From Hybos culiciformis (lineage: Eukaryota; Arthropoda; Insecta; Diptera; Hybotidae), in the NCBI GenBank assembly GCA_964007475.1, contig CAXFZM010000303.1:1-64000 (forward strand): a stretch of 64,000 bases of DNA, in the 5' to 3' direction. Numbering within the stretch: position 1 is the stretch's first letter; each line of letters starts with the position of its first letter. The translations under genes and the position numbers were made by a program. The notes below the pieces were generated by a model. That model saw nothing but the letters and a program-made list of their open reading frames with translations. It did not search any database and was not told where the DNA came from. Below, one piece after another: positions 1 to 64,000 of the stretch.

Positions 1-780
1 TGTAGGCATATTTGAAAATGCTCTTTTAACTAAAACAGATTTTTTTTTTTAAACTAATTTGTAATTCTGTTGTTAGTATAATTTATTTTTGACATTAAAT
101 TACACTAATAAAATGCAGGAGGAATATGTTTATTCCAATTCCTTTTCAGAAGAAGTACTAATAAACATGAAATTATTTTAGGTTAAACTTTTCGGGCAAC
201 AAAAAGAACACATGATTTAAGCCACGCTGCTGTTTTTTCATACATTATTGTCGCTAATAATATAGTTGTAACCGGAATTGTGTTTACAACTTAAAATATA
301 GTAGAAATCATCTGCAAATCAGTGTTGCCATGCAGCCATAATTTAGCCATTTTGAAATAATTTAAAAGCGATTATGCCACTAAACTTTTTGAGCTTAAAA
401 AGTATTTTAGAATTTTTAAATGTTTTTAATGTTTTTATCTCTAAGTAGTCGCTGGTTTTTATTTTTTTTTTAAATATTTTCTAAGCCGCCGAATTCCCCC
501 AAAACAAGTTATTTTAAGTCGACTGGCCGCAGCAGTCGAAGGATAAAAATCTACTAGTCGCCGTCGAAAAAATCGATTGGCGTCATGTCTTATATGCACT
601 TGACCATTTTAAATATTTATTTAGCTCTCCAGAAAATACTACTTGCCATGAAGTTTCACTTCTTCCGTGTATGCCGAGACTCACATATATTTTTTTAATA
701 TTTAAACTTTTATAGAATACAATTTATGCTTTTAATAGTGAAATATATATTTTTCATGAAATTTCAATTATAATTTCACT
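1..780. other. AT-rich DNA, no gene seen
   Basis: Sequence is AT-rich with short homopolymer runs. I see no ORF with protein-family features, no RNA gene and no terminal repeats that I can pair. It may be decayed repeat. Confidence 0.5.
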
Positions 781-1135
781 CATTTTACTATTTTTTTACT
801 ACTTGATTGGAAGTAGTATTAATTTCTTTATTGTTTTCTATGTCTAAATTCAGCGACTTTGGATGAGAACAATTTGGAAATCATTTTTTATGTCATTGAC
901 ATTCATTGTAAGATGATTTATTTTCTCAAATATATTTGAAAAATATTTGTACAATCATCACAGAACCAAAAAATATTATTTCCGCAGCCCTACATCAACT
1001 TCAGTGTGCTGTCAGTAATGTTGGCGCATTCATAACAGAAATTACCACCACAAAAAGCCCTGCAAGTTACAATCTTGTGATTACACAAGCCTTTGCATTT
1101 TGAACAATTCATTATTAATGAAAAAGATAATTAAT
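781..1135. repeat. Dispersed repeat, copy 1 (partner at 41,806-42,150)
   Basis: About 350 bp are nearly identical (roughly 90% by eye) and in the same orientation as 41,806-42,150. The second copy lies directly upstream of the cysteine-rich envelope-like pseudogene, so this copy may be a fragment of the same element. Read on the minus strand both copies encode a short Cys-rich peptide with motifs CSKCKGL and FCYECAN ending in a stop. Read on the plus strand they give a partly open frame. I cannot decide which strand was coding. Confidence 0.7.
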
Positions 1136-1914
1136 AAAAATTTAATAACCAAGAAAAAAATTAAATGTCTGAACTCAACAGGAACAGGTAGAGAAACATC
1201 TAAATGACCAATACTTATCTACCAAGCCTGCAATTCAAGTCATTGAATTAATTACTGACATTAAAACCTGGAAGTTAGAGCAGAAAAATCAAGTCAGAGG
1301 TATCCTCTTCCATACCCAATCAATGTCGTTACAATTGCTACAGTCATTGAAACAGTCTCTATACCTCCACAAATTGCGTTGCAACTCAAGATTGTAGTGA
1401 AATATACAAATTCCTTGGTAGTAAAATAGGATACAGGACAGACTTGTTAGCTTATAACTTCAACCTTCACCCTACAATTATATACAAGCAATCCACTCCT
1501 TTCTTTATTTTTACTGCCCCGATCACCCACACTAATCCTTCCTTCGTTGAAAATTAATTCCGGTTGTCACTTATTGGAGAACTACCTAACTTGCTATATG
1601 CATGATTTCAAGTTCTTTACATTAAATGTTAATAATTCAAACCGCCATATCCAAACAAAAAAATAATATCATAGTACTAATAAATGATCTAGAAATAACA
1701 GAAAGATGTGTGTCAGAGCAAGGTTACACGAACTTGAGCCTTAAATTACAAGACAAATGTTTGTCCGTAAATTCTCAAGGCTTACAAAGTATGAATGATA
1801 ATTTATGTGTAAAAACAGAAACGATATAGACGGGCATAATTTAACACAATATCATTCACAAGACATTCCAAATATATTTTAATTCAAAAATCACTCACTA
1901 GACATGTTGATAAA
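1136..1914. other. No gene seen
   Basis: AT-rich sequence with scattered short ORFs, the longest 67 codons at 1626-1829. None shows a recognisable motif. Confidence 0.45.
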
Positions 1915-2215
1915 TCGTCGCCCCAAAATTATATTATCGTATATCCGAAAAACCCGATTTTGGTAAATCGCAATTGAAGTTTAAATGCAAATAAAAAAAA
2001 ACTGAGCCGAAAAACTTACCTGTTTTTTATTTTCTGCTAAACGTAAAGTTTATGAACTCTGTTTTGACAGAGATTCAGAGAGATAGCTTTAGTCCTAAGT
2101 GGGTTAAAGGTTCTTTTCAGTCGAGAATGATTTATCGTATATGCCATTTACGATGCATTTGTTTTGTTTCCATACACGTACGATAAATTAGGTACAAATA
2201 TGATACTATAATATT
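1915..2215. repeat. Relic of a TACGATAAA-rich repeat family
   Basis: The stretch cgccccaaaattatattatc at about 1919 recurs in reverse complement at about 16,239-16,261. Both neighbourhoods contain several TACGATAAA/TTTATCGTA motifs (2135-2200 here, 15,825-16,260 there). This looks like the end of a dispersed non-autonomous transposon; I could not pair terminal inverted repeats within this copy. Confidence 0.45.
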
Positions 2216-2998
2216 TTTTTCTAAATGTCATGATTTAGTACTATTTATGTACACTTACTATAAAGTATTAAAAATTTTAATTTTTTTGTAAACTTTTTTT
2301 TAATAAAATAAATCAAAATTGTTTTTGGAATTAAAAATTAAAATAACTCAGAAATACATAAATAAACCTTAATATAAATTTAAGAAAAATACATAAAAAA
2401 AATTCAATTCTAAAAAATTATATTAATAAATTTTTCAAAAAGAATTAGCCTCAAAAAAATAATTAACAAAATACTTATAGTATTTCGAATCTTACAAGAC
2501 ATTTTGTAGTTTTATCACATATCGTCATAGAATTTAAAAAAAAATACAAAAACGTAACACTTAAGGGGGTATTCTGGTCTAGAGGCACGAATTTAATGGA
2601 ATTTTTGCTATAAAAAAAATCAATCAATATTTTTACTATCCATTTTTTTATATTTTATTTATTAATGTTTTAAGAATACAGTAAAAAAAAAAAAAAGTAA
2701 AAAATTCAAAATTCAATGAGTTCGCAGCTGATGAAGTGAGGGCTCTCAAAAATTTGGCACGTGACCATTCCCACGATTCAGCTCTTCTGGCAATTCGAAA
2801 AAAAAAACGCTTATTAATCTATACGAATGCCTCTATCGTTCGAACTAAAAGAGTTGAAAAAAATTTTTTTTTACAAAATGGCGACTACTTGAAAAAAAAT
2901 TTGTTTTTGGACCATTTTTTTCGAGTTTTTGAAAATTTTTAAAAATAGTAAGCATTAAAATTTTGGGATGAGGATAGTTCATGCGATGAAGAAGACGT
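2216..2998. other. AT-rich repeat DNA interrupted by the gypsy insertion
   Basis: Polymorphic A/T runs, then sequence from about 2570 that resumes after the LTR element at 11,294. The last four bases before the element (ACGT, 2995-2998) are repeated after it (11,294-11,297). No supported gene. Confidence 0.5.
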
Positions 2999-3244
2999 TG
3001 TAATGCCCCCTTATCATTATGTACATAATACTATATACATTATATATTATAAGCTCTCTTTCTCTTATTATTATTATTCGTTAAGTTATCATAGTATTAG
3101 TTAATAAGAAAGTATAAGACATGTCTAGGTACTTAGTTTTAAGTCAGTTTTATAATCACTTCTTAAATAGTAAACATATAATAAATAAGTCTGAAGTTTA
3201 ACCACCTGTTGTTTTTTATTAAAAGATACCCTAGTGGTATCACA
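2999..3244 (+). repeat. 5' LTR of gypsy-1
   Basis: Starts tgtaatgccccc and ends gtggtatcaca. Matches 11,048-11,293 with one substitution. It should carry the promoter and polyadenylation signals; I did not identify a clear TATA box. Confidence 0.95.
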
Positions 3245-3260
3245 TGGCGACCGTGACAGC
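3245..3260 (+). other. Primer binding site, tRNA-Arg type
   Basis: tggcgaccgtgacagc lies directly after the LTR, where minus-strand DNA synthesis is primed. This sequence matches the tRNA-Arg primer site known from mdg1/412-type insect elements. The same site in reverse complement marks the decayed second copy at 37,095-37,110. Confidence 0.85.
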
Positions 3261-5243
3261 TGCCATTTAGGCAGGCTGAAATTTTTTTTTAGTCTGAAAA
3301 AGTTATTAAAAGTGACTATAAAATTATAAAATTATTTTATTTTATGGAATTCTTTATAAAAATTCTAAATAAAATAAAACTATAAAAAAAAAAGAAAAAA
3401 TTTGAAAAAAAAAATTAACTTGATATTAGAGAAATAAATTTCTACAAAAAAAAAAATATAAGAAAAATTGGAATTATTTATCAAAATTATATTTTTTTAA
3501 AATTAGAAAATGAAGAAATGAAAAAAAAAATAAAATTAAAATTTAATTTCAAAAAGAAAAATTTGAAAAATTTAAAATTTTATCAAAATATCAAACCTAG
3601 AATTAAAGAAAATTTTTTTATTTAACTTACCTCACTTACCTTAAAATTATCCAAAAAAAAAAATTAATTTTTTTTACCTACCTTAAAATTCCTGAAAAAA
3701 AAAAAAAAAAAAAAATAATAAAAATCCTAAAATAAAATTAAAAAAAAAAAAAAAAGACACAAAAAAAAATATGGCGACATAAAAATTTTAATTGAAAAAA
3801 AAAAATATTTTTCAAATAAAAAATTAAATCACGCCACAAAAAAAAAAAAAAAAAAAAAAAATTTGTATAGAAAATTTGTATTCAAAAAAAAAAACGCGAA
3901 CAACTTTAATAACAAGAAAAAAAAAAAAAAAGGCGCAAAAAACCTAAATAAAGAAAACAATATTTTTTTTTAAAAAAAAAAATACAATTAAAAAAAAATG
4001 GTTAAAAAAAAAATATAAAGAAAAAATTCAAAAATTAATTACACATACATACAAACTAAAATTGGTTTGAAAGAAAAAAAAAGAGAAAAAAAAAAAAAAA
4101 AAAAGACATTTCAAACATTTCAAACATTTCAAACATTTTTCTCTCATACAAAAAATTTTTATAATAAAGTGACATTTCAAAACAAAATAAATTTTGAAAA
4201 AAAAAAACTTATAAATAAATTCAAAAATTTTTAAAAATATGATTTTCCAAAAAGCGAATCGAAATATAGGAATTTCTTTTCGAACTCCTTATATAAATTG
4301 AAAAAAAAATAATTTTTTAAATAACAGAAAATTATGAAAAAAAATAAAATATTAAAAATAAATAAAAATAAACATAACATCAACAACAACAGCTGTATTT
4401 GTACATCATGAGCAGCAGAAACGACAACAGCAGCAGCAGCTACCAAAATCCAATTATCAACAGCAAAGTAGTCAACTAGAAGCAGCAGCAAATTCAACAA
4501 CAAGTACTTCACTAAATTATAAAAATTTTTTATATACAAATAAATTTTTCAAAAAAAAAAAAAAAAAATACATTTTTACCAAATTTTAAATTTAAATAAA
4601 ATAAACTTAAAAACAATGTAGATCCAAATTTTTACATAAACAATTTTTACTTTTCAACTTAAGTAAATAATTTTCAAATTTTTCAATTTCAATCAAATTT
4701 TTTTAAATTCTAATATTTGGATGTGCACTGTTTCAAAAATTTTATATTACAAAAATTATCATATATTATTTTACAATTACTAAAAATTAAATATTAAATA
4801 TTAAATATAAAATATAAATATATTAAATATATAAATGGAAAAAAAAAAAACTTTTAAATTAACAATAAATATTAAATAGTTAAGAATTACATAATTTTAC
4901 ATAATTTACTTTGAACTTATTATTCCACATAAAAATTTTGCAATTGAATATTACATCATTTACTTTGAATTGATTTCATCAAATTTTTTTTTCTTCTTCG
5001 AAAATAAATAAATAAATAAAGAGATATTATTATACTCTTATTATTACTTATTACTAATTATTATTATATTATTACTTTTTACATGTTACTACATATTTCA
5101 ATTTTGATTTAAAATTACATAATTAAAAATGGTTTAACATAAGCAAAATTTTGCTTAACAAAATTACTTTATTTTATTTGACATCTTTATTTTCGCTGGA
5201 AGTGATTCATATTCCAATAACAACATATCTAATTTTGCATATA
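3261..5243 (+). other. Long A-rich leader of gypsy-1
   Basis: About 2 kb of non-coding DNA with many A runs of 8-24 bases and no supported ORF. A CAA/CAG-rich stretch at 4379-4503 is the only complex segment; a related CTG/GTT-rich stretch occurs in reverse complement in the second copy (about 35,230-35,290), so it is a family feature. Confidence 0.75.
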
Positions 5244-5591
5244 CAACATAAGGTAACCACTCCTCAAATTTATAGGAACTTTCAACATAAGGTAACCACT
5301 CCTCAAATTTTTTTAGGGAACCTCAATATAAGGTAACCACTCCTCAAATTTTTTTTTGGAAGCTACAATATAGGGTAACCACTCCTCAATTATTTTAAGG
5401 GGATTACAATATAAGGTAACCATTCCTCAATTATTTTAAGGGGATTACAATATAAGGTAACCATTCCTCAATTATTTTAAGGGGATTACAATATAAGGTA
5501 ACCATTCCTCAATTATTTTAATAGGACTACAATATAAGGTAACCATTCCTAAATTATTTTAATATTTCAATACAAGGTATCCACTACGCAA
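5244..5591 (+). repeat. Tandem repeats in the gypsy-1 leader, about 9 units of ~38-44 bp
   Basis: Each unit carries a core like ataaggtaaccattcctcaa followed by an A/T-rich spacer. Middle units are almost identical; outer units are more diverged. They end about 30 bp before the gag start. The second gypsy copy has diverged counterparts of the form ggaattgcaccttgta (22,857; 26,709; 26,898; 34,889, opposite orientation), so the repeat is a conserved leader feature. Confidence 0.85.
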
Positions 5592-5620
5592 ATATTCTAA
5601 TTTCGTAAAAAAATTTTTTT

Positions 5621-6922
5621 ATGGATGAAGCTCGTCTCGAAATTCAAACAGCTAAACTTAATTTTCGTAAGGCTTACAAACGTATTCAAAAAGACCTTAA
5701 ACCAACAAATTCAAAAACATTAAAAGCAATTAAATTAAATATTGTAGAAACATATAACATTTACGTACAGACAGTTGTTCAAGCTTGTATTACATTCGAA
5801 GAACAACATACTCAAATTTTAGCTAAAGATCGTCAGTATTGTTACGATAAGTTACAAGAAAGCTTCAAACTATTAAAGTGCGAAGATCTAATTCCAAAAG
5901 ATATTCTGATACAGATTGAAATAAATCAAAGCGATACAGAACAGAGTTCAGGGGAATCAGATATTTCTGTAGAAAAACTTGACGATACTCTAGACAAAAT
6001 GGCTCTTACTAATGTTGAATTTTTGCGAACAGCTAGTGCACAAATAAATAGAAATTATAGTGGTGATCCATTATCACTTAAATCTTTCATCGATTCAATA
6101 AATTTATTAGACAGACTAGCGGAAACACAAGAATTAAAACATTTATTAGCTACTTTTATTTTATCAAAACTTGATGGTACAGCTCGCGAATCGATAGATG
6201 ATACTTCTAATACGGTAGAACTTATTAAACAAGATCTTAATAATTCAATAAGACCAGAAAGTTCGAAAATTATAGAGGGAAAAATAAAAGCTTTGAGAAC
6301 GGATAGGAACACATTACAAAATTTTTCGGAAAAAGCTAATGAATTGGCTGAAGCTTTTCGTCGTTCACTTGTCTTAGAAGGTATACCAACACAGAAAGCT
6401 AAAGAAATTTGTATAGAAAAAACAGTTGAAATGTGCAGAAATAATGCAAGATCTGATCTGACCAAAGCCGTTTTATCATCGACCCAATTTCAAGATCCTA
6501 GAGAAGTAGTCTCAAAATTTTTAATAGAAATAGATTTACAATCACAAGAAAAACAGGTTCTGTCATTTAGAACAAAAAATAATAATAATTCGTTTAGAAA
6601 TTCTTATGGAAATCGTTCCAATAACAATTTCCGTGGAAATCATAATAGGGGAAATTTCAGACAACAAAATCAAAATTTTCTAAATAACAGTTTTCAAAAC
6701 AATAATTATAGAAATAATTTGTCCAATAACCGAGGTAATTTCAATAATAATCGCAGAAATTTTAATAATAATCGAGGAAACTTTGGTGGTAATCGTGGGA
6801 ACTTTAATAATGCAAATCCACGAGCATTTCCTCAAGCGAATAGAAATTTCAATCAAAATAACTACGTACGATACGCGGGAAACGACCAGGCCCCCCAAAA
6901 CGGCCAGGGGGAACAAGATTAA
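5621..6922 (+). CDS. gag: Gag polyprotein of gypsy-1
   Basis: 433 codons starting MDEARLEIQ. The protein forms the virus-like particle that packages element RNA. A helical N-terminal half is followed around residues 130-300 by a capsid-like block resembling 412/mdg1 Gag (motifs SGDPLSLKSFIDSI and LKHLLATFILSKLDG). Residues ~325-425 are an Asn/Arg/Gly/Phe-rich tail with many RGNF-type repeats. There is no CCHC zinc knuckle, so RNA binding probably uses this basic low-complexity tail. The start ATG is the first in frame, just after the leader repeats. Its last 20 codons overlap the pol frame. A decayed homologue lies at 21,790-22,740 on the minus strand. Confidence 0.93.
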   Translation: MDEARLEIQTAKLNFRKAYKRIQKDLKPTNSKTLKAIKLNIVETYNIYVQTVVQACITFEEQHTQILAKDRQYCYDKLQESFKLLKCEDLIPKDILIQIEINQSDTEQSSGESDISVEKLDDTLDKMALTNVEFLRTASAQINRNYSGDPLSLKSFIDSINLLDRLAETQELKHLLATFILSKLDGTARESIDDTSNTVELIKQDLNNSIRPESSKIIEGKIKALRTDRNTLQNFSEKANELAEAFRRSLVLEGIPTQKAKEICIEKTVEMCRNNARSDLTKAVLSSTQFQDPREVVSKFLIEIDLQSQEKQVLSFRTKNNNNSFRNSYGNRSNNNFRGNHNRGNFRQQNQNFLNNSFQNNNYRNNLSNNRGNFNNNRRNFNNNRGNFGGNRGNFNNANPRAFPQANRNFNQNNYVRYAGNDQAPQNGQGEQD

Positions 6923-9900
6923 ATGCGTGTACATCAAAATTAAATACTAACGCTTTTAATACACATTTCACTTATCCTAGTATTAACTCTCATTCAAATT
7001 CGAATAAAACTAAATTTTTTTATAATTCTAACTTAAGACCAAATGCTACGCTAAATACAAATTCTTCAAAAGAAAATAAAAATTCTACTAATTATTATCC
7101 AAATTTATATAATAAATCTAAAGTATCTACAAAAAATGTTTTTAACGTAAATCCAAATTTCTCTGATTTCATTATTCTAATTTCTAAATTAAATTTTCAA
7201 GGCTCAACATTTCTAGTCGATACTCAGGCAGATATTTCACTAATAAAAATTTCATCAATCGATACAAATTTCAATTTAAAAAATAATCTAAATTCTAACA
7301 ATATTATAAGCATTTTGGGAATTACACAAAATTCTATAAAAAGTTTAGGTACAATCAACGTCAACTTTCATTTTAAACATACAATTTTATCTTGTTTACT
7401 ACACGTTGTTCCAGACGAATTTAATATCCCTTCGGATGGTATTTTAGGCAAAGACTTTCTCAAATTTTATAAGTGTCAAATAAATTATGATTCTATGCAA
7501 TTAACACTCAACAATAATTCTTATTCTTTTTCAATTCCAATTTTAGAAAACCCTAGTGAAAATTCAATTGTTTTACCTTCTAGATGTGAAGTCATTCGTA
7601 CTTTTATTCTTCCAAATGATTCTCCTTGTGTAGTGCTTGATCAAGAAATCGCACCAGATATTTTCATTCCACGTACGATAGTTTCTTCAAAAACTCCTTT
7701 AATTAAAGTTTTAAATTTATCAGATAAAATTCGAATAATTCCTAAAAACACTTCACTTAAATCAGAACCTCTTTCAAATTTTAACATCCTAAGAATTGAC
7801 ACAAATAAAAATCAAAATAGAACAAAAGAATTGCTTCAAATAATATCTAAAAATACCAAACCGCAATACCAAGAAAAATTATTAAATTTATGTGAACAAT
7901 ATAGTAATATTTTCCATATGAAAGATGACAAAATGACAACAAACAATTTCTATACACAAAACTTAAGAATAGATAACAATACTCTAGTATATGTGAAGAA
8001 TTATAGACTTCCATATTCACAAAAACAGGAAATCGACAATCAAGTCAATAAACTTTTAAAAAATGATCTTATTGAACCAAGCCAATCCAATTTTAACAGC
8101 CCTATCATTTTAGTACCTAAGAAAGGTTCAGATAAGAAATGGAGATTATGCATAGATTACCGTCTAGTAAATAAAAAACTAATTGCAGACAAATATCCAC
8201 TGCCAAGAATAGAAGATATTTTAGACAATTTAGGCAGATCAAAATTTTTTACTGTACTCGACCTTTACTCGGGATTTCATCAAGTTCCACTTAATGAAAA
8301 CTCGCGAGATATAACATCTTTTAGCACAGACAAAGGTTCGTTTAGATGGAAAGTTCTTCCATTCGGTTTAAATGTATCACCTAACTCATTTTCAAGAATG
8401 ATGGCATTAGCGTTCTCCGGTCTTACACCGTTACAATGTTTTCTATACATCGACGACATCATATGTATTGGCTGTTCAGTCGAACATCACCTTAAAGATC
8501 TTAAATCTATCTTCGAAGTTTGTAAAAAATTTAACCTTAAACTTAATCCTGAAAAATGCGTATTTTTTAAAAACGAAGTCACATACCTAGGACATAAATG
8601 TACTGATCGAGGTATATACCCAGATAGTAGCAAAATAGATACAGTTAGAAATTATCCTGTACCAAAAGATAAAGACGCTACCAAACGATTTGTTGCATTT
8701 ATGAACTATTATCGTAAGTTCATACCAAATTTCGCATCCATAGCAAAACCCTTAAATAATATGACTAGACTAAGAGTAAATTTTTCTTGGACACAAGAGT
8801 GTCAAAAATCCTTTGAAATTTTAAAAAATTGCTTAATTAATCCTCCAATCTTAAATTATCCAAATTTCTCAAAACCTTTTATCATTACTGTTGACGCTTC
8901 TAACTTGGGAATAGGATCCACCCTAAGTCAGGAGATCAATGGCAACGATTTACCAATTTCATATTCTTCACGTAGTTTCACAAAAGGTGAAATGAATAAA
9001 TCAACAATAGAAAAGGAATTAGCTGCAATACACTTCGCAATTTTACATTATAGACCGTACATTTATGGAACAAAATTCACTATTAGATCTGATCATAAAC
9101 CCTTAGTTTACTTGTTTTCTTTGAAAAACCCATCTTCAAAATTGACTAGAATGCGATTAGATATAGAAGAATATAATTTTACAGTAGAATATATTAAAGG
9201 AAAGTGTAACGTGGTGGCAGATGCCCTATCCCGTATCTCGATCGACGAACTTAAAAATTTGCAAAATAAAGATAATAAAGTATATGCTACAACAAGATCA
9301 AAATCAAACAAAATATCCCAAAATAATAATTTCAACGATAGTAATAACATTCAAAATAGAGAAAAAACTGTAGATTCAAATGAGAAAATTTTAATTTATG
9401 AGGGTAAATTCAATTATAAAATACCTCAACTAATTTTTAACTCAACAGATAGTTGTAAAATATACAAAAAACGTAAATTGCTATACAAAAATAATATTTC
9501 AAATATTTACCAGACATTAGAGCCTGGATGTAGTAAAATTTTAAAAAAAGAAACAATTCTAGCATTGTTTCTCGTTCAACTAGAAGAAAACATAATTAAA
9601 TCAAACATTTATAAAATTCAAATAAATAAAGAAGATGACATTTTTAAATTATTTAATACAAAAGATTTTATTAACATTGCAAAAAAGTATATTAAAAAAT
9701 TAGAAATCGCGATAGTTTCACGTCCATTACCCATTATTAGTACGGGGGAAAAACAAAAACTTTTAGATCGTTATCATAAAGATCCTATATTTGGCGGACA
9801 CGCAGGTCAAAAAAGACTATATGCAAAACTAAGATCATGTTTTTATTGGAAAGGCATGAAAAAAGACGTAGCAACCTACGTCAGAGGATGTAAAGATTGT

Positions 9901-10764
9901 CAGATAAATAAAGCTAAAATTAAAAACATCGAACCACTTCAAATCACCAAAACTCCAAATAAAGCGTTCGATACTATAATCATGGATACGATCGGCCCGT
10001 TCCAAAAAACTCAAAATAGAAATCTATATGCAGTCACATTAATGTGCGACTTAAGTAAATATTTAATTACGATACCAGTAGCCAATAAAGAAGCTACCAC
10101 TATTGCCCAAGCCATTTTCGAACATTATTACAAAATTATTACTGATTGCGGTACTGAGTATGCCAATAGTGTAATAGCTGAACTATTTAAATTACTAGAT
10201 ATTGAACATAGTTTTTCGACACCCTACCATCACGAAACAGTCGGAACTATTGAAAGAAACCACCGGGTTCTAAATGAATATCTAAGATCGTATATTAATG
10301 CAAACCATGATAATTGGGATTTATATTTAAAATATTTTACGTATAATTATAATAGTACTCCAAATTCAAATTTCAATTTTTCATATTCTCCTTACGAGGT
10401 AATATTTGGTAAAGAACCAAATTCTCATAAATTCTTACTAGATAATAGAGTAGAACCAGTATATAACTTCGATAGTTATGCGAAACATGTAAAATTTCAT
10501 CTTCAAAATACAAATATGATTATTAAAAGGTTTTTAGAAGGAGAAAAATTAAAAAATAAAGAGATTTATGATAAAAAATCAACGAAAAATCAGTTCAAAA
10601 TAAATGATAGAGTTCTTTTAAAAAAAGAAAACAGGACAAAATTAGATGTATATTCTGGTCCTCATAAAATAATTCAAATTAATGGATTAAATGTTACATT
10701 GTTAACAAATAAAAATAAAAGGATTGAAGTCCATAAAAATAGAATAATTAAAACTAATTGTTAA
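6862..10764 (+). CDS. pol: Pol polyprotein of gypsy-1 (protease, RT, RNase H, integrase)
   Basis: An uninterrupted frame of 1,300 codons in the -1 frame relative to gag, opening at 6862 and overlapping gag to 6922, so it is probably made as a Gag-Pol fusion by -1 frameshifting rather than from its own start. Protease: aspartate in VDTQADIS (codon at 7219), where most retropepsins have D-T/S-G. RT: catalytic YIDD at 8446-8457. RNase H: TVDASNLGIG (~8890) and SDHKP (~9090). Integrase: HHCC zinc domain (~9770-9910), then catalytic MDTIGPF (~9985), TDCGTEY (~10,141) and the downstream Glu in TVGTIERN (~10,240). Length is normal for the group. All catalytic residues except the protease Gly are present. 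No env follows. Confidence 0.94.
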   Translation, partial: LRTIRGKRPGPPKRPGGTRLNACTSKLNTNAFNTHFTYPSINSHSNSNKTKFFYNSNLRPNATLNTNSSKENKNSTNYYPNLYNKSKVSTKNVFNVNPNFSDFIILISKLNFQGSTFLVDTQADISLIKISSIDTNFNLKNNLNSNNIISILGITQNSIKSLGTINVNFHFKHTILSCLLHVVPDEFNIPSDGILGKDFLKFYKCQINYDSMQLTLNNNSYSFSIPILENPSENSIVLPSRCEVIRTFILPNDSPCVVLDQEIAPDIFIPRTIVSSKTPLIKVLNLSDKIRIIPKNTSLKSEPLSNFNILRIDTNKNQNRTKELLQIISKNTKPQYQEKLLNLCEQYSNIFHMKDDKMTTNNFYTQNLRIDNNTLVYVKNYRLPYSQKQEIDNQVNKLLKNDLIEPSQSNFNSPIILVPKKGSDKKWRLCIDYRLVNKKLIADKYPLPRIEDILDNLGRSKFFTVLDLYSGFHQVPLNENSRDITSFSTDKGSFRWKVLPFGLNVSPNSFSRMMALAFSGLTPLQCFLYIDDIICIGCSVEHHLKDLKSIFEVCKKFNLKLNPEKCVFFKNEVTYLGHKCTDRGIYPDSSKIDTVRNYPVPKDKDATKRFVAFMNYYRKFIPNFASIAKPLNNMTRLRVNFSWTQECQKSFEILKNCLINPPILNYPNFSKPFIITVDASNLGIGSTLSQEINGNDLPISYSSRSFTKGEMNKSTIEKELAAIHFAILHYRPYIYGTKFTIRSDHKPLVYLFSLKNPSSKLTRMRLDIEEYNFTVEYIKGKCNVVADALSRISIDELKNLQNKDNKVYATTRSKSNKISQNNNFNDSNNIQNREKTVDSNEKILIYEGKFNYKIPQLIFNSTDSCKIYKKRKLLYKNNISNIYQTLEPGCSKILKKETILALFLVQLEENIIKSNIYKIQINKEDDIFKLFNTKDFINIAKKYIKKLEIAIVSRPLPIISTGEKQKLLDRYHKDPIFGGHAGQKRLYAKLRSCFYWKGMKKDVATYVRGCKDCQINKAKIKNIEPLQITKTPNKAFDTIIMDTIGPFQKTQNRNLYAVTLMCDLSKYLITIPVANKEATTIAQAIFEHYYKIITDCGTEYANSVIAELFKLLDIEHSFSTPYHHETVGTIERNHRVLNEYLRSYINANHDNWDLYLKYFTYNYNSTPNSNFNFSYSPYEVIFGKEPNSHKFLLDNRVEPVYNFDSYAKHVKFHLQNTNMIIKRFLEGEKLKNKEIYDKKSTKNQFKINDRVLLKKENRTKLDVYSGPHKIIQINGLNVTLLTNKNKRIEVHKNRIIKTNC

Positions 10765-10789
10765 ATTCAAAAAAAAAAAAAACAATAAT

Positions 10790-10935
10790 AATGGTACCAT
10801 ATTATTAGTTGTTTATTACCATATTATTAGTTGTTTATTACCATATTATTAGCATATCATTATTATTACATATTATTACATATTATTACATATTATTACA
10901 TATTATTACATATTATTACATTTTATTACATTTTA
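10790..10935 (+). repeat. Short tandem repeats after pol
   Basis: Three copies of accatattattagttgttt followed by about seven copies of ttacatatta. Non-coding 3' UTR of gypsy-1. Confidence 0.8.
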
Positions 10936-11033
10936 AATTAAAAATTTTTATTTTCTTAAATTAAATTTTTTAATTAAACTTATTTTTAAAACATAATAAT
11001 GTTCTTATTGTATTTCTCAAATAAGTTTAATTC

Positions 11034-11047
11034 TAAAAGGAGGGAGG
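11034..11047 (+). other. Polypurine tract of gypsy-1
   Basis: aaaaggagggagg directly precedes the 3' LTR, the expected site for priming plus-strand DNA synthesis. Confidence 0.85.
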
Positions 11048-11293
11048 TGTAATGCCCCCTTATCATTATGTACATAATACTATATACATTGTATATTATA
11101 AGCTCTCTTTCTCTTATTATTATTATTCGTTAAGTTATCATAGTATTAGTTAATAAGAAAGTATAAGACATGTCTAGGTACTTAGTTTTAAGTCAGTTTT
11201 ATAATCACTTCTTAAATAGTAAACATATAATAAATAAGTCTGAAGTTTAACCACCTGTTGTTTTTTATTAAAAGATACCCTAGTGGTATCACA
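11048..11293 (+). repeat. 3' LTR of gypsy-1
   Basis: 246 bp, identical to the 5' LTR except position 11,091. Followed by the target duplication ACGT. Confidence 0.95.
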
Positions 11294-11821
11294 ACGTCTA
11301 CAAAATTTAAGTAAATCGGTTCAGTAGGACTTGAGTTATCATGGAAATCGTTTTAAAAAAGACAGTTTTGAGAAAAACGCGTTTAAAGTTTCACGTAAAG
11401 TTCTCGGAGTGTAATTCATGAAATTATATTTTAGTAAAACAGCCATACCTCCGAAAATAATTTGAATCTTCTAAAATCCTCTTAAAGACATATTCTTAAA
11501 GAGTTAAACTTTGAAAATATGAAAAAAAAAAAAATAATTTTTTAAAGCATTGGTGCCCAAACTACGGCCCGATAAGCATTTTTATCTGGCTCGTTTTGAA
11601 TTTTATGATTAGTATCTACAAATTTTCATAAAATTATATTTCTTTTTAAGAATTTAAAAGATATATAAAATAAAAGTTTTCTTATAATTTGTTTATATTT
11701 ATTTTTTATTTCGTACAGTAATAATTCTTAAACAGAAAAAAAGTATTTTTTTTTTTTTATTTGGCAAGAATACTGGATTACGAATTCATGCATAATTAAT
11801 TAGTAATATGAAAACTTACTT
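11294..11821. other. Repeat flank, no gene
   Basis: Continues the repeat that gypsy-1 split. Around 11,545-11,605 the sequence gcccaaactacggcccg resembles the end of a hAT-type MITE, but no partner end was found. Confidence 0.4.
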
Positions 11822-11989
11822 CCAGCCAGAACTGCTAGAGGACAGAAACGGAAATATGACGGCAAATATGGGGGACTCCTTAAAAGTCCTCTTGGAACAA
11901 AATTTTCCTGCCAGACAAGTAAACCGGCGCTAGAGAGCGTAACCTGGGAGTAAATCAAATGATAATTAACCAAATGTTTACAGAAACTA

Positions 11990-13736
11990 AGGTTGAGTGG
12001 GCAGTATCCTCCTTTGATCGGTTTAAATCACCGAGAACGGACGGAATATAGCCATGCCTCATACAAGAGGGATTCTGTATCCTGGGGAAAATGTTGAGTA
12101 AGATATTCAATGTAAGTCTTACGATGGCGTACATCCCGGTTATCTGTAGGGAATCTAAGGTGACTTTCATTCCTAAACCGGGGAAAGGAAGTTATGAGAA
12201 AGCTAACGCGTATCGACCGATAAGCCTCACCTGTTTCATGCTAAAGATATAGACACATGCTGCTATGCGGATGATATATCGGTTATAGTAGCGGGACAGA
12301 CAGGAAACGACATAAATAGTAAGATGCAGCTAGCGGTTGATCTAATAGACCGCTGGGCAAACCAGTGCGGACTTAAACTCAACCCTAGTAAATCTGAGTT
12401 ATGTCTTTTCACTAAGAAGAGGAAAATTGAGGGACTTACAGTACCTATTGTAGGAGGGGTGAGTCTAGAAATGAAGGACAAGGTAAAATATCTTGGAGTG
12501 ATCCTTGATAAAAAGCTTACCTGGAATGCCCTATTGGTCCTGTAGAACGGCCATTGGTAGGACCTGGGGTCTTTCCCCGAAGTTTGTGAACTGGATCTAT
12601 ACCTGTGTCGTAAGACCCATGGTAGTGTATGGGGCACTGGTATGGTGGCCAGCCACAAAGAAAAAGAAAGTGACTAAACTTTTGGACCAAATTCAGAGAT
12701 CAGCCTGTCTGGGAATAACCGGAGCGGCAAGATCGACGGCGACCAGATCGCTTGAGACAATTCTAGAATTGAGACCACTAACCCTACATGTACAGATAGC
12801 ATATATTAATACGATAGCAAGGCTATGCATGATAGGGCAATGGAGAGCAGGGGAAAATCTCACACCGCATGAAAGGGTGGGAGACTTCTCCGAGGGCATA
12901 AGAAATGAGCTATTTGCGGAAATCCCTTGGGATAAGATTGCAGGAACACTCAACGTGAATAAACTATTCAGGGTTGTGGTGAACCAAACGCGACAAGAGA
13001 TCCCAGAGGGAACCCTAGAAATATTCACAGACGGGTCCAAGAGAGAGGGACACTGTGGACTGGGGGTTTACTGTGAGGAACTTGACATATCTTATGCTGC
13101 CAACATTGATGGCTGCGCCTCGGTTGTTCAAACCGAGACCATGGCCATAATGAAGGCAGCTGGGATATTGAAGGATAAGGAGATAAAAGGATTTACTCAG
13201 ATAGCAAAAATGCCCTAAGTACCCTTACCAAAACAGAGGTAAGGTCTAGGGCAGTTGTGGAATGTCTGAGGGCACTTGTCTTGAAAATCGAGTGGCCATT
13301 ATATGGATTAAAGGCCACTCGGACGTAGAGGGAAATATGAGAGCCGACAGTCTTGCGACAGTCTTGCAACGGGGGCACTCTGGAAAGAGTACAATCTTTC
13401 AGGGGCTCCTCGGGACTAAAAGCGAGAATAGACAGTGGGGGCTGGGAAAAACACAGAGAAATCTGGCGGCAAACGGAGGGAAACAAAACCACCAAAAAGG
13501 TTTGGGGAGATTTGGACAGAGAAAAGTCTAAGCAGATTTTAAACCTTGATAGGAATAATCTGCGACTTTTCACTGGTATATGTACAGGGCACTTCTTCAG
13601 GAACCACGAGCTCCGAATAGGAAGGGCCGATACGGGAATATGCAGGGGTTGTGGAGAAGAACCCGAAACTACACATCACGTGCTCTGCCAATGTCCAACG
13701 ATTCGGACTAGGAGAGCAAGGATGTTGGGGGATTAA
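11990..13736 (+). pseudogene. LINE ORF2 remnant: RT, RNase H, zinc finger
   Basis: RT motifs 1-2 are readable at ~12,030-12,250 (FIPKPGKGSY, YRPISLT) with an in-frame stop. A deletion at ~12,250 then jumps to the catalytic YADD (~12,270) and the thumb region (PKFVNWIYTCVVRPMVVYG, ~12,570). RNase H begins with IFTDGSK (~13,020); one frame change near 13,190 separates it from SDSKNALSTL and a second near 13,270 from IKGHSDVEGN and RADSLA. The C-terminal finger CRGCGEEPETTHHVLCQCP (~13,645) is in a third frame. The ORF is therefore dead. Confidence 0.85.
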
Positions 13737-13903
13737 TTTTTGCAGGACCTTGAGGACCTGCAAGGACATAAGCCAAGGGACTTAATTAGGTTTGTGAAAG
13801 GGGTGAGTTGGCTCGATGGGGAATTATAGGCCCATCGGGTAGGGCAGTACAATGGGTAAATTACCTAGGTGCAAGGAGATCTGGGTATTTCCGACCCGCT
13901 ACA

Positions 13904-13920
13904 ACCTAACCTAACCTAAT
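13904..13920 (+). repeat. CCTAA tail of the LINE
   Basis: cctaacctaacctaat at the 3' end of the LINE. Equivalent to TTAGG, the usual insect telomere unit, on the other strand, but only three units at the end of a LINE, so it is best read as the element's 3' tail. Confidence 0.6.
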
Positions 13921-14680
13921 ATGAAAAATATAGAAGGCTTATTTTTTTACATTTAAAGCTCGGATGTCTATTATATTCAAAACGACAAGGTATTAGTTTT
14001 ACAGACTCGAGATACTTTTCCGAAAAATACATATATTTACGCATTATAATTAACATAGTTGTGAAGTTCCTGTATTTTTAACAGAATTATAGTGAACTAA
14101 AATCACCGGACCAATTATAATGGTTAATTTATTTTATTTAAATAAAACCATTATTTTAAAAATAAAATTATATTAAGTATATTTATTAAAATTAATTAGA
14201 ATTATAAAAATTTAAAAACATTATTATGAAAAACTAAATTAATAACTTATTCTATGAAAACTAAATTATAACTGAATTTTAAAAACTAATTTTGAATAAC
14301 AATATTAAATAAGTAAACTTGATTTTAAAATTAAAAATAAAATTAAGAACTGAACCTGAACCACTACATTACCCCCCTTCCAGATAAAAAAAATTAATAA
14401 AGAAAACAAAATTTTATGATGTTGTAGATGGAAGTGAATGAGAATAATGTGTGATCGATGACAGAGAAGTAGACCATCAAATAATATTTTGTGAATTAAT
14501 AATACCAATTTGTGGCGTTTCGTTTATTAAAACAGCTTTCAAAATATTACTGGTCTATAGTTGTTAAAATGATAATTGAATAATAAATTGCGCAGTTTCA
14601 TATTGCAATTGAAATGATTGCATGACATATATTGGAGAAGGACCAGGAATAACAAGTTGAGAAGTTCCATAATATACATT
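13921..14680 (-). other. Possible LTR/polypurine junction of a minus-strand retroelement
   Basis: Read on the minus strand, a purine run (ctggaaggggggtaa) ending near 14,368 is followed by tgtagtggttcagg, which looks like a polypurine tract followed by an LTR start. The other LTR end and a coding region were not found. Otherwise the stretch is AT-rich with nothing recognisable. Confidence 0.25.
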
Positions 14681-15060
14681 AAGTGCCAATGTTTGTTCTG
14701 GAGTTGTATGGTTTTAAAATTGAAGAATGTTGTACAAATTCAGAACTAATGAGGCCAGTTTGTGGCGATACGTTCATTAAAACTGAATTTATAGTGTTAC
14801 TGATCCATTGTTGTTGTAATGATAATTGTTGTTGTAATGATAATTGTTGTTGTGATGCAAATTAAAATTGTTGAATTATAATAATTGTTGATTATGATGA
14901 TGTAAGTTGAATGATAATTGAAATTGTTGAATAATAAATTGATTATAAAAATTGTTGATTATGTTGATTCATGTTACGAACATAGAGTTGAGCCTGCTGT
15001 TGGACGACTGTTGAAGGTAACTGTTGTTGTTGATGCTATTGCTGATGCTTAAATGATTCA
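14681..15060. repeat. GTT/AATTGTTG-type low-complexity repeat
   Basis: Repeated ttgttgttgtaatgataa-type units. The 60-codon ORF at 14,683-14,865 ends in this repeat and is not a supported gene. Confidence 0.5.
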
Positions 15061-15824
15061 TCTTGAGTTTTTTGATGATGTAGTTGTAATGAACAACAAA
15101 CGTAAAATTCATAATGAAATTTTGTTCTTTTTAATTTTTTTAATATTTTTTTAAAATATCAAAATATGTCATTTATTTGTAATATGTAGGGCTAAGTTGA
15201 CAGAATGATTTTTTAATATTTCAATATGTGTTGTAAAAATATTTTTAAAACTTTTTAATTTTGATAAATTAAAATAATATTAAGATTTCATCAAAATTAA
15301 CCAAAAATAAAAAGCAAGAAAGTAAAATATATATAATGTATAAAAATTTAGTACTTAAAATTGTGAGTTTTAAGAAAACTCTTACAATCACTTTAATAGA
15401 AAAAGGGCAAAATACTAAATTATAATTCAGGTAACTAGGTACTTAAAGTAATCAAGTTCACATTTAAGTAAAAAGTAAAAATACTCTTAATTAAATTAAT
15501 TAATTTAAAAATATTCAGTAACATACTTTGATTTTTAAAAGTATTCAGAGAAGAAAAGAAAGTGAGATTTGAAATTCTTAAATTATATTTCACTAAGCTA
15601 TTTTAAAGATTCAAATAAACATTTAAAATAATCTATGTCTGATTTTGGTTAAGAAATTAAAAAGACGTTTGTCGTCTTGAATTTTCTCAGTTGAGACCTC
15701 TTTAGCACTCAGTTTAGTTAACTGAGAAACGAAAAGATTTCCAGGTGTTCCTAATTTATTTTTTCCAGATTTGAGCAAGCAACCATGTCGAAAAATTATT
15801 TCTGCTGCAGAAATTTTATATGGA

Positions 15825-16290
15825 ATACGATAAAATAATACTTATTTCTCTTTTATTTTATTTTATAGTACGTGTTACGTTTTATACACTTACGATAATA
15901 TAATATTTTGGGAGGTTATAATTTCATGTTTTCTAAGCAAATGCGATAGAATAATTTTTTTGAAATCTTAATTTTTAAAAATTCGTATGCTTATACGATA
16001 AAATAATTCTTATCAATTTTGTAGGAAAATTTTCATACAATTTTTATCGTAAATCCGAAATTTTGGCGCATTCCATAATGTAATATTAAAAAATCAAATT
16101 TTTGGCCTTTACGATAAAATCGTGACTCTGTATCTCAGGAACGGAAGCAAATACAGAAACACGGGTTAGACCATTCGAAAGAGCTTGAAAAGTTTGGTAC
16201 TGCCTCATACTTAACTCATTTTTTTTGGGTTTGGCGTTTACGATAATATAATTTTGGGGCGAAGAAATGACAACATAAACCTCCCAAATG
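15825..16290. repeat. Relic TACGATAAA-rich repeat, second copy
   Basis: Shares the ~23-bp segment described at 1915 in opposite orientation, with many TACGATAA motifs. Probably the same non-autonomous element family. Confidence 0.45.
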
Positions 16291-16375
16291 ACACTACATA
16301 CCACAAGCTAGTCAGCTCCCTTACGGCTAAACAACTCAGATAAGTGACCTGTCCAAAAATTTTAAACCTCACCTC

Positions 16376-16636
16376 TTGGCGGTGCACGATAGTAATATGG
16401 GAATTAATATCGTAAATCTACTATTAATCATAACCTTCTTGAAACTAATTTGTAATAATTTGGATATGATTAAAGCAAAAACAGCAACCCTACCTGAAAC
16501 TTATCTAAGGAAAAAACGAATTCAGAGAGTATTTAAGTTTAAGGGTAAAGAAGAAGAATCGGAAAAAATACAAATTTTCAAAGTCCCAACTTTTTTAGTT
16601 GGCAGTAACTACCAACTAAAAAGAAAATATTAGTAA
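16376..16636 (+). CDS. Unrecognised short ORF with one hydrophobic segment
   Basis: 85 codons. Residues ~9-27 (GINIVNLLLIITFLKLICN) could span a membrane, followed by a basic tail. After two stops the same frame continues in readable form (KINPLVGIEMYQVSEYLKLG), so this may be the decayed C-terminal end of a longer membrane protein, for example a retroelement envelope. A purine run ending cgggggg at 16,815 followed by tgtatataaat looks like a polypurine tract plus LTR start, which would fit, but this is inference. Confidence 0.2.
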
Positions 16637-16939
16637 TACAGAATAAAGAAAATAAATCCCTTAGTAGGTATAGAAATGTATCAAGTTTCAGAATATCTGA
16701 AGTTAGGAGTAGGAGAAAAATAAGAAGCAACTGATTCCTCAGCTGTTAGAGTTTCTGTATAAATAAAAATTATCTTTCTATTGTTATGATTAATTTTAAA
16801 GATTGAAAAACGGGGGGTGTATATAAATACAAAAATTCTGAGTTCAAGATGAACTCATGAAGAATTTTATCATATCTTATGATGAAAGAGATAGTGGTGG
16901 AGGTAGAGGCAAGAGAAAGTGCTCTACTTTCAACTATGA

Positions 16940-17100
16940 ATCTGGTGTTGAGTCCACTGTCTAAGGACATCCTGTTCAAAGGCTGGGTCTAAGCTCGTCG
17001 GTGGGTGGGTACGGACAGTGAACACCAGAGGGCTCATAACATTGTTTATAGGATGTCTCTGATGAAAAGGTTTAAAACTGAGATAAAACTAAAAAAAAAG
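16940..17100 (-). repeat. Repeat shared in inverse orientation with 40,375-40,530
   Basis: The reverse complement contains tagacccagcctttgaacag and flanking blocks that match ~40,480 with moderate divergence. The matching region at 40 kb precedes a tRNA-Lys-type primer site, so both may be LTR fragments of one family. Confidence 0.5.
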
Positions 17101-18140
17101 GAAGCCCCGACTAAAAATAATAAAAAAAGCCATCTTAACACTAAATGACTATGTCGTCATTCTTCAACTTATGGCTATGGCCATCTTGAGCTGGACCTTA
17201 CTTCAGCATTTCAATGTAGTGTAAAAACATTTTCTTTTATTCTGATAATTACATTAAATTTATTGAAAAGTTAAAAAAATTTTATAATCTTAAATAAAAC
17301 TAAAGTACAGCAGTTTGGTATGGTTCTTCATTAAATTCATTTACAATGTTTTATTTCTTTTTTTGGAAGAATATTTCCTTTTATGATCTTGAATTATAGG
17401 ATTTTTGTTTTACAATTTCCTATTTTTATATTTCTTTTATTAAACATTTGTTTCATATAAAAATTTTTGTTTGTAATAATTTAAAGTTTTAAATTTACTT
17501 TATCATATATATATTAACATTTCTTGAATTTTGCTATAGTACTTTTTACTATTATTTTACTATTTGCCTACTTTTGAGGACTTTATTCTGTTTTCTTTGT
17601 TTGCCGACAGGCGTCTTCACCGCAATGTTATGGTAGGTTTTCTCCTAGTGGTCTGTTTTCTCCTAGTGGTGGCTATAAAAACCTTGTCGGTGGGTAAAAA
17701 AAATTTTCTTGCTTTTTGCTTTAATGTTTGAAGAATTTTTTTTTACATGAAATTAGGAATATAAGAAAATAGATTAGAAAGTTAAATTTGTTATTATTGT
17801 TATTTATAAATGTTAAAATTAGTTATAGTTATTAGAAGTGAATACTGATACAAGAATCAACCACCTATCCTTAATTATAAATTTCTTTTTTCTTTTTAGC
17901 CGGTAAAATATTTTTCGCAAGTCGCTGATGATTTTTTTTTGTCTTGGGTGGTAACATTAAATTAGATATTGATACGTATTACTTTTTAATTAAAGTTAAA
18001 AGTTTTTCGTTCGAAAGTGTTTGTTTTTTTCTTTGTTAAAATTTTTTTGGATGTTTTTTTTTCTATTTATATTTTTTTTTTTTGTGAAATAGAAAAATTT
18101 TGTGTTTTTTTTTTTTTTTTTTTTTAATTTCTCGTTTATA
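17101..18140. other. AT-rich DNA with short matches to 37.4-38.6 kb
   Basis: No gene. A segment at 17,722-17,755 (tgaagaatttttttttacat) recurs at ~38,298, and ttcaccgcaa blocks near 17,615 and 38,608 precede ctataaaa sequences (17,672; 38,626). The flanks of the second gypsy element therefore share an older repeat family, much diverged. Confidence 0.35.
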
Positions 18141-18316
18141 AGGCTGTCACACTTCGGCTTTTTAATGGCTTTTTGAAAAAGCTATCATCGTTGTGGCTAT
18201 TTCGTGGCTTTTTCCATACAAAAAAAAGAAAAAAAAGCTAGTGGCTTATCAAAAAGCCACTAGAAAATCAGGGATCAAATAACAAATGAGTAGTGGCTTT
18301 TTAGTTGTAGTGTGAC
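18141..18316. mobile_element. Candidate MITE
   Basis: Ends with imperfect inverted repeats (ctgtcacacttcggcttttt and reverse complement agtcacactacaactaaaaa) and contains an internal palindrome (ctagtggctt...aagccactag, 18,239-18,264). Flanks (ttataag / ttattag) could be a diverged target duplication. No ORF. Confidence 0.5.
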
Positions 18317-18869
18317 TCGCTTATTAGTTTAAAAAAAAAAGAAGCAAATGGTGAAATAGGTAAGTTTTGTTTTCTATTATAAATTTCCCTTTTTTGAGTC
18401 TGCAGTATGGCGTAAGCCATACGTGGATTTAATTTTTCTTGTTGATTTTTTTTTTTTTGAAAATTGGGTCGGGTCTCTGACCTGAAATTTTATTTTTAGT
18501 TTATTTTTTAATTAATGTTATTATTTTTCTTTTCAGATATGAATCCTTGGGAATTCCCTTATCGCATTTGTTGGCGCTGTGGCGTCAGTTTTTTGGCGTC
18601 AGTTTTTTTGTTTTTGTTTTCCTGCGTCCCCCTTTTTTTTTTTTTTTTTTTTGGTTTAAAAGGAAAGATTTTTATTTTGAAGTACGAATTATTTTAATTT
18701 TTAATTTTTTTTAAAAATTGTTATTTATTAATATATTTTTTTTTTGTTTTTCAGATTCTGAGTGTTGGTGTTTTATGGTTTGGTGGTTCCAGGGATGTTC
18801 CGGGTAAATTTTTATTATAATTATTTTTTTTTTTTTCAGGTTTTTTTTTATAAAATATTTCTCGCGCTC

Positions 18870-19262
18870 TCTAGGGACGGGGGGGGGATAGATGGATTTT
18901 ATTTGGGAAGCCCGTGGGAGAAAAGGTGGCGGCAGCCCTCGCCCGAAGGTCTACGCCGATATTTTTTTTTTGGTTCTAAAAACTTTTGTTTTTGTTTTTT
19001 TTTTTATTAATAAAAAAAATGTTTTTATTATTTTTTTTTGTTAGCTATTTTTCATCGTGGGAATTATTGATGCAGATATTGGAGGAGGGTTGTAGATCAC
19101 CTGGAGGTGATGGTAAGTATTTGTTTTTATTATATTTTTTTTTATATATTTATTTATTTATTTTTTTTTAAAGAACGGTCGCGGACTTTAGGGATGGGGG
19201 AATCTTCTAGTTTGTTTTTGGAAGCCTGTGGGAGAAATGGTGGCGGCAGGCCTGGCCGATTT
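18870..19262 (+). repeat. Two copies of a GC-richer ~90-bp segment
   Basis: Segments at ~18,870-18,955 and ~19,180-19,262 share ggaagccygtgggagaaa and gtggcggcag. They are embedded in T-rich DNA. Function unknown. Confidence 0.5.
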
Positions 19263-19334
19263 TTTTTGAAAACATTTTTTTTGTGGTTTTTTTTTGTTTT
19301 GAAATTAAAAGTGATTGTTTTGAGAGCTTTTTTA

Positions 19335-21700
19335 ATTCAAAGATCAAAAAGAAATATAAATACAGCTGTTTATTTCATTAAATATAATTTGAGGAATTTT
19401 ATAACTAAATTTATCTTCGTATATTTTAATTCTTTCATTATTTTCTACAACCTTTTTCGATTCTGTATTACTAATGGCATTTTTATTTAATGTTTTAGCT
19501 TTCGATCGAGTAATTACTTTAAATTGCTGATTTACGGTTCTTAACAGTTTTAATTCATCTACAGTGATTCGCGAGAGAGCGTCGGCTACTACGTTATTTT
19601 TGCTTTTATATATTCGATCGTAAATTTATATTCTTCCAAATCTAATCTCATTCGCGTTGGTTTGTACGATGGATTTTTAAGAGAAAATAGATAGATAAGG
19701 GGTTTATGATCTGATTTGATTCTAAAATTAGTACCATAGACGTACGGTCGGTAGTGTAAAACTGCGAAATGTATTGCTGCTAGTTCTTTTTCAATAGTGG
19801 ACTTATTTAACTCTCCTTTAGTGAAACTTCTTGAAGCATAAGATATTGGTAAATCGTTTCCGTCGACTTCTTGACTAAGAGTTGCGCCTACCCCAAGTTT
19901 CGAAGCGTCGACAGTAACAATGAACTGTCTAGAAAAATCAGGATAATGTAGGATAGGAGGATTTAAGAGACAATTTTTTAAAATTTGAAATGAGTTTTGG
20001 CAGTCTTCTGACCAGAAAAAATTTACTTTAAGTTTAGTTATATTATTGAGAGGTTTTGCTATTGAAGCGAAGTTTGGGATAAATTTTCTGTAGTAATTCA
20101 TAAATGCCACGAATCTTTTTGTCGCATCTTTATCTTTAGGTATGGGATAATTATTAATACAATCGAATTTTGAACTGTCAGGGTAAACTCCCTTGTCGGT
20201 ACACTTATCACCAAGATAAGTGACCTCTGATTTGAAAAAAGAACATTTATCAGGATTAAGTTTTAAGTTAAATTTTTGACAAATTAAAAAAAAATCGTTT
20301 AAATTTTTTAAATGGTGATCTACCGAGCAACCTACGCAAATAATATCATCTAAAGGAAACATTGTAAAGGTGATAAATCTGAAAAAGCTAACGCCATCAT
20401 GCGAGAGAATGAGTTTGGTGAAACATTTAAACCGAAGGGTAAAACTTTCCATCTGAAAGAGCCTTTATCCGTACTGAACGAGGTAATATCTCGTGATGTT
20501 TCATTTAACGGTACCTGATGAAAACCAGAATAGACATCTAACACTGAAAATTTTGATCTACCTAAATTATCTAAAATATCTTCTATTCTTGGCAAAGGGT
20601 ACTTGTCGGCAATTAGTTTTTTAAATAACTAATTTATAGTCGATACACAAGCGCCATTTTTTCTCTGAGCCTTTTTTCGGAACAAAAATAATTGGACTAT
20701 TATAGTTCGATTGGCTGGGCTCAACTAGGTTGTTTTTTAGAAGATTATTTACTTGCTTATTGATCTCTTCTTTCTGAGTAAAGGGCAATCTATAATTTTT
20801 AATGTAAGCCGGATTATGGTCAGTTATTCGGAGATCTTGTTTATAAAAATTATTCGTCGACATTCTAAATACTAAATCCCTCCATGTGAAAAATATTAGA
20901 AAATTTTTCACATAGATCTAAAAGTTTTTCCTGATAAGGAGATTTCGTTTTTGACGCAATAATTTTTAAAAGTTGCCTAGTTCTGTCTTTATTGTTTATA
21001 TTATTTGAATGATCTAGTTTTAAAAATTTTAAATTTTCTAAATGTTCTGTTTTCAAAACTATATTTTTGGAAATGACTTTAACTTTGTTGGAAAGGTTTA
21101 AAACTTTAAGTAAAGGTTGCTTCGATGCTACTGTAGTACGAGGTATAAAAATATCAGGAGCTATTTGCTGAACTAAGACTACACAAGCATAGTTGCTTGG
21201 TAGTGAGAAAGTTCGAATGACTTCGCAACGAGCAGGTAAAACGATTGAATTTTCTGTCGGATTTTCGAATATAGGTAAGGAAATTGACGAATTTCTTAAA
21301 TTCAAAGTTAAATTCATTGAATCGTAATCAATTTGACATCTAAAAAATTTTATGAAGTCCTTGCCGAGAATTCCATCTGAAGGGATGTTAAACTCTTCAG
21401 GGACGACATGAATTAAACAAGTGATTATTATGTTTTTGATAAAAAAATCTACTGAAATTGTACCTAAACTTTTAACTAAGTTTTGGGTTATGCCCGTAAT
21501 GTTAATTATATTTTGAGTATTGATTTTAAAGTTGGCTTTTGAACTAATTGACGAAATTTTAATTAATGGGATATCAGCCTGGGTATCCACATTTAAATTA
21601 GATTGAAGAACAATGTAATCTGAAAAATTGGGGTTAATATTGAAAACGTTTCTTTATGCTAATTTAGCATGATTTTTACGATTGGGAGAAATTGGTTTTG
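19335..21700 (-). pseudogene. pol: Pol pseudogene of gypsy-2
   Basis: Protease with the same DTQAD variant as gypsy-1 lies near 21,585; then the linker, RT and RNase H follow with several frame breaks (near 20,880, 20,600, 20,350) and stops. The RT catalytic box has changed from YIDD to FPLDD. RNase H (TVDASKLGVG, SDHKP) and part of the linker (VDELK-type, ~19,560) are still readable, and the homology stops at ~19,335, so integrase is deleted. Confidence 0.88.
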
Positions 21701-21789
21701 ATTGATTAGGAAATCGATTATTAAATTGGTTATAATTTATTCTTGGGGATTGTATTCTTGATCTTGAATTTGTTCCCGGTCCCCCAGCC

Positions 21790-22740
21790 CGCTTATCTAA
21801 CATTAAAATTTCTATTATTATTTATTGGAAGATTCCCTCAATTATTATTGTTCTCTCTATAAATATTATTACCCCGATTGTTTCGATAATTTTGATTATT
21901 TTGTGGATACCGAAAATTATTGTTGTCAAACTGTCGATTTTGTTGATTATTATTAAAATTCCTACGATTCTGATTATTAAAATTGCTTTGCACTCTTGAA
22001 TTTTCTCTATAAGTATTATTATTGTTATAATGATTTGATCGGTTCGGGTTTGAGCGGAAAGAAAGTACTTGCTTTTCTTCTGTTTGCAAGTCAATCTCGA
22101 TTAAAAATTTCGCAACTACCTCTTTATGATTGTTAAATTTCGTTGAAGACAGAACAGCCTTTGTGAGATCTGTTCTTGAATTATTTCTACATATCTCTAC
22201 GGTTTTTTCGATTGTTATTTCAGTTGCTTTTGCAGAAGGTATTCCTTCTAGAACTAGAGATCTTCTGAAGGCTTCTGCCAATTCATTTGTTTTTTCCGCG
22301 AATTTTTGTAAAGTAGTACGATCAGTGCAAAGGGCTTTAATCCTTCCCTCGATTACCTTCGAGCTCTCCGGTTTAATCGAGTTTTGCAAGTCTGCTATAA
22401 TTAGGTTAACTGTTTTAGAGGCTTCAGCTATTGCCTCTCTAGCTGTGCCGTCTAATTTTGACAGTATAAAATGGGATAGTAAACGTTGTAAGTCTGGGGT
22501 CGTTGCTAAATCATTAAGTAAATTAATTGAATCTATAAATGATTTTAAAGATAACGGCTCGGCACTGTAATTTTTAGTAATTTGCTAGTCGTAAAAACTC
22601 TACATTAGACAATGCTGCCATATCGATTGAATAGTCGAAAATATCCTCGTCTGATAATTCGTTACTAAGATTTGTGTCTATTCTTTTTAAAAATTCTGAC
22701 GGTAGAAATTCTGAACAATTTAAATTTTCGAAACTGCTAA
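21790..22740 (-). pseudogene. gag: Gag pseudogene of gypsy-2
   Basis: Clear homologue of the gypsy-1 Gag from its middle to its Asn/Arg-rich tail (motifs EAFRRSLVLEGIP and DLTKAVLSS are shared). At least one frame break and a stop lie near 22,575, and the first ~60-70 residues are not recognisable. The C-terminus again overlaps a G run (gctgggggaccggg on the minus strand, ~21,780), matching the gag/pol overlap of gypsy-1. Confidence 0.88.
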
Positions 22741-23027
22741 AAATTTTCACTTTGTTTATAACGTGTTAAAAAATTATCAAGCAAAATATTGTTTATATAA
22801 ATTGTAGAAAACTTTTAAATATTCATGGTGTTAAAATTTTGAAGAAAGTTAATAGGAATTGCACCTTGTAAAAAATTTTCGTTGAGGGAAAATAAATCAA
22901 ATTTGGAGAAAGTCCACAATTTGTTTATTTAACACTGGACATTGTATCCGACAAAAATAACAATTTCGATAAATAAGCAAGGATCACTCTCTGTAATAAA
23001 TTTCTTTTAGTTGTAAAAAAAAAACTA
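22741..23027 (-). other. Leader fragment of gypsy-2
   Basis: Contains the leader repeat core at 22,857 and ends at the Tigger insertion (target TA at 23,026-23,027). Non-coding. Confidence 0.6.
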
Positions 23028-23808
23028 CGGGTAGAACCTCTCTAAGTTATACACTCTCTAAGTTAGAAACCTCTGTAACTTATAATTTTTTTCCAGCCGT
23101 TCATATTTGTATGAAAATGTGCCTCTATAACTTAGACACCTCTGTAAGTTAGACACCTTGATAAGTTAGACAATATTTCATACATTTTTAGAATCAAAAA
23201 CCTCGGTAAGTCATACATAAAAATAAAAATTTTTATAAATTTTAAAAATTGAGAATTTTGAGAAAAAAAAATTGAGCAAAGCACACTGAGCAGAAAGTTT
23301 TAATGAATTTAAGTTAATGTTTAAACAAATATTCATACAAACTTTAATTAAAATAACTTAAATATGAAATTTTTTTCCGTGTTCACAAATACATTTTCTC
23401 GTTTTTTTTTTTGTCAATACACAGAGAAAATCGTTACGGTTTTGAAATTCTATAAAAATAATTAAAAGTGAAATACCGTATTTGAAGTGAATTTAAAGAA
23501 AAATTAATGAAAATGGGCAAAAAATTGAAAGAATTAAAATTAAAAGAAAAAGTAGAAGCGATTGAAAGAATTAAAAATGGAGAATCTGTAACTAAAGTTG
23601 CTGAATCTTAAGAAATGATATTTTTTTTTCTTTTTTATTTTATTTATTACCAATACTTTGTTTTGTCTTCCTATTGATGTTTTTCTACCTAAATAAATAG
23701 GTTGAAGTGAAAAACAACTTAGACTTATTAGGTCAACATAAGGAAGCAAAGTAGGCCTCTAGGTTTTTAAACTAAAAACTAGTAAAATATTTTGTTTAGG
23801 ATATATGG

Positions 23809-23884
23809 AAATTTGTTTCGATCGCGTTCGTCCACTCTGATCTCATCAGTGGCTGATGAGTGGACGAACTAGCCAGACAAACTT
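23809..23884 (-). ncRNA. Type III hammerhead ribozyme, copy 1
   Basis: Read on the minus strand: stem III aagtttgt pairs with acaaattt (8 bp, one G-U); cleavage triplet GTC; stem I tggct/agcca; core ctgatga; stem II gatc/gatc; core gaaa. Every conserved core base of the hammerhead family is present. Loops I and II contain 12 nt of perfect complementarity (gttcgtccactc with gagtggacgaac). The order, open at stem III, makes it type III. Confidence 0.88.
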
Positions 23885-24227
23885 CACTCCAAAATAATTA
23901 TTACCACTTTACATATAATACTATATGTAAGATTGATATGTACTATATGTAAGATTGATATGTGAGTTCAAACAATTTTTTGAATTCACATATCAAATGT
24001 GGCAAAAAAATTTTTCTTGTTACTTTTTATAAGAAACAATTTTTTTTTCTTTTTTATTTTATTTATTACCAATACTTTGTTTTGTCTTCCTATTGATGTT
24101 TTTCTACCTAAATAAATAGGTTAAAGTGAAAAACAACTTAGACTTATTAGGTCAACATAAGGAAGCAAAGTAGGCCTCTAGGTTTTTAAACTAAAAACTA
24201 GTAAAATATTTTCTTTAGGATATATGT

Positions 24228-24275
24228 AAATTTGTTTCGATCGCGTTCGTCCACTCTGATCTCATCAGTGGCTCA
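24228..24275 (-). ncRNA. Truncated hammerhead ribozyme, copy 2
   Basis: Retains stem III 3' strand, the gaaa core, stem II and ctgatga, but the sequence switches to an inverted unit just after the core, losing the cleavage site and most of stem I. It cannot self-cleave on its own. Confidence 0.8.
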
Positions 24276-24555
24276 TCAGCCTAGAGGCCTACTTTGCTTC
24301 CTTATGTTGACCTAATAAGTCTAAGTTGTTTTTCACTTTAACCTATTTATTTAGGTAGAAAAACATCAATAGGAAGACAAAACAAAGTATTGGTAATAAA
24401 TAAAATAAAAAAGAAAAAAAAATTGTTTCTTATAAAAAGTAACAAGAAAATTTTTTTTGCCACATTTGATATGTGAATTCAAAAAATTTTTTGAACTCAC
24501 ATATCAATCTTACATATAGTATTATATTTAAAGTGGTAATAATTATTTTGTAGTG

Positions 24556-24631
24556 AAGTTTGTCTGGCTAGTTTGTCCACTCATCAGCCACTGATGAGAT
24601 CAGAGTGGACGAACGCGATCGAAACAAATTT
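24556..24631 (+). ncRNA. Type III hammerhead ribozyme, copy 3
   Basis: Stem III 24,556-24,563 with 24,624-24,631; predicted cleavage after C24,564; stem I 24,565-24,569 with 24,586-24,590; ctgatga 24,591-24,597; stem II 24,598-24,601 with 24,617-24,620; gaaa 24,621-24,624. Loop I differs from copy 1 by one base (gtttgtccactc), which keeps pairing to loop II as a G-U. Confidence 0.88.
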
Positions 24632-24952
24632 CCATATATCCTAAACAAAATATTTTACTAGTTTTTAGTTTAAAAACCTAGAGGCCTACTTTGCTTCCTT
24701 ATGTTGACCTAATAAGTCTAAGTTGTTTTTCACTTTAACCTATTTATTTAGGTAGAAAAACATCAATAGGAAGACAAAACAAAGTATTGGTAATAAATAA
24801 AATAAAAAAGAAAAAAAAATTGTTTCTTATAAAAAGTAACAAGAAAAATTTTTTTGCCACATTTGATATGTGAATTCAAAAAAATTTTTGAACTCACATA
24901 TCAATCTTACATATAGTATTATATGTAAAGTGGTAATAATTATTTTGGAGTG

Positions 24953-25028
24953 AAGTTTGTCTGGCTAGTTCGTCGACTCATCAGCCACTGATGAGATCAG
25001 AGTGGACGAACGCGATCGAAACAAATTT
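24953..25028 (+). ncRNA. Type III hammerhead ribozyme, copy 4
   Basis: Stem III 24,953-24,960 with 25,021-25,028; predicted cleavage after C24,961; stem I 24,962-24,966 with 24,983-24,987; ctgatga 24,988-24,994; stem II 24,995-24,998 with 25,014-25,017; gaaa 25,018-25,021. Loop I reads gttcgtcgactc, one mismatch to loop II. Lies 397 bp after copy 3, defining the unit length. Confidence 0.88.
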
Positions 25029-26674
25029 CCATATATCCTAAACAAAATGATATCTTCTCCGAAATATATAAAAATCTTTTTATAATTTTTTTTTTCAACA
25101 ATTATTTAGGCATAAATCGGTCGACTTTATACAAAATTTACAAAAATAAAGAAAATATTTCAGAAGCTATTGAAGATAACCCGAATCTTCTGAAGCGTAA
25201 ACGGATGGTAAAAAAAAAACCTTGACCAGGCAATGAATACATTTTCGAAAAATGCGCGAAGTCAAAATGTTCCTATTTCTGGAACCATTTTGAAATCGAA
25301 AGCAAAAACAATATTCCAAAATTTAAATATGATTGATTTCAAGGGTAGTAACGGTTGGCTCGACAGTTACAAAAAGCGAAACGACATTAAGTTTAAATGC
25401 TTGACTGGTGATGCTGCAAATGTCGATGAAAGTGTTGCTGAAAATTATGTAAAAAATGTTTTGCCACCATTATTAGCCCGATACCAACCTGAAAATATTT
25501 TTAATGCAGATGAAACAGGCCTGTTTTTTCAATGCCTTCCTGGTAAAACAATGGCATTTAAAAATGATAAATGTTTGAAAGGTAAAGCTATTTGTATTTT
25601 ACACATTTCCAAACTTTTTTTTTTAATTAGTCTAATTAATTATTTTATCGCTTTCATAGGAAAATTTAGTAAAACACGAGTTACGGTGATGCTTAGAAGT
25701 AATATGGACGGATCGGAGAAGTTAATTTCTCTTGTTATTGGCAAAAGTGCAAAGCCTAGATGGTTTCGCAATATTAAATCTTTACCAGTCATTTACAAGA
25801 ACAACTCCAAATCTTGGATGACATCCTTAATATTCGAAGAATGGCTAACAAGTCTCAACACCAAATTTGAAAATGAAGACCGAAAAGTGTTGCTATTCTT
25901 AGATAATTGTTCGGCTCACCCAAAATCTATTAAAACAAAATTGACTGCAATAGAATTACATTTTTTTCCACCGAACATGACCTCTAAGCTTCAACCAATG
26001 GATCAAGGAATAATCCGTATTTTAAAGACGCATTATAGGCATGCAATTGTTATTCGATACCTACAAGCAATAGAGCAAAACACATCACTTCCTAAAATCA
26101 GCTTAATTGATGCAATAAATATTTTGGTTGAATGTTGGGCTTCAAAAGTTACGCCTGAAAAGGTGAAAAATTGGTTCAAGAAAGCGGGATTTTCAAAAAA
26201 TAATGGAGAATGCTCTGAAATAAGAGACGAATTAGTTGAAATTGATGTATTACGAGACGCATTTGAAAAATATCCTGATTGTGGCAACAGTTTCATCGAT
26301 TTTATCGACGTCGATGAAAATATTTTAACAGCAGAAAATCTTCTCGATTATGATGTTGTAGAATCGTTGGCTGAAGATCGTTTGTCGACTGATGTAGAGA
26401 TAGAAAATGAAACTGAAGATTGATTAAAATTTAATTTATATGTTGCTTATAATAATACAAGTATACTTGCAATAAAATTTGCAAAAAAAAAAAAATTTCA
26501 ATAAAAATTAAAAAATTTTAAATAATTTTGTTGTATTTAAATTTTTAATTTTTTTTTTCAGTGTCGACAAAAAAAGATAAATAAAAAATAAACCCTTCTA
26601 TCTCAGACAACCTCTATAAGTTAGACTTTTATCTGTTCCCGTTGAGTGTCGAAGTTAGAGAGGTTCTACCCGTA

Positions 26675-26937
26675 TAAGCTTTAAGTTTAATTACTTTCGA
26701 ACATTTATAGGAATTTCACCTTGTATTTTATTTTGAAAAGCATTTAATTAAGTTTATTTAAGTTTTGTTTTGTTTTTTTTAAAAAAAAATTTAGAGATAC
26801 CCCTTGTATCAAAGAAAAAAAAATTTTCAAACTTTTCTTCAATAAAAAAAATTTAATTTATATTCAAAAAAAAATTAATTATCAAACTTTATTGCTATAG
26901 AAGGGAATTGCACCCTGTATTAAATTTGTTTCATATT
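26675..26937 (-). other. Leader fragment of gypsy-2
   Basis: Contains leader repeat cores at ~26,709, 26,795 and 26,898 (caccttgta, ccccttgta, caccctgta). Non-coding. Confidence 0.5.
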
Positions 26938-27306
26938 ATATTAGGTAAAAAAGGAAAGTTAATTAAAACAAAAAATTTTTTTATTTATTTCTTTATTTTT
27001 TATTTATAATCCTTTTAATATGTTTTTTAAATTTTTATTTAATTATAATTCTACTAAATATAAAAAAATTGTTTTTTAATTTTCGCCTACTAGTTTCGAG
27101 GTTTTACCTCATCGACTGGGCATTTGCTACCCAGTCGATGAGGTAAAACCTCGAAACTAGTAGGCGAAAATTAAAAAACAATTTTTTTATATTTAGTAGA
27201 ATTATAATTAAATAAAAATTTAAAAAACATATTAAAAGGATTATAAATAAAAAATAAAGAAATAAATAAAAAAAATTTTTGTTTTAATTAACTTTCCTTT
27301 TTTACC
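26938..27306. repeat. Near-perfect palindrome with 177-bp arms (foldback type)
   Basis: Arms 26,944-27,120 and 27,130-27,306 are exact reverse complements except about one base, separated by 9 bp (catttgcta). Pairing continues for six bases (atatta / taatat) into 26,938 and, beyond the RTE insertion, 30,534-30,539. So the RTE landed inside the very end of a pre-existing palindrome. No ORF. Confidence 0.92.
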
Positions 27307-30300
27307 TTCTTCTTCTTCTTCAATGGCGCTACAGCCCATTTCGGGCCTTGGCCTCCTCAATCGCCTTTTTCCAAGTATCTCGACATCTTGCCTCGACTCT
27401 CCAATTGCTTTTGTGCAGTATAGATGTTGCATTACTTGTGACCGCATCTATCCACCTTAGTCTCGGCCTTCCGACAGGTCGGTTGCCCCCCTACTGTACC
27501 GTATAAAACTTTTCTTTGTATTCTTGTCTCTGGCATGCGTTCTATGTGACCTGCCCAGCGTAGTCGATTTAATTTGATGAATTTAACTACATCCGGCTCT
27601 TCGTATATTTGGTATAGTTCGTGGTTGTATCTTATTCTCCATCCTTCTTCTTCTCTTATTGGACCCAGGATGCATCTTAGTATTTTCCTTTCAAATATCT
27701 TAAGTTTCTCTTCTGTAGACTGCGTAAGGCTCCAATTTTCACTACCGTAGCATAGGACGGGACGGATCAGCACTTTATACAACGTTAGTTTTGTTTTCCT
27801 ATGTACGTCACATGTTGATTTCAAAATTTTTCTATTTGCAAAAAAAGCTTTGTTTGCTTGCATTATGCGTCTGTTGATCTCTTCTTTTTCTTCATTTTTA
27901 TTTGTTATAGTAGAACCCAAATACTTGAAGTTCTTCACAACCTCTATGTTGTGAGTTCCTATTGGCAGATTACATCCGATTCTTGATCTGATAGCTCTTG
28001 TTTGGACTATGGCTTTTGTTTTGTCTTCGTTTATTCTGAGTCCGACGCTCTTGGCTGATCTTTCAAGTTCGAGATAGCATTCCTTAGTTGACAGTAAGGA
28101 TCTGCTCATAATATTTATGTCGTTTGCGTATCCGACTAATTGTGTAGATTTAACGATTAGCGAAGAGTTATTGGCTACTGACATTTTTCTGATGACTGAC
28201 TCTAGGGCTAGATTAAACAGCATGGGTGCCAGACCATCACCTTGCTTGAAGCCCTGGTTGATTTGGAAGGATTCGGTTGTGTTGTTTTGTATTTTTACTT
28301 GTGCTTTTGTATCATCCATTATTGCTTTGATTAGCCTGACTAGCTTTGTTGGTATCCCCAATTGCACTAGCACTTAGTATAATTTTGTTCTATCAATAGA
28401 GTCGTATGCTTGTTTAAAATCTATGAAGATCTGGTATACATCTAAGTTCATTTCCGAGAAGTTTTCTAACAATTGTTTCACTGTGAATAATTGGTCCGAT
28501 GTTGATCGTCCTTTTCGAAAGCCACCTTGATATTCCCCCAATATCGTTTCTGCCATGCGTTCTAGTCTTCTTCGGAGAATATTTGTAAATATTTTGTAGG
28601 CTGTGCAAAGTAGTGAAATCCCTCTATGATTGCTGCAAACAAGCTTGTCTCCTTTTTTGTGTATGGGACAGATAACCACATTCTTCCATTCAGTTGGTAT
28701 GTCTTCTGCTATCCATACCTCTTTAATCAGGTGGTGTAGCTCTAAGATAATTTCTTCTTCCGCATGTTTGAATAGTTCTCCCACAATTCCATCGATTCCT
28801 GGTGCCTTATTGTTTTTTAGATCCCGTATTGCATCGCGGATTTCTTGCAATGATGGTGTATCCAATACCCTGCCATCATCTGTGATGCTATAATTATCAT
28901 TCAAAAAATTTCCATTTTCATTGTGATTCAATAACTTCTCGAAATATTCCTTCCAGGTTCTCAAGATTTCAGTTGGTTCAGCTACTATGTTTCCGTGGTC
29001 ATTTCTACAAAGGTCACTTCTAGGTTTAACTGCACTGTTTACTACCTTTACTTCTTTGTAAGCTTCTCTAATATTTTTTTGCTGGAAATTCCTTTCAATT
29101 TCACGAATACGATTATTTGTAGCTTTTCTTTTTTTGTTTCTAATAAGCTTGTCTGCCATTCGTCGCTCTGTACGAAAAACTTCTCTTTTTGCTCTTGTTT
29201 GTCTGGCTATGTAGTCCCTGTGGCTCTTGTTTCTTCTTTCTATTGCGTTTTTGCAGTCATCGTCAAACCAGTCCGTGTTTCGTGGTCTAGGAATGTATCC
29301 TATTGTGTTTTCCGCTGCTTGTTTGAGGCTATTTTTGATTCGATTCCATTTATTCTCAAGGTTATCTAGGCTTATATCCGGTCCATTTTGTAAGTCTAAG
29401 AGTCTTGATGTTGTTTCTTGAAAACTTGTTTTAGTTTGTTGATCTCGTAGTTTAGGATTTCGAACAATTCGATTCGTTGTGATTCTTGTTCTGTATCTGT
29501 TTTTGACTAGATAATGGTCTGATCCACAGCTGGCTCCTCGCATTGATCTAACATTTAAAATACTTGAAGCGAATCTTTTTTCCATTAGGACATGGTCTAT
29601 TTGATTATGTGTATTCCCTCCTGGTGACGTCCGTGTTCTTTTGTGAATCGTTTTATGGGGAAAGAACGTCGAGCTTATCACCATACCATTCCTTTAATCG
29701 CCGCCAAATCTATCACCCTTCGTCCATTTTCATTAGTTATTTCGTGTAGGCTGTGTGCGCCTATCGTTTCCCTCTACTCCACTTCCTTTCCTATTTTGGC
29801 GTTGAAGTCTCCTACGATCATCTTAATATCATTCGATGGAATTGAGTTTATCACCCGCAATAACTTTCGTCTTTTTCAGAATCATCTTTCTCTTCAGTTG
29901 GGGCGTGTACGTTTACTATTGATAGGTTTTGGAATCTTGTTTTTAGTCGAAGTACACAGATTCTGCCATTGATTGGCTTAAAGTCTAGTATGTTCTGTTT
30001 GAAGGAGTTTTCTACAATAAAAGCAACTCCAAATCAACCTGCATCACCTTGTTTTCCACTAGATAGAATGGTGTGAGTTTTCATATCTGTGGTATTGTTG
30101 TCTTTCCATCTGGTTTCTTGAAGTGCCGGTACTTTGCACTTGTATTTCTTGAGCTCTGGTAGCAGTGCCTTTAGTGCACCTGTCTTGTTCATGGTTCTAA
30201 CGTTCCATGTCCCTAAATCATAATCCATATTCCGTTCCTTGAGTCGTTGCCGTTGTTCTAATCTTTTCCCAGGCTTATTGAGGTTTCGTGACGTGTTGTT

Positions 30301-30524
30301 TTCTCAAAAAGTTGAGCGGGAGAGCCTTGTCAGGACGTTGCCCACCTTCATGTAGAAGCACCTCAGCACTTGTTTTAGCTAGTTCAGTTAATGGTTATTA
30401 AAAGAACCTGTGCCCAGTGGCCACCACTAGGAGGTAGAGCAAGCACTTCGTCAAGAATTAAACAGTTGCGGCACTGGGTCAGCGACCGGTCAATGCTTTC
30501 CCTGTTTATCCTAACGCAGACCAC
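27307..30524 (-). mobile_element. RTE-type LINE, near full length
   Basis: About 3.2 kb on the minus strand with endonuclease, RT and C-terminal region, a very short 3' UTR and a GAA-repeat tail (27,307-27,322), all typical of RTE elements. Flanked by the 9-bp duplication ttttttacc (27,298-27,306 and 30,525-30,533). Confidence 0.85.
27330..30228 (-). pseudogene. RTE ORF: AP endonuclease and reverse transcriptase
   Basis: Endonuclease start GTWNVRTMNKTGALKALL (~30,215) is the RTE/BovB type. It continues, with frame changes between 30,034 and 29,690, to NQIDHVL and CGSDHYLV (~29,610-29,520). RT: GFRKGRSTSDQLF (~28,520), IDFKQAYDS (~28,420), NQGFKQGDGLAPMLFN (~28,240); a frame break at ~28,374 separates them. 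The catalytic box is YAND instead of YADD (~28,130), which should kill polymerase activity. The end reads KKAIEEAKARNGL then stop (~27,335), as expected for RTE. Confidence 0.87.
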
Positions 30525-30539
30525 TTTTTTACCTAATAT

Positions 30540-30596
30540 GTTAAAATTCTACCAAGAATTATCCGAGGAGTCTGTTAACTCCATAATTAAATCATT
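30540..30596. other. Short spacer between two LINEs
   Basis: Presumably gypsy-2 leader left between the palindrome end and the next LINE. No feature. Confidence 0.35.
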
Positions 30597-31114
30597 TTTT
30601 TATTTATTTATTTATTTCATTTTAATCTATCGGATCATAACCTTACAGATTTTTAACTTAGATTAAAAACTTACATAATATTCAATTTAATAAAAATATA
30701 ACAACTTCATATATAATTCATAAAAATAATCACTTATTTATATAATTTTCTATTCAATCTTATCATTAATTAAATAAAAATATAATAATTCATATAAATG
30801 CATAAAAATATTCAACCATTCCTACATTTATTTATTTAATCTAATAGAAATACATATCCTAACTAAATTTATAATACAAGAATAAGTATAAATATTTATA
30901 TATTCATAAATTAAAAACATAATTATGAAAAGTTAAATTAAAAAAAGAATAAAAGTTAAATAGAAATATTAAAGATTAAATTACAAAAGATTCATGTGAA
31001 GAATTAGTAAAAATTCAATTCTAAATAATCTAAGATTATTTACACCTTCAATTTGTGATCAAAGTATGAATCCTCATAAATTTCTGCAACATATTTTTAA
31101 ATGAATATCTAGAG

Positions 31115-31565
31115 CAGCGTTTCTCAACCTTTCTACTATTGCGACCTATAAAATATGAATACAAAATAACGCGACCCTCAATCTGAAAAATAACGCGACG
31201 AAATCTGAAAAATTTAATGACAAGCTAAGTACTTCTAGAAAGACACCTTTAAAATGTTTTATTTATTTTTATTTTAACGACTTATAATATGTTGTTCACA
31301 CATTCATTTGATGATTAATTTTTTTTCGTTCGATTTGTTTAAAGCGAATGAATTTTAAAAGCTGTTTTATTATTATCAATCTAAAAACAGAGCAATCTGT
31401 TAGAAAGTAGATGTATAGATTAATTCTTCTTACATAATCAAAATATTTTATTATTTTTGAAAAAATATATGTAGCATTTGTAATAGAATTTTTCCATTAA
31501 AACGACCCATTGAAAATCTTTCGCGACCCAAATTCGGGTCGCGACCCTAAGGTTGAGAAACACTG
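31115..31565. mobile_element. hAT-type MITE
   Basis: 451 bp. Ends cagcgtttctcaacctt and aaggttgagaaacactg are inverted repeats of the hAT type, flanked by a perfect 8-bp duplication atctagag (31,107-31,114; 31,566-31,573). No ORF. Confidence 0.93.
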
Positions 31566-33096
31566 ATCTAGAGTGATGAAAATCTAACACATCATAACAT
31601 AAATTGAGATTCCTCAGACAATTTGACATGGGTTCAAAGAAGCCATAGTTTGTCCTGTGGAACGGATTATATAAAAGCGGAGCGGATCGCAATCCAAACC
31701 TCGGTATTTCAAATGCGCACAGACTCAATAAATCCTCACAATTTATATTATTATTTAATAAATCATAAGCAAACATTATACTTAAAAATTTAAGTCTAAA
31801 CTCAAAAGTGTCTAAATCAATCAACTTACATTTATCAATGTATGAAGATACATGCGGTTGAAAATTCATGTTACGTAAAGCATATCTCAGGAAACGCTTC
31901 TGAACACTCTCAATCCTTTTAATATGGATTCCATAAAAAGGCATCCAAACAACAACAGCAAATTCCAAGTGTACTTCACTAGGGAATTATATAAAACCTT
32001 TAATGTATATACATCAATGAATTCTTTAGAATTACGTTTAACGAAACCTAGCATTGAGTAAGATTTACAAACAATCATTTCAATATGTTTAACAAAGGTC
32101 AAATCGTGACTAAAAATAACACCAAGGTCCTTAATCTGCTTTACCCTATTTAAATTTATGTTATGAAAAGAATAGTCACAAAAGATTGGATATTTAGATT
32201 TATAGAAAGATACTACATTACATTTGCTTACATTCAATAAAATTTTATTTTTATCACACCAATAGTCTAAGTTCTCTAGATCCTTTTGTAACAATGCACA
32301 ATCATCAATATTAGAGACTGTAGAATATAACTTAAGATCATCAACAAAAATCAGACAATTGCATTTTTTAAAAATAGAAGAAACGTCGTTTATAAAAATT
32401 ATAAAAAACAATGGACCTAAATGCGTACCTTGCCCTACACCTGAATTTACGTTAATAATAAAATTTGATATAAAACCCTCGGTCATAACTACATGTTTCC
32501 TATTTTTTAAATATGATTGCACCCATTGTAAAAACATGGAATGTATTCCAAGCGCTCTAAGTTTCAAAATTAACACAAATCATGATTTACCCTATCAAAT
32601 GCTTTGGCAAAATCTGTGTAGATACAATCAATTTGAACACCCGATTCAATTCCATTTAAGGAATAATTCAAAAATGAAACTAAATTAGTTACACATGATT
32701 TTCCTTTCAAAAAACCATGTTGAGCAGAACAAATATGATTTTTTATGTGAAAATAAAGTCGATCTTTAATTACTTATTCAAAAATCTTTACATTACTGGT
32801 ATTTTCACTATACTACGGTAATTTTCAACACAGAATTTCGATCCAGATTTAAAAGTAGGTTTAATAGAAGAAATCTTCCAAGCATCAAGAAAAATTCCTT
32901 CAGCAAGCGACTTATTAAATATGTAGGTTAAAGGCTCAACAAATATATCAGCAAAAAGTTTAATTATCGCCGTCTAATCCTGTAGAATAGCTATCATCTA
33001 GAACTTTAATTTTAGCAAGGACTTCCTCAGAAGAAATTACAATAGAACCTAGATCATAAATAGAAGTTAAATCACTAAAATCTACATCAATACAAT

Positions 33097-33631
33097 TAGG
33101 GTTTTTGGATCGAGCCGGCTCGATCCAAAAAGCTCGAGCTAGCTCGTCTGTTTTTGCTTGAATGAAGATCGAGTTTTTATCTGCTAGAGGCTCAGCATTT
33201 TTAATGTTTTACATTTTACTTTTGTTTATAATTTATATTATTGAACAGAAAAGTTTATATAAGAAAATATTTCACTTCAACCTTATAAGTCACAGTCAAT
33301 TTTAAGAGCAAATGATACACTGAAATGTATTTTAGATGTTTTTATATTTTATGATGTTTTGTTTTTGATATTTTATAATATTTTGTAACTTTAATAATTA
33401 ATAATTTTGCAATATTATTGTTATTTTTATAATTTTCTAATGGGTTAATAATGATTAAATTAGAAGAGTAAAGTTGAATTTTATGCTCTGAAATAGGTTT
33501 TTTTATGCCATTGTTTTTTCATATGTACTTTATTTTTAAGAAGGCTCGAGTGGCTCGAGCTACCCGATCCTCCTTCTACAAAAAGTTTGAAGGCTCGAGC
33601 TTACGAAAATGGTCGAGTTTCAAAAACCCTA
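33097..33631. mobile_element. hAT-type MITE with CTCGAGC subterminal repeats
   Basis: 535 bp. Ends tagggttttt / aaaaaccctа-type inverted repeats, flanked by the 8-bp duplication aatacaat (33,089-33,096; 33,632-33,639). Repeated ggctcgag/ctcgagc motifs lie at both ends. No ORF. Confidence 0.88.
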
Positions 33632-34880
33632 AATACAATCCTCCTTAACAAAAATTGTTTGAAAATATCTAGCAAATAGTTCAACAGTAGCTTGCATATC
33701 TGAAGCCACTTCATTTTCATAAAATATTCCTGATGGAAATTCAGTGCAAACCCTGAGTTTTTTCATGTAAACCCAAAACGATTTAGAATTTTCATATTCC
33801 TTACGCAAACGGATAAAAAAACTTTATCTTCATTTAAATTAGATAACTTAAATTTTTATGGGCCTTATTTCGAGCATTTTTAATCGAAAGTAGCCTTTTA
33901 TTTCTCCATGGCAAACAAAAATTTCTTTTGATTATTTGCCTCGGTACAAATAAATTAAACGATGAAAACAATTTAGAAGAAAATAATTCATAACAGCTAA
34001 TTAAATTCAGACCACACAAATTGAAAGAAGATAATAAATAATCATACATACCTTCAAAATTACAATTTTTAAAATCATATTTAGAATCAATAGAATCAAT
34101 TCAATATAATCAACACAGTTTAGTTTTAAATATATTGGAGGATGATAATAATGAGCATTTACTAAAAAATATTCACTTTTATCAATATCATAAGATAAAT
34201 TCTCAGAAATAAAGACAAGGTCCAATATCTTTTCAGCCAAGTACCCAAAAGTGTTTATTTGAATCAAGTCTAGAGACATAAACGAGTCAATAAGCAACGA
34301 TTCAAAATCTCTCGGAACATTATACGGAATAAGAATATTATCATCCTCATTAAATTTCCAGATAAGATTACTTAAATTAAAATCTCCCAATATACAACAA
34401 TAGGAATTCACCCCATTTTGATTCTCCACTCCATAACTAAATTTATGTTATTTACATGATTCAAACAACAATTCATTCTATTATCAGACGACAAAGAAGG
34501 TGAGATATAACTTAAAAAAAGAAATAAATTTGATTTCTTGCCATTAATTATTAAATTTTTCATCACAACACACAATTGTTCAACATCAGATTCAACATAG
34601 GTAAGCGAGATCTGCTCGCATAAAAATGAAGACCTAACGGCAATTAAAACACCACCACCGTAGCGTTGCCCCAGATCTTCATATTTTCTATCACATCTGA
34701 AAACCGAGAACATAGATACATCAAAATATTCAGATGAAAAAATATTTGGATGAAGCCATGTCTCAGATAAAGCAATTATGTCAACATCAATAATATTTAA
34801 AGACGAGAAAAAAACCTTTTTTTTGTCCTCAAACCTCTTACATTCTGATAATATAAAGAAGTGCTGTTAATACTATCTAA

Positions 34881-35840
34881 TGAAATCCGGAGGTATTTCA
34901 CCTTGTATACGATTTATTTTGTTTTAAATGTAGTTGTCGCTGATTCGAATTCAAGAAAAACCAAAATTAACTTTGAATATACATATAATAAAATAGTAAT
35001 GCCAATAATAATATAATATTTAATATAATAATATAATAATATAATATTTTGTAATATATTGACAATAAAAAAAATTTCCTTCTTTTTTTTTTGTTTTTTT
35101 TTTTTTTTTGCTTTAAAATATCTTTCAAAAATTCAAAAGTCTATTTATTTTCCTTTATTATTATTTTTTTTTTTTTGAAAAATATTTTAAATATTTTATA
35201 AAAAAAAATTATCTGATTTGTTATGATGGATACTGCTTGTTGACTGCTCGGAATGCTGCTGGATGACTGCTGCTGTTGTTGTTCATAATAAAATTGTTCA
35301 TTGATGATATTTACTATTTTAATACATTTTTTATATTATTATTTTTTTTATTTTTTATTTTTTTTGTAGTTCGAAACGAGTTACTATCAACTCGATTCGC
35401 TTTTTGATATTTTCAGTTCGAAACGAGTTACTATTAACTTCATTCGCTTTTGGATATTGATTTTTTGTGTAATTGTAATTTTTAAAAAAATGTTTGTTTG
35501 TTTTTATTTAATCTGGCATCTTGGACATATTCACAATAATTGTTTTTCTTTTTTTTTTTTTTCTTTGTATACTTTTATTTTTTTGATTTGAAAACAAAAT
35601 TCACAATAGTGTTTTTGTTGAGTCACAATAACATTTATTTAGTGGTATTGAGTTTTAATTTGATGTGTCCGTCAGATTTTTCACTTTATAATTTTTTTCT
35701 TTTTATTTAAAAATGGCCCCTTTTTTTTTATAAATTTTTTTTTTTTTTTTTGAAAAAAAAAAATGAAATTATCATGTGATAAGAATTTTCTAGGTTATTT
35801 TTTTTAATTTTTATATTTGATGAAGGTAAGTAATATTTTC
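34881..35840 (-). other. Leader fragment of gypsy-2
   Basis: Contains the leader repeat core at 34,889, AAT-rich repeats (34,985-35,055), a CTG/GTT-rich stretch (~35,230-35,290) that matches the CAA/CAG-rich stretch of gypsy-1 in reverse, and two copies of ttcgaaacgagttactat (35,371; 35,418). Non-coding. Confidence 0.6.
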
Positions 35841-36645
35841 GGCACTACGAAATAATTTATACGGACATAATTTATACGAGAAAAACGACATTGTTCATAC
35901 GATAAATAATGTCGTTTGAAAGCGACATTATTTATACAAAAAAAAAACGACATTATTCATACATAAATAATGTCGTTTTTTTTTGTATAAATAATGTCGC
36001 TTTTAAAACGACATTATTTATCGTATGAACAATGTCGTTTTTTTATCGTATGAATAATGTCATTTTTAAAACGACACTATTTATCGTATGCGAGTAAAAA
36101 AAAAATATTTGTGAGGTAGACACACGGGAAGGGGGGCAGCAGGGCCCGCCGCCGTGCTGCCCTCCCCTTCCCCTTTTGCTTAGAACACAATATTCGCGGT
36201 TATGTCAGTTCACCTACATTTTGTACGGCCAACATTCGTTTTTACTCACATACGATAAATAGTGTCGTTTTACAAATTACATTATTCATACGATCAAAAA
36301 ACGTTGTTCATTGACCAACCGCCCGCCCGCCGCCCTACTCCCCCCTCTTTCCCTTTTGCTTACCACACAACATTTTATCGGAGATATTGTGATGTACACA
36401 CCGGAAGGTGGGCAGCAGGGCGGCGGGCGGGCGCCCGCCCGCCGCCGTGCTGCCCCCCTTCCCGTGTGTCGTTTAGAAGCGGCATTATTTATACGAAAAA
36501 AAAACGACTTTATTCATATGATAAATAATGTGGTCTTTCATATATAAATTATGATGTGTCTGAAAGCGACATAATTCATTTGTATGGTAGGAATAATGTC
36601 GTTTTTTCGTATAAATTATGTCCGTATAAATTATTTCGGGACGCC
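35841..36645. mobile_element. Foldback element A
   Basis: 805 bp. Long inverted repeats start ggcactacgaaataattta / ggcgtcccgaaataattta and include repeated hairpins built on acgacattattta. Flanked by atattttc (35,833-35,840; 36,646-36,653). The centre has three GC-rich blocks (36,120-36,175; 36,315-36,360; 36,395-36,475) in which gggcagcagggcggcgggcg also occurs in foldback element B at 41 kb. ORFs over this core are products of the GC-rich palindrome. Confidence 0.88.
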
Positions 36646-36653
36646 ATATTTTC

Positions 36654-37094
36654 TTTTCTTTTCAACTTAAAATTTTTATTTTATTTTATTTTTTTTGATG
36701 AAGGTAAGTAATATTAATTTCTTTTTTTTTTCTTTCCAGCTTAAAATTTTCTTCCCAAAAAAAATTATGTAGTTTTTAAAATTTGTTCTAGATTTATTTA
36801 TTAAATTATTTTTTCACTTTTCAGAAATGGTTGGAAAAAGCACTAATTTTTTTTTATATATTCTTTCTTCTATTCCTTTTGTGCAAACATTTTTATTTTG
36901 ATTTTTTTTTTGTATGAAAAATAAATGCCCATATTTTTATTATTCGAGAGAGAAAAAAAAAACAATCAATAAATACACTATTTCAAACTTAGAAAAAAAA
37001 AACTAAATTATTTTTTAATTAAAAATAATATTTTTTTTTTTTTTTGTGTCTTTAACCGGGAAAATTAAAATTTATATATATTTTTTTTTCCCCG
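36654..37094 (-). other. 5'-most leader of gypsy-2
   Basis: T-rich DNA up to the primer site. Non-coding. Confidence 0.6.
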
Positions 37095-37110
37095 GCTGTC
37101 ACGGTCGCCA
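37095..37110 (-). other. Primer binding site of gypsy-2, tRNA-Arg type
   Basis: Reverse complement tggcgaccgtgacagc, identical to the gypsy-1 site, directly inside the LTR. Confidence 0.88.
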
Positions 37111-37337
37111 TGTGGAGTGTATTCAATAAAAAAAGAAGAATAGTTTATTTTATAAGTACTTATTTATTTATTATACTTTTATGTGTTGACACTTTGAATG
37201 ATTTCTCTATACTGACTCTGATCAGTTACATTATCTTATATGTTAACTTATTAACTAATAATATGACAACTCACTCATTATACCTAACTGTGAGTATTTA
37301 CTTAAGACAATAGTCTATTTAATAAAGAGGCACTACA
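37111..37337 (-). repeat. 5' LTR of gypsy-2
   Basis: 227 bp, on the minus strand starting tgtagtgcctc and ending ccaca next to the primer site. It is not obviously similar to the gypsy-1 LTR beyond its termini, so gypsy-2 is a related but separate family. No second LTR was found. Confidence 0.75.
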
Positions 37338-37850
37338 CCTGCATCAACCACCTGCATCAACCACCTCAGCTGAGCAACTCGACAATGATTTTTTTTTTTT
37401 ATTACTTTTTTTTTTTTATTTTTATTATTTCAAGAAAAAAAATTTTATTTTTAAGAAATTTGTAAAAAAAAAAATTTTTATTTGTTAAGAGTGTTTTTTT
37501 TTCTGTTTGATCAAGGGTTTTCTTGTTTTTTCCTTTTCCTTTTCTTTCTTTTGATTTTCTTTTTAAAAATTTTTTTTTGATGTTTTGGCTAAGTGCCGTT
37601 TTTTTTTTGTTTTTTTGTTTGTCGTTTTTTAACAAGTCCTTGGCGAAAGTTGGAGAAATTTTCTTGGACCACTTTCACCAATAAGGCTAGGTAAAAAAAA
37701 TTAATATGTATTGAAAAATTTTTGTTTTGCCGCCGGCAAAAATTTTATGAAAGAAAAAAAAGATTTCTACTTAAAGCAGTGCAATTGACGCTTGTATCAG
37801 TATGTTAGTAGGGAAAAAAATATTTTTTTTTTGTTAGTGAAGAGGCCATT
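37338..37850. other. T-rich DNA, no gene
   Basis: Begins with two copies of cctgcatcaaccac, then long T/A runs. No supported feature. Confidence 0.4.
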
Positions 37851-37854
37851 AGGG

Positions 37855-38200
37855 TGGTTCGTCACTGGTCTGTTTTTCTCGGTTCCTAGCCAACCGGGTA
37901 CCGAGCGCATTGGGTGGCTAGGGAACGACCAGTCACGTCCTTCCTCTGTATCGGTTTTTTTGACACACACCGGGATCAAGGCTGCTGATTGCTCCGAGCT
38001 CTTGGATCCAGGGGTATGGCAGGAGAACCAGATGCAGCACCACATCGTAGTATGGGTTTCCGAAGGGAAACTCCATGTGGTGAATGGCATGTCTTAGCTT
38101 TGGATTCTTGGATAGACTCAAGAATCCTCCACTAAGAGCGGGCTTTTGAGATTCACTAGAAGTGGCATTTGTGTGGCTCACATTCTAGTGAATACTCTGT
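37855..38200 (-). repeat. Inverted repeat, left arm (partner ~40,080-40,375)
   Basis: Reverse complement aligns with ~40,080-40,375 over ~300 bp (shared blocks such as tatccaagaatcc, ccatactacg, gatcgttcc, cggtacccggttg). Moderately diverged. Higher GC than flanks. ORFs here in three frames are not convincing proteins. Confidence 0.7.
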
Positions 38201-38721
38201 TGGACTTGTCTTCATAGCTTAGTGGAATAAATCGACCAAGTTATGGAAGACAAGTTCCAACTCCTAAAGAAAAAAAGAAAAAAAATTACCTTTAATGTCT
38301 GAAGAATTTTTTTTACATGAAATTGCTGTAAAAATCCGTTTCTTTTTATATGTTTTAGAAATGAATTTTTACCACCATAAAAAAAATCTTGTAAAAAAAA
38401 ATTCTTAATGTAGTTCAGTAAACTGTGTAATTTGCGTTTTTTTTTTTTTGTTCTTGACCTACCCTATATTTCACATAAGGAAAAGTTGGTTTTTTTTTTT
38501 TTGTTACTTGTGAAATTTATTTTTATTCTTACTAGGTGATGCATTTTTTTCATTCTTTTCATCATTATTTCTTTTTTAGTTTTTTTTCTAATTTCTAATC
38601 TAGTATAGATTCACCGCAACACTATCTATAAAAGCTGTCTGTTTTTTTTTTTTTTTTCAAACCTACGATATGATATTGACAAAGCATTTCCTGAAGTAAC
38701 ATAGATTCTGATATTTTACAG

Positions 38722-39200
38722 ATGACAGAAAATACCCCAATTACGAAAGAGGAAAGCGAGCAAATGCTGGAGGAATTTTCTTATCATAATCCAGACTACA
38801 CAGAAACTGATTTTAAGTGGTACTCAGCGGATGAAGGCCCAAAGCCAATAAAGAGAAATTTTATAAGCGCAAAAGAACAATGGAACCGGAAAATCCTATT
38901 ATGGTAGAACTCCTTAAACTTGAAGGTCTATATACCAAAAAGATACCAAGAGTATCTGAGGAAGAAGGCTTAAATCCACCTCCTACTTTACAGGCAATTT
39001 TTTCAGGCATAGAGCTTCGCGCAACGAAAAAAGGATCAAATTACAGATTCAGAGTTGAAGGCCCACTATCAATGGTGCAAGTAATTAGAAGATGCAAAGC
39101 AACGCTTACCTGCAAAAAAACAGGAGCAGTAAAAATAATCAATTTAGAAACAAAAACTGAGAAAATATTCCCTGGTACCACTGAAAAAGAGGAAAAATAG
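38722..39200 (+). pseudogene. Unrecognised ORF pair, probably one frameshifted gene
   Basis: First frame, 61 codons from ATG 38,722, preceded immediately by an acceptor-like attttacag. Second frame, 38,880-39,200, overlaps it by ~28 bp and carries a well-formed, mixed-composition protein (motifs LQAIFSGIELRATKKG, VIRRCKATLTCKKTG). The overlap suggests one shift near 38,880. Composition and lack of repeats make real coding ancestry likely. It lies between two inverted repeat arms. I do not recognise the family; a small retroelement or virus-derived protein is possible. Confidence 0.45.
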
Positions 39201-40079
39201 CTATAAGGAAAGATTACGAAAATTGGTAAGAGCATGAAACTCTTTATATCAGGGTCGGCTTCAAGCCCGATCCGAAATTATTTCTTGCTTTCAATTATTA
39301 CTTCAGACTCTTTACTTCACTGGTTTTCTAGCTTGAATTCACCGCCTTCGACGGATGTTATTGAACCTGTGATGTTACCGTGAAGTTTGAGATTTTTTTT
39401 ATAACTGAACAAATTCTTTTCACATTTTTAATATTTTTCATGCGAAAAAAAAAATTACTCATAATTTTTTTAATGACATTAAATTCTTTAGAAACCCCTA
39501 ATAGCCATAATTAAACTAGAACTAGTATGTGAAAGAGAAAGTTTTTTTTTTGCAATCTTTAAAATTTCTGTTACCTTAATTAAGCTGCAGTACAGTATCG
39601 TTTGATATTTTCTAATACATTTAAAAAAAAAAAAAAAAAAAAAAAAACATGCATAACATGCCTAACATGTTTTCAAAAAAAAAAAAAAAAAAAGAAAGTA
39701 TCAAATTTTAATTTGTTTGATAATATTGAAACCATTAGAAATTATTACTAATTCTAATTCTAATTTTTTTGTTTTGTGTGAAGTTGTAGTTGGACTGGCA
39801 TTTATTCAAATCATAGAAAAAGAAATGCATTTCCAATAGCAATTTCATACTGATTAAAAAACTGAAAGGTAAAAGAAATGGAAAAAACTCCGTCTTTGCT
39901 TCGGTTGTTCAGTTTTGGCAGGATGTACAACATCGGCCAAGACAGAACAACTGAGGATAACTCTTCCTTGTTTTCTTTAGGTACTGCAGTTGTGCGTCCG
40001 AGACCAAGTAAATTTATTTTACTGGCCAAGGACAACAACTGCAGTGGATTGTTATTAGAGCGGAGCAATTTAATGCTAG
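39201..40079. other. No supported gene; long A runs
   Basis: Contains A runs (39,625-39,647; 39,677-39,693). Palindromic ggtcggcttcaagcccgatcc near 39,253. Two short opposing ORFs at 39,811-40,147 look like chance reading of repeat DNA. Confidence 0.4.
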
Positions 40080-40375
40080 CTCTAATAACAACCAAAATCC
40101 CAATCTTAGTGGAAGATTCTTGGGCCTATCCAAGAATCCGAAGCTAAGATATACCGATTACCACATGGATGCTTCTACGGGAGGATCCATACTACGTTGT
40201 GGTTTTATGACTGGCTCACCTGCCACTGGCGTGGAGGCAAGATCACTGAGCAATCATGATTTTGTATCCATTGACAGTGACAGAGGAGCACAGTCATAAG
40301 TGGACGGACTTTATTGATCGTTCCTTATCTCAATCAAACCGTGCGGTACCCGGTTGAGATAAGCTTCGAGTAAAA
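40080..40375 (+). repeat. Inverted repeat, right arm
   Basis: Partner of 37,855-38,200. Leads directly into the LTR-like segment that follows. Confidence 0.7.
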
Positions 40376-40800
40376 CTGTTTACTATCTCAATTTTACCTT
40401 CTTTCAAACATGACATCCAAAAATTTTTTTATGGACACTCTGGTGTCAACTGTCGCGTACCCACTGAACGACAAGCTTAGACCCGGCCTTTGAACAGGAT
40501 GTCTTAGACAGTGAACTCGGCACCAGATATATTTTAGCTTGTGAAGTTATTTTATTAATCTTTACGCAAATTTCACTTGGCATACATTTTTATGTTAAGA
40601 TCTCGGTGGTTCTTTTTTTGAACTAAATATTGTAATACTATTTACACAACCCCAATTTAGTCACATAACAAATGGCGCCCAACGTGGTGCCAGAAATTTG
40701 TTATCTAATTCCAATCAACTCTCAATTCGTTACATAACAAATGGCGCCTAAAGTGGTGCTAGAAATTTGTTATCCTCAATTAATCCTCCTAATAAATCCG
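40376..40800 (+). other. LTR-like end with duplicated tRNA-Lys-type primer site
   Basis: aatggcgcccaacgtggtgc at ~40,671 matches the tRNA-Lys primer site used by many gypsy-type elements. A ~71-bp segment around it is duplicated (second, changed copy at ~40,740: atggcgcctaaagtggtgct). The upstream 150 bp match 16,940-17,100 in reverse. No gag or pol follows, so this is a fragment. Confidence 0.5.
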
Positions 40801-40840
40801 TAACAATACTCAATTTTTTAGAAATAGAATTTACCACTTT

Positions 40841-41000
40841 TTAAGATTCCGTAACAGGCGCAAAACGTCCACCATAAATCCACATTCCTTCCGGAACTAT
40901 AGATAGACCCGATTCATTAATAGTAGCATTACCAACAATAACATTAGGAAGCGAACCATTATTACTTTTAGCTTTGGTTTTGTTTTTGGATTTTTTTTTC
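40841..41000 (-). pseudogene. Short unrecognised coding remnant
   Basis: On the minus strand about 50 codons read without a stop to a terminator at ~40,842 (motifs LPNVIVGNATINESG, GMWIYGGRFAPVTES). Looks like the C-terminus of a protein, preceded by a Lys-rich stretch. Family unknown. Confidence 0.25.
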
Positions 41001-41042
41001 TTTTTAGTTAGTGATAAAGTACCATCTTATTTCATTCGAACT

Positions 41043-41796
41043 GGGGGATGGAAATAAGGCCGCAGGAAATAAGGCCGCGACGTTTTTTTGTTGCGGTCTT
41101 ATTTCATTTTGAAAAATGAAATAAGGCCGCGAAGATTTTTTCGCGGCCTTATTTCGTTTTTCAAAATGAAATAAGGCCGCGACAAAATCCTCGCGGTCTT
41201 ATTTCATTTTGAAAAATGAAATAAGACCGCAAAAAATTCCTCGCGGCCTTATTTCGTTTTGAAAAATGAAATAAGGCCGCGACAAAAAAAAACAATTATT
41301 CGGAGGGCTAATTTCATTTTTATAAACGAAATAAGGCCGCGTAATCTTGTGAGGTGAGCACACAGGGCAGGGGGCAGCAGGGCGGCGGGCGGGCGGTTGG
41401 TCAGTGGGATTTGCGGCGTTAGCCGCAAATCCCACTGACCAACCGCCCGCCCGCCGCCCTGCTGCCCCCTGCCCTGTGTGCTCACCTCACAAGATTACGC
41501 GGCCTTATTTCGTTTTTCAAAATGAAATAAGGCCGCGAAAAAATCCTCGCGGCCTTATTTCATTTTTCAAAATGAAATTAGCCCTCCGATTAATTTTTTT
41601 TTTTGTCGCGGTCTTATTTCATTTTTCAAAACGAAATAAGGCCGCGAAGAATTTTATGCGGTCTTATTTCATTTTTCAAAATGAAATAAGACCGCGAGGA
41701 TTTTTTCGCGGCCTTATTTCATTTTTCAAAATGAAATAAGACCGCAACAAAAAACCTATCGCGGCCTTATTTCCCGCGGCCTTATTTCACTGCGCC
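41043..41796. mobile_element. Foldback element B, 754-bp palindrome
   Basis: Nearly symmetrical about ~41,420. Arms are built from many gaaataaggccgcg units forming nested hairpins, and the centre is the GC-rich block gggcagcagggcggcgggcg in both orientations around gcggcgttagccgc. Ends gggggatggaaataagg / ggcgcagtgaaataagg are inverted repeats. Flanked by the 9-bp duplication attcgaact (41,034-41,042; 41,797-41,805), as in FB/MULE-like elements. ORFs across it are artefacts. Confidence 0.92.
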
Positions 41797-41805
41797 ATTC
41801 GAACT

Positions 41806-42150
41806 CATTGCGTTACTATTTTTTTACTACTAGATTGGAAGTAGTATTAATTTCTTTATTATTTTCTATGTCTAAATTCAGTGACTTTGGATGAGAACAA
41901 TTTGGAAATCATTTTTTAGGTCATTGCCACTCATTGTAAGATGATTTATTTACTCAAATATATTTGAAAAATATTTGTACAATCATCACAGAACCAAAAA
42001 ATACTTTTTCCGTAGCCCTACATCAACTTCAGTGTGCTGTCAGTAATGTTGGCACATTCATAACAGAAAGTACCACCACAAAGTGGCCTGCAAGTTACAA
42101 TCTTGTGATTGGACAAGCCTTTGCATTTTGAACAATTCATTATTATTGAA
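41806..42150. repeat. Dispersed repeat, copy 2
   Basis: Partner of 781-1135. Foldback element B inserted at its edge. It runs straight into the cysteine-rich pseudogene below. Confidence 0.7.
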
Positions 42151-42297
42151 AAGATAATTATGATTTTAATTTAGTTACTGGACATTTAATGTGCTTCAGA
42201 GATTTATAAAATGAATTAATGGAAATTGGAATCAAAAGAGTAGTTGTAGAAATACACATGAATGTAGTTACAGTGAAGGAAGCACTTGTACTAAATT

Positions 42298-42640
42298 GAC
42301 TTTTGGAAAAGAATTTCATAAAAAAAAATTGAAAAAAATTACAAACGGAATTAATCATAATGCTACATCTTATGCTTGTATACATACTGCAGCTGAATGT
42401 GATAGCTTATGCTTTATAAAACAAGCATGTGTTTATTACCATTGGACTGCAAAACCTATTGGAAATTGACTTTTGGGAAAGAATTTCATAAAAGAAATTT
42501 GAAAAAAATTACAAACGGAATTAAACATAATGCTACATCTTATGGTTGTATACACATACTGCAGCTGAATGTGATAGCTTATGCTTTATAAAACAAGCAT
42601 GTGTTTATTACCATTGGACTGCAAAACCTATTGGAAATTT
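42298..42640 (+). repeat. 172-bp tandem duplication inside the envelope-like gene
   Basis: 42,298-42,465 and 42,466-42,640 are nearly identical, starting ttgacttttggraaagaatt and ending aaaacctattggaaa. The second copy restores a frame changed in the first by small indels. Confidence 0.9.
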
Positions 42641-43254
42641 AGATAGAGTCTATTCTTTTTCAACTAGTTTATGGGAAGTAGAATTACAGATAAAATATAA
42701 AAATCAAACTAAAGAATATTTATTTAATGCAAACAATCCAACTTTAAATTTAGATAAAAAATTGTAAATTGCCAATATTAATAAAATCTGTAAACTTTGC
42801 TAACAGAAAGATAACTTCTATAATATAGTAGTTGACAATAATACATTGTATGAAATAAAAGCTTCTGAAATTAATATGCCTGAAAAGGTATAATTGGTGA
42901 GTTTCAAATATCATATAATCAAGACCAGTATATCATGTCAGATGATATGGTTGATTGTACAAATCCCAGTTTTTGTAAAGCCAATTGTTCAGTTTTAGCA
43001 CAAGCTATTAAAAAATTAAGAAATAAGTCAACAATTATGGGTTTTACAAATAGTTATCTCTCTAAATAAAATTTGGCTAGATTGTTGTGCATGAAACTAG
43101 ATTGAGCAACTAGATTGTGAGCAACTAGGATCTAGTTTGAAATCTAGCTTCCAAAATTTACCTAGATTCTAGTTAATATAAATTAATATTTTTTTTTATT
43201 TATTACAATTTCTTTATTAGATTTTTATTAAATTCTAATTTTATTTCTTACGCC

Positions 43255-43310
43255 TTGTTCCGGATTCGAACCTGGGTCTTTAACCACTCAGCTACGGTAT
43301 TGAAATTTAA
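43255..43310 (-). other. tRNA-like fragment
   Basis: Minus strand: tagctgagtggttaaag (A-box-like) then ggttcgaatcc (B box) only ~13 nt later, so the anticodon arm is missing. A deleted tRNA or SINE-type promoter relic, not a working tRNA. Confidence 0.5.
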
Positions 43311-43391
43311 AATGTACATAAAATAGAAAATGTAAATTTGGTATACACATTTTCTTTGTGGTGTGTTAGTTATTTGTAATTCTAATGTCTT

Positions 43392-43822
43392 GAGCACAGC
43401 TAAGACAAAAGCAATACCGCAAAGCAATTTTTGAAGGAATGTTCCGGAAACCTGTTCACAGCAAATTTTACCTGAAAGCTAAAAAATCAATTGCAAACAA
43501 CTGATTTTGTTTTTTTTATAATATGATTGTGACAGAAAAATGCAGCAAAACCAAATTTCGATGCAAAAGAAACGCTGTGAAAAAGAAACAAAAAAATTAT
43601 TTTGTGACGTAGTCAATTCTTTCTGGAGCAAAAAAAAAATAAATTGAGTTTTGTAATTAAATATGAAATAATTTTAAGAAATTCTTTTTACAAAAAATCA
43701 ACAAAATTAATATCTTTCGTTTTTCATAATTTTTATTTAAAACAAATAAGAAATAACGCAGAAAATCGGTTTTTACGGTAGCTCAAAATTGCTTTGCGGT
43801 ATTAGCTGTGCTCAATGCATAA
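43392..43822. mobile_element. Candidate MITE
   Basis: Inverted ends ttgagcacagcta and tagctgtgctcaa, with inner paired blocks gcaataccgcaaagcaattt / aaattgctttgcggtatt. About 430 bp, no ORF. Target duplication not resolved. Confidence 0.75.
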
Positions 43823-44374
43823 GGACACAGGTTCAAAAACCGAAGACAGCAAAAAAATCTGGTATCAATAATTGAAATCTAGCAAGGAGAAATAGATGAT
43901 AATTGCAGAAACTAGATTTTAATAATTTTCAAATTTGTCTAAAACTATTTTAAAACAATATTCTAGTTTTAAATTTTCAATATTGTAATCTTGTTTACTA
44001 AAATAACTGGAATATTAAAGATCTGAAATGTTCGGTAAATAATTTGTAAAATTTTACCTAGAAATCTAGCTTTTGAGAATTAGATTTTTGCGTGAACTGG
44101 CTTTTGAAACTATAAAACTATTTTCAATAATTGAATTTCCCAGTAAAAATCCTTTAACTAGATCAGAGCCGTAACTAGGGATTAAAAAGGCCCTCACCCA
44201 TTTCACATTTTTCGAATTTTAAACAGTTTTTATTTAGAAAACATGATTTATTACAGCTTTATACAAAATTTCAAAATTCAAAGTTTATGTAATTTTTTTG
44301 ATAAATTAAACGACCAATTTGTTCAGACAAAAAATTTTTTTATATTCTTTGATTGTTAATTTACATCAAAAATT

Positions 44375-44413
44375 GCTAACGTTTCGACCTATGTTGTAGG
44401 TCCTCTTCAGAGC
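44375..44413 (-). ncRNA. Hammerhead-like motif of the Penelope element
   Basis: Minus strand: ctgaaga (44,410-44,404), a hairpin gaccta/taggtc with an extra G, then gaaacg (from 44,385). The core fits the CUGANGA...GAAA pattern reported for Penelope-like elements, but stem III and the cleavage triplet are not evident here. Confidence 0.4.
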
Positions 44414-45179
44414 ACTAAAAATTTTTTTACAAATTATTTTAAAAAAATCAAATCAAAAAACAACAATTAAATTGAAGTATGTAAAACAGTAACTAAAATA
44501 CATAAGAACATTAACATACTTACAAGTTATTATCAATTAACAATTAAATGACCTAATAAAATTATGTTTTTTTATTTTTATTTATAATTGTAAAACTTAA
44601 AATTTAAATCTTTCTTTAATAAATTCAAAAAAAATTTTCATTTTATAGGTAATTATGTTTATATTAACAAAACACTTCGTTAGTATGAATAAAACTAAAT
44701 GAAAAAAATTTAAATTGAAAACTTGATTTATAAAAATTTCAAATAAAATTGCAGGTACAAAAAACTTTTTATTGAAAAGAAAAAAATTATTTTAAATTAT
44801 TTTAAGAAATATTTTTGCATATTGTTCTCTAAAAAACCTTTACGATATGAATCAAAATATGATAAAACAAATCATAAGTTCAAGGAACTCTAATTACTAT
44901 TACTGTCAAACAATGATAAATCAATATTAAGTGTAATTTAGACAAAAATTGTTCCTAGAGCAAAAACCAAAAAAACTTCGAGCTATAAAATTGATAGAAA
45001 ATTAACGTTAAATGTAATTAAATAGAATTATAAATGTTACTCAACTTATCTGTATCTGTCTGTGCATTCAACGTATTTCTTGTTGACTTTATGTAGAGCA
45101 TTTCAGAAACGTTACGTTTGTATAAGTTAGATTCTATGTCAAGTATTCTTGGCGTTAATAATGATACAACTCCCAATAT

Positions 45180-45970
45180 TCAATTGATTTTATGATTGTT
45201 ATTTATTCTATGTAACGTAATTACATTGTGCTTATCCGGAAGTGATTTAATATTATCCTTATGTTCTTTGAGTCTGGTTTCTAGAGCTCTTTTTGTCTGA
45301 CCTATATGACAAGCTGAACAATCAGAGCAATCAACTCTGTATACTACATTGTGTTGTCTATTGTTTTGCAACTTATCTTTACCCTTCTTAACTATAGAGT
45401 TTAACTTGTTGTCTATTCTAAATATTGGTTTGGCATTTATTGTTTTTAAATAACAAGAGAATGTTTTTGACGTTATGTGTGGTAAGGTAATGTTAAAAAT
45501 TTTTAGTCTGTATTGTTATTGTTATTATTGATTAAATTATTGTTAACACGATATTTCATTTGGTTTTTTCGAATTTTAATGAATTTATCGATAAAAGATA
45601 ACGGGTAAGAATTATTAATTAAAATCTTTCGAATGGTAAGTAAATTTTTTTGATGAAATTTGGAGTGAGAGAGTAAAAGAGCTTTAACAACTAAATTGAA
45701 AACTATAACTTTTTTATGAAAAGTGGGATTATTTGAATGAAAGTTTAATAAGCGTCCTAAATATGTTGGTTTTCTGTGCCAATTAGTAATTATTTTAGAA
45801 TTGTCGTTGATAATCATAACATCAAGGTAACTTAATTGTTTGTCAATTTCTAATTCATAAGTAAATTTTATTTTTAAATGGTAGCTATTAAAACTAGCCA
45901 AAATTTCACCTATTTTATTTTTTGGGAAAATAGAAAAAATATAATTTTTTTGTCTGAACAAATTGGTCAA
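45180..45970 (-). pseudogene. Penelope-like RT and GIY-YIG endonuclease
   Basis: 45,503-45,970 encodes the C-terminal part of a Penelope-type RT (LSYLDVMIINDNSK, WHRKPTYLGRLLNFHSNNP). 45,180-45,371 encodes the GIY-YIG endonuclease start with its CCH-type residues (VVYRVDCSDCSACHIGQT, ALETRLKEHK). A frame change or stop lies between them (~45,375-45,500). RT palm motifs are absent, so the element is 5' truncated. Confidence 0.85.
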
Positions 45971-46109
45971 AAATATTAAAAACAGACGTTAACCAAACCA
46001 AGAAATATTTATGTAATTTTCTTCAAAATTAATTTTTGTTAATTTGTTAAATTATTTGAAAATTATTCGAATTTTTGTCGGGAGAAAAGTTAATGTCTAG
46101 TCTAGATCC

Positions 46110-46610
46110 ATGATGGAATTAAATAAATCAGTGCAAGATCTTTGTTCGGAGTATTCAGAATTGGATTCCGGTGAGATGCTGAATGAAATCGAATGCTTTA
46201 AATTTCAAAGTGCGGAACGGTTTAAAAATTTAAATTCTTTACATCATTTTGAAATTTTAAGAAAATTGTTGGATTTGATTTCGAAATTTTTATGTTTCTC
46301 TACGAATTTTACTAACACTTCCAGTAACTGTGGCTGGCTAGTGGGGAGAGAAGTTTTAGCAAACTTAAGCTCATTAAAAATTACTTGCCTTCAGCATAAA
46401 ACAAGATCCCTTAAGTGCGGATTAGCAATATTGTCAATCGAAATAATCAACGTATTTCTAAACATTAAAGCAAGAAAAATTAAATTAAAAAAATTTCTAA
46501 GCGTTGAATTTGTTGAATTGCATTTGTTAAAAATCAACAAAAGTATTAATTTCAAATTGAATAGTCATGTTGAATTAATAAAGAATTTATGTTATCTTTT
46601 TTCCGTATAA
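46110..46610 (+). pseudogene. hAT transposase C-terminal remnant
   Basis: 166 codons. Residues ~80-130 (REVLANLSSLKITCLQHKT, CGLAILSIE) resemble the hAT C-terminal dimerisation region in which a long-helix block is followed by L-a-I-l-S-I-E. Upstream catalytic regions were lost to the Penelope insertion. Confidence 0.55.
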
Positions 46611-47103
46611 AATAAAACAAAATTAAAAATTGGAAGCTAATTTTTTGTAAGATAGTTGAGATAGTAGGCGCCATTTTAAATGTTTGCCATAGGCACCGCA
46701 AACTCTAGATACGGCTCTGAACTAGATCAAAGCTAAGGATTCTAGCCAAAATTAATTTAGAGAGTACTTTAAAAATGAATATGATACAGTAATTTTGAGA
46801 AAAAAAATAGATCCATCAGTTAATGTAATGTTTGGTAACGTAGAACTTAAAAATTTGGAAGTTATGCAACATAAATGTAGATTTGATTTAATTATGACAT
46901 TTTCATGTAAATCTTGTGATGTACTACCATATGTAGTGTTGCAACCATTAAAAGTAATACAAAAAGGTGCTTTAACATTTAATTCTAATTCTACAAACTA
47001 TGCACCAAATGGTCCAAATATTCTTCTAAGTAATACTGAAAATATTAATTCTCAACATAACCTGTACTCGTCTTTCCAACAAAATTCCAGTGCACATCGA
47101 TAA

Positions 47104-47460
47104 TTTCAAAAAGATTTTGTTGAAAATAATTATGGCTTGCGAGATTTAAAAAAGATTTAAAAATAATTGTTAATAATGATACAACTCCCAATATTCAATT
47201 TATAAGAACAAAGCTTAGAAACGTTGTTTTAGGAAAAGAATTGTGTACTACCACTTTCGGTTTATAATGTATTCAAATATAGTCCATTTCCGGATAATCA
47301 TCGAAATTTTCCGTTAGATTTGGCAACAGAAGGACTTATATCTCCGAGAATCCCATTTATGCAAATTAGAAGACTTCGACATGTTCATGGTCAATTTAGA
47401 ATCTATGGGCAAGTGATAAATGTAAATCAGTTGTGTTCTGATTATAGAAAATTGTGTACG
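47104..47460 (+). pseudogene. Helitron fragment (DUF6570-like)
   Basis: At ~47,250-47,430 the frame reads FKYSPFPDN, LATEGLISPRIPFMQIRRL and FRIYGQVINV. The block L-I-S-P-R-I-P-F-M-Q-I-R followed by G-x-V-I-N-V is characteristic of the region upstream of the Rep domain in Helitron proteins. Short and broken. Its first part includes a 33-bp match to 45,156-45,188. Confidence 0.65.
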
Positions 47461-47657
47461 CGATTCTGTATCATTTATATTTTATTAAAAAAATGTAGTT
47501 TTTTGTTCCATTGTTTTAAATTATGTACTTTTGTTTTCTGTTTTTTTTTTTTGTTTGTGCCGGATAAAAAAAAAGAATAATTAAAAAAAATAAAATCAAA
47601 AAATGCAATTAAACTCGTGTCAAACCGACAAATTTTATTTGAAATAAATTAAATTTA

Positions 47658-47688
<31 letters not shown>

Positions 47689-47880
47689 TATAATAAAAAT
47701 AATAAAAATAATAAATATAAATGACGCGGTTACTAAATATTCCTATATTTCCTATCCTTTATTACCGTGCACTCTTCTTCACTCGCTTGTCGTTGCCTTA
47801 CTGGAGGTCAATAAAGCTTTAAAAACTGTTGACCGCCGGTTTCTAGTTCGCCAGCTTGTTATCGGAACCAACTATTTCAA
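47461..47880. other. Low-complexity DNA
   Basis: T-rich then AAAT-repeat DNA (47,650-47,720). No gene. Confidence 0.4.
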
Positions 47881-50742
47881 CTTAATTTACACTTCTTAGA
47901 GCAGGGATGAGCAAAAAATTTTGTAGCAATTTTTGTAACATCCGAGGTTTGGATGCGAATTTCCAAGCCGTCGAAATTCATTTGGCCTCTGCTAAGCCAA
48001 ATGTTCTGGCTTTAACGGAAACTAAGAGGACAACGGAAACCCCAACCGTTTGTCAGTCCCGGGTTATGATCTACACTCCTTATATGTTGCCCACAGAGGA
48101 GTCGCTGTTATATAAAAAATGATGTTGCTTGTTATCCTATTAAAGATTCAAAAACATGAAGTCCCTTATTTAATTTTCTTTGGTTCAAAATAAAAACCAA
48201 CAAACCCGTCCTCCATTTTTGCTTCCTTTACAGAACTCCGCATCTGACTGGCACTGATCACGTTGGCGAATTTGACTTGCTGTCGGAACAGATTAATCAG
48301 ATTCTGGCGAAAACCCCAGAGTCTGAAATTTTGGTCTTCGGTGATTTCAACGTACACAACGTATAATGGTTTAGTCATTCTAATTGCAACAGTCCCGAAC
48401 GCAGATATGTAGAGTTCTTTTCAAGCCTAAATAATCTGATTCAAATTATGTTTGAACCCACCCACATTCCAGATGTGCACCATCAGGGTCATCATCTCTT
48501 GGATTTGTTTCTAACATCGTATCCAGATAATTATAAGGCTTCAATTGGAAACTCCGATCATTGTCTCGTTAGCACGTCCTTTTCTCTTGATAGTGGAGCG
48601 GATTTATCAAAAGATCCTGGAAGACTGGTATGGACCTATTCCCAAGCTGATTGGGATGTGCTCGCCAGTTTTCTTGGGCGGATGGATCTGTCCCGTTGCT
48701 TCTTGAAGAAGGATGTTGACCTTTGCAGGCTGTCATTACCGAAAGTACCAAATAAATCTATTACTAAAAATTATTGGTTCTTGATAGTATAAACTTAACA
48801 ATTCTTTAAGTTCACTGAAGCGCCGGCGCGAAGTCAGTTATAGATGCGGTAAAAATTTTTGGTCAGCAGAAGGTTTTGAGGAAGCGCAAGAAATATCAAA
48901 CCTTCCTAAAAATAGCAGAAGCTTTTGGAGCTTCGGTAAAAGTGTATAACTTTTGCTCGCGTACATCTTTTGTTCGCGTACATCTTTTGCTCGCGTACAT
49001 CTTTTCCTCCCCTTGTGACCGGATGCTGACCGGATTATATCAGATTTGTTTGGGAAAGCTAATTTGTTTGCCAAACTTTTTAGGCAAAACTCAACACTCG
49101 CAGCTTCAGATCAAAATCCACCTGTCTTGCCACCAGTAAACCTTGCCACTAGTAAACTCTTCTTTAGACAACGTGCTGTTTTAAAAGCACTCAAAAATCT
49201 GAATGTGAAAAAGTCAACTGGCCCTGATGGTTTTCTGCTGTGGTCCTAAACATACTGCCTCTGTTCTAGCTAAACCTCTGTGCAACCTTTTCTACCTTTC
49301 AAACTCACTTAGCATTTAACCACCAAGTGGAAAGTTGTGCATGTTCAGCCTATTCCAAAAAAAGGCAATAAGTGCCTTCTAACTACAGGCCTATTGCGCT
49401 AACTTCTATTCTTTCTAAAGTAATGGAATCCCTTATTAACAATAAAGTCAAAAAATACCTTGAATGCAACAAATTGCTATGCAATATGGTTTTCGTACAA
49501 ATAGATCGACTGGTGACCTGATGACATATTTATTCCTCAAGCTCAACGTCACTCTGCACAACTCCGGTGAGGCTTGTGTTGTTGATTTTGATATAGCTAA
49601 GGCTGGTACTCGGCCCTGATTTCTAAATTAATGGTTCATTCTTGGATCAGTCTTTGTCAATTGGATCAGCAATTTTTTGTCTGGCTGTTCTATTGGTGCT
49701 GTTGTGGATGGGTACCAGTCACACATTTTCAAACACAAGGGTGTTCCACAAGGATGTATACTCTTCCCAACCCTCTTTTTAATTTTCTTCTGCAATCAAC
49801 CCCATCCGCAGCTTCACCGACGAGAGTAACTTGTTAGCGTGATAGGATTTTATTAATAGGAAATCCGCATCTTCGAATGCGGTTCTACTAAACGAAATTT
49901 CCTGCAAAGTAGCATAAATTACGACCTTTCCAAAATTTCACAATGGGATCATCTCAATGCTGCTTTATTTCTAGAAAGCTGTAATTTTTTGATACCCAAT
50001 TTTCTTTTCAAGGTGAAAGTATTGGCAAATCTGCAAACCTTGACTTTTTAGGCTCGAAAATAACTTCATATCTGAACTGGAAAGTTCATATTTTCGAAAC
50101 TGCAAAAAACGCAGCCAAATGGCTTGGTTTTCCTAAACAATATTTTCCCCCTCTGATCTATTAAACATTTACAAATCCTAGATGCAACCGAAATTAGAAT
50201 ATAATTCACATATATGGGCTGGTGCTCCTAAAACTCACCTTAGACAAAGTTCAGAAAAGGGCTATTAGATTGATAAACAATCACCAAACCACCAGGTCTT
50301 TAACATCCCTTAATCACCGTCGCAATGTAGGCGCACTTTCCATTTTTTTTAAATATCTAGTTGGAACGGATACGTGTTCCCTGGAAGTAAAGGCCTTACG
50401 TCCTCTACATCAAGTATTTTCACATCGAACACGTACCGCCTGAACGTCACACCCATTTTCGTCAAAATTCCCAGATGTGATAGAACGATCTTCGGAGATT
50501 CGTTTTCAGTTCGCACCACGAGAATGTGGAATGCTCTTCCATCAAAATTGTTGCCGACATCTGGCGAGCGTTTGATTTACGAATTGCGCCGCTTTAAGAA
50601 GAGTGTAAATGATTACCTCCTAACTGTCCCACTTTTTAATCCCGTCTAATCTTCCTGTCCCCATTACCAAATTTATACTTCTTTAACTACAAAAGGTATC
50701 CCACCTAGTGATTTGGCAACTTTAATAAAAAAAAAAAAAATA
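47881..50742 (+). mobile_element. CR1/Jockey-group LINE, decayed
   Basis: Plus strand, ends with a poly-A tail (50,728-50,741). Carries endonuclease and RT remnants. GC-richer than surroundings. Different from the LINE at 30.6-34.9 kb. Confidence 0.85.
47907..50649 (+). pseudogene. LINE ORF2 remnants: endonuclease and RT
   Basis: Endonuclease: CNIRGLDANFQAVEIHL, NVLALTETK (~47,940-48,020), ESEILVFGDFNVHN (~48,330), SDHCLVS (~48,560). RT: KKSTGPDGF (~49,210), RPIALTSILSKVMESL (~49,390), YGFRTNRSTGDL (~49,485), GVPQGCI (~49,740). The catalytic YADD is not readable. C-terminal part: KVQKRAIRLINN (~50,245), then SFSVRTTRMWNALPSKLLP (~50,500) in another frame. At least ten frame changes or stops. 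Confidence 0.85.
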
Positions 50743-50848
50743 CAATGGTACATTCATTGCCACGAAATATAGATGACGATCATAGCATTACGACACATGG
50801 GTGTCATGGGACACCCGAAAGAAGCGAAGCTTCTTACGTCTAATGCTA

Positions 50849-52633
50849 GAGATATGGTGAACGCAATTCACGCGCGTGTACGCACGTAAAAAATCAAATT
50901 GTATGAAAATGTATGAGAGATGTTATAAGCAACGACGTAAAACGTACCTTACGCACGTAAAAGTTCAAATATTTTAACTTTCCCAGTATTTACGCCGTAG
51001 ATTGTCAAAACATTTGTATTCTTATTATTTATTTCGTTTAGGGTTCCCAGACGTCCTCCTTTTTGGGGAAAGTCCTCCTTTTTGATAGTAAAAAAAGTGT
51101 CCTCCTTTTTTTTCCTAATTTCGCATTTTGTCCTCCTTTTCCATTATTATCCTCTATTTTGTCCTCCTAAGCTAAGTTATAAATTTAAAAAAAAAAAAGC
51201 TATACACAAAAATAAACAAAACAATGAGTAATTTGGGACTTAATTTTTTGTAAGTTAAATTTGATATTAAGTAACTGACTGAGAAGATACTTTGAAGAAA
51301 TGTGATATTGATAATTCAATTCTGTTTCTCTATATTATTGGTTTAACGAGTCCTGCTTCGAACTTCATTTTAAAATTTTTCATTCATTTTATTCGAACTT
51401 CATTTTAAAATTTTTCATTCAACATTTTTATATATTTCTTGAGTTTTTTGTTTTTATAAAAAAAAATTTAAGTTTTCCTTTGTATACTTTTTCAATTTTT
51501 TTTTGAAACATCCTAGATATTTCGGAAAATAACATTTGTCAGAAATTTCTGCGATGTTTCAAAAAAAGTAGAAAAAGTAGACTTTTCTGGAAAAAGATCC
51601 AAAAAAGTTGTTTTAATTTAAATGAGAATAATACTCAAGAAAATGTAAAGAAATTTAATGAACCATTTTAAAGTTATGCGTAGCAAGGCTTATTTGCACG
51701 AAAATTGAGTTATTTGTATTGAAAATTGAAAATTTATTAAAGTAATTATTGATGCAAACATTATTACTGACGATATTAATTTAAAATACAAATAACTCAA
51801 TTTCCATGCAAATAAACCGAAGGGGACATATTTAAATATTATATCTCGAAAACTATTTCTGATACATCTCTAAATTTTTTGATATGTTATAAAGGACTGT
51901 CTAAGCTTTAAAAATAAAATAATTTAAAAACATTTTTTCTATCCCACACTTTTTCAAAATCTCAAAACATGAAAATAATGTTATTTTTTACAGTCAAAGG
52001 ATACCCAAATTTTTTTAGTTTTATTTTATTTGAAAAGCTTAATTCAATACCTTTTATTTGCATCTCTAATCGTCCAAATCGGTTTTTTGTATCAAAAGTT
52101 ATGAATTCTTAAAATTATCAGTTTTCATGAAAAAATGCTAAAAAGTGTATTTTCAACCCGGCCTAACACTGAATATTACATTCGAATCGATTTAAAAAAA
52201 AGTATGGGTCTTTTTTTGTTACACTTAAAAAACCCTGAAAATTATATTTAAATCGGAAGGGGTCGGACCCAAAATTTGAAAATTTTGATGGTTTTGGTGT
52301 CTACGTACGCATATATATACCTATATTTTTTTTAGGATGTCCTCCTTTTACTGCAGACAAATCTGGGAACCCTAATTTCGTTGCTATGGAAAAAAAATAT
52401 TATTTTGAACCAAAAAAAAAAAAAAATTTTAATTTTGTAATAATTTTGTAAAATATAGTTAAATTAAAAAAAAAATAAAATTTTTAAAAATAATATTTAT
52501 TGCGAATTCCTCAAAATATTTAAAATTAGAATTTTTATTATATTTATTTTTCTCAAGTGAACGGCGTTGAACATAACAGGTAAAAAAAAACCAGTTTTTT
52601 TACGTACGTATATGCGCGTGTACACCATATCTC
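50849..52633. mobile_element. TA-flanked MITE, host of a hAT-type MITE
   Basis: Ends gagatatggtgaacg / gagatatggtgtaca (inverted), with the shared block cgcgcgtgtacgcacgtaaa near the left end, flanked by TA (50,847-50,848; 52,634-52,635). Its own ~450 bp are non-coding; it is split by 51,039-52,374. Confidence 0.85.
51039..52374. mobile_element. hAT-type non-autonomous element
   Basis: 1,336 bp. Ends tagggttcccag and ctgggaaccсta-type inverted repeats, flanked by the 8-bp duplication atttcgtt (51,031-51,038; 52,375-52,382). Subterminal gtcctcctttt repeats at both ends. No coding region recognised. Confidence 0.9.
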
Positions 52634-52671
52634 TACTATAAAAGTATAATTTTTAAAATTTAAATAATGTA

Positions 52672-54047
52672 GGGTCGATGCACCACTTATTGTTAGTATA
52701 AGGAATTTTCAGTGTTCTAATTTTTTTTAAATCAAACTGTTAATGTTGCATAAAACATTATTTCATAAAAATAAAGGTTTTTTAATATTAAATAAATTGT
52801 CATTTTCGGATTCGCTTTTTCATTGGAAAAATTTTTGAAAACTCTTCATTTTCTCAATTTATCCATTTTTCACCACTTATTGTTAGTATGTTCCTCTTAT
52901 TGTTAATAAAGGTACCACTAATTGTTACAAATTTTTTTATAACAAAAATCATTTAATTTCCAAATACAATAGTTTTGTTTAACTTAAACAAGCTTTATTT
53001 TTTTATTTTTTTATTTCTAAATGAAATTAATTTTTAAATTTAAATGGAATAAATCAAAAATGATTTTATTCAGTCTTAAATAAAGAAAGAAAATTAATGA
53101 AAAGTCAAAATTTATTTAAATAGTGATTGTAATGTATCATTACGTCAGCTGCTTTTATTTTAATAAATAAAAAGAATTCAAATTTGATAGTCAGTTCCAG
53201 TTGCATTAAAACCTTCGAAATTTGATAATAAATCGGCCTCAATAACTTAAAGTTTTTTCTATCTATTTTCTTAGTTTTAATAATTTTTTTTCAATAATGT
53301 TTGTTGTTTTTGTCTTTTTTCACTTGCTTTTCTTGCTTTTCTGCATTATTTCTTAAAATCGAATAAAATCCTCCGTGACCTACAAATTCTTTTGGACACT
53401 TTCCTTTTACTATATATATATGAAATGGTGGTGTAAATTACATGAAATTTTTACTAGCTTATTGTTATATTTGGACAAACTGTTTTTTACTGCCTCTATT
53501 GCTTTCTCTAACGATAATTTATCGTATTGACACCGTTTAATTTTTCTTTTGATGGTTGTTTTCGTCGTATCGATGTCATTTTCACAGAAAAAACATTTTA
53601 AAAAATTAAAAACTTTCACTACAATAAGTGATAATTTAAGCAAAAAATTGTTCCCACTTATTGTTACAATCAGTAATACGAGTCAGAACAAAGTTTTCGT
53701 TAATTAACAGATGTGCCATGAAATTAGATATATCCACTTACGTTCTAAATGCTAAAACTCAAAATTCGAATAAATAGTAAGATTTTATTTGCTAATTAGA
53801 AAATGTTGTTGCCTTGTTAAAATTGTTAACGAAAATGAAAATCGCAAAACTCATTTTTAAAAAAAAATGTTTTTTCGTTACAAAATTATTATTGTTGATT
53901 CACTATACATTAAAAATTAACTGCCAATTATGTACTTAATTTGCATAGCCCAAACGTTAAAGTTTGTGAAAAGAAACTCTTAAAAAAAACCTTTTTTTAA
54001 AATACTAACAATAAGTGGTGCACTAACAATAAGTGGTACATCGACCC
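52672..54047 (-). mobile_element. Pogo/Tigger-type non-autonomous element
   Basis: 1.38 kb with ends gggtcgatgyaccacttatt, TA-flanked (52,670-52,671; 54,048-54,049). The motif ccacttattgtta recurs several times inside both ends. On the minus strand 53,410-53,643 encodes a helix-turn-helix start (IKRCQYDKLSLEKAIEAVKN) like the psq-type DNA-binding domain of pogo/Tigger transposases; the catalytic part is missing. Confidence 0.82.
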
Positions 54048-54049
54048 TA

Positions 54050-54670
54050 TGTACTATATGTGCTAATCATCATATTCTATCATGGAAATAATTGGTTTGT
54101 GGTAGCTAAAATAAGAGAGAAGTGTTTGTGACTCTGTTTTGTTGACATATCTGGAAAATTCACAATTTTTTTTATCTGTAATGTTTTCTGGTTTTAATAC
54201 TCTAATTTTCGCAATAAACTTTACACAATTAATAACTACATATTTATAGCTACATATTTTTTAACACAAGTCCAAAGTAATATAATATTTATAACTAGAT
54301 AATATTAATAAATTTGGTTTTTGGGCTTCCATTTTTTAAATTGAATTCACGCAACAGAATAATATTAATCCAATTTAGTAAATAAATTGTCAATAAATTA
54401 ATGAGAAATCAAAAAATATCGAATTTATCAATCAAAATTCAAATTAAATTGACCTAATATAAATGTTTAAATTTTTTTTTAAGTTGCTAGAATTCTCTTT
54501 TCCGACAAAAATTTGTTTGATTTGCGGCGCCACTAACGGCTGACTGCCGCCTTGCCCCCTTTGGATTTTTGCAAAATTAATTCCTCGTCAAAGTTCTGTT
54601 TAAAATTTTTTGTGAAAAGGCATTGGCAAGAAATAACTTTTTCAAAAAAAAATTAATTTCTCGGCAAAGT
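54050..54670. other. AT-rich DNA, no gene
   Basis: Nothing recognised beyond a partial duplication of the segment cgncaaagttctgt at ~54,588 and ~54,662. Confidence 0.4.
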
Positions 54671-54673
54671 TCT

Positions 54674-55219
54674 GTGGTGGGATGTTAAGATTTCGAAAAA
54701 TTCGATATTCGATATTCGATCGAATGGCAGTATGTTATGACAAAATCGCTTCTACGTTTTCTCGCTACGGTATCACAAAAAAATTTTCAAGTGATACGGA
54801 ATCGAATAATAAAAATGTATGAAAAAAGAAATTATTTTTATTCAAAATTATTTATAAAAATTAATTTTGAATAAACAAAAATATTTGTTTTTTAATTATT
54901 TAAAAATAAAATAATTAAAAGAAAATTATTTTAATATTAATAAAAAAAAATGATTCTAAAGGTGGGTAGGTAAACATTTTTATTTATGAAAATTAAAAAA
55001 AATAATTTTAATAAATGTAAATAAAAATAATTAGGTATGAAAAATTATTTATTATTATTTACTTTTTGCTTCTTTTTTTTTTTTAACGTCAAAAATCATT
55101 TCAGAAAATGATTTTCGAAAGTATCGAAGCGAGAAAATCTTAACATGTTGCCAAAAAATCCACTCGCTTCGATGTTCGATACATATTCGCTGTTCGAATG
55201 ACAACTTAACATGCCACCA
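54674..55219. mobile_element. TGGTGG MITE, copy A
   Basis: 546 bp. Ends tggtgggatgttaag / tggtggcatgttaag (inverted), flanked by CTG (54,671-54,673; 55,220-55,222). Homologous in opposite orientation to 63,124-63,612. Inner blocks acgttttctcgctacggta and tcgaagcgagaaaatctta are shared. Confidence 0.88.
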
Positions 55220-55222
55220 CTG

Positions 55223-55540
55223 TTTAAAAGACGTATGAAGTAAAGTATGAAAATTTTGAAGGGCCATAACTCTGAAATGGGGGCTTTCCCGCAAAAACCG
55301 TCTCGGATTTAACATTTTAGAGACCGCCTCTACCACCTACCCAAAAATATGGCAAATCGGACACAAAAAAAATGTCCATACAAAAATGTATGAAAACTTT
55401 GGGGGGCTTTTTCTCTAAACTGATTTCAGTTTTGGGAGTTTGGGCACCGCCTCTACTCCCTCTAAGTTTCGCCGTTTTATTTTTTTTTTAGATTTTTTTT
55501 TTTCGCACGGCATTGTTTTTTTTTAATTGTTTTTTGTTTT
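55223..55540. other. No gene seen
   Basis: Moderately GC-richer unique-looking DNA leading into the satellite border. No supported ORF. Confidence 0.4.
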
Positions 55541-55544
55541 TTTG

Positions 55545-55572
55545 AAGTTTATACTTCTTTAGCGGCGTTGGA
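55545..55572 (+). repeat. Satellite border motif
   Basis: gaagtttatacttctttagc followed by ggcgtt. The same motif occurs at ~56,872 and ~59,090, each time at the edge of a satellite array, each followed by ttggtagagggtaaaa. Confidence 0.8.
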
Positions 55573-55661
55573 AGAAATTTGGTAGAGGGTAAAAATCCAT
55601 TTTCATATAGAATTTTTCTGAGAATCGTCCGTCATCATTTTTCAAATATTAAAAAAAAACA

Positions 55662-55704
55662 AATCATAATTGGGTTCGAACCTGGCACCTTCAGACTTAT
55701 TTTT
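55662..55704 (-). other. tRNA-like 3' half
   Basis: Minus strand: agtctgaaggtgccaggttcgaaccc, the same anticodon-stem/T-arm part as the tRNA-Tyr-like sequence at 57.03 kb. No 5' half. Confidence 0.5.
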
Positions 55705-55734
55705 TTATCAAAAAAATTATTTTCGATGAAGTAA

Positions 55735-56868
55735 AGGTTAGTTGGCTTAAAATTTTGGGTAGTAGAAGGAGGAGTAGGGTCGACCCGGACCAAAAAAAAA
55801 TTTTTTTTTTTGTTTTTAATTGTAAAAGTTACCTGTCGTTAAATGAACGTGGCCGGCATGAAAATTTTGGATCGGAGCAGGAGGCGAGGGGGTCTCCTAC
55901 CCAAAAAAGACCAACATTTTTTTTTATCAAAAAAATTATTTTCGATGAAATAAAGGTTAGTTGGCTTAAAATTTTGGGTAGTAGAAGGCGGAGTAGGGTC
56001 GACCCGGCCCAAAAAAAAATTTTATTTTATTTTTTTAATTGTAAAAGTTACCTGTCGTTAAATGAACGTGGCCGGCATGAAAATTTTGGATCAGAGCAGG
56101 AGGCGAGTGGGTGTCCTACCCAAAAAAGACCAAAATTTTTTTTATCAAAAAAATTATTTTCGATGAAATAAAGGTTAGTTGGCTTAAAATTTTGGGTAGT
56201 AGTAGAAGGAGTAGGGTCCACCCGGCCCAAAAAAAAATTTTTTTTTTTGTTTTTAATTGTAAAAGTTACCTGTCGTTAAATGAACGTGGCCGGCATGAAA
56301 ATTTTGGATCGGAGCAGGAGGCGAGGGGTCTCCTACCCAAAAAAGACCAAAAGGTTAGTTGGCTTAAAATTTTAAGTAGTAGTAGAAGGAGTAGGGTCTA
56401 CCCGGCCCAAAAAATTTATTTTTTTTATTTTTTTAATTGTAAAAGTTACCTGTCGTTAAATGAACGTGACCGGCATGAAAATTTTGGATCGGAACAGGAG
56501 GCGAGGGGGTCTCCTACTCAAAAAAGACCAACATTTTTTTTTTATCAAAAAAATTATTTTCGATTAAATAAAGGTTAGTTGGCCTAAAATTTTTGGTATT
56601 AGTAGAAGGAGTAGGGTCCACCCGGCCCAAAAAAATTTTTATTTTATTTTTTTAATTATAAACGTTACCTGTCGTTAAATGAACGCGGCCGGCATGAAAA
56701 TTTTGGATCGGAGCAGGAGGGGGAGGGGGTCTCCTACCCAAAAAAGACCAAAATTTTTTTTTATCAAAAAAATTATTTTCGATAAAATAAAGGTTAGTTG
56801 GCTTAAAATTTTGGGTAGTAGTACAAGGAGTAGGGTCGACCCGGCCAAAAAAATTTTTTTATTTTATT
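55735..56868 (+). repeat. Satellite array 1, six units of ~220 bp
   Basis: Units begin ttggcttaaaattttgggta at 55,742, 55,961, 56,179, 56,359, 56,579 and 56,808. One unit carries a ~40-bp deletion. Each contains acctgtcgttaaatgaacg and atgaaaattttggatcggag blocks. ORFs over the array are translations of the repeat. Confidence 0.95.
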
Positions 56869-57024
56869 TTTAAAGTTTATACTTCTTTAGCGGCGTTTGA
56901 TGAATTTTGGTAGAGGGTAAAAATCCATTTTCATGTAGAATTATTCTCAGAATCGTCATCATTTTTCTCAGAAAAATAAGAATAAGAATACTTATTTTTT
57001 TATTATATTTAAGAAACCCAAAAT

Positions 57025-57102
57025 CATATGGACAGTATGGCTTAGTGGCTACAACATCAGACTGTAAGTCTGAAGGTGCCTGGTTCGATTCCCAATGACA
57101 AG
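57025..57102 (+). tRNA. tRNA-Tyr-like sequence (GTA), degraded
   Basis: Has an A box (tggcttagtgg), an anticodon arm tcaga-ctGTAag-tctga and a B box (ggttcgattcc). Acceptor and T stems do not pair properly, so it is probably a tRNA-derived relic. It could still act as a Pol III promoter. It sits ~40 bp upstream of satellite array 2. Confidence 0.5.
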
Positions 57103-57134
57103 ATTTTTTAATTTCAAATATATGTATATATAGG

Positions 57135-59085
57135 GCCCAATATTACAAGCAAAAAAGCTACGGTTAGGTCGTGCCGGAGCAAAATATACCAAAATTTTTG
57201 TTTTTAAATAGGTAGCTCCGGTGAAATTAAGATTATCTGAAAAAAAAATTTTGGGTGGGGAGCTACGGTTAGGTCGTGCCGGAGCAAAATATACGAAAAT
57301 TTTTTTTTTTTAAATAGGGAGCTCCGGTGAAATTAAGATTACCAGCCGAAAAATTTTGGGTGGGGAGCTACGGTTAGGTCGTGCCGAAGCAAAATAAACG
57401 AAAATTTTTTTTTTTTTAATTGGTAGCTCCGGTGAAATTACTATTAACTGAAAAAAAATTTTTGGGTGGAGCTACGGTTAGATCGTGCCGGAGCAAAATA
57501 CACGAAAAATTTTTTTTTTCAAAATAGGTAGCTCCGGTGAAATTAATATTAACTGAAAAAAATTTTTTGGGTGCGGAGCTACGGTTAGGTCGTGCCGGAG
57601 AAAAATATACGAAAATTTTTTTTTTTTTTAAATAGGTAGCTCCGGTGAAATTAATATTATTTGAAAAAAATTTTTTGGGTGGGGAGCTACGGTGAGGTCG
57701 TGCCGGAGCAAAATATACGAAAATTTTGTTTTTTCCGATGAAATTAATATTAACTGAAAACAATTTTTTGGGTGGGGAGCTACGGTTAGGTCGTGCCGGA
57801 GCAAAATATACGAAATTTTTTTTTAAATAGGTAGCTCCGGTGAAATTAATATTAACCGAAAAAAAATGTTTGGGTGGGGAGCTACGGTTAGGTCGTGCCG
57901 GAGCAAAATATACGAAATTTTTGTTTTTTTCAAAATAGGTACATAGCTCCGGTGAAATTAATATTAACTGAAAAAAATGTTTTGGGTGGGGAGCTGCGGT
58001 TAGGTCGTGCCGGAGCAAAATATACGAATAATTTTTTTTTTCAAAATAGGTAGCTCCGGTGAAATTAATATAACTGAAAAAAAATTTTTGGGTTTGGAGC
58101 TACAGTTAGGTCGTGCCGGAGCAAAATATACGAACATTTTTTTTTTTTTAATAGGTAGCTCCGGTGAAATTAATATTAACTGAAAACAAATTTTTGGGTG
58201 GGGAGCTACGGTTAAGTTGTGCCGGAGCAAAATATACGAAAATTTTTTTTTTTTTAAATAAGTAGCTCCGGTGAAATTAAGATTACCAGCCGAAAAATTT
58301 TGGGTGGGGAGCTACGGTTAGGTCGAGCCGGAGCAAAATAAACGAAAAAAATTTTTTTTTTTAATAGGTAGCTCCGGTGAAATTAATATTAACTGAAAAA
58401 AAATTTTTGGGTGGGGAGCTACGGTTAGGTCGTGCAGGAGCAAAATATACGAAAATATTTTTTTTTAAATAGGTAGCTCCGGTGAAATTAATATTAACTT
58501 AAAAAATTTTTTGGGTGGGAACTACGGTTAGGTCGTGCCGGAGCAAAATATACGAAATTTTTTTTTTCAAAATAGGTAGCTCCGGTGAAATGAATATTAA
58601 CTGAAAAAAATTTTTTGGGTGGGGTTAGGTCGTGCTGGAGCAAAATATACGAAAATTTTTTTTTTTTCAAAATAGGTAGCTCCGGTGAAATTAATATTGC
58701 CTGAAAAAAAATTTTGGGTGGAGAGCTACGGTTAGGTCGTGCCGGAGCAAAATATACGAATTTTATTTTTTTTTTCAAAATAGGTAGCTCCGGTGAAATT
58801 AATATTACCTGAAAAAAAATTTTTGTGTGGGGAGCTACGGTTAGGTCGTGCCGGAGTAAAATATACGAAAAATTATTTTTTCAAAATAGGTAGCTCCGGT
58901 GAAATTAATATTACCTGAAAAAAAATTTTTGGTTAGGGAGCTACGGTTAGGTCGTGCCGGAGCAAAATATACGAAAAAAATTTTTTTTTAATAGGTAGCT
59001 CCGGTGAAATTAAGATTACCTAAAAAAAAAATTTTGGATGGGGAGCTACGGTTAGGTCGTGCTGGAGCAAAATATACGAAATTTT
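57135..59085 (+). repeat. Satellite array 2, about 18 units of ~105 bp
   Basis: Each unit contains ggtagctccggtgaaattaa, aattttgggtggggagctac and ggttaggtcgtgccggagca separated by T runs. Units are well conserved apart from homopolymer length. Shares the aattttgggt block with array 1. ORFs on both strands are repeat translations. Confidence 0.96.
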
Positions 59086-59400
59086 TTTTGAAGTTTATAC
59101 TTCTTTAGCCGCGTTGTGCGTTTTTTTGGTAGAGGGTAAAATATTTTAATTTACATTTTGTACTCAGCAGCCCATCATTTGTAGCCACTGTTATTGCATA
59201 TTTTAAATCTTTAAGTATAAACTTCTGTAGGCAGTTCTATGACTGCTTCGTGTGTTTTTTTTTCGCGCCTCTACCGTTTGATTACTTCTGTTTTGATTAC
59301 TTCCGTTTGTTTACTTCCATTTTATTACTTCCACATCCTTTTTTTTTTTTCATTTTACTCCCCATTCAATATCCTTTGTAAAAAAGCTTCGTTTTAAAAA
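59086..59400. other. Array border and T-rich DNA
   Basis: Third border motif at ~59,090. Near 59,215 an inverted piece (agtataaacttctgtag) closes the region. No gene. Confidence 0.5.
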
Positions 59401-59431
59401 AAATACACAAATCCAGCTACGTTTATGAAAT

Positions 59432-59945
59432 AGTGAACAAAAGAAAAATAAAAGTGTGGTTGCGCCACTTGAAAGATACACTTCTTTATAATTCTGATGG
59501 CATTACGGTTGATGGTAGCTGTTTAAACGGTCAAGATTATGTACAAGATGAAATCGTGTAGGATGAAGATGGTGACAATGATATTTTAGAACAAATACCA
59601 ATTGAGGAAAGCTTAATAGCAAAGCAACAAACATTAATGTGGAACGACGTACTTAAGAATAGCTCCTGGCGAAGACAATGTTTCCATTAGTGTATTATTC
59701 GATGAGCATGCAGAAGAATTATCTTTTTCGCAAATATACTTTGGTAAATTTAGAACTTTTGGTGATGGCGTTACTATCACAACTTTTATGATGGCAACAA
59801 GTGAACTCAGACAATCTGATAGACGAGGAGTTATTCCTTAGCATTTTTTATACTTGGCTATGAATACGAGATGCGCTTTTTTGCGCTATAATTTACGTAT
59901 TGAGGAAATTATTGATGATACTAATGATAATAACGTTGAAAATTA
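59432..59945 (+). pseudogene. Helitron protein, region upstream of Rep
   Basis: Readable in pieces: EIVNKRKIKVWLRHLK (~59,432), KQQTLMWN (~59,625), then SVLFDEHAEELSFSQIYFG (~59,695) and MMATSELRQSDRRGV (~59,790). These blocks (AEELSFP-x-IYFG, MMATSE-x-R-x-x-DRRG) are typical of the segment before the Helitron Rep domain. Stops and frame changes at ~59,560, 59,655 and 59,838. The gene continues after ~3 kb of insertions at 63.03 kb. Confidence 0.78.
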
Positions 59946-60310
59946 AAATCATTGAAATTGATATAAGTTTAAAATATATGTATAAATAATACATATATTT
60001 ATTTCTATTTGCATTCGTGAGAAGAACGATATTCAAAAATGTATAGGAGGTTTTATAAAGTTTGAATTTTATATGAAGAAAAAAAAAAGTTTTTTTATTT
60101 TGAGCTTTAAAAAAATTCTTCTAATTTTGTTAATAACCAATTGGAAAATTTGAATACGAATAACTAGTTTTTTTGAGAACGTTGTTTATAAAGCAAGGGA
60201 TTTCATGAACCACAAAAATTTATCGCTGGATTTGTGATGCACACGTTATATAGGCATTGAAAATGCCATCAGTATCTGAAAATATATTGTATATTTACAT
60301 TATTCTTTTT
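59946..60310. other. No gene seen
   Basis: AT-rich DNA between the Helitron piece and the hAT element. Confidence 0.4.
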
Positions 60311-62972
60311 ACAGGGATCTCACTGAGTTCATAATTATGAATTTGGTTCTTTTTGAAAAAATTATTTCATAAAAGTTCATAATTCTAAAATTTTACCCAT
60401 AAAGTTCATAATTCCTCATTCATAAAGGTTCCTTATTCATAAAGGTTCATAATTTTAAAATTTCGCTCATAAAGTTAATTCCTTAAAATTTGCCGTTTTA
60501 TTTCTTTTAGCACGCGACAGTTTCAGAATTCCTTATTTTCAAACAAAACGTTTTAAACGGTTTATTAGAATGTAAATTGTCGTTCGTTATAACCTCATGT
60601 GTGCTCTCTTTTATTTTTTTTTCCAGGCGGTATATTTCTTGTATATTTTACGCCTACTTTTACTTTCTAGAAATAGAAATAAATCGAAAAAAACAAAAGT
60701 TGTTTCAGCTTAATATTTTTTGTGTGCCATTTTTTTAATGTTTTAAAGATAATAAAAGTTTATAACAAAGGCAATTAAAATTAGTGGAAAAAAATAAAAA
60801 CGAAAATATTTCATATAAATTTCGCAAATTTAAATTTTATTATATATCAAAGCTGGTTTGATAAATTTGATGTTTTTCGAAGAATTTTTTGCTAAGCTTT
60901 GTTATAATGGGAAAATGCAGTTTTAATATCAGTTGGTTGCAGGCTTATGATAAAAATAATGTCCTTTTTTACCGGGCTCATACCGGGCTCAGTGCAATGT
61001 GTGCAGTAAATTTTTTTCCTGTGAAAGAGGTTTTTCTAGTTTACAACAGCATGCATTAGCAGAATCGCATAAGAAAAATATGTTGGCGCTGAAAAGTCAG
61101 CCAACATTAGAAGCGAGCTCGTTAAAAATTAAATATAACGTTGACGAAATCACGAAAGCTGAGTTAATTTGGTGCTGTAGAGTAATTATGAATAATTGGT
61201 CCGCTAATTCAATTAAAGACTGATTATCTACTTTAACTGCAATATACACAGATTCAGCAATCAAGCTTCAATTCGGTGCCACGAAATTTGCGTATTTGGT
61301 AAATGAAGCCCTATTTCCATTTTTCAGGAAGTTAATTATGGAAGATATTGGTAATGGTGCTTTCTTTAGTTTGCTTTTTGATGAAACAACAGATACAAAA
61401 AATGAAAAAGAACTGCAAATAAAAATTAGATACTATTCTCGGAAATTACAGAAAGTTAGTAACTAACTACACCTAAAGTAAATTTTTTTTAAATTTAACT
61501 GAAATTTTATCTTTATAATTTTAGGTAATAACACAACATTTAGAAACTTATTTTATACCAGATGGAACAGCAAAAACGATCGCAAAATATTTAGAAGACT
61601 CTATGATAACTGCTGGCTTATCCTTAAACAAACTATTGTGTCTTTGTTCTGATGGACCTAATGTTAACAAAATCGTATTTAACATAATAAATGGCAAAGT
61701 GATGGCCTTAAATCGTACTAAATTAATTGAGATCAGTACGTGTAATCTGCATATAGTCCATAATGCTTTTTTAAATGGAATATCAAATAGATTCGGACCT
61801 GAATTAAATAGCTTCTTAGTACCACTTAAATATTTTTTCGCTAAATTTCCCACTCGTTGGAATAAATACGAAACTTTTTAAATTAAATTTAATAAACCTT
61901 GTCACAGATTTATTAAGCATATTAAAACAAGATGGTTAACATTAGGTCCAGCGGCTGAAAGGGTCTTAGAACAATTTGAGCCAGTTAATTACTATTTTTT
62001 AAAATACATTCCAGCGAATGAAAAACACTTAATGAATAACTCTCATTATAAATTATAATTATAATTTATTAAAAAAAACTTGTGAAGTTGAATTATTGTT
62101 CATACAATCTTCAGCTCAAATGTTTACAAACATTACTAAAAAATTTCAATCGGAAGAACCCTTAATTCACGAGTTATCTAATGAATTGGGAAAGCTATGC
62201 TATGTGGGCCTTTCTAAAATATTGAAAGAAAATATTGAATTTGATTTTTGTAAGGAATCGTTTCATAAATTATTGGTAAAGGAAAATTTATTGGATAAAC
62301 CAATATTATCTGATAAGCTTGAAAAAAAAACTGGTCTATTAGAATCGACAATTAAAAAAGAATTTTATAAAAACATTCAAAAAATTTATGAATTTTCCAT
62401 TAAACACATTGTAAAAAAATCATCTCTTTCAAATAACGAATTAAAATATTTTTAAATTTTGAGCTAAGTTTAATAGTCTTCCAAAAAAGTATATTATCAA
62501 ACTTTTACCATTTGAGCGTGATGTAATAGATAATGAAACTTTGTTAAATGAATTCTTTTTATTTCAATTAGCTTTTGATGTGAGTAAAAGTAAAAGAATT
62601 AGAATTGATAAATTCTGGTCTGAAATTGATAAAGACATGTACTCTAATTTGAGAAAAGTAGCATTAACGGCTTTGATTGTGGGTCATGGCAATGCTGACG
62701 TCGAAAGAGGATTCAGCTTGTCTAATAATTTGATTACAAGTGAAACAAACAGATTATTAATTAAAATGATAAATTCTCGCTTAACTATTCGTTCTTATTT
62801 CTACTAACTTTAACATTTTTTATAAATTAATGAAATAAACAAAAAAAAAATAGAAAAATATCAAAAACATTTGTTTAGAAATTATTTTCTATTTCATAAA
62901 AGTTCCTAATTTAGGTCTCCAATTAGTTCATAAAAGTTCATATGCCTTTTGTGATTTTTATTGAGATCCCTG
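60311..62972 (+). mobile_element. hAT transposon, nearly full length
   Basis: 2.66 kb with ends cagggatctca / tgagatccctg (inverted) and TTTTTA on both outer sides (60,305-60,310; 62,973-62,978), shorter than the usual 8-bp hAT duplication. Subterminal repeats of ttcataaaggttc type lie inside both ends. Confidence 0.85.
60990..62807 (+). pseudogene. hAT transposase, broken
   Basis: N-terminal zinc-finger-like region (CSKFFSCERGFSSLQQHALA, C and H residues spaced as in BED-type fingers). Then FFSLLFDETTDTKNEKE (~61,365, first catalytic Asp region), an intron 61,455-61,524 (GTTAGT...TTTTAG), LCSDGPNVNK (~61,645, second Asp), RWLTLGPAAERVL (~61,930), and the C-terminal hAT dimerisation block GHGNADVERGFSLSNN (~62,685). 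In-frame stops at 61,221 and 61,879 and frame breaks near 62,060 and 62,455 make it inactive. Confidence 0.85.
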
Positions 62973-63026
62973 TTTTTATTACGAAAGTGTTGCCACTACC
63001 AGCGGGTCCACATCCAACATGTTGGG

Positions 63027-64000
63027 AAATGCCAAATAGAATGAAAAAATTACATAAAAGGTTGTATTCATAATAATTTGGCTTCTTTACGCACGAACCC
63101 GAATTCAGCATATTATTGGTCAATGGTGGCATGTTAAGTTTTCACTCGAACAGCGAAGATGTATCGAACATGGAAGCGAGTGGATTTTTCGGCAACATGT
63201 TAAAATTTTCTCGCTTTGATACTTTCGAAAATCATTTTCTGAAATGATTTTTGACGTTAAAAAAAAAAGCAAAAACTAAATAATAATAAATAATTTTTCA
63301 TAGTTATTTTTATTTAGATTTATTAAAATTAATTTTTTAATTTTTATAAATAAAAATGTTTAGGATCTACCTTTAGATTAATTATTTTTTTTATTAAATA
63401 TTAAAATGCTTTGTTTTAATTATTTTATTTTCAAATAATTAAAAAAAAAAAATTTTTGTTTATTTAAAATTAATTTATATAAATATATAAATATTATTTT
63501 TTTTATTCGATTTGGTATCACTTACCGTAGCGAGAAAACGTAGAAGCGATTTTGTCATAACATTCGATCAAATGTGGAATATCGAATTTTTTAAAATCTT
63601 AACATCCCACCACAGAAAAGAAAAAAGCATCTATTTCCAATGATTAGACAATATGGTAAGCCAACAAATTGTTACAATTATTGCATACTTTGAGAAATAG
63701 TTTGTAAATATCGATAGAAGACGCATCAGAATTACAGTTCGTAGAAAAGAGTGCACTTATTACTGAAGACGTAGTTACTTGCGCAATATATTTCAATAAA
63801 TTGGTCAATGTTCTCATGAAAAATCAAAAAGATTTAGACCTTTCAAGAAATATAGAATTTTGCATTATTTGACACGAATCGAATTTCAGCATCGGGGTAG
63901 CCCACATGCGCATATTTTAGCTTGGCTAGACAATGCCCCTAAAGATGCGCTTGGAAAAGATTACAATAAAGCCATCGATCTCATAGACTTCCTCACATCA
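63027..64000 (+). pseudogene. Helitron Rep domain, partial, interrupted and cut by the window end
   Basis: The rolling-circle Rep of Helitrons nicks and rejoins DNA ends. Before the MITE: NNLASLRTNPNSAYYWS (~63,075-63,121). After it: KKHLFPMIRQYGKPT (~63,617-63,660), then EDVVTCAIYFNKLVNVLM (~63,760). One frameshift near 63,830 leads to LTRIEFQHRGSPHAHILAWL, with the HUH histidines in PHAH at 63,902-63,913. The catalytic tyrosines and the helicase lie beyond the window. A stop at ~63,688 also breaks it. Confidence 0.88.
63124..63612. mobile_element. TGGTGG MITE, copy B, inserted in the Helitron gene
   Basis: 489 bp, opposite orientation to copy A. Ends tggtggcatgttaag and cttaacatcccacca, flanked by CAA (63,121-63,123) and CAG (63,613-63,615), consistent with a 3-bp target duplication with one change. 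The Helitron reading continues on both sides. Confidence 0.88.

Follow-up and report, generated by a model that had tools for sequence, protein, structure and literature searches.

Metazoan non-LTR retrozymes, as described by Cervera and de la Pena (2020, PMC7229834), carry type I hammerhead ribozymes (HHRs), and the enzyme that moves them was left open in that description between LINEs and Penelope-like elements (PLEs). Most of their RNA circles were predicted to have the HHR free, whereas plant circles block it (PMC7229834). Type III HHRs of animals have so far been tied to HDV-like RNAs and to genomic motifs of termites and flies (PMC7936874); those of flies were announced as "in preparation" in the same source, so that a paper outside the open-access literature that we searched may cover related elements, and among the papers listed from that literature no announcement of a type III retrozyme of flies was found. 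Published PLEs show head-to-head inverted ends, duplications of 8-10 bp, junction palindromes and an optional tail (PMC3846280), and in one PLE that has been tested, reverse transcription started from two sites inside the RNA, and AT-rich DNA was cut on both strands (PMC11167929).

The window, i.e. the whole 64-kb stretch of DNA that was analysed, comes from an arthropod which is a dipteran by its mitochondrial COX1, and had been predicted from its letters to contain a mobile insertion of ~1.42 kb made of non-coding units with type III HHRs. Among at least 120 COX1 matches listed, the closest to the gene on contig C509, at 96%, were entries of Hybotidae/Empidoidea and Drosophila, and those named belonged to flies or to groups in which flies are included. 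The insertion was confirmed by the target-site duplication AAATGATAT at both ends (Table 1), which occurred at these two places only in the window, so that the net insertion is exactly 23622-25044. It is composed of a minus arm and a plus arm that are inverted repeats, head to head, of one 397-bp unit. The predicted unit length of ~397 bp held for the plus arm, in which TRF gave a period of 397, but not for one minus-arm copy, which was 419 bp long and had a 22-bp internal tandem duplication. Tandem type III motifs in non-coding units were thus found as predicted, the longest ATG frame in unit trimers being 16 aa for consensus A and 35 aa for consensus B, the two subfamilies of the unit described below; a 42-nt palindrome was kept between these subfamilies except for its loop. 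Two more places in the window resembled the T2 tail with 2 mismatches each, at about chance level. It was also noticed that fragments of LINE-type reverse transcriptase were present in the window.

Table 1. Positions in the window of the retrozyme-like insertion, its parts, and the PLE insertion used for comparison
Feature	Position	Strand	Basis or remarks
Whole retrozyme-like insertion	23622..25044	.	9-bp duplication at both ends; homologous insertions elsewhere in genome
Target-site duplication, left copy, AAATGATAT	23613..23621	.	
Target-site duplication, right copy, AAATGATAT	25045..25053	.	
Minus arm	23622..24279	-	unit positions 326-397, 1-397 (22-bp duplication inside), 1-169; 3' end = T1
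Plus arm	24280..25044	+	unit positions 26-397, then 1-397; 3' end = T2
Type III HHR, predicted cleavage after C23876	23808..23885	-	descriptor; RF00008 28.9 bits
Type III HHR, predicted cleavage after C24564	24555..24632	+	descriptor; RF00008 28.9 bits
Type III HHR, predicted cleavage after C24961	24952..25029	+	descriptor; RF00008 28.9 bits
Truncated HHR (unit 326-397), at head-to-head junction	24208..24279	-	
T1, A-rich tract, arm-end site (internal copy here)	24794..24821	+	
T2, ATATCCTAAACAAAAT, second arm-end site, 3' of HHR	25033..25048	+	
42-nt palindrome (hairpin) of unit	24863..24904	+	more copies at 23955-23996 and 24466-24507
PLE insertion, comparator outside the retrozyme	44286..46020	.	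homology to PLE loci; arm limits by eye

An explicit type III descriptor applied to both strands of the window recovered three HHRs and no others, and gave 0 matches in 60 dinucleotide shuffles of the window; with the truncated copy at the junction, this reproduces the predicted set of three complete motifs and a truncated one. All three had CUGANGA, GAAA and NUH in type III order, with every core base and stems I, II and III of 5, 4 and 8 bp, as predicted; stem I is UGGCU/AGCCA, stem II is GAUC/GAUC, and GUC precedes the predicted cleavage site. The Rfam hammerhead III model, which had been proposed as a check, recognised the motif in one setting only: with queries of ~120 bases, for which the filters are laxer, each window HHR covered positions 1-54 of 54 of RF00008 with 28.9 bits (E 8.7-8.8e-5) and a subfamily B copy reached 27.6 bits (E 2.1e-4), both under the gathering score of 48.5, while searches of the whole window at the gathering score and of 1.8 kb at E<=10 returned no hammerhead. 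Across the genome RF00008 gave 0 matches at E<=0.001 among the 68 of 25752 candidates that were scored, and no control genome gave a signal. On the antisense strand of the unit CTGATGA was present but followed by GAAC, not GAAA, and the descriptor found no HHR there. A scan of the window and the PLE loci for type I HHRs, a search of viral contigs with the exact 53-nt HHR pattern, and a comparison of the unit with phage records all gave no match.

In the minus copy (23808-23885), loop I GUUCGUCCAC and loop II GUGGACGAAC were exact reverse complements over 10 nt, a complementarity absent from the original prediction; the same pairing contained one G-U in 24555-24632 and one mismatch in 24952-25029. 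Loop-loop pseudoknots are known for many HHRs (PMC3088659), including type III HHRs of flies and termites (PMC7936874). The motif resembles the atypical type III HHRs described for termites, flies and HDV-like RNAs (PMC7936874) in the 5-bp first stem of helix I, in the pairing of loop I with loop II and in its occurrence in flies. It differs from them, as they are described there, in having no extra hairpin on helix I, a stem II of 4 bp instead of 6, and a loop complementarity of 10 nt instead of ~4. In addition, the termite motifs are described as isolated, and the one found here belongs to a tandem unit with dispersed copies; for the fly motifs the comparison is with their description (PMC7936874).

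The assembly from which the window comes (342 Mb, 509 contigs) was searched for copies with one unit each of A and B as query, and copies were found well beyond this locus rather than being confined to it. At E<=0.001 there were at least 109 matches for unit A and at least 95 for unit B; these counts are lower bounds because just 40 of 118 (A) and 40 of 108 (B) first-look candidates were scored. Forty-three insertions were mapped, from which L013, L029 and the second insertion in L040 were dropped because their flanks were the same as those of another insertion (L012 for L013, L028 for L029), so that at least 40 distinct insertions remained, spread over several contigs. The possibility that L025 and L039 share an insertion was considered and rejected, as the inserts matched each other only shortly and weakly. 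The two subfamilies are ~80% identical, their consensuses agreeing at 331 of 414 columns, and the 72 consecutive bases identical between them correspond to the HHR (0 of 20000 permutations). By the descriptor, the HHR was intact in 30 and broken in 10 of 40 copies that span it, a set which includes the three duplicates and leaves out L046-L049. The run of identity and the share of intact copies suggest selection on the HHR, as judged from sequence, and recombination between the subfamilies could be another source of the 72-base uniformity.

Duplications of at least 8 bp flanked 21 of the 40 insertions, compared with 1.8% of 782 mismatched flank pairs, and were absent from the other 19; the mobility put forward in the original prediction is supported by the dispersal and the duplications. 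They were 9 bp long in the window and 8-20 bp across those 21 insertions, and contained 82.7% A+T vs 74.9% in their flanks. Head-to-head arms with two outward 3' ends were present in 25 of the 40 insertions. The 3' ends (n=65) were distributed as follows: 1) 25 at unit positions 128-173 (T1), 2) 36 at 371-397 (T2, which reads CCTAAACAAAA in consensus A), and 3) four elsewhere (L010, L017, L027 and L030), so that 61 of 65 lay at T1 or T2. Ends were tabulated by hand, those up to 14 nt beyond the unit end being scored as T2, and the short low-complexity arms of L019, L031, L032, L037, L041 and L044 were judgement calls favouring the two-site reading. Among the 21 insertions with both ends in the sites, 19 had one T1 and one T2, the share expected if the ends were independent being 0.48 (p 6e-5). 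Neither the two fixed 3' ends of the head-to-head arms nor the PLE-like anatomy of insertion had been part of the original prediction.

The element shares with metazoan non-LTR retrozymes tandem non-coding units (170-400 nt in theirs), low GC, dispersed copies, duplications >4 bp, a stable circular fold and the presence of PLEs in the same genome, and is unlike them in that its HHR is of type III, not type I, and is blocked in the predicted fold (PMC7229834). Head-to-head arms with two fixed 3' sites do not figure in that account of metazoan retrozymes as far as it was used for this comparison. With the plant LTR retrozyme, as far as it has been described to date in the sources used, it has in common a type III HHR, the lack of coding capacity and an HHR blocked in the predicted circle; it differs from it in an AT-rich unit of ~397 bp vs ~700 bp, in duplications >4 bp rather than a 4-bp target-site duplication, and in lacking an LTR arrangement.

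The window PLE has a long minus arm and a short plus arm with a tail, and is flanked by the 11-bp duplication TATGTAATTTT (44286-44296 and 46010-46020), found only at these places in the window. Its frame, used as query, had 121 matches in the genome, several of them exact 3587-bp tandems with 849-aa frames, and opposite-strand PLE neighbours, typed by hand, were minus-plus in 12 cases vs plus-minus in one. The protein of PLE family P1 had a GIY-YIG domain; Pfam found no domain on the protein of family P2 itself, 57 of whose 60 relatives had the precomputed reverse transcriptase domain PF00078, the nearest having RVT_1 and a borderline GIY-YIG. From this domain architecture, we take the elements to be Penelope-like. 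The plus arms of P2 stopped after CCAAGAAAAA (L053, L055) and its minus arms after CATCAA or CATCAAAAA (L055, L056), the arms differing by a tail of up to 35 nt, while P1 copies stopped after ACAAAACATTAAAAAA or ACAAAA (L062-L064). By a looser motif search of the PLE loci, the ends of both P1 and P2 fell beyond a CTGANGAG..GAAAC motif, which can be called HHR-like only because Rfam did not recognise it.

The PLEs of this genome thus have the same kind of anatomy as the retrozyme insertions, and the two can be compared directly within one genome: both have arms set head to head, a pair of start sites and duplications rich in A+T. Set against published PLEs (PMC3846280, PMC11167929), the retrozyme is alike in its head-to-head arms, partial tandem, duplications of 8-10 bp and longer, palindromes at the arm junction, two start sites beyond an uncut HHR and AT-rich targets. 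It is unlike them in having no reading frame, in a type III HHR where a minimal type I is reported for PLEs, and in a second site ~130-170 nt from the first vs 30-40 in PLEs. Comparison of the unit with 12 PLE loci (L050-L061, out of the 121 matches) gave only low-complexity or very short matches, so that the link to PLEs is one of anatomy.

With the motif, its dispersal, the target-site duplications, the head-to-head arms and the two fixed 3'-end sites all observed in the sequence, we consider it probable, at roughly 0.68, that the insertion is a retrozyme-type retrotransposon, non-coding and non-autonomous, whose 397-nt unit carries a type III HHR and which is mobilised by the PLE machinery. 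RNA multimers of the unit would be transcribed, the HHR would be able to cut them into unit-length pieces, and these may be ligated into circles. The PLE protein would cleave the two strands of an AT-rich target, and the resulting ends would each prime reverse transcription at an internal site of the RNA, T2 for one end and T1 for the other, beyond the uncut HHR. The two cDNA arms would then join head to head, and arms longer than one unit would be explained if the template were circular or multimeric. Arms of "exactly one lap", considered as proof of a circular template, amounted to three cases and were dropped from the argument.

Alternatively, the unit may have been moved by a LINE reverse transcriptase through ordinary twin priming on multimeric RNA, in which T1 would serve as a poly(A) inside the RNA and T2 would be its 3' end. 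Variable duplications and head-to-head arms are also expected from twin priming, and those of 8-20 bp found here would be compatible with it; moreover, T1 is A-rich, the window holds LINE-type fragments, and PMC7229834 left LINE or PLE undecided. However, twin priming predicts scattered starts of the second arm, whereas 19 of 21 two-ended insertions paired one T1 with one T2, and the PLEs of the same genome have two end sites, one per arm, in a comparison that covered PLE ends. This explanation appears rather unlikely. The term "twin priming" itself did not occur in the papers listed (15 of 18) from one search of the open-access literature.

The minimum-energy prediction for the motif was a long hairpin, absent from the original prediction, in which CAUCAG pairs with the core CUGAUG in place of the HHR. 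Its predicted energy was -30.2 kcal/mol, whereas the nested HHR stems reached -10.0, to which the loop-loop duplex would add -16.0 at most, under a folding model that leaves out the non-canonical core contacts of the HHR; the hairpin appeared already in the prediction for a partial transcript. For the circular consensus RNAs, folding was more stable than that of shuffled sequences (z -6.75 and -6.0; 60 shuffles for each), and both predicted folds had the HHR closed. Pairs were counted in 28 copies, 22 of them distinct, out of the 40 that span the HHR: HHR pairs were kept in 96.6% and hairpin pairs in 96.9% of cells; stems I and II had no double change, stem III had one (GC/AU) that is common to the rival hairpin, and the loop pairing had one. 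With the rival hairpin scoring just as well, covariation was not accepted as proof that the motif folds as an HHR.

From this modelled, locked fold it is predicted that HHR cleavage may require a protein partner. The HHR of an Anolis PLE did not cleave in vitro without added protein, and protein-assisted action of that HHR was reported (PMC11167929). By analogy, we tentatively entertain, as a possibility of modest weight, a switchable ribozyme circle moved by the PLE protein: the HHR would be shut by the CAUCAG/CUGAUG hairpin and opened on binding of the PLE protein, and the PLE reverse transcriptase would use both target ends as primers, at T2 and T1 of the circle, and then travel round it, giving head-to-head arms of more than one unit. 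If so, animal retrozymes would be non-autonomous partners of PLEs.

The same locked hairpin would also fit a non-autonomous PLE derivative whose HHR is a passive relic or a mere binding site and never cuts in vivo; mutants of the Anolis PLE system without HHR cleavage still insert (PMC11167929), and the arms mapped here traverse the cleavage site uncut. The 72 identical bases lying exactly over the HHR, together with the 30 of 40 intact copies, suggest selection, though recombination between subfamilies could also account for the uniformity, and argue against such a relic, which we regard as quite unlikely. It is very improbable that the 72 conserved nucleotides form just a hairpin, or a promoter-like element, that mimics an HHR: the hairpin pairs are as well kept and of lower predicted energy, and each unit has one B-box-like GATCGAAAC, but the complete core with three ordered stems occurred in none of the 60 shuffled windows, RF00008 gave E ~9e-5 for each window copy, and GAAA and stems I and II, unneeded by the hairpin, are kept. 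The B-box-like GATCGAAAC, called against the usual B-box consensus, is probably a by-product of the HHR, and an internal Pol III promoter was rejected. That the palindrome-rich repeat arose by local duplication, tandem or inverted, or through an error of assembly can practically be dismissed, since the 40 distinct insertions lie on several contigs and 21 of them have duplications of their own.

The insertion style common to retrozyme and PLEs hints at the enzyme that moves such repeats in animals. A type III HHR is now placed in a dispersed mobile unit of an animal genome, and such a unit could plausibly supply circular RNA agents with ribozymes. It was also noticed that the insertion interrupts a transposase-like frame, which carries DDE_1 / HTH_Tnp_Tc5 at 25212-26423 (Pfam) and whose portion on the upstream side of the insertion was identified by eye only.

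In the inverted retrozyme insertions at L009, L011, L020, L034 and L035, in which a minus and a plus arm are placed head to head, the start of both arms falls inside the hammerhead, the loops of which are palindromic. These junctions look as if they had been formed by annealing within it. The hammerhead also contains GATCGAAAC (unit position 363 in subfamily A and 354 in subfamily B), which matches the Pol III B-box consensus, GWTCRANNC; each unit has one such match in either subfamily. Separately, two other elements were located in retrozyme copies, one interrupting the hammerhead core at L025, with ends CAGGGTTGCCAC and flanked on either side by the 8-bp CTGATGAG, and one at L010 having imperfect inverted ends (CGTCGG..CCGACCG).

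The Penelope-like element (PLE) inserted head to head in the window is a natural comparator for the retrozyme of the same window. Elsewhere in the assembly, exact 3587-bp PLE tandem arrays with open frames of 849 aa were present at L058 and L059 (contig C328) and on contig G000:C1 near 54464670 and 138482482; this exactness, together with the open frames, suggests possibly recent activity. Palindromic tandem repeats were noticed in the window as well, and broken COX1 pieces on two contigs resemble mitochondrial DNA that has been copied into the nuclear genome.

Coordinates of the features
Feature	Location	Details
B-box match	window 25014-25022	
PLE insertion	window 44286-46020	11-bp duplication; tail on one arm only
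Palindromic tandem repeats	window 41093-41287, 41498-41773	arms GCGGCCTTATTTC; period about 50
Nested element	L025 2225-3058	834 bp
Nested element	L010 2510-5003	2494 bp
COX1 piece	G000:C215	
COX1 piece	G000:C3:44776390-44776983
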